Part shown: positions 1-17,283 of the stretch, one piece after another
How positions within the stretch are numbered: the stretch's first letter is position 1
Layout of the letters: each line of letters begins with the position of its first letter
Assembly: GCA_030603495.1 (NCBI GenBank)
Contig: JAUVXR010000042.1
Location: forward strand, 1-17,283
Length of the DNA stretch: 17,283 bases
Direction: 5' to 3'
Source: a bacterium
Lineage (GTDB): Bacteria; Armatimonadota; Zipacnadia; Zipacnadales; Zipacnadaceae
The notes under the pieces: model-generated
Seen by the model: the letters and a program-made list of their open reading frames with translations, nothing else
Told to the model about the DNA's origin: nothing
Databases searched by the model: none
Translations under genes and position numbers: made by a program

Positions 1-60
1 GGATAGAGCACTGGCCTGCGGAGCCAGGGGTCGGGGGTTCGAATCCCCCCGGGCGCGCCA
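1..60 (+). tRNA. tRNA-Arg(GCG), 5' part cut by window edge
   Basis: Partial tRNA: the window opens in the D-arm. The anticodon stem CTGGC/GCCAG encloses the loop CTGCGGA, giving anticodon GCG (reads CGC, Arg). The T-arm GGGGG-TTCGAAT-CCCCC is perfect, followed by acceptor strand CGGGCGC, discriminator G and an encoded CCA. G34 in a bacterial CGN-reading tRNA-Arg is uncommon, because most bacteria use ACG modified to inosine. A repeat array begins directly after the CCA. Confidence 0.93.
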
Positions 61-140
61 TTTGACAGCAGACAACAGCAGATAGGGGCAGGTAACGGCA
101 GATAGAGGCAGACAACAGTAGACAACGACAGAAATACGGC
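61..140 (+). repeat. Short tandem repeat array, 10-bp period
   Basis: Seven to eight consecutive 10-bp units of the form GAYAACRGCA start immediately after the CCA of tRNA-Arg(GCG), with the CAG core in register every 10 bases. The family is the same as the 12-bp arrays downstream, but each unit is two bases shorter and more degenerate. There is no coding signal. From 141 to 185 I see only unassigned leader sequence for the next tRNA. Confidence 0.8.
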
Positions 141-185
141 GAGGTTGCTTATTCTCGACTCTCGCATCTCGCCTCCAAGTCCGGT

Positions 186-263
186 GCCCCCGTAGCTCAG
201 CTTGGATAGAGCAGCAACCTCCTAAGTTGCGGGTCGCCCGTTCGAATCGGGCCGGGGGCGCCA
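186..263 (+). tRNA. tRNA-Arg(CCT)
   Basis: Complete 78-nt tRNA. Acceptor stem GCCCCCG pairs with CGGGGGC, discriminator G, encoded CCA. The anticodon stem GCAAC/GTTGC encloses CTCCTAA, so the anticodon is CCT, reading AGG. The T-arm GCCCG-TTCGAAT-CGGGC is perfect. Confidence 0.97.
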
Positions 264-332
264 TTTGGACGACAGGTAAAACGGCAGGAGTAGCGGCAGG
301 CAACTCGACAGCAGACAACGGCAGATCGCAGG
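264..332 (+). repeat. 12-bp tandem repeat array behind tRNA-Arg(CCT)
   Basis: Begins directly after the tRNA CCA with TTTGGACGACAGG, then units such as ACGACAGGTAAA, ACGGCAGGAGTA and GCGGCAGGCAAC, decaying toward the next tRNA at 339. Same unit and same junction (GCCATTTGGACGACAGG) as the other arrays in the cluster. Confidence 0.85.
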
Positions 333-338
333 CCGCGC

Positions 339-432
339 GGAGAGGTGGCAGAGTCCGGTTGATCGCGCACGACTCGAAATCGTGTAATGGGTTCATCCCC
401 ATTCGTGGGTTCGAATCCCACCCTCTCCGCCA
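339..432 (+). tRNA. tRNA-Ser(CGA)
   Basis: 94-nt class II tRNA with a long variable arm. Acceptor GGAGAGG pairs with CCTCTCC, discriminator G, encoded CCA. The anticodon stem CACGA/TCGTG encloses CTCGAAA, giving anticodon CGA (codon TCG). The T-arm is GTGGG-TTCGAAT-CCCAC. Confidence 0.97.
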
Positions 433-560
433 TTGGACGACAGGTATAACGACAGGTGAAACGACAGGTACAACGGCAGGTACAACAACAGGCAACGACC
501 ACCGCACGGCAGAAACAACGACAACGATAACGGCATCCCAAGGCACTAAGACAGTAGTCG
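433..560 (+). repeat. 12-bp tandem repeat array behind tRNA-Ser(CGA)
   Basis: About five near-perfect 12-bp units (ACGACAGGTATA, ACGACAGGTGAA, ACGACAGGTACA, ACGGCAGGTACA and so on) begin immediately after the CCA, then degenerate into ACAACG-rich sequence up to the next tRNA. The first part is nearly identical to the array at 659, as part of a segmental duplication that includes the 3' end of the tRNA. Confidence 0.9.
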
Positions 561-568
561 GGCAACAT

Positions 569-658
569 GGAGAGGTGACCGAGTGGACGAAGGTGCACGC
601 CTGGAGAGCGTGTTGTCGCGCAAGCGGCACGTGGGTTCGAATCCCACCCTCTCCGCCA
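569..658 (+). tRNA. tRNA-Ser(GGA)
   Basis: 90-nt class II tRNA with the same acceptor and T-arm as the preceding tRNA-Ser. The anticodon stem CACGC/GCGTG encloses CTGGAGA, giving anticodon GGA (codons TCC/TCT). CCA is encoded. Confidence 0.97.
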
Positions 659-790
659 TTGGACGACAGGTATAACGACAGGTGAAACGACAGGTACAAC
701 GGCAGGTATAACGACAGGCAATGACCACGGCACGGCGGGGATAACGGCAGGCGCGGCGGCAGGTACAGCGACAGGCGGAACGAAAGCGGG
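659..790 (+). repeat. 12-bp tandem repeat array behind tRNA-Ser(GGA)
   Basis: Units ACGACAGGTATA, ACGACAGGTGAA, ACGACAGGTACA and ACGGCAGGTATA start right after the CCA. The array continues, more degenerate, up to the ribosome-binding region of the four-helix-bundle gene at 797, so the repeat forms that gene's whole 5' flank. Confidence 0.9.
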
Positions 791-796
791 CAAGGA

Positions 797-1159
797 ATGC
801 CAGCGTTTGAATCTCTGGTCGTATGGCAGAAGGCTCATGAGTTGGCCCTCGAGATATACGGGCTTGCCGAGCACCTGCCCCAGGAAGAGCGCTACGGACT
901 GGTCTCTCAACTAAGGCGCGCGGCAGTATCGGTAGCTGCCAATATTGTGGAGGGTCATGCTCGGGCCACACCGGCTGAATTCGGTCATTTTCTTAGTATA
1001 GCGATAGGCTCTCTGGCAGAGGTTCAATATCTTCTTCTGCTATGCCGTGATATAGGCTATCTATCTGGGGAGCAGGTCCAAAGGGGGGAAGTCTTAGCCG
1101 CGGGGTTAGTTCGAATGATGCACAAGTTCAAGGATACTATTGCTGACCAGGATGGTTGA
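797..1159 (+). CDS. Four helix bundle protein (S23 / 23S-IVS type)
   Basis: A 120-residue, almost entirely helical protein. The N-terminal motif FESLVVWQKAHELALEIY and the central QLRRAAVSVAANIVEGHAR are hallmarks of the four-helix-bundle family first seen encoded in intervening sequences of 23S rRNA genes and often found as free-standing genes. Length matches the family. The family assembles into small oligomers; its cellular function is not established. It starts at ATG 797, preceded by a weak AAGG immediately upstream. The upstream flank is the repeat array and the downstream flank another, inverted array, so the gene sits as an island inside the RNA/repeat cluster. No rRNA is visible here. 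Association with stable RNA genes is suggestive, but any role with these tRNAs is speculation. Confidence 0.9.
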   Translation: MPAFESLVVWQKAHELALEIYGLAEHLPQEERYGLVSQLRRAAVSVAANIVEGHARATPAEFGHFLSIAIGSLAEVQYLLLLCRDIGYLSGEQVQRGEVLAAGLVRMMHKFKDTIADQDG

Positions 1160-1186
1160 GGACGAGTCGCCGCCGCCTAGTCCCAA

Positions 1187-1307
1187 CCTGTCGTTAAGCT
1201 TGTTGTTGAACCTGCCGTTCAACGTGCCGTTAAGCGTGTCGTTCCAACCTGTTGTTGAACTTGCCGTTAAACCTGCTGTTAAGCCTGTCGTTGAACCTGT
1301 CGTCCAA
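1187..1307 (-). repeat. Inverted 12-bp repeat array upstream of SRP RNA
   Basis: Ten consecutive units (nine of 12 bp, one of 13 bp at 1235-1247) of consensus CCTGYCGTTNAA on the plus strand, the reverse complement of the array unit found behind the tRNAs. The array ends at the first bases of the SRP RNA. Read on the minus strand it starts GGCCATTGGACGACAGG, the same junction seen behind the tRNA CCA ends. Together with 1579-1650 it makes inverted arrays flanking the SRP RNA. Confidence 0.92.
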
Positions 1308-1308
1308 T

Positions 1309-1578
1309 GGCCGTGCTAGGCGGGGGACTGGCGGCACCCTGAACCGGCAATCCGCCATAGCCGGGCTGAATTCCCTGCTCGAGGTGTACGGTTGTGGGGT
1401 CTGACCTCAGTAAGCGGTGATGAAGGCCGGGTCCCGCGCAAGCAGACGTTGCTGAACCCCGTCAGATCCGGAAGGAAGCAGCGGTAGGCAATCAGTCTGC
1501 TGTGCCGCGGTCAACCTGGCTGGAGCAGGCTGCCGGGGTAACGCCCGGAACCGTCCATCGACAGCGGGGTGCACGGCC
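1309..1578 (+). ncRNA. ffs: Signal recognition particle RNA, large bacterial type (scRNA)
   Basis: About 270 nt, closed by perfectly complementary ends GGCCGTGC (1309-1316) and GCACGGCC (1571-1578). The core ATCCGGAAGGAAGCAGC (1466-1482), containing the GGAA tetraloop bound by Ffh, is diagnostic of helix 8. The 5' part (GCCGTGCTAGGCGGGG, then CAATCCGC, then CTCGAGGT) matches the Alu domain known from B. subtilis scRNA, so this is the long form rather than the 4.5S form. The RNA scaffolds Ffh for co-translational membrane targeting. A position just upstream of dnaX-ybaB-recR is the conserved arrangement in several phyla. No clear promoter is visible directly upstream, where the inverted repeat array lies. 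The family's RNase III-type maturation would fit the extended terminal stem described in the findings. Confidence 0.96.
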
Positions 1579-1650
1579 ATTTGACGGCAGGTACAACGGC
1601 AGGCGCAGGGGCAGGTACGACGGCAGGAGTAACGACAGGACAACGGCAGA
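1579..1650 (+). repeat. 12-bp tandem repeat array downstream of SRP RNA
   Basis: The GRCAGG core occurs at 1586, 1598, 1610, 1622, 1634 and 1645: five intervals, four of exactly 12 bp and one of 11. The array begins directly at the 3' end of the SRP RNA with ATTTGACGGCAGG. Its first 25 bases are nearly the exact complement of the array on the other side of the SRP RNA. Confidence 0.92.
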
Positions 1651-1681
1651 CGGATAAAAAGGCGCATCGGAGGTGAACAAG

Positions 1682-1870
1682 ATGCCAGTTATTACCGTCG
1701 AAGGACCGGCCATTTCCACTGACTTGAAGCGGACTTTGGTGGAGAGGTTTACCAAGACCGCTCGCGAAGTCTATCAGATACAGGAAATTGTCGTGCTGAT
1801 CAAAGAGAACCCGCTGGAGAATATCGGGGTCAACGGCGAGCTGGTCGCCGAGCGGCAGCGAGGCGCCTAA
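1682..1870 (+). CDS. 4-oxalocrotonate tautomerase family protein (DmpI-like)
   Basis: A 62-residue mature-type tautomerase. I chose ATG 1682 rather than the GTG at 1673 because the family needs proline directly after the initiator Met as its catalytic base, and the protein then reads M-PVITVEGP. The Shine-Dalgarno GGAGGT (1669-1674) is seven bases upstream. The conserved ENIGVNGEL segment follows a KENP turn, as in DmpI-like members. The position usually holding the second catalytic Arg of classical 4-OT reads Val (EIVVLIKEN), so the substrate may differ from 2-hydroxymuconate. The family forms homohexamers and catalyses keto-enol or related tautomerisation. It lies between the SRP RNA and dnaX with no aromatic-degradation genes nearby, so its physiological substrate cannot be inferred. 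Confidence 0.88.
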   Translation: MPVITVEGPAISTDLKRTLVERFTKTAREVYQIQEIVVLIKENPLENIGVNGELVAERQRGA

Positions 1871-1874
1871 TCTC

Positions 1875-1947
1875 GTAGGAGCGACATTCCTGTCGCGACT
1901 GGAGGCCTGTCGGAACAACCAGGGGTGCGGAGATATGTCTTCCGCAC
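1875..1947 (+). repeat. Two small hairpins, the first REP-like
   Basis: GTAGGAGCGACATTCCTGTC at 1876-1895 contains the inverted pair GCGACA/TGTCGC around TTCC. It resembles dispersed GTAGGAGCG-type palindromic units seen in many bacterial genomes. A second hairpin, GTGCGGA (1925-1931) with TCCGCAC (1941-1947) and a 9-nt loop, precedes the 1969 gene. Neither has a T-tract, so they are not convincing terminators. Confidence 0.45.
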
Positions 1948-1968
1948 TACGCGAGGATGTGAGGCTAG

Positions 1969-2595
1969 ATGGCGAACACGACTCCAGACATGCCCACCAC
2001 GAAAGACTTGGAGGATGCTCACGAGATATACCTGGAAAATGAGCCGAGGGACCTATTTTACCACGCTGCGAGTGAGCTGGTGCGCCTAAGTCGCACAAAT
2101 GCCACTGATATCAACCTGGCGGAGGCTCTTGCCGTCCTTCTTCTGACTTGGAATCAGAGTTTCTATCGGTTCCATCCTGATCTATATAGCGAGGAACACT
2201 TCAAAGACATCGAGGGGCTGCTTGAAGCACATGAAGCAACAATAGCAAAGTTTGGCAGAGGCTCGATCTTCACATTGCGAGACGAAGATAGGGAGACAGT
2301 CCAAACCATTTTCACGGCATTTAGGAAGATTTTGAGGCCGACAGGTGCTGCTAAGGCGCTTCACCTGTTGGCGCCCACGTTCTTCCCGATATGGGACTTT
2401 GCCATTAGACAGGCCTATGGTAAGCGTGGTGGTGTGCCGTATGCGGACCGTGGCGAGGCTCCCGGTTATTGGGCCTTCATGAAGGCAACAAGGCGACAGT
2501 ATGAGAATGTGGAACCTGAATGGCGCCTCGACGTCGGGATACTCAAGGCGCTGGATGACTACAACTACTGCAAGTACAAGCTGCATGTCATCTGA
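1969..2595 (+). CDS. Hypothetical protein, all-helical, accessory
   Basis: I do not recognise this 208-residue protein. It appears mostly alpha-helical, soluble, with no signal peptide or membrane segment. The most motif-like stretch is AKALHLLAPTFFPIWDFAIR (about residues 126-145), a pattern of Leu/Pro/Phe followed by Trp-Asp that occurs in uncharacterised proteins of mobile gene content. It starts at ATG 1969 with GTGAGG (1959-1964) four bases upstream. Base composition is visibly lower in GC (near 50%) than dnaX or ybaB, suggesting acquisition. Its TGA stop overlaps the ATG of the broken dnaX copy at 2595, so it was placed precisely at a dnaX start codon. Function unknown. Confidence 0.75.
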   Translation: MANTTPDMPTTKDLEDAHEIYLENEPRDLFYHAASELVRLSRTNATDINLAEALAVLLLTWNQSFYRFHPDLYSEEHFKDIEGLLEAHEATIAKFGRGSIFTLRDEDRETVQTIFTAFRKILRPTGAAKALHLLAPTFFPIWDFAIRQAYGKRGGVPYADRGEAPGYWAFMKATRRQYENVEPEWRLDVGILKALDDYNYCKYKLHVI

Positions 2596-2684
2596 TGACC
2601 TACCAACCTTTCGCGTTAAAATACAGCCCGCAGCGGTTTGAGGAGATTGTCGGGCAGCCCCGCTGTGTCCGGAAGAAATGGTGA
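2595..2684 (+). pseudogene. Truncated duplicate of the dnaX 5' end
   Basis: Translation from ATG 2595 gives MTYQPFALKYSPQRFEEIVG, matching the first 22 codons of the intact dnaX at 3250 (MAYQPFALKYRPQRFEEIVG) except for two residues. The nucleotide match from 2598 to about 2659 has only a handful of differences. Similarity stops abruptly after GGGCAGCC and the frame ends at TGA 2682-2684. The ATG lacks the dnaX ribosome-binding leader, because it overlaps the stop of the upstream gene. This is a non-functional remnant of a duplication or insertion at dnaX. Confidence 0.92.
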
Positions 2685-2732
2685 AGTAACCAGGAATTGT
2701 GAGATAGGTCTCTAATTGGGGGAGAAACGATT

Positions 2733-3227
2733 ATGGAGAATGACCTCGTGCAAAGGCTTAGCAATGACGATGAGTTTCTGCGCCTCCTGGTCCTGGAACA
2801 GTATAGGCAGGCTGCCGAAGAGTACAGAGCTGAGGACCGCCTCACGTGGCAGACGTTCGCGACAGTTATTGCCATCAATGGAGTATTGGTTGCCCTGTTG
2901 AATCTTGGGAGCGCCTCTGGGTTCTCCGTGCCACTCGTGCTGTCAGGCGTTGTAGGAGTGGTGTCTGTATTGGCAGGAATACGCATCATTGGAAGGAATA
3001 GGCTGTACCAGAAGCAGCGTTTGATAACTGCATCACAGATCGAGGATTTCGCCCCGTTTACCCTCTATCTCAGATCGCCAATTGAGGACTACATGCGCCA
3101 GAGTGGAGTCAAGATCGAATGGGATGAGCGCGGATCTGGCAGGAAAACCATACAGGTCATGCTCTTTGTAATCGGCCTCATGTGGATAACGGTGATGTCA
3201 ATCGCTTTTTACACCGTCCTTAGCTGA
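2733..3227 (+). CDS. Small membrane protein of unknown function
   Basis: 164 residues. A charged helical N-terminus (about 1-42) is followed by two closely spaced hydrophobic segments (roughly 43-60 and 65-84), a cytoplasmic-type charged middle, and a C-terminal membrane span (about 142-162). No signal peptide cleavage site or catalytic motif is seen. The layout of a helical lead plus a tight two-helix membrane hairpin is reminiscent of SLATT-like effector proteins, but I see no diagnostic motif, so this is only a structural analogy. ATG 2733 has a strong GGGGGAG (2718-2724) eight bases upstream. GC is lower than the flanking core genes. It lies between a broken and an intact dnaX 5' end and is probably acquired cargo. 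Confidence 0.75.
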   Translation: MENDLVQRLSNDDEFLRLLVLEQYRQAAEEYRAEDRLTWQTFATVIAINGVLVALLNLGSASGFSVPLVLSGVVGVVSVLAGIRIIGRNRLYQKQRLITASQIEDFAPFTLYLRSPIEDYMRQSGVKIEWDERGSGRKTIQVMLFVIGLMWITVMSIAFYTVLS

Positions 3228-3249
3228 GGTCCGTCTCGGACTGGAGGCC

Positions 3250-4854
3250 ATGGCTTACCAACCTTTCGCGTTAAAATACAGGCCGCAGAGGTTTGAGGAG
3301 ATCGTCGGGCAGCCGCACGTCAGCCAGACGCTGCAGAATGCGGTGGCCCAGGGGCGGATCGTCCACGGCTACCTCTTCGCCGGCCCGCGAGGGACGGGGA
3401 AGACCTCCACTGCGCGCGTGCTGGCCAAGGCGCTCAACTGCGAGAGCGGCCCGACGCCCCAGCCCTGCGGCGAGTGCAGCAACTGCGTGGCGATCCAGGA
3501 GGGACGCTCGCTGGACGTCATCGAGATTGACGCCGCCTCTAACCGCGGCATTGACGAGATCCGCGTGCTGCGCGAGCGTGTGGCCTACGCACCGGCGGAG
3601 TCGCGGTACAAGATATATATCCTCGACGAGGCCCATATGCTCACCCGCGATGCGGCCAACGCCTTCCTGAAGACGCTGGAAGAGCCACCACCGCAGACCT
3701 ACTTCATCCTGGCGACGACCGAGCCGCACCGGATCATCCCCACGATAATGTCGCGCTGCCAGCGGTTCGACTTCCGGGCGATACCGATTGGCCTGATCAG
3801 CGAGCGGCTGCGGGAGATTGCGGCGGATGAAGAGGTGCAGGTTGACGAGGCGGCGCTGACCGCGATTGCGATTGCCGCGGACGGCGCGATGCGCGACGCC
3901 GAGAGTATTCTTGACCAGGTGGTTGCTTATCGGGGGCAGGATGAGCCGGTTGATATCGGCGTGGTACGGACGGTGCTGGGCATCACCGAAGAGTCGCTGC
4001 TCGCCCGCACGGCTGACCTGATTACCCAGGGCGATGTGCCTGGGCTGTTTGGCGTTGTGGACGATCTGGTTAGCGGCGGGAAGGACCTGGTGCAGTTCGT
4101 CGCCGACCTGACTGAGTATTTCCGCAACTTGCTGCGGATGAGTATGCAGGCTCAGGTCGCAGCCTGGGCAAGTGTGGATGAGGCGGAGTTGGAACAACGC
4201 CGCGCGCAGGCCAATACGCTGGGCAGCAAGCGAATTCTCGAGGTCATCCACAGCCTGGCCGAGACCCGAGAGAAGCTCCGGTGGTCGAGCCAGCAGCCGC
4301 TGCTGGTGGAGGTGACGCTGGCGCAACTGGCGCCAGAGAGCAGTACGCCAGGCGTCGCGCCTGTCGAGGCGGGGGATAGGCGAGACGCCCGTCCTACTGA
4401 GCCTGTCCCGTCAGAGGAGCCGGTGCCGGAGCCGCCTCCCCCGGTGGTGGCGGCTGACGGGCCGTTGACCCTGGAAGTAGTGCAGGCCCACTGGGCGACG
4501 CTGCCGAACGAGTTGAAGAGATCGGGCAACATGCCGGTCGCGCCGATTGCTATGGCGGGCAGTCCCGTGGCGCTGAACGATGATACTGTCGTGCTGAGTT
4601 TTGGCGAGGACTACCAGTTTCATTACAACAAGACCCGAGCCGACTACCGGCAGGTCATCGAGGGAGCTCTGGAGAAGCTATTCGGTCAGCCGCTGCGGAT
4701 AGAGTGTCGTTTGGGCGGGGAGGAAGCGGCCGTTCCGGACGACGCGCCTCAGCCGACTCCGCCAACCGGGAAAGCGCCACCGGATGCGGCAGATGAGGCG
4801 GTAGCCCGGACGCTGCAATTATTCGAAGGAAGCACAGAGATAACCGAGGAATAA
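3250..4854 (+). CDS. dnaX: DNA polymerase III subunit gamma/tau
   Basis: 534-residue clamp-loader ATPase of the replisome. Visible motifs: the conserved N-terminus ALKYRPQRFEEIVGQ, Walker A GPRGTGKT (45-52), the four-Cys zinc module (C64, C73, C76, C79), Walker B LDEAH (125-129), sensor region ATTEPH (155-160) and the SRC motif (168-170) with the trans-acting arginine finger. After about residue 365 comes a Pro/Glu-rich linker and a tau-type C-terminal domain. It starts at ATG 3250; GGAGG (3243-3247) is only two bases upstream, a short spacing. No A-rich slippery site for a gamma frameshift was seen. It leads the dnaX-ybaB-recR operon, with ybaB beginning three bases after its stop. A second, truncated copy of its 5' end lies at 2595. 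Confidence 0.98.
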   Translation: MAYQPFALKYRPQRFEEIVGQPHVSQTLQNAVAQGRIVHGYLFAGPRGTGKTSTARVLAKALNCESGPTPQPCGECSNCVAIQEGRSLDVIEIDAASNRGIDEIRVLRERVAYAPAESRYKIYILDEAHMLTRDAANAFLKTLEEPPPQTYFILATTEPHRIIPTIMSRCQRFDFRAIPIGLISERLREIAADEEVQVDEAALTAIAIAADGAMRDAESILDQVVAYRGQDEPVDIGVVRTVLGITEESLLARTADLITQGDVPGLFGVVDDLVSGGKDLVQFVADLTEYFRNLLRMSMQAQVAAWASVDEAELEQRRAQANTLGSKRILEVIHSLAETREKLRWSSQQPLLVEVTLAQLAPESSTPGVAPVEAGDRRDARPTEPVPSEEPVPEPPPPVVAADGPLTLEVVQAHWATLPNELKRSGNMPVAPIAMAGSPVALNDDTVVLSFGEDYQFHYNKTRADYRQVIEGALEKLFGQPLRIECRLGGEEAAVPDDAPQPTPPTGKAPPDAADEAVARTLQLFEGSTEITEE

Positions 4855-4857
4855 GCT

Positions 4858-5187
4858 ATGAGAAATCCGATACAGGCAATGCTTGAGAGTCAAGTAACCA
4901 AGTTTCAAGAGAGTCTGGCTGGTGCTATGGAGGAGCTGCAGCAGTCGGAGATAACCGGCTCCGCCGGCGGGGGTGCGGTGAGGGCCCGTATGACTGGTGA
5001 CGGGAAGCTGCTGGATGTAGAGATCGCCGCGGAGGTCGTTGATCCGCAGGATGTTGAACTGCTCCAGGACCTGGTCTGCGCGGCGTTGCGCGATGCCCTG
5101 GCTAAGACTGCCGAGCTTAAGCGAGAGAAGATAATGTCCGCGACCCCCCTGGGCGCTATGGGTATTGATGTGCCCGATATCTTCTGA
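4858..5187 (+). CDS. ybaB: YbaB/EbfC family nucleoid-associated protein
   Basis: 109 residues, the normal family length. The N-terminal helix carries the MRNPIQAMLESQVTKFQESL pattern. The segment VRARMTGDGKLLDVEIAAEV is the characteristic beta-strand core (G-x-V-x-A/V-x-x-x-G-x-G-x-L-x-x-V/I-x-I). The C-terminal helix contains DLVCAALRDALAKTAELKRE. The family forms dimers that bind DNA and is almost always encoded between dnaX and recR, as here, with three bases separating it from dnaX. A role in chromosome organisation or in RecFOR-linked recombination is known for homologues and inferred here. Confidence 0.95.
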   Translation: MRNPIQAMLESQVTKFQESLAGAMEELQQSEITGSAGGGAVRARMTGDGKLLDVEIAAEVVDPQDVELLQDLVCAALRDALAKTAELKREKIMSATPLGAMGIDVPDIF

Positions 5188-5214
5188 CGGTTATTCCAAG
5201 CCGAGTCAGCCGAA

Positions 5215-5826
5215 ATGCTCAAATACGCCCTACCCCTACAGAAACTTATCGGTGAGCTGGAAAAGCTCCCCGGCATAGGCCCCAAGAGTGCCCAGCGTCT
5301 GGCCTTTTTTTTGCTTAGTCGCTCCGATGACGAGGTTGGGGAGCTAGGCCTGGCGGTACTGGCACTCAAAGCGGAGATCGGGCTTTGCTCGCGGTGTCAT
5401 AACTATACCACCGGCGACCTGTGCCCCATCTGCGAGGATCCCGGCCGGGATATCAGCGTCATCTGCGTGGTCGAGCAGGCCAGTGATCTGATGGCGCTGG
5501 AGCGCTCCGGAGAGTATGAGGGCGTCTATCACGTTCTGGGCGGCGCGCTGTCGCCGGTCGCGGATATCAAGCCTTCCGACCTGTATATCGCTGAGCTGCT
5601 GGAGCGCATCCGGGAGATGCGTCTGCGGGAGGTAATCATCGCCACCAGCCCGACCGTCGAGGGTGATGCAACTGGGGAGTACTTGCGGCAGCTCATTGCC
5701 CAGCTTCCCGAGCCGCCGCAGGTCACGCGGATTGCGCTGGGGCTGCCGGTGGGCGGCGACCTCGATTACGCCGACCAGGTGACGCTGGCCCGGTCCCTGC
5801 GTGGCCGGACTAAGATGGAGGGGTAA
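5215..5826 (+). CDS. recR: Recombination mediator protein RecR
   Basis: 203 residues. An N-terminal helix-hairpin-helix (LPGIGPKSAQRLAFFLL, 18-34), a C4 zinc finger (C58, C61, C70, C73) and a Toprim domain (VCVVEQASDL onward to LPVGGDLDYADQVTL) appear in the expected order. RecR works with RecO and RecF to load RecA at single-strand gaps. ATG 5215 lies 27 bases after ybaB with no strong ribosome-binding site, consistent with translation within the operon. An eight-T run at 5305-5312 (codons for FFL) is unusual in this gene's composition and may be prone to slippage. The SIR2-like gene starts nine bases after its stop and probably shares its transcript. Confidence 0.97.
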   Translation: MLKYALPLQKLIGELEKLPGIGPKSAQRLAFFLLSRSDDEVGELGLAVLALKAEIGLCSRCHNYTTGDLCPICEDPGRDISVICVVEQASDLMALERSGEYEGVYHVLGGALSPVADIKPSDLYIAELLERIREMRLREVIIATSPTVEGDATGEYLRQLIAQLPEPPQVTRIALGLPVGGDLDYADQVTLARSLRGRTKMEG

Positions 5827-5835
5827 GGAGTTTGG

Positions 5836-7593
5836 ATGCCTAGACTGAACGAGAACATAACGAAGTCGCCCATAGTCATTTTCGCAGGCGGGGGAGCTTC
5901 AGACCACCTGGGGTATCCGGTAGGGTCCCGCTTTCTCGCGATGCTGAGAGAGCAATTCGCGGGGTCCACAGCACAGGATGCCTTGTTCCGTGCTCTGGAC
6001 TCTGACCAGCATCCGAACTTCGAGTACATATACGACTACGTGGATCGTCTTTGTGAGCTAGCTAATGTGGTACATGTTCCCGTCCAGCCCGACCTAATAG
6101 AGCAAATCACAGCCCCAGCGACCGACTACTTAGGGCCTCTCCCTGTGATGGTGGACACTTGGGCGAAAGACACAGCGGGGATCAGCAGGATTGCTCAAGA
6201 ACTCCGAAACCGTTTAAGTAGTGTGCTCATTGAGCAATACGGCAACCTAAAGAAACCAACAGTGCTTGAAGGAAGCTGTTGGCCTGCCTTCCTGCGCTTG
6301 CTGCATCCGGGGCCTCGTCACGTACTGCCGGTGTTCACTACGAATTACGACCTTGCTTTCGAAGACCTTGATCGTCAGTTCGCGAAGCGGGAGCTGACGC
6401 CACATGATGCGATCGATCGCAGCTTTCGTGGGCCAAAATGGGTGATTCCCGCCATCTATGATGCGATAAGTGCCGATGGGTCCGACCTGGGGATTGTGAT
6501 ATTCAGGCTGCACGGCTGCGTGGCCTGGCAGGAGCTTGCGCCTGAGTCGCAATCCCCGGACGGTGCTGTCGCAGAAGTCGTCTTCGACGGAAACGGTCGT
6601 CCCGTCGTCGACCCTGAAAAGGCCGCACTGGTTTGGCCGTCGCCCACCAAGCTGCCTTTCACGGAGCCGTTCTGGCAAGCGCACATGTACTTGGTTGACT
6701 GCTTGCAGTCCGCGCGACTTGCCGTGTTTATCGGCTACGGTTTCGCGGACACTGCGATTGCAGGGCTGCTGCAGTACGCCACGCAGAAGAACCATGATCT
6801 ACGGATCGTGCTGATGGACTCTGATAGCAAAGTAGTCGACAGAGCGCGAGAAGCAGGCTTGCCCGTGGAGGAGAAGGATTTCCTCGAATACTCCTTCAAG
6901 AAGCATACGCGAGAGATTGCGGAGGAATTGCTGTCACGGGACCCTGGCGTCGGAGCCGGCGAAGACGCCTTCAAAGCGTTCGAAGGAGAAATCCAACATC
7001 GCGAACACCCTAAGGAGGATGCGGTCCAAGAGCCTGAGGGGTACTCAAACGAACGCCTTCTTCTATTACTGAGGAACGGTGTACATGAGCACATTGTGGC
7101 TGCAGACAACCCAGGCTGGAGTGTGCAGGGCTCTTCCCTGATCGCGAGGCGTGACCAAACAGCCGACGAATTCCACGCGTTCGTCCTACCGTTTAGCACG
7201 GACGGCAACTGGGACGTGTCACTCGAATTCCGATTGGAGCCATCGTCTGGGTGGGGGGCAGTCGCCCTTTGGTGGCGTGGCATGGGACAACCCTTCGTCG
7301 CGATAATGAAGGAGTACGGACGGATACGTGTCAAGCAGATGTCCGGCTACGCGAGGATGCCCGACAGAGACCGGCTTCTCCAGGAAGTCGAGGCGGGGGC
7401 ACACCATTGGCACAGGATTACGATCCACCGGCTCGGCGCCAATATTCGGATGCGAGTTTTTGAAGAAGGGGGTGCGGAGATAATAGACTACCAATGCGCC
7501 TTTGGGCCAGACATCTGGCACGGTGACGTGGCATTGGTAACTACCGAACTCCCACACAATGTGCAGTACCGGAACATCAATTACTCTGAATGA
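5836..7593 (+). CDS. SIR2-like domain protein with C-terminal beta-sandwich, putative defence NADase
   Basis: 585 residues, two parts. Residues about 11-370 form a SIR2-like (SIR2_2-type) Rossmann domain: the nucleotide-binding loop IVIFAGGGASDHLGYP (13-28), the TTNYD motif (168-172), RLHG with candidate catalytic His226, and FIGYGFADTAIAGLL (298-312) followed by the LRIVLMDSD strand. Bacterial proteins of this class commonly cleave NAD+ as abortive-infection effectors. Residues about 440-585 are a strand-rich, Trp-rich region (GWGAVALWWRGMG, then HHWHRITIHRLGANIRMRV) resembling LamG/DUF1080-like jelly-roll domains. I do not know this as a standard partner of SIR2; a sensor role is inference. 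ATG 5836 has TAAGGAG close upstream. GC is lower than recR, which it follows by nine bases, suggesting acquired cargo riding a core operon. Confidence 0.85.
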   Translation: MPRLNENITKSPIVIFAGGGASDHLGYPVGSRFLAMLREQFAGSTAQDALFRALDSDQHPNFEYIYDYVDRLCELANVVHVPVQPDLIEQITAPATDYLGPLPVMVDTWAKDTAGISRIAQELRNRLSSVLIEQYGNLKKPTVLEGSCWPAFLRLLHPGPRHVLPVFTTNYDLAFEDLDRQFAKRELTPHDAIDRSFRGPKWVIPAIYDAISADGSDLGIVIFRLHGCVAWQELAPESQSPDGAVAEVVFDGNGRPVVDPEKAALVWPSPTKLPFTEPFWQAHMYLVDCLQSARLAVFIGYGFADTAIAGLLQYATQKNHDLRIVLMDSDSKVVDRAREAGLPVEEKDFLEYSFKKHTREIAEELLSRDPGVGAGEDAFKAFEGEIQHREHPKEDAVQEPEGYSNERLLLLLRNGVHEHIVAADNPGWSVQGSSLIARRDQTADEFHAFVLPFSTDGNWDVSLEFRLEPSSGWGAVALWWRGMGQPFVAIMKEYGRIRVKQMSGYARMPDRDRLLQEVEAGAHHWHRITIHRLGANIRMRVFEEGGAEIIDYQCAFGPDIWHGDVALVTTELPHNVQYRNINYSE

Positions 7594-7650
7594 GTCGCCT
7601 CCGGCTCAGGAATGTGCCTCTCTTGGCACGAGTCAAAGGTGTGAGTTGCT

Positions 7651-8208
7651 ATGGGACTAGCACGGGCCAAGGCGCTGGTAGTGGCCGGACTTATTCTGGT
7701 TGTGCTGCTGAGCGCGGCAGCGACAAGCCTGGTTGAGCAGCCGGACGTCCAGGTTTTCTTCTCGCGCGTTGATGACCCGCAGGCGGCGATCATCCACGTG
7801 CTCGACGGGGCCAGCAAAACGCTGCACATTGCTGTCTACTACTTCACGGACCCGGAGCTGGCGGCGGCAGTAGTGCGGGCGCAGCAGCGGGGTGTGCAGA
7901 CTTACGTCTATCTGGACAGATCGCAGGTGAAGCACAAGCACTCGCAGGCCCGCTACCTGGCGGCCCAGGATGTGCCGGTGCGCATCAGTAGCAACCGCGC
8001 GATAATGCACAACAAGTTCGCGATCGTAGACAGCACGATTGTAGTAACCGGTTCGTATAATTGGAGCCGGGCGGCGTACCAGCGCAATGACGAGAATGTG
8101 TTGGTTATTCGCCGCCTGGACGTTGCGACGCGCTACAAGCAGCGGTTCGCCGGCTTCTGGACCAAGGAGTTCGATTTGGCCGCCACCCAGGCGGTGCGAG
8201 GCAATTGA
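7651..8208 (+). CDS. Exported phospholipase D-like nuclease (single HKD)
   Basis: 185 residues. An N-terminal hydrophobic segment (about 8-25) after two positive charges is a signal peptide or anchor without a lipobox. The rest is a single PLD/Nuc-type domain, with the HKD motif H120-x-K122-x4-D127-x6-G134-S135-x-N137 intact. Single-HKD members such as Nuc dimerise to assemble the active site and act as non-specific endonucleases; some act on phospholipids. The domain ends shortly after the motif, as expected for the small family. Export suggests DNA scavenging or surface function rather than intracellular restriction. An AAAGGTG lies upstream of ATG 7651. It is followed by the por operon 20 bases later. 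Confidence 0.92.
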   Translation: MGLARAKALVVAGLILVVLLSAAATSLVEQPDVQVFFSRVDDPQAAIIHVLDGASKTLHIAVYYFTDPELAAAVVRAQQRGVQTYVYLDRSQVKHKHSQARYLAAQDVPVRISSNRAIMHNKFAIVDSTIVVTGSYNWSRAAYQRNDENVLVIRRLDVATRYKQRFAGFWTKEFDLAATQAVRGN

Positions 8209-8228
8209 CGCGCCTAAGGAGGACCTAG

Positions 8229-8801
8229 ATGGCAACACTAACTGAAGTTCGTTGGCACGGGCGGGGTGGTCAGGGGGCGAAGACCGCCGGCTACATCCTG
8301 GCGGTGGCTGCCGCCGAGCAGGGCTGGCAGGTGCAGGCCTTCCCCGAGTACGGCGCCGAGCGGCGCGGGGCGCCAATGCGCTCGTACGTGCGGATCTCGG
8401 ATAGTCCAATCCGGCTGCGCTCGGGTATCACCAATCCGGAGATCGTGGTCGTGCTGGACCCCAGTCTGCTGGAGAGCGAGAATCCGGCCGAAGGTATTGC
8501 CGAAGATGGCATCATCATCGTGAACACGTCTGACTCGCCCGCGGAAATCCGCGAGCGACTGGGCAACCCGTCGGCTCAGGTCTGGACCGTGGACGCCAGC
8601 CAGATATCGGTGGACACGATTGGTCGCAGTATCCCCAACACGCCGATGCTGGGGGCGCTGGCCAAGGTCAGCGACGTGCTCGAATTGGAGGGCGCGAAGA
8701 CCTCCATCCGTAAGCAGTTGGGAGGGAAGCTGTCCGAGGCGATCATCGAAGCGAATTTCGAAGCAGTCGAACGAGCTTACGAAGAGGTGCGTAGCGAATG
8801 A
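8229..8801 (+). CDS. porG: Pyruvate:ferredoxin oxidoreductase gamma subunit
   Basis: 190 residues, normal for the gamma domain of 2-oxoacid:ferredoxin oxidoreductases. The N-terminal signature TEVRWHGRGGQGAKTAGYIL and the following FPEYGAERRGAPMRSYVRIS are highly characteristic. The subunit is a structural part of the complex that oxidatively decarboxylates pyruvate to acetyl-CoA with reduction of ferredoxin. A strong AAGGAGG precedes ATG 8229. Its stop overlaps the porD start by four bases (ATGA), indicating translational coupling. The alpha and beta genes follow only after a 2.4-kb interruption. Confidence 0.95.
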   Translation: MATLTEVRWHGRGGQGAKTAGYILAVAAAEQGWQVQAFPEYGAERRGAPMRSYVRISDSPIRLRSGITNPEIVVVLDPSLLESENPAEGIAEDGIIIVNTSDSPAEIRERLGNPSAQVWTVDASQISVDTIGRSIPNTPMLGALAKVSDVLELEGAKTSIRKQLGGKLSEAIIEANFEAVERAYEEVRSE

Positions 8802-9118
8802 GAGTATACAAGCCAGATGCCAAGTGGCACGAGATGGTCTCCGGCGGCTATATTCCCCAGGCCGGTAATGCTGTCGAATATGATGTCTCCGGCTGGCGGA
8901 CTGACCGGCCGGTGCGCGACGACGAGTGCTGCATTGATTGTCTGTTCTGCTGGGTCTACTGCCCGGATAACGCTATCTTCTGCAAGGATGGCTCGGTAGT
9001 TGGGCAGAGCATTGACCTGGTGCACTGCAAGGGCTGCGGCATCTGCGCCGCAGTCTGTCCCAAGGACTGTATTGAGATGGTGCCTGAATCGGAGTTGAGT
9101 GGCGATGACAACGAATAA
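8798..9118 (+). CDS. porD: Pyruvate:ferredoxin oxidoreductase delta subunit (2x[4Fe-4S])
   Basis: 106-residue ferredoxin-like subunit. Two cluster motifs are intact: C45-x2-C48-x2-C51-x3-C55-P and C77-x2-C80-x2-C83-x3-C87-P. The N-terminal GGYIPQAGNAVEYDVSGWRT is typical of delta subunits of pyruvate-type enzymes. It relays electrons from the catalytic subunits to ferredoxin. It overlaps porG by four bases at its start, and its end overlaps the start of the exported esterase gene, so ribosome re-initiation could link a core metabolic subunit to the inserted gene. Confidence 0.96.
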   Translation: MRVYKPDAKWHEMVSGGYIPQAGNAVEYDVSGWRTDRPVRDDECCIDCLFCWVYCPDNAIFCKDGSVVGQSIDLVHCKGCGICAAVCPKDCIEMVPESELSGDDNE

Positions 9119-10226
9119 GCAACCCCGGCATCCGCAGTTGCTGCATTGCCTGCTGTTGCCCATACTTGTTGCCGCGGGGACCCTCTGTTGCCCCAGTTAT
9201 GCCCAGGAGGCAGATGAAGTGACTGTGCAGGTGCTAGGCCCCAGCGAATATCAAGTCGTCCAACGGGACGCGGCGAACCAGGGCAGCATTTCGGTAGCTG
9301 TGCATATTGACGGACAATTGCCCACAGTCGAGGTGCGTCTGGTATTGATGCCCGGTCCCTATAAGGGCACCACTACGGATTGGACAGCTCTGACGGCCAG
9401 TGACGAGACCGGCGAGTACACCGGTGAGCTGACCGCAGCGGCCGGAGGCTGGTATGAGCTGCAAGTGCGAATCCCGGCGACCCCGGATAGCCCGGTCATA
9501 GCCACAGTACCGCATATCGGCATCGGCGAGGTTTTTATTACCGCCGGGCAGTCGAACACTGCCAACCGCGGCAACTGTAACGTCCCTGCTGATGACAGAG
9601 TGGTGACTTTTGATGGTCAGGACTGGCGAGTTGCCTACGACCCCCAGCCCGGTAATGGCGGTAAGGGCGGCACACCGTGGCCCTTCCTGGGGGATCTGCT
9701 GGCCCGGTCGCTGCAGATGCCGATTGGTTTTGCGTGCCGGGCGGTGGGTGGCACTCCTACCAGGTTCTGGCTGCCGGGAGCCGAAGGTTACCAGCGCATC
9801 AAAACGGTTGCCAGGCAGCTTGGTATGGGCGGAGTGCGCGCCGTGCTGTGGCACCAGGGGGAAAGCGATGCTGGCGCAGGTACCAGTGCGGAAACCTATG
9901 CCGCGAATCTAACCAGGACTATCAATCAACTCAACGAGGACGCGGGGTACGCGATTCCCTGGGTGGTGGCGCTTGTTTCCTTTCACACCAGGGCCACGCC
10001 CGAGGCTATGCAGCAGGTAGCCGACGGCCAGCGTCTGCTATGGCAAAGGGGAATTGCGCTACCCGGCCCCACTACTGATGACCTGCTGGGGCCATTATAC
10101 CGCGAACCCGACCAGGTTCACCTGAATGATCTGGGCAAGCAGGTCTACGCCGAGCGATTGTACGCCATGCTCTGGGTACAGTTCTATGCGAGTGTGCCTT
10201 TGGTAGTGCTGAAAGAAGAGCCGTAA
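9099..10226 (+). CDS. Exported SGNH / sialate O-acetylesterase-like esterase
   Basis: 375 residues from GTG 9099; ATG 9105 in the same frame is an equally plausible start (GGAG at 9091-9094). A signal peptide (LLHCLLLPILVAAGTLCC, ending near SYAQ at about 33-36) is followed by a beta-rich N-terminal domain and then a SASA-type (sialate O-acetylesterase, CE6-like) domain: EVFITAGQSNTANRG with nucleophile Ser152, VLWHQGESDAG (249-259), and the C-terminal D338-x2-H341 of the catalytic triad. These enzymes remove acetyl groups from sialic acids or acetylated polysaccharides outside the cytoplasm. It overlaps porD by 20 bases and interrupts the por operon; no functional link to pyruvate oxidation is apparent. 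Confidence 0.88.
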   Translation: MAMTTNKQPRHPQLLHCLLLPILVAAGTLCCPSYAQEADEVTVQVLGPSEYQVVQRDAANQGSISVAVHIDGQLPTVEVRLVLMPGPYKGTTTDWTALTASDETGEYTGELTAAAGGWYELQVRIPATPDSPVIATVPHIGIGEVFITAGQSNTANRGNCNVPADDRVVTFDGQDWRVAYDPQPGNGGKGGTPWPFLGDLLARSLQMPIGFACRAVGGTPTRFWLPGAEGYQRIKTVARQLGMGGVRAVLWHQGESDAGAGTSAETYAANLTRTINQLNEDAGYAIPWVVALVSFHTRATPEAMQQVADGQRLLWQRGIALPGPTTDDLLGPLYREPDQVHLNDLGKQVYAERLYAMLWVQFYASVPLVVLKEEP

Positions 10227-10284
10227 GTCTGAGGAGAGGGAAGGCAAAGATATCGGTTTGAGTTGGAGGGATTAGGGGAGAAGA

Positions 10285-11523
10285 ATGATGCGAACGTGGT
10301 GGTGGATTATAGCTGTTGTGGCGTGCGTGTCCCTGGGTGCCTGCACCAGCCAAGAGAAGCAGGCACCCGCGTCGGCCATTACGGAGGAGCGACTGGCACG
10401 GGACATCGCAGACTACACTGCCGCTATCAACGCTAATGGGCAAGACGCCGAAGCCTACTACGGTCGCGGGACCGCCTATACTTACAGAGGTGAATACCAC
10501 CGGGCGATTGAGGACTACACCGAGGCCCTCCAAATCAATCCACAATATGCTGAAGCCTATTACGGTCGTGGGATCGCCTATGCTTATGAAGATGAATATG
10601 ATCGGGCCATTGAGGACTACACCAAGGCCCTGCAAATCGACCCCGAATACGGTGAAGCCTACTGCGCTCGCGGAAGAGCCTATCGTCACAAAGGCGAATA
10701 TGACCAGGCGATTCATGACTACACCAAGGCTGTCCAAATCAATCCACAATATGCTGACGCCTATTACAGTCGCGGGAACGCGTACGGTCACGGAGGCCAA
10801 TACGACCGGGCGATTGAAGACTTGAACAAGGCCCTGCAAATCAATCCCCAATATGCTGATGCTTATTGCAGTCGTGGGGGCGTACATACTTCCGAAGGCG
10901 AATACGACCTAGCCATTGAGGACTTCAACAAGGCTCTCCAAATCGACCCGCAATTCGCGACGGCCTACTGCGAGCGGGGCACCGCCTATACTTGCAGAGG
11001 TGACTACGACCGAGCCATTGAGGACTACAGCAAGGCCCTGCAAATCGACCCGCAATTCGCCAGGGCCTACTGCGAGCGCGGGACCGCCTACAGTCACCGA
11101 GGCGAATACGACCGAGCCATTGAGGACTACACCAAGGCTCTAGAAATCAGCCCTGAGCACGGTGAAGCCCTGTACGGCCGCGGGAACGCCTACGGTCACA
11201 AAGGGGAATACGACCGAGCTATTGAGGACTTCAATAGGGCCGTGGAAATCAATCCGCAATTCGCGAGGGTCTACTGCCAGCGCGGCTCCGCCTATACTCA
11301 CAGAGGCGAATACGACCGAGCCATCGAGGACTACACCAAGGCCCTGCAAATCAACGCGCAATTCGCGAGGGCTTACTATGGCCGGGGCCGCACTTATTTC
11401 GAGCAAGAGAAATGGGCGGAGGCGCGCAGCGACTGGGAGAAGGCTGTGGAGTTAGACCCTAACGGGGAGACAGGTCAAAATGCGCGCAACAATCTGGGCA
11501 TTCTGACGGAGGAGGGTCATTAG
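10285..11523 (+). CDS. TPR-repeat lipoprotein
   Basis: 412 residues. A lipoprotein signal peptide (MMRTWWWIIAVVACVSLGAC) has lipobox LGAC with Cys20. After a short linker there are ten tetratricopeptide repeats of 34 residues, nearly identical in pattern (AYYGRGTAYTYRGEYDRAIE followed by a KALQINPQ turn), then a short C-terminal tail. TPR superhelices are protein-binding scaffolds; as a lipoprotein it would act on the outer face of the membrane. Repeats are conserved also at DNA level with a 102-bp period, so copy number could vary by recombination. ATG 10285 has GGGGAG just upstream; a second ATG follows directly. With the esterase it forms the insertion that splits the por operon. Confidence 0.93.
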   Translation: MMRTWWWIIAVVACVSLGACTSQEKQAPASAITEERLARDIADYTAAINANGQDAEAYYGRGTAYTYRGEYHRAIEDYTEALQINPQYAEAYYGRGIAYAYEDEYDRAIEDYTKALQIDPEYGEAYCARGRAYRHKGEYDQAIHDYTKAVQINPQYADAYYSRGNAYGHGGQYDRAIEDLNKALQINPQYADAYCSRGGVHTSEGEYDLAIEDFNKALQIDPQFATAYCERGTAYTCRGDYDRAIEDYSKALQIDPQFARAYCERGTAYSHRGEYDRAIEDYTKALEISPEHGEALYGRGNAYGHKGEYDRAIEDFNRAVEINPQFARVYCQRGSAYTHRGEYDRAIEDYTKALQINAQFARAYYGRGRTYFEQEKWAEARSDWEKAVELDPNGETGQNARNNLGILTEEGH

Positions 11524-11573
11524 AGGGATAGTTTCATCTTCACGAATAGTCAGTTACGTTAAGGAGGACCAAT

Positions 11574-12791
11574 ATGCCCCAGGTAGAACCGATGGAGGGG
11601 AATCAGGCGGTAGCCGAGGCGATGCGGCAGATTAATCCCGACGTCGTCGCCGCCTACCCCATTACCCCCTCTACTGAAGTCGTCCAGACCTTCGCCCAGT
11701 TCGTCGCCGACGGCGAGGTGGATACCAACTTCGTGGCCGTGGAGAGTGAGCATTCAGCGATGAGCGCCTGCACCTCAGCGGCCGCTGCCGGCGGACGGGT
11801 GATGAATGCCACCTCGTCCGCGGGCCTGGCGCTGATGTGGGAAATCCTGTATATCACCGCCTCGCTGCGTATGCCGGTGATTCTGACGGTGGTCAACCGG
11901 GCGCTGTCAGGCAATATCAACATCCACTGCGACCATTCCGATACGATGGGCGCGCGCGACGCCGGCTGGATTCAGATCTACGCCGAGAATGTCCAGGAGT
12001 CCTACGATAACCTCATCCAGGCGGTGGCCATTGGCGAGCAGGCGGACGTGCGGCTGCCGGTGATGTCGTGTCTGGACGGATTTCTGGTTAGTCACTCCTA
12101 CGAGCTGCTGCAAGTCGAAGATGATGACGCGGTAAAGGACTTCGTGGGGCCGTATGTGCCGCGCTACCCGCTGCTGGATGTCGAGAATCCGCTAACGATG
12201 GGGCCGCTGGACCTGTACGACTTCTACTTCGAGCACAAGCGCGACCAGTGGGCCGCATACGAGCCAGCCAAGCAGGCGGTCATCGAGGTGGGCCAGCGCT
12301 TCGGCGAGACCTTCGGGCGCAGCTACGGGCTGTTCGAGAAGTACCAGCTCGACGATGCTGAGGTCGCCATAGTGGCCCTCGGCTCAATGGCGGGCACCGC
12401 CAAGGATGCGGTGGAGTCGCTGCGCGCGGAAGGTGTCAAGGCGGGGCTACTGAAGCTGCGCCTGTTCCGGCCCTTCCCGGCGGAGGAGTTGGCCGAGGCC
12501 CTGGCGGGTCTCAAAGCGGTGGCCGTCTGCGATCGAGCGGCGTCCTTCGGCGCGCAGGCCGGGCCGCTGTATGCGGAGATAACTTCGGCGCTGTACACTG
12601 CCGGGGTGAGTGTGCCGACGGTGAACTACATCTACGGCTTGGGTGGCCGACAGATTGCGCCCGACGAGATCATCAGCATCTACCGTGACCTAGAGCAGGT
12701 TGCGGCAGAGGGCCAGCCTGACCAGCCATTGCAGTTCATCGGCGTGCGCGCCTTCAGCAAAGAAGAACACGCGGACATGTATGCGTTTTAA
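11574..12791 (+). CDS. porA: Pyruvate:ferredoxin oxidoreductase alpha subunit
   Basis: 405 residues, standard for the alpha subunit. The N-terminal EGNQAVAEAMRQINPDVVAAYPITPSTEV type region, the VESEHSAMSACTSAAAAGGR segment and SSAGLALMWEILYITASLRMP are diagnostic of the pyrimidine-binding domain I. The domain II/transketolase-C portion includes the VAIVALGSMAGTAKDAVESL motif. It binds TPP at the interface with PorB. A strong ribosome-binding site AAGGAGG (11561-11567) precedes ATG 11574. It is followed by porB 15 bases downstream. Pyruvate is the most likely substrate because of the full gamma-delta-alpha-beta set and the alpha sequence type, though other 2-oxoacids cannot be excluded without structure-level comparison. 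Confidence 0.95.
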   Translation: MPQVEPMEGNQAVAEAMRQINPDVVAAYPITPSTEVVQTFAQFVADGEVDTNFVAVESEHSAMSACTSAAAAGGRVMNATSSAGLALMWEILYITASLRMPVILTVVNRALSGNINIHCDHSDTMGARDAGWIQIYAENVQESYDNLIQAVAIGEQADVRLPVMSCLDGFLVSHSYELLQVEDDDAVKDFVGPYVPRYPLLDVENPLTMGPLDLYDFYFEHKRDQWAAYEPAKQAVIEVGQRFGETFGRSYGLFEKYQLDDAEVAIVALGSMAGTAKDAVESLRAEGVKAGLLKLRLFRPFPAEELAEALAGLKAVAVCDRAASFGAQAGPLYAEITSALYTAGVSVPTVNYIYGLGGRQIAPDEIISIYRDLEQVAAEGQPDQPLQFIGVRAFSKEEHADMYAF

Positions 12792-12806
12792 CGGGAGGAT
12801 TTGACA

Positions 12807-13763
12807 ATGGCACGACTGCAAGAGCTAGCTGAGCGCCGCACCGCCCTTACGGGTGGACACCGCCTCTGTCCGGGCTGTGGCGAACCGATCGTCGTCCGAC
12901 AGGTCCTAATGAGCACCGACGATCCGGTCATCGCGGCTTCCTGCACGGGCTGTCTGGAGGTATCCACCACCATCTTCCCGTATACCGCCTGGGCAATCCC
13001 GTGGATACACATCGCCTTCGAGAACGCGGCAGCGACCATCGCCGGTATCGAGGCGATGTACAAGGCACTCAAGACGAAGGCGGCAAAGGGCGAACCGTTA
13101 CCCGATTACATTGACCCCGACGCCAACTACAAGTTCGTGGCGTTTGCTGGTGACGGCGGGACCTATGACATCGGCATTCAGTCACTGTCGGGGGCGGTTG
13201 AGCGCGGGCACCAGTTCCTCTATGTCTGTCTCAATAACGAGGCGTATATGAACACCGGCATCCAGCGTTCCTCGGCTACGCCGATGGGCAGCCATACGAC
13301 TACTAGCCCGGCCGGGAGCGTCCTGCCCGGCAAGACTATGCACCGCAAAGACCTAACCGCAATAATTGCGGCTCACGATATCCCCTACGCGGCCCAGAGC
13401 ATCCCCGGGCGCTGGCGCGACCTGACCACCAAGGCGGCCAAAGCCTTGGAGATTGATGGGCCCACCTTCATCAACGTGCTCACGCCTTGCCCGCTGGGCT
13501 GGCGCTGCGAGCCGGCTATCACGCCCGAGATCTCCCAGCTCGCCGTGGATACCTGTATGTGGCCACTCTATGAAGTCGAGTACGGCGAGTGGAAGCTCAA
13601 CTACACGCCCAAGGAGAAGAAGCCGCTGGACGAGTACCTTGAGCCGCAGGGGCGCTTCCGCCATCTATTCCGCGATGAGAAGGGCGCGGATGTCCGCAAA
13701 CGGATGCAGGAATTCGTGGATTACAAGTGGGAGCAACTCCGGGCGCGCTGCGGGGAAGAATAG
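12807..13763 (+). CDS. porB: Pyruvate:ferredoxin oxidoreductase beta subunit
   Basis: 318 residues from ATG 12807. I prefer this to TTG 12801 because GGGAGG (12793-12798) is eight bases upstream. N-terminal HRLCPGCGEPIVVRQVL (C21, C24) and ASCTGCLE (C46, C49) supply cluster ligands of the beta subunit. The TPP-Mg motif begins GDGGTYDIGIQSLSGA and ends at LNNEAYMNTG, where the Asn of the GDG...N signature lies. QRSSATPMGSHTTTSPAG is typical of pyruvate-type PorB. It is the last gene of the operon; beyond it the gene direction reverses, with 43 bases to the end of the convergent minus-strand gene. Confidence 0.96.
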   Translation: MARLQELAERRTALTGGHRLCPGCGEPIVVRQVLMSTDDPVIAASCTGCLEVSTTIFPYTAWAIPWIHIAFENAAATIAGIEAMYKALKTKAAKGEPLPDYIDPDANYKFVAFAGDGGTYDIGIQSLSGAVERGHQFLYVCLNNEAYMNTGIQRSSATPMGSHTTTSPAGSVLPGKTMHRKDLTAIIAAHDIPYAAQSIPGRWRDLTTKAAKALEIDGPTFINVLTPCPLGWRCEPAITPEISQLAVDTCMWPLYEVEYGEWKLNYTPKEKKPLDEYLEPQGRFRHLFRDEKGADVRKRMQEFVDYKWEQLRARCGEE

Positions 13764-13806
13764 GGCCCGCCCTCGACCGCCAATTGAGCGGGTCCATTCC
13801 GCTGGG

Positions 13807-14253
13807 TCAGGGCAAACTCATGCACGTGGCAGCTCCCCGTGCATTCCGTGCAAGCTGATAGCACAGAACCTCGGAGAACGTAGTGTTCTGAATCCACTGA
13901 TGCGTCTCGAGCATGTCGGCCAGAGCCTCGTCAGGGCTTGTGCCCTCGCCGAAGCCTACAACCTGCAAATTCGCGACGTCGGGCTCGCTTGTTTCGGAGC
14001 CTGGCTGAAATGTGAAGCCTTCCGTGGTTAGGAAAATGTAAGTATTCAACTTCGGACTTTCGTCGTTCTGCTCGCGCGACCGCTCGTAATACCAGTGGCT
14101 ATTGTACTCGTCTTCTCCCCACGCTTCGAAATGTGAAGGCGGAAGCACATTCCAGCATGCCTCACAGACTCCGGCTTTGTTCAATGGTCGCAGATTGTCG
14201 CATTCAACGCAGTAGCCGGGTGCCTCACGCCACTTCTCATCTTTGTAGCCCAT
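13807..14253 (-). CDS. Zinc-ribbon small protein of unknown function
   Basis: 148 residues. The N-terminal third has a C4 zinc ribbon (C15, C18, C30, C33: YCVECDN and GVCEACWN). The second half (LNTYIFLTTEGFTFQPGSET, then NLQVVGFGEGTSPDEALADM) is a compact alpha/beta unit that I associate with uncharacterised small proteins but cannot name. The start ATG (complement of 14251-14253) lies two bases after the stop of the upstream nuclease-like gene, so the pair is almost certainly co-translated. Lower GC than porB. A partner or regulator of the nuclease is inference from linkage only. Confidence 0.75.
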   Translation of the reverse strand: MGYKDEKWREAPGYCVECDNLRPLNKAGVCEACWNVLPPSHFEAWGEDEYNSHWYYERSREQNDESPKLNTYIFLTTEGFTFQPGSETSEPDVANLQVVGFGEGTSPDEALADMLETHQWIQNTTFSEVLCYQLARNARGAATCMSLP

Positions 14254-14255
14254 AT

Positions 14256-15035
14256 CTATGCTCTCGCGTGTCTTTCCAGGATGCCGAAATCATCGCGTTC
14301 AAGATTGTGTGTCGTCGCAGCGTTGTAGACAGCCTCTAGCTGGCTGTACACCCGAAATGCGAATCTGTCCCGATAGCTGCGAAAGGGTGTTTGACTTACA
14401 AGCTGATCGAACAGACCCCGCTTGTCTTCACTGGGACACACGACAAAGAGACCTACCGAAAACCTCTTAGGGATCTTCAGCAGTCTGTCCAGACCATCTC
14501 TCACCTTCGTGGTGTGCTCCACTTCGAAAGCATAGGCGGGGAAAAGACCATAGTCATCCTCGTCAAACCACAAGACGTCTATCTCCCTGATCTTCCGTAG
14601 GTTGGGGCCCTGGAAGACGTCGGAGCAGTCTCCGACAGTTGCCAGATCCCCGAGGCTTGCCCCCTGGAACTGCCTGGTAGACTGGTCGCGGGCGGAGACA
14701 AACGTTTCGTACCCGTAGAGACGCCCCAGAGAAACCAGCATTCCTTGGGCAGTTCCATGATTTATCTCGGGGTCTTCAGAGTCAATATCTTGAGATTGAG
14801 GCAGCGGAGTTTCAAAGTCGACCAGCCTGTATACTCCGCTGCGGTCGGGCGGAACAGGCTCAAACACCTTGTACTGCCGCACCACACGCCTTATGGTATC
14901 CTGCCAGGTAGGATTCGTTGCTGTTTTCGGATCGTCTTCGACGTGGCTGTAGATTTCGGAGAGGTGTGCTTGTCCGCCTAGATCTGCCAGAGCTTCAGCA
15001 ACGACGTCCTTCCAAGTTGGCTGTTTGCGTTTCAT
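14256..15035 (-). CDS. HARE-type winged helix fused to PD-(D/E)XK-like nuclease
   Basis: 259 residues from ATG (complement of 15033-15035). An in-frame TTG at 15068 would add 11 residues but lacks support, while GGGGAG lies about ten bases before the ATG. Residues 6-72 (TWKDVVAEALADLGGQAHLS, then a TIRRVVRQYK helix and GVYRLV) match the HB1/ASXL/restriction-endonuclease (HARE) winged helix, known to be fused to restriction enzymes. Residues about 93-235 look like a restriction-fold nuclease: REIDVLWF with D153 followed by YAFEVEHTTKV (E171, E173), in which the usual Lys of (D/E)xK is replaced. Whether it cuts DNA is uncertain. First gene of a two-gene minus-strand unit with its own promoter; low GC and position suggest acquisition. 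Confidence 0.8.
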   Translation of the reverse strand: MKRKQPTWKDVVAEALADLGGQAHLSEIYSHVEDDPKTATNPTWQDTIRRVVRQYKVFEPVPPDRSGVYRLVDFETPLPQSQDIDSEDPEINHGTAQGMLVSLGRLYGYETFVSARDQSTRQFQGASLGDLATVGDCSDVFQGPNLRKIREIDVLWFDEDDYGLFPAYAFEVEHTTKVRDGLDRLLKIPKRFSVGLFVVCPSEDKRGLFDQLVSQTPFRSYRDRFAFRVYSQLEAVYNAATTHNLERDDFGILERHARA

Positions 15036-15128
15036 CTGTCGGACGCTCCCCAAACGTAACTTCCTCAAGACACCAAGTCGCTACGCGCCGCCTTACAGCC
15101 ACAGGATAGGTGCCGGTCTCGTATATAG

Positions 15129-15157
15129 ATTCTACAAGAGTCTGCGGCTTTCGTCAA
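15129..15157 (-). promoter_or_regulatory. Sigma70-type promoter for the nuclease/zinc-ribbon pair
   Basis: On the minus strand, TTGACG (complement of 15152-15157), a 17-base spacer, then TAGAAT (complement of 15129-15134). Predicted start is near 15122, leaving about 87 bases of leader before the HARE-nuclease ATG. It diverges from the pdxS promoter. Confidence 0.75.
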
Positions 15158-15205
15158 CGAAGTGCCGATAACTGATAGCAGTCGCCCTCGGACCACTCCC
15201 CACGG

Positions 15206-15234
15206 TTGTCAGTCAAGCTGATTAGATGTATAAT
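15206..15234 (+). promoter_or_regulatory. Sigma70-type promoter for pdxS
   Basis: TTGTCA (15206-15211), a 17-base spacer, and a perfect TATAAT (15229-15234). Predicted transcription start is near 15241, about 35 bases before the GTG start of pdxS. Confidence 0.85.
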
Positions 15235-15275
15235 TGTGATGAGGGTTGAGACAAGTTGCGAGGAGATGAGCAGCA

Positions 15276-16163
15276 GTGAGTGAGAAGTCCACGTGGCGTA
15301 ATAAAGTAGGATTAGGCGAGATGCTGCGCGGCGGCGTGATAATGGATGTGACTAATGCCGAGCAGGCCAAAATCGCCGAGGACGCCGGCGCGGTCTCCGT
15401 GATGGCGCTGGAGCGCGTACCAGCCGACATTCGCGCTGAGGGCGGCGTGGCGCGCATGGCCGATCTTAAGATCATCGAGCAGATAATGGAGACGGTGACC
15501 ATCCCGGTCATGGCCAAGTGCCGCATCGGGCATTTCGCCGAAGCCCAGGTGCTCGAAGCGCTGGGCGTTGACTTCGTTGACGAGAGCGAAGTGCTCACCC
15601 CCGCCGACGAGAGCTTTCATGTCTGGAAGCACGACTTCAAGGTGCCGTTTGTGTGCGGCTGCACGAACCTGGCCGAGGCGCTGCGGCGGATTGGGGAGGG
15701 CGCAGCGATGATCCGTACCAAGGGCGAGGCCGGCTCGGGCAATATCGTCGAGGCCACTCGGCACATGCGCGCGGTAAGGACCGGTATTGAGCACCTCAAG
15801 GGCCTGCGCACCGAGGAGCTTATGACTGAAACCAAGAATATGGGCGCGCCCTTTGAGCTGGTCAAAGAGATCAGTGAGACAGGCAAGCTGCCCGTGCCCA
15901 ACTTCTCGGCGGGTGGTATCGCTACACCGGCCGATGCCGCGCTGATGATGCAGCTTGGTGCCGAGTCCGTCTTTGTCGGCTCGGGTATCTTCAAGTCCGA
16001 AGACCCCGATGCCCGCGCGCTGGCGATCGTCCACGCCACCACCTACTATGAGGACCCGGCGGAAGTCGTCCGCGCCTGCAAGGGCCTCAAAGGGGCGGCG
16101 ATGCCAGGGATAGACGTCGCCAGCCTGCCCGACGAAGAGCGCCTGGCCACCCGGGGCTGGTAG
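15276..16163 (+). CDS. pdxS: Pyridoxal 5'-phosphate synthase, synthase subunit
   Basis: 295 residues, full family length. It builds PLP from ribose 5-phosphate, glyceraldehyde 3-phosphate and ammonia in a TIM-barrel dodecamer; PdxT normally supplies the ammonia. Catalytic residues in the usual numbering are present: D24 (GGVIMDV), K81 (MAKCRIGHF) and K149 ([11 protein letters not shown]), plus the phosphate-binding [14 protein letters not shown] and [12 protein letters not shown]. It starts at GTG 15276 with AGGAG (15261-15265) ten bases upstream. A good promoter and a terminator make it monocistronic. pdxT, the common partner directly downstream, is absent here and must be elsewhere or missing. 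Confidence 0.98.
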
Positions 16164-16234
16164 GAACAGTAGTCTGGGTCCGCGAGGCTGGTCTGCCCAA
16201 TCGCTCTGGCACGCGTATCCTTGTGCTTGTGTCC

Positions 16235-16262
16235 GCCGCCTGGCCGGGCGGCTTTTCTTTTC
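16235..16262 (+). terminator. Rho-independent terminator of pdxS
   Basis: GCCGCC (16235-16240) pairs with GGCGGC (16247-16252) around a six-base loop, followed directly by TTTTCTTTT. It lies 72 bases after the pdxS stop. Confidence 0.88.
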
Positions 16263-16295
16263 GCTTGGTGATATGATATACTCAGGCGCAAAGCG

Positions 16296-17283
16296 ATGAG
16301 ATTCCCCGTCAAGCTCTTTCTGGCTGTCTTGCTGGCGTATGCGCTGTTCGCGCAGGGTACGGTGCGCTCGTGGGACGGTGCGACGATGCTGGCCGTGACC
16401 CGCAGTGTCGTACTGGAAGGGACCGTAGCTGTTCCCGAGACGACCGCGTGCATGGAGGGGACAGACGGCAGGTGCTACTCCCGGTACGGACTCGCGCAGT
16501 CGCTTGCTGCGATCCCCTGGTTTGTCGCTGGGCAACTGGTAGCGAACTTGGTCAGCAACGAAGTTGCGGAAGATGACATAATCACCGAGTTTGCCGTCTC
16601 CTGGTTTAACCCTGTAATCACTGCGTTGGGCTGTGTGGTGTTGTATCTGCTCGCCGTTGAGGTAGGGCTGTCAGCCCCGGTGGCGGCTGGCTGCGCCCTG
16701 ATCTACGCCTTCGGCACGGGCGCCTTCGTGCAGATGAAGGATTTCAATAGCGAGCCGCTGGCAGCGTTGCTGCTTGTGGCTGCTGTTTACAACTTGCTGC
16801 GGCTAGGCCGAACGCAAAGCTGGCAACAGGCGGCGGTGGTGGGACTGTGTGCGGGCGGGCTCCTGCTAGTGCGCATAGCGTCAATAGTTGTAGTGCCGAT
16901 CCTTGCCATAGGGCTGGTATGGGAAGCTCTCAGGATAAGCGACCGCCGGCGACTGACGGTGTGGTTGACTGCCTTTTTCGTTCCCGTGAGCGTTTCATTG
17001 GTCATTACAGGGGTATACAACTACCTGCGCTTCGGTTCACCTACCCAGTTCGGCTACCCCCCGGGCGCCTTTGTGTTCCGGTTTTGGTGGGGGCTGGGTG
17101 TTCAACTGTTCAGTCCTGAAGCCGGGCGACAAAGCTACGCGGCGCAGGACGAGAGGCTGCGCGGGGAAGTAGCCCAGGCGTTGGCGACGATGCAGGAGTT
17201 GCCCGTGGCCGAGCTTCTCCAGGGGTTGCGGACCTATCCCGACCAGCTCAAGCCCTGGGTCGCGGGGATTCTGGCGGCGATTG
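16296..17283 (+). CDS. Polytopic membrane protein, possible GT-C glycosyltransferase (3' truncated)
   Basis: An open frame runs from ATG 16296 to the window edge (329 codons, no stop), beginning MRFPVKLFLAVLLAYALFAQ. Near the N-terminus, after the first membrane span, come a SWDGATML motif and then GRCYSRYGLAQSLAAIPWF; several further hydrophobic helices follow. An extracytoplasmic acidic loop after the first span and the YSRYG-type motif recall GT-C/ArnT-like integral membrane glycosyltransferases and related uncharacterised membrane proteins. Catalytic assignment is not possible on the fragment. No Shine-Dalgarno is evident; an AT-rich TATGATATACT about 15-25 bases before the ATG may be a -10 box with a very short leader. 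Confidence 0.75.
   Translation, partial: MRFPVKLFLAVLLAYALFAQGTVRSWDGATMLAVTRSVVLEGTVAVPETTACMEGTDGRCYSRYGLAQSLAAIPWFVAGQLVANLVSNEVAEDDIITEFAVSWFNPVITALGCVVLYLLAVEVGLSAPVAAGCALIYAFGTGAFVQMKDFNSEPLAALLLVAAVYNLLRLGRTQSWQQAAVVGLCAGGLLLVRIASIVVVPILAIGLVWEALRISDRRRLTVWLTAFFVPVSVSLVITGVYNYLRFGSPTQFGYPPGAFVFRFWWGLGVQLFSPEAGRQSYAAQDERLRGEVAQALATMQELPVAELLQGLRTYPDQLKPWVAGILAAI

What the first reader, a model, noticed from the sequence alone, without database searches (positions are those of the whole stretch)
61..1650. Short tandem repeat arrays anchored exactly at the 3' ends of stable RNA genes
Six arrays of a 10-12 bp unit (consensus ACGRCAGGTAYA) lie in this cluster. All six begin at an RNA gene terminus with the same junction, GCCATTKGACRRCAG: four behind tRNA CCA ends and two at the ends of the SRP RNA. 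The unit is not seen elsewhere in the window. Insertion or expansion seems targeted to a GCCA-like RNA end. That could reflect a primer/template mechanism at CCA ends, a site-specific element, or a processing/termination function. The mechanism is inference; the register and junctions are read directly.
Basis: seen in the sequence. Interest (0 to 1): 0.72.

Follow-up and report, generated by a model that had tools for sequence, protein, structure and literature searches.

The report
Repeat-armed insertion elements abutting RNA genes
The short DNA repeats stuck to the ends of transfer-RNA and SRP-RNA genes in this uncultured bacterium look like the arms of a known but unexplained parasite-like insertion (the S23 "intervening sequence" of ribosomal RNA), here settled beside other RNA genes instead of inside ribosomal RNA, and they are swapped between close relatives faster than the genes around them.

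Summary
Six arrays (12-bp, one of about 10-bp) abut tRNA-Arg(gcg), Arg(cct), Ser(cga), Ser(gga) and both ends of the SRP RNA. In the whole genome 18 of 19 array hits lie at RNA-gene ends. The host is a Candidatus Zipacnadia (Armatimonadota) MAG. The same placement (first unit usually 4 nt after CCA, pointing outward) recurs across the family and, with other units (7-12 bp), across the order.

Inverted tandem arms flank IVP genes generally: 52/73 IVP loci from several phyla versus 4/69 same-locus control windows. The arrays are therefore best read as arms of IVS (S23) elements and ORF-less or one-armed derivatives, placed beside tRNA/SRP genes rather than inside 23S rRNA. Between sister genomes (about 92% nt flanks, 96% RecR) arrays and IVP are exchanged (12-bp versus 10-bp units; IVP 53%), while the IVP of the more distant window genome is 90% identical. 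Two-armed cases fold into long stems. No reverse transcriptase was found, so CCA-primed copying is unlikely. How the arms are written, and what S23 does, remain inference.

The parts
1..60 (+). 3' part of tRNA-Arg (anticodon GCG), cut by the contig end
   Evidence: Rfam tRNA hit 1-57, 5' truncated; order of the syntenic cluster in relatives
61..136 (+). array, mostly 10-bp units (ACRRCAGAYA), starting 4 nt after CCA
186..263 (+). tRNA-Arg(cct)
   Evidence: ARAGORN
264..335 (+). 12-bp array directly after CCA (one extra T at the junction)
339..432 (+). tRNA-Ser(cga)
   Evidence: ARAGORN and Rfam
433..540 (+). 12-bp array directly after CCA; degenerates away from the tRNA; unstructured alone (z +1.75)
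569..658 (+). tRNA-Ser(gga)
   Evidence: ARAGORN and Rfam
659..780 (+). array = left arm of the IVP element; first ~80 nt nearly identical to the Ser(cga) array
797..1159 (+). 23S rRNA intervening-sequence protein (S23, four-helix bundle), 120 aa
   Evidence: PF05635 E 5.9e-36; TIGR02436 E 4.2e-34; PDB 2gsc E 4.7e-19, 2rld E 1.7e-5
1184..1310 (-). array = right arm of the IVP element, abutting the SRP 5' end, pointing outward on the minus strand
   Evidence: arm-arm inverted match score 52, z 15-17
1311..1576 (+). large bacterial SRP RNA
   Evidence: RF01854, 177 bits
1577..1654 (+). array after the SRP 3' end; pairs with 1184-1310 to extend the SRP stem
   Evidence: fold of 1180-1655, z -8.2

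Best explanation
The arrays are arms of IVS-type (S23/IVP) insertion elements. A complete element is an S23 gene between two convergent tandem arrays; window 659-1310 is one, filling the slot between tRNA-Ser(gga) and SRP RNA. ORF-less and one-armed derivatives lie at other RNA-gene ends. They sit exactly at mature RNA ends because transcribed flanks outside the mature RNA tolerate insertion; there the RNA is trimmed away. Where two arms exist they pair into a long stem, inferred to be cut by RNase III as in rRNA IVSs, which releases the flanking RNAs. Shown: placement, orientation, IVP identity, the general IVP-arm association, within-locus matching of arms, stem potential, and exchange between relatives. 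Inferred: RNase III excision, and that the S23 protein or recombination with a resident element spreads the arms.
For: (1) IVP between convergent arms in the window, and in the same Ser(gga)-SRP slot in G004, G006, G010 and the order-level G027, G035, G018; G033 and G031 have it beside tRNA-Ser(gga). (2) Same architecture at other RNA slots: G009 between tRNA-Arg(gcg) and Arg(cct), G036 between tRNA-Ile and tRNA-Ala in the rRNA operon. (3) ORF-less convergent arms in the same slot in G012 and G009; a 20-bp remnant holding one unit in G011. (4) Inverted tandem arms at 52/73 IVP loci versus 4/69 same-locus windows, Fisher p 8e-17; inverted 50/74 versus direct 7/74; own arms 24.9 versus other loci 12.3, and in the same genome 27.2 versus 13.5; also outside Armatimonadota. 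(5) SRP flanks pair within each genome (0/5000 permutations). (6) tRNA 3' flanks carry forward arrays 64/220, reversed 2/220, first core usually 4 nt after CCA. (7) Exchange: G004/G006 tRNAs 99-100%, SRP 97%, flanking blocks about 92% nt, RecR 96%, but IVP 53% aa and 10- versus 12-bp arrays, also at tRNA-Arg(tcg) on another contig; the IVP of the window genome is 90% identical to that of G006 while RecR is 74%. (8) Published Coxiella IVS: S23 ORF, 28-bp terminal inverted repeat, tandem GACAGAT heptamers, cut by RNase III in vitro (PMC4990558).
Against: Most tRNA arrays are one-armed and the one folded was unstructured alone (z +1.75), so excision as a hairpin cannot explain them. The element is not inside 23S rRNA. 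Some arrays flank protein genes. Two array-bearing genomes (G005, G013; 81% and 76% complete) show no IVP, and tRNA-Val(cac) kept 12-bp units in G004. No transposase or recombinase for the element was identified. About 30% of IVP loci lack recognisable arms.
Confidence: 0.6

Rival explanations
1. Local slippage plus ectopic gene conversion: the arrays are ordinary spacer minisatellites homogenised by recombination between neighbouring tRNA genes that share 3' ends; the IVP gene is a passenger in one spacer.
For: Ser(cga) and Ser(gga) arrays are near-identical over ~80 nt. Unit type is mostly homogeneous within a cluster and Val(cac) in G004 escapes. Between G004 and G006 the tRNA-distal half of the Arg(gcg) and Arg(cct) spacers is orthologous while the tRNA-proximal half differs, as conversion tracts anchored in a tRNA would give.
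Against: Does not explain arrays at SRP RNA ends or after Val and Ile tRNAs, outward orientation at both ends, or inverted arms around IVP genes in other phyla. IVP 90% between G000 and G006 against 74% RecR needs transfer.
Confidence: 0.22
2. Selected processing stems: the flanks are conserved RNA-processing structures (RNase III stems around SRP RNA and tRNA spacers), maintained by selection, not mobile; repeats are a cheap way to build long stems.
For: SRP 5' and 3' flanks pair within each genome though they differ between genomes (0/5000 permutations). Very stable fold, z -8.2. Convergent spacers in G012 and G009.
Against: Most tRNA arrays have one arm, and the one folded has no structure. 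Relatives without the SRP 3' array (L163, L165, L169, L173, L167) have no extended stem. Wholesale exchange between close relatives.
Confidence: 0.13
3. CCA-primed templated addition (reverse transcription or telomerase-like) at RNA 3' ends.
For: Fixed 4-nt offset from CCA; the tRNA-proximal part of the spacer is the part that changes.
Against: No RVT_1 protein in G000 (93.5% complete) or in six of the eight relatives searched. Same arrays at SRP ends without CCA and at 5' ends.
Confidence: 0.03

Closest known systems
23S rRNA intervening sequences (IVS) with S23/IVP ORF (Coxiella, Leptospira); ORF-less IVSs of Salmonella
   Same: S23 ORF; terminal inverted arms forming a long stem; forms with and without ORF; sporadic, horizontally acquired; Coxiella IVS carries tandem heptamers GACAGAT before the ORF (PMC4990558).
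   Different: Here the element sits outside rRNA, between tRNA-Ser and SRP RNA and beside other tRNAs. Arms are 9-12-bp tandem arrays here (7 bp elsewhere); many one-armed copies.
Avd accessory protein of diversity-generating retroelements
   Same: Same superfamily as IVP (NF033474 E 2e-4, below its cut-off; PMC10053308).
   Different: No reverse transcriptase in this genome; template and variable repeats were not looked for.
Short tandemly repeated repetitive sequences (STRR) of cyanobacteria (from memory)
   Same: Short tandem intergenic repeats dispersed in a genome.
   Different: From memory, not known to be anchored to RNA-gene ends, oriented outward, or paired as arms around an S23 gene.
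REP/BIME elements with RAYT transposases (from memory)
   Same: Small intergenic repeats near gene ends with inverted arrangement.
   Different: Units here are not hairpins themselves; a RAYT was not searched for.

Membership tests
IVS (S23-type intervening sequence) | S23/IVP ORF inside the element | tested here: met
   PF05635 E 5.9e-36, TIGR02436, 2gsc
IVS (S23-type intervening sequence) | Terminal inverted repeats able to form a long stem | tested here: met
   arm match score 52, z 15-17; fold z -6.7 for 659-1310
IVS (S23-type intervening sequence) | Location within a 23S (or 16S) rRNA gene | tested here: not met
   lies between tRNA-Ser(gga) and SRP RNA; a relative has it in the rRNA operon spacer between tRNA-Ile and tRNA-Ala, still outside mature rRNA. 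It is therefore filed as IVS-like, a variant, not as a 23S IVS.
IVS (S23-type intervening sequence) | Excision by RNase III without ligation | not testable with these tools
   stem potential only
IVS (S23-type intervening sequence) | Sporadic distribution and horizontal transfer | tested here: met
   G000/G006 IVP 90% versus RecR 74%; sisters G004/G006 IVP 53% versus RecR 96%
Retroelement / DGR | Reverse transcriptase in the genome | tested here: not met
   no PF00078 match in G000 (genome 93.5% complete)
Transposon-type mobile element | Element-encoded transposase or recombinase | tested here: not met
   only the S23 ORF has a family match between the arms
CRISPR-like array | Unique spacers between identical repeats | tested here: not met
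   head-to-tail units without spacers

The most novel reading that the evidence does not exclude
The S23/IVP protein is the trans-acting factor that writes or renews these arrays, and each S23 lineage specifies its own repeat unit. After a new S23 allele arrives, arrays at unlinked tRNA genes are rewritten from the RNA-proximal end. G004 (10-bp arrays) and G006 (12-bp arrays) differ in this way at the Ser/Arg cluster and at tRNA-Arg(tcg) on another contig. This would give the long-mysterious S23 family a function as a DNA- or RNA-repeat mobility factor.
Probability: 0.2. Interest if true: 0.92.

Novelty: new variant of a known kind. Interest (0 to 1): 0.74.

Why it matters
IVS elements and the S23 protein have been known for decades as odd insertions in rRNA with no function or mobility mechanism. 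The data here extend them to tRNA and SRP genes, show that S23 genes in several phyla lie between matched inverted tandem-repeat arms (an anatomy I did not find described in the papers searched), and supply a natural experiment: two sister genomes in which arms and S23 were exchanged while the genes around them barely changed. That makes the old question of what S23 does directly testable. It also bears on how tRNA and SRP precursors are processed and on how repeats evolve in concert.

Tried and rejected
CRISPR-like array: no spacers. Reverse-transcriptase or CCA-primed copying: no RVT_1 in the genome. Genome-wide concerted change of the unit: rejected in the strong form, because unit type is mostly cluster-level and tRNA-Val(cac) in G004 kept 12-bp units. 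Fixed CCA sequence as target: rejected, SRP ends vary. IVP-array link as a by-product of repeat-rich genomes: rejected by same-locus control windows (4/69) and by orientation (direct 7/74 versus inverted 50/74). G011 as a clean empty site: rejected, one residual unit remains. Literature searches for tandem repeats at tRNA 3' ends found nothing relevant.

Full report
Observation. The window's first 1.65 kb holds a partial tRNA-Arg, tRNA-Arg(cct), tRNA-Ser(cga), tRNA-Ser(gga) and a large SRP RNA. Each has a short tandem array at its 3' end, and the SRP RNA has a second one at its 5' end on the minus strand. The 12-mer is strongly over-represented (26 against 2.9 expected) and absent from the rest of the window above chance.

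Whole genome. With a 20-base two-unit pattern, 18 of 19 hits with up to one mismatch fall at RNA-gene ends: Arg(tcg), Arg(cct), Ser(cga), Ser(gga), Ser(gct), Arg(ccg), Val(tac), Val(cac) and both SRP ends. The exception is C28. tRNA-Ile(gat) and the partial Arg(gcg) carry 10-bp versions. The solitary tRNAs looked at have none. Twenty 20-kb stretches of the genome contained no array by a stricter core scan, which also missed the degenerate C28 array.

Relatives. The genome is a Candidatus Zipacnadia (Armatimonadota) MAG by its nearest named relatives; matched contig lengths tie G006, G004, G011, G009 and G010 to public MAG records (Zipacnadia are described in PMC10290634). Across tRNA loci of 14 family genomes and 7 order-level loci, forward arrays follow 64 of 220 tRNA 3' ends and reversed arrays only 2; the first core usually starts 4 nt after CCA. 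Unit lengths differ by genome and cluster: 12 bp (G000, G006, G005), 10 bp (G004, G013), 11 bp (G001, G012), mixed (G011, G008), 9-10 bp and about 7 bp in the order.

The overlooked gene. [quoted passage not shown] It lies between the tRNA-Ser(gga) array and the inverted SRP-5' array. The same slot holds an IVP in G004, G006 and G010 and in order-level G027, G035 and G018; G033 and G031 have one beside tRNA-Ser(gga). In G009 the IVP with its two arms is instead between tRNA-Arg(gcg) and tRNA-Arg(cct), and the Ser-SRP slot holds convergent arms without an ORF, as in G012; in G011 the slot has shrunk to 20 bp with one unit. In G036 an IVP with arms sits between tRNA-Ile and tRNA-Ala in the rRNA operon, the position where the window's genome has a solo array.

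Generality. At 73 IVP loci in Armatimonadota and other phyla, left and right flanks match as inverted repeats at 52, against 4 of 69 equally spaced windows in the same loci (Fisher p 8e-17). Against 1166 small ORFs of two genomes the rate of such scores is about 3%. The arms are mostly tandem arrays of 7-12 bp and are matched within a locus: own-arm score 24.9 against 12.3 for other loci, and within one genome 27.2 against 13.5; inverted orientation 50/74 against direct 7/74. The published Coxiella IVS has the same parts, including tandem heptamers GACAGAT (PMC4990558). I found no paper describing tandem arms as a general feature of S23 loci, or S23 elements beside tRNA or SRP genes; the library is limited to open papers.

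Structure. The SRP RNA with both flanking arrays folds as one very long stem (-244 kcal/mol, z -8.2); the tRNA-Ser arm, IVP and SRP arm fold likewise (z -6.7). In most array-bearing genomes the SRP flanks pair with each other although they differ between genomes (0 of 5000 permutations reach the observed score). The one single-armed tRNA spacer folded is unstructured (z +1.75). So stem formation applies to two-armed cases only.

Turnover. G004 and G006 are close: tRNAs 99-100%, SRP 97%, blocks of 90.5-93% nt around the cluster, RecR 96%. Yet their cluster arrays are 10-bp and 12-bp respectively and their IVPs are 53% identical. The window's genome, more distant (RecR 74%, DnaX 67%), shares a 90% identical IVP (94% nt) and 12-bp arrays with G006, so cassettes are exchanged between lineages. 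At Arg(gcg) and Arg(cct) the tRNA-distal half of the spacer is orthologous between the sisters and the tRNA-proximal half is different, so change is at the RNA-proximal side. tRNA-Arg(tcg), on another contig, switched unit in the same sense; Val(cac) did not. An array upstream of dnaK in G006 is absent in G004. The IVP tree does not make the slot copies one clade, in line with replacement, though the alignment is short, many forks are unresolved, and one origin is not ruled out.

Mechanism. Best reading: S23-type IVS elements and their derivatives, inserted in transcribed but non-mature flanks of stable RNAs, with arms that can pair and be cut by RNase III. Not shown: the cutting, the insertion chemistry and the role of S23. 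The genome has no RVT_1 match, so RT-based copying is unlikely. The main rival, local slippage plus ectopic gene conversion, probably contributes within clusters (the Ser(cga)/Ser(gga) pair) but does not account for the IVP-arm association in other phyla.

Novelty. A new variant of a known kind. The more daring reading, that S23 specifies and renews the arrays in trans, rests on one sister pair and two contigs and is put at 0.2.

Noticed in passing
window 2595-2661 and 3250-3316: A second copy of the first ~67 bp of dnaX (61/67 identical) lies upstream of dnaX, and several partial copies lie upstream of dnaX in G011 (L161) and one in G004 (L159): looks like an integration hot spot that regenerates the dnaX start, with cargo ORFs 1969-2595 and 2733-3227 (8xMP).
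   Followed up: partly
L116 (G010:C452) 186-1740: In G010 the tRNA-Ser/SRP slot holds an extra ORF that looks GyrI-like (by eye) next to the IVP, and its SRP-side arm is a composite tandem repeat of about 40 bp built from 10-bp units.
   Followed up: no
L089 (G006:C48) 1459-1566 versus L355 (G004): A nine-unit array just upstream of dnaK in G006 is absent in its close relative G004, giving a presence/absence pair with boundaries at a protein gene.
   Followed up: partly
L102 (G013) 1496-1543: An array begins at the stop codon of a FabF-like gene, so that the first unit (TAACGGCAGG) supplies the stop.
   Followed up: no
window 10441-11366: About nine 102-bp tandem repeats encode a TPR-like protein (ORF 10285-11523).
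   Followed up: no
window 5836-7593: A SIR2-like domain protein (585 aa, weak Pfam match) next to recR.
   Followed up: no
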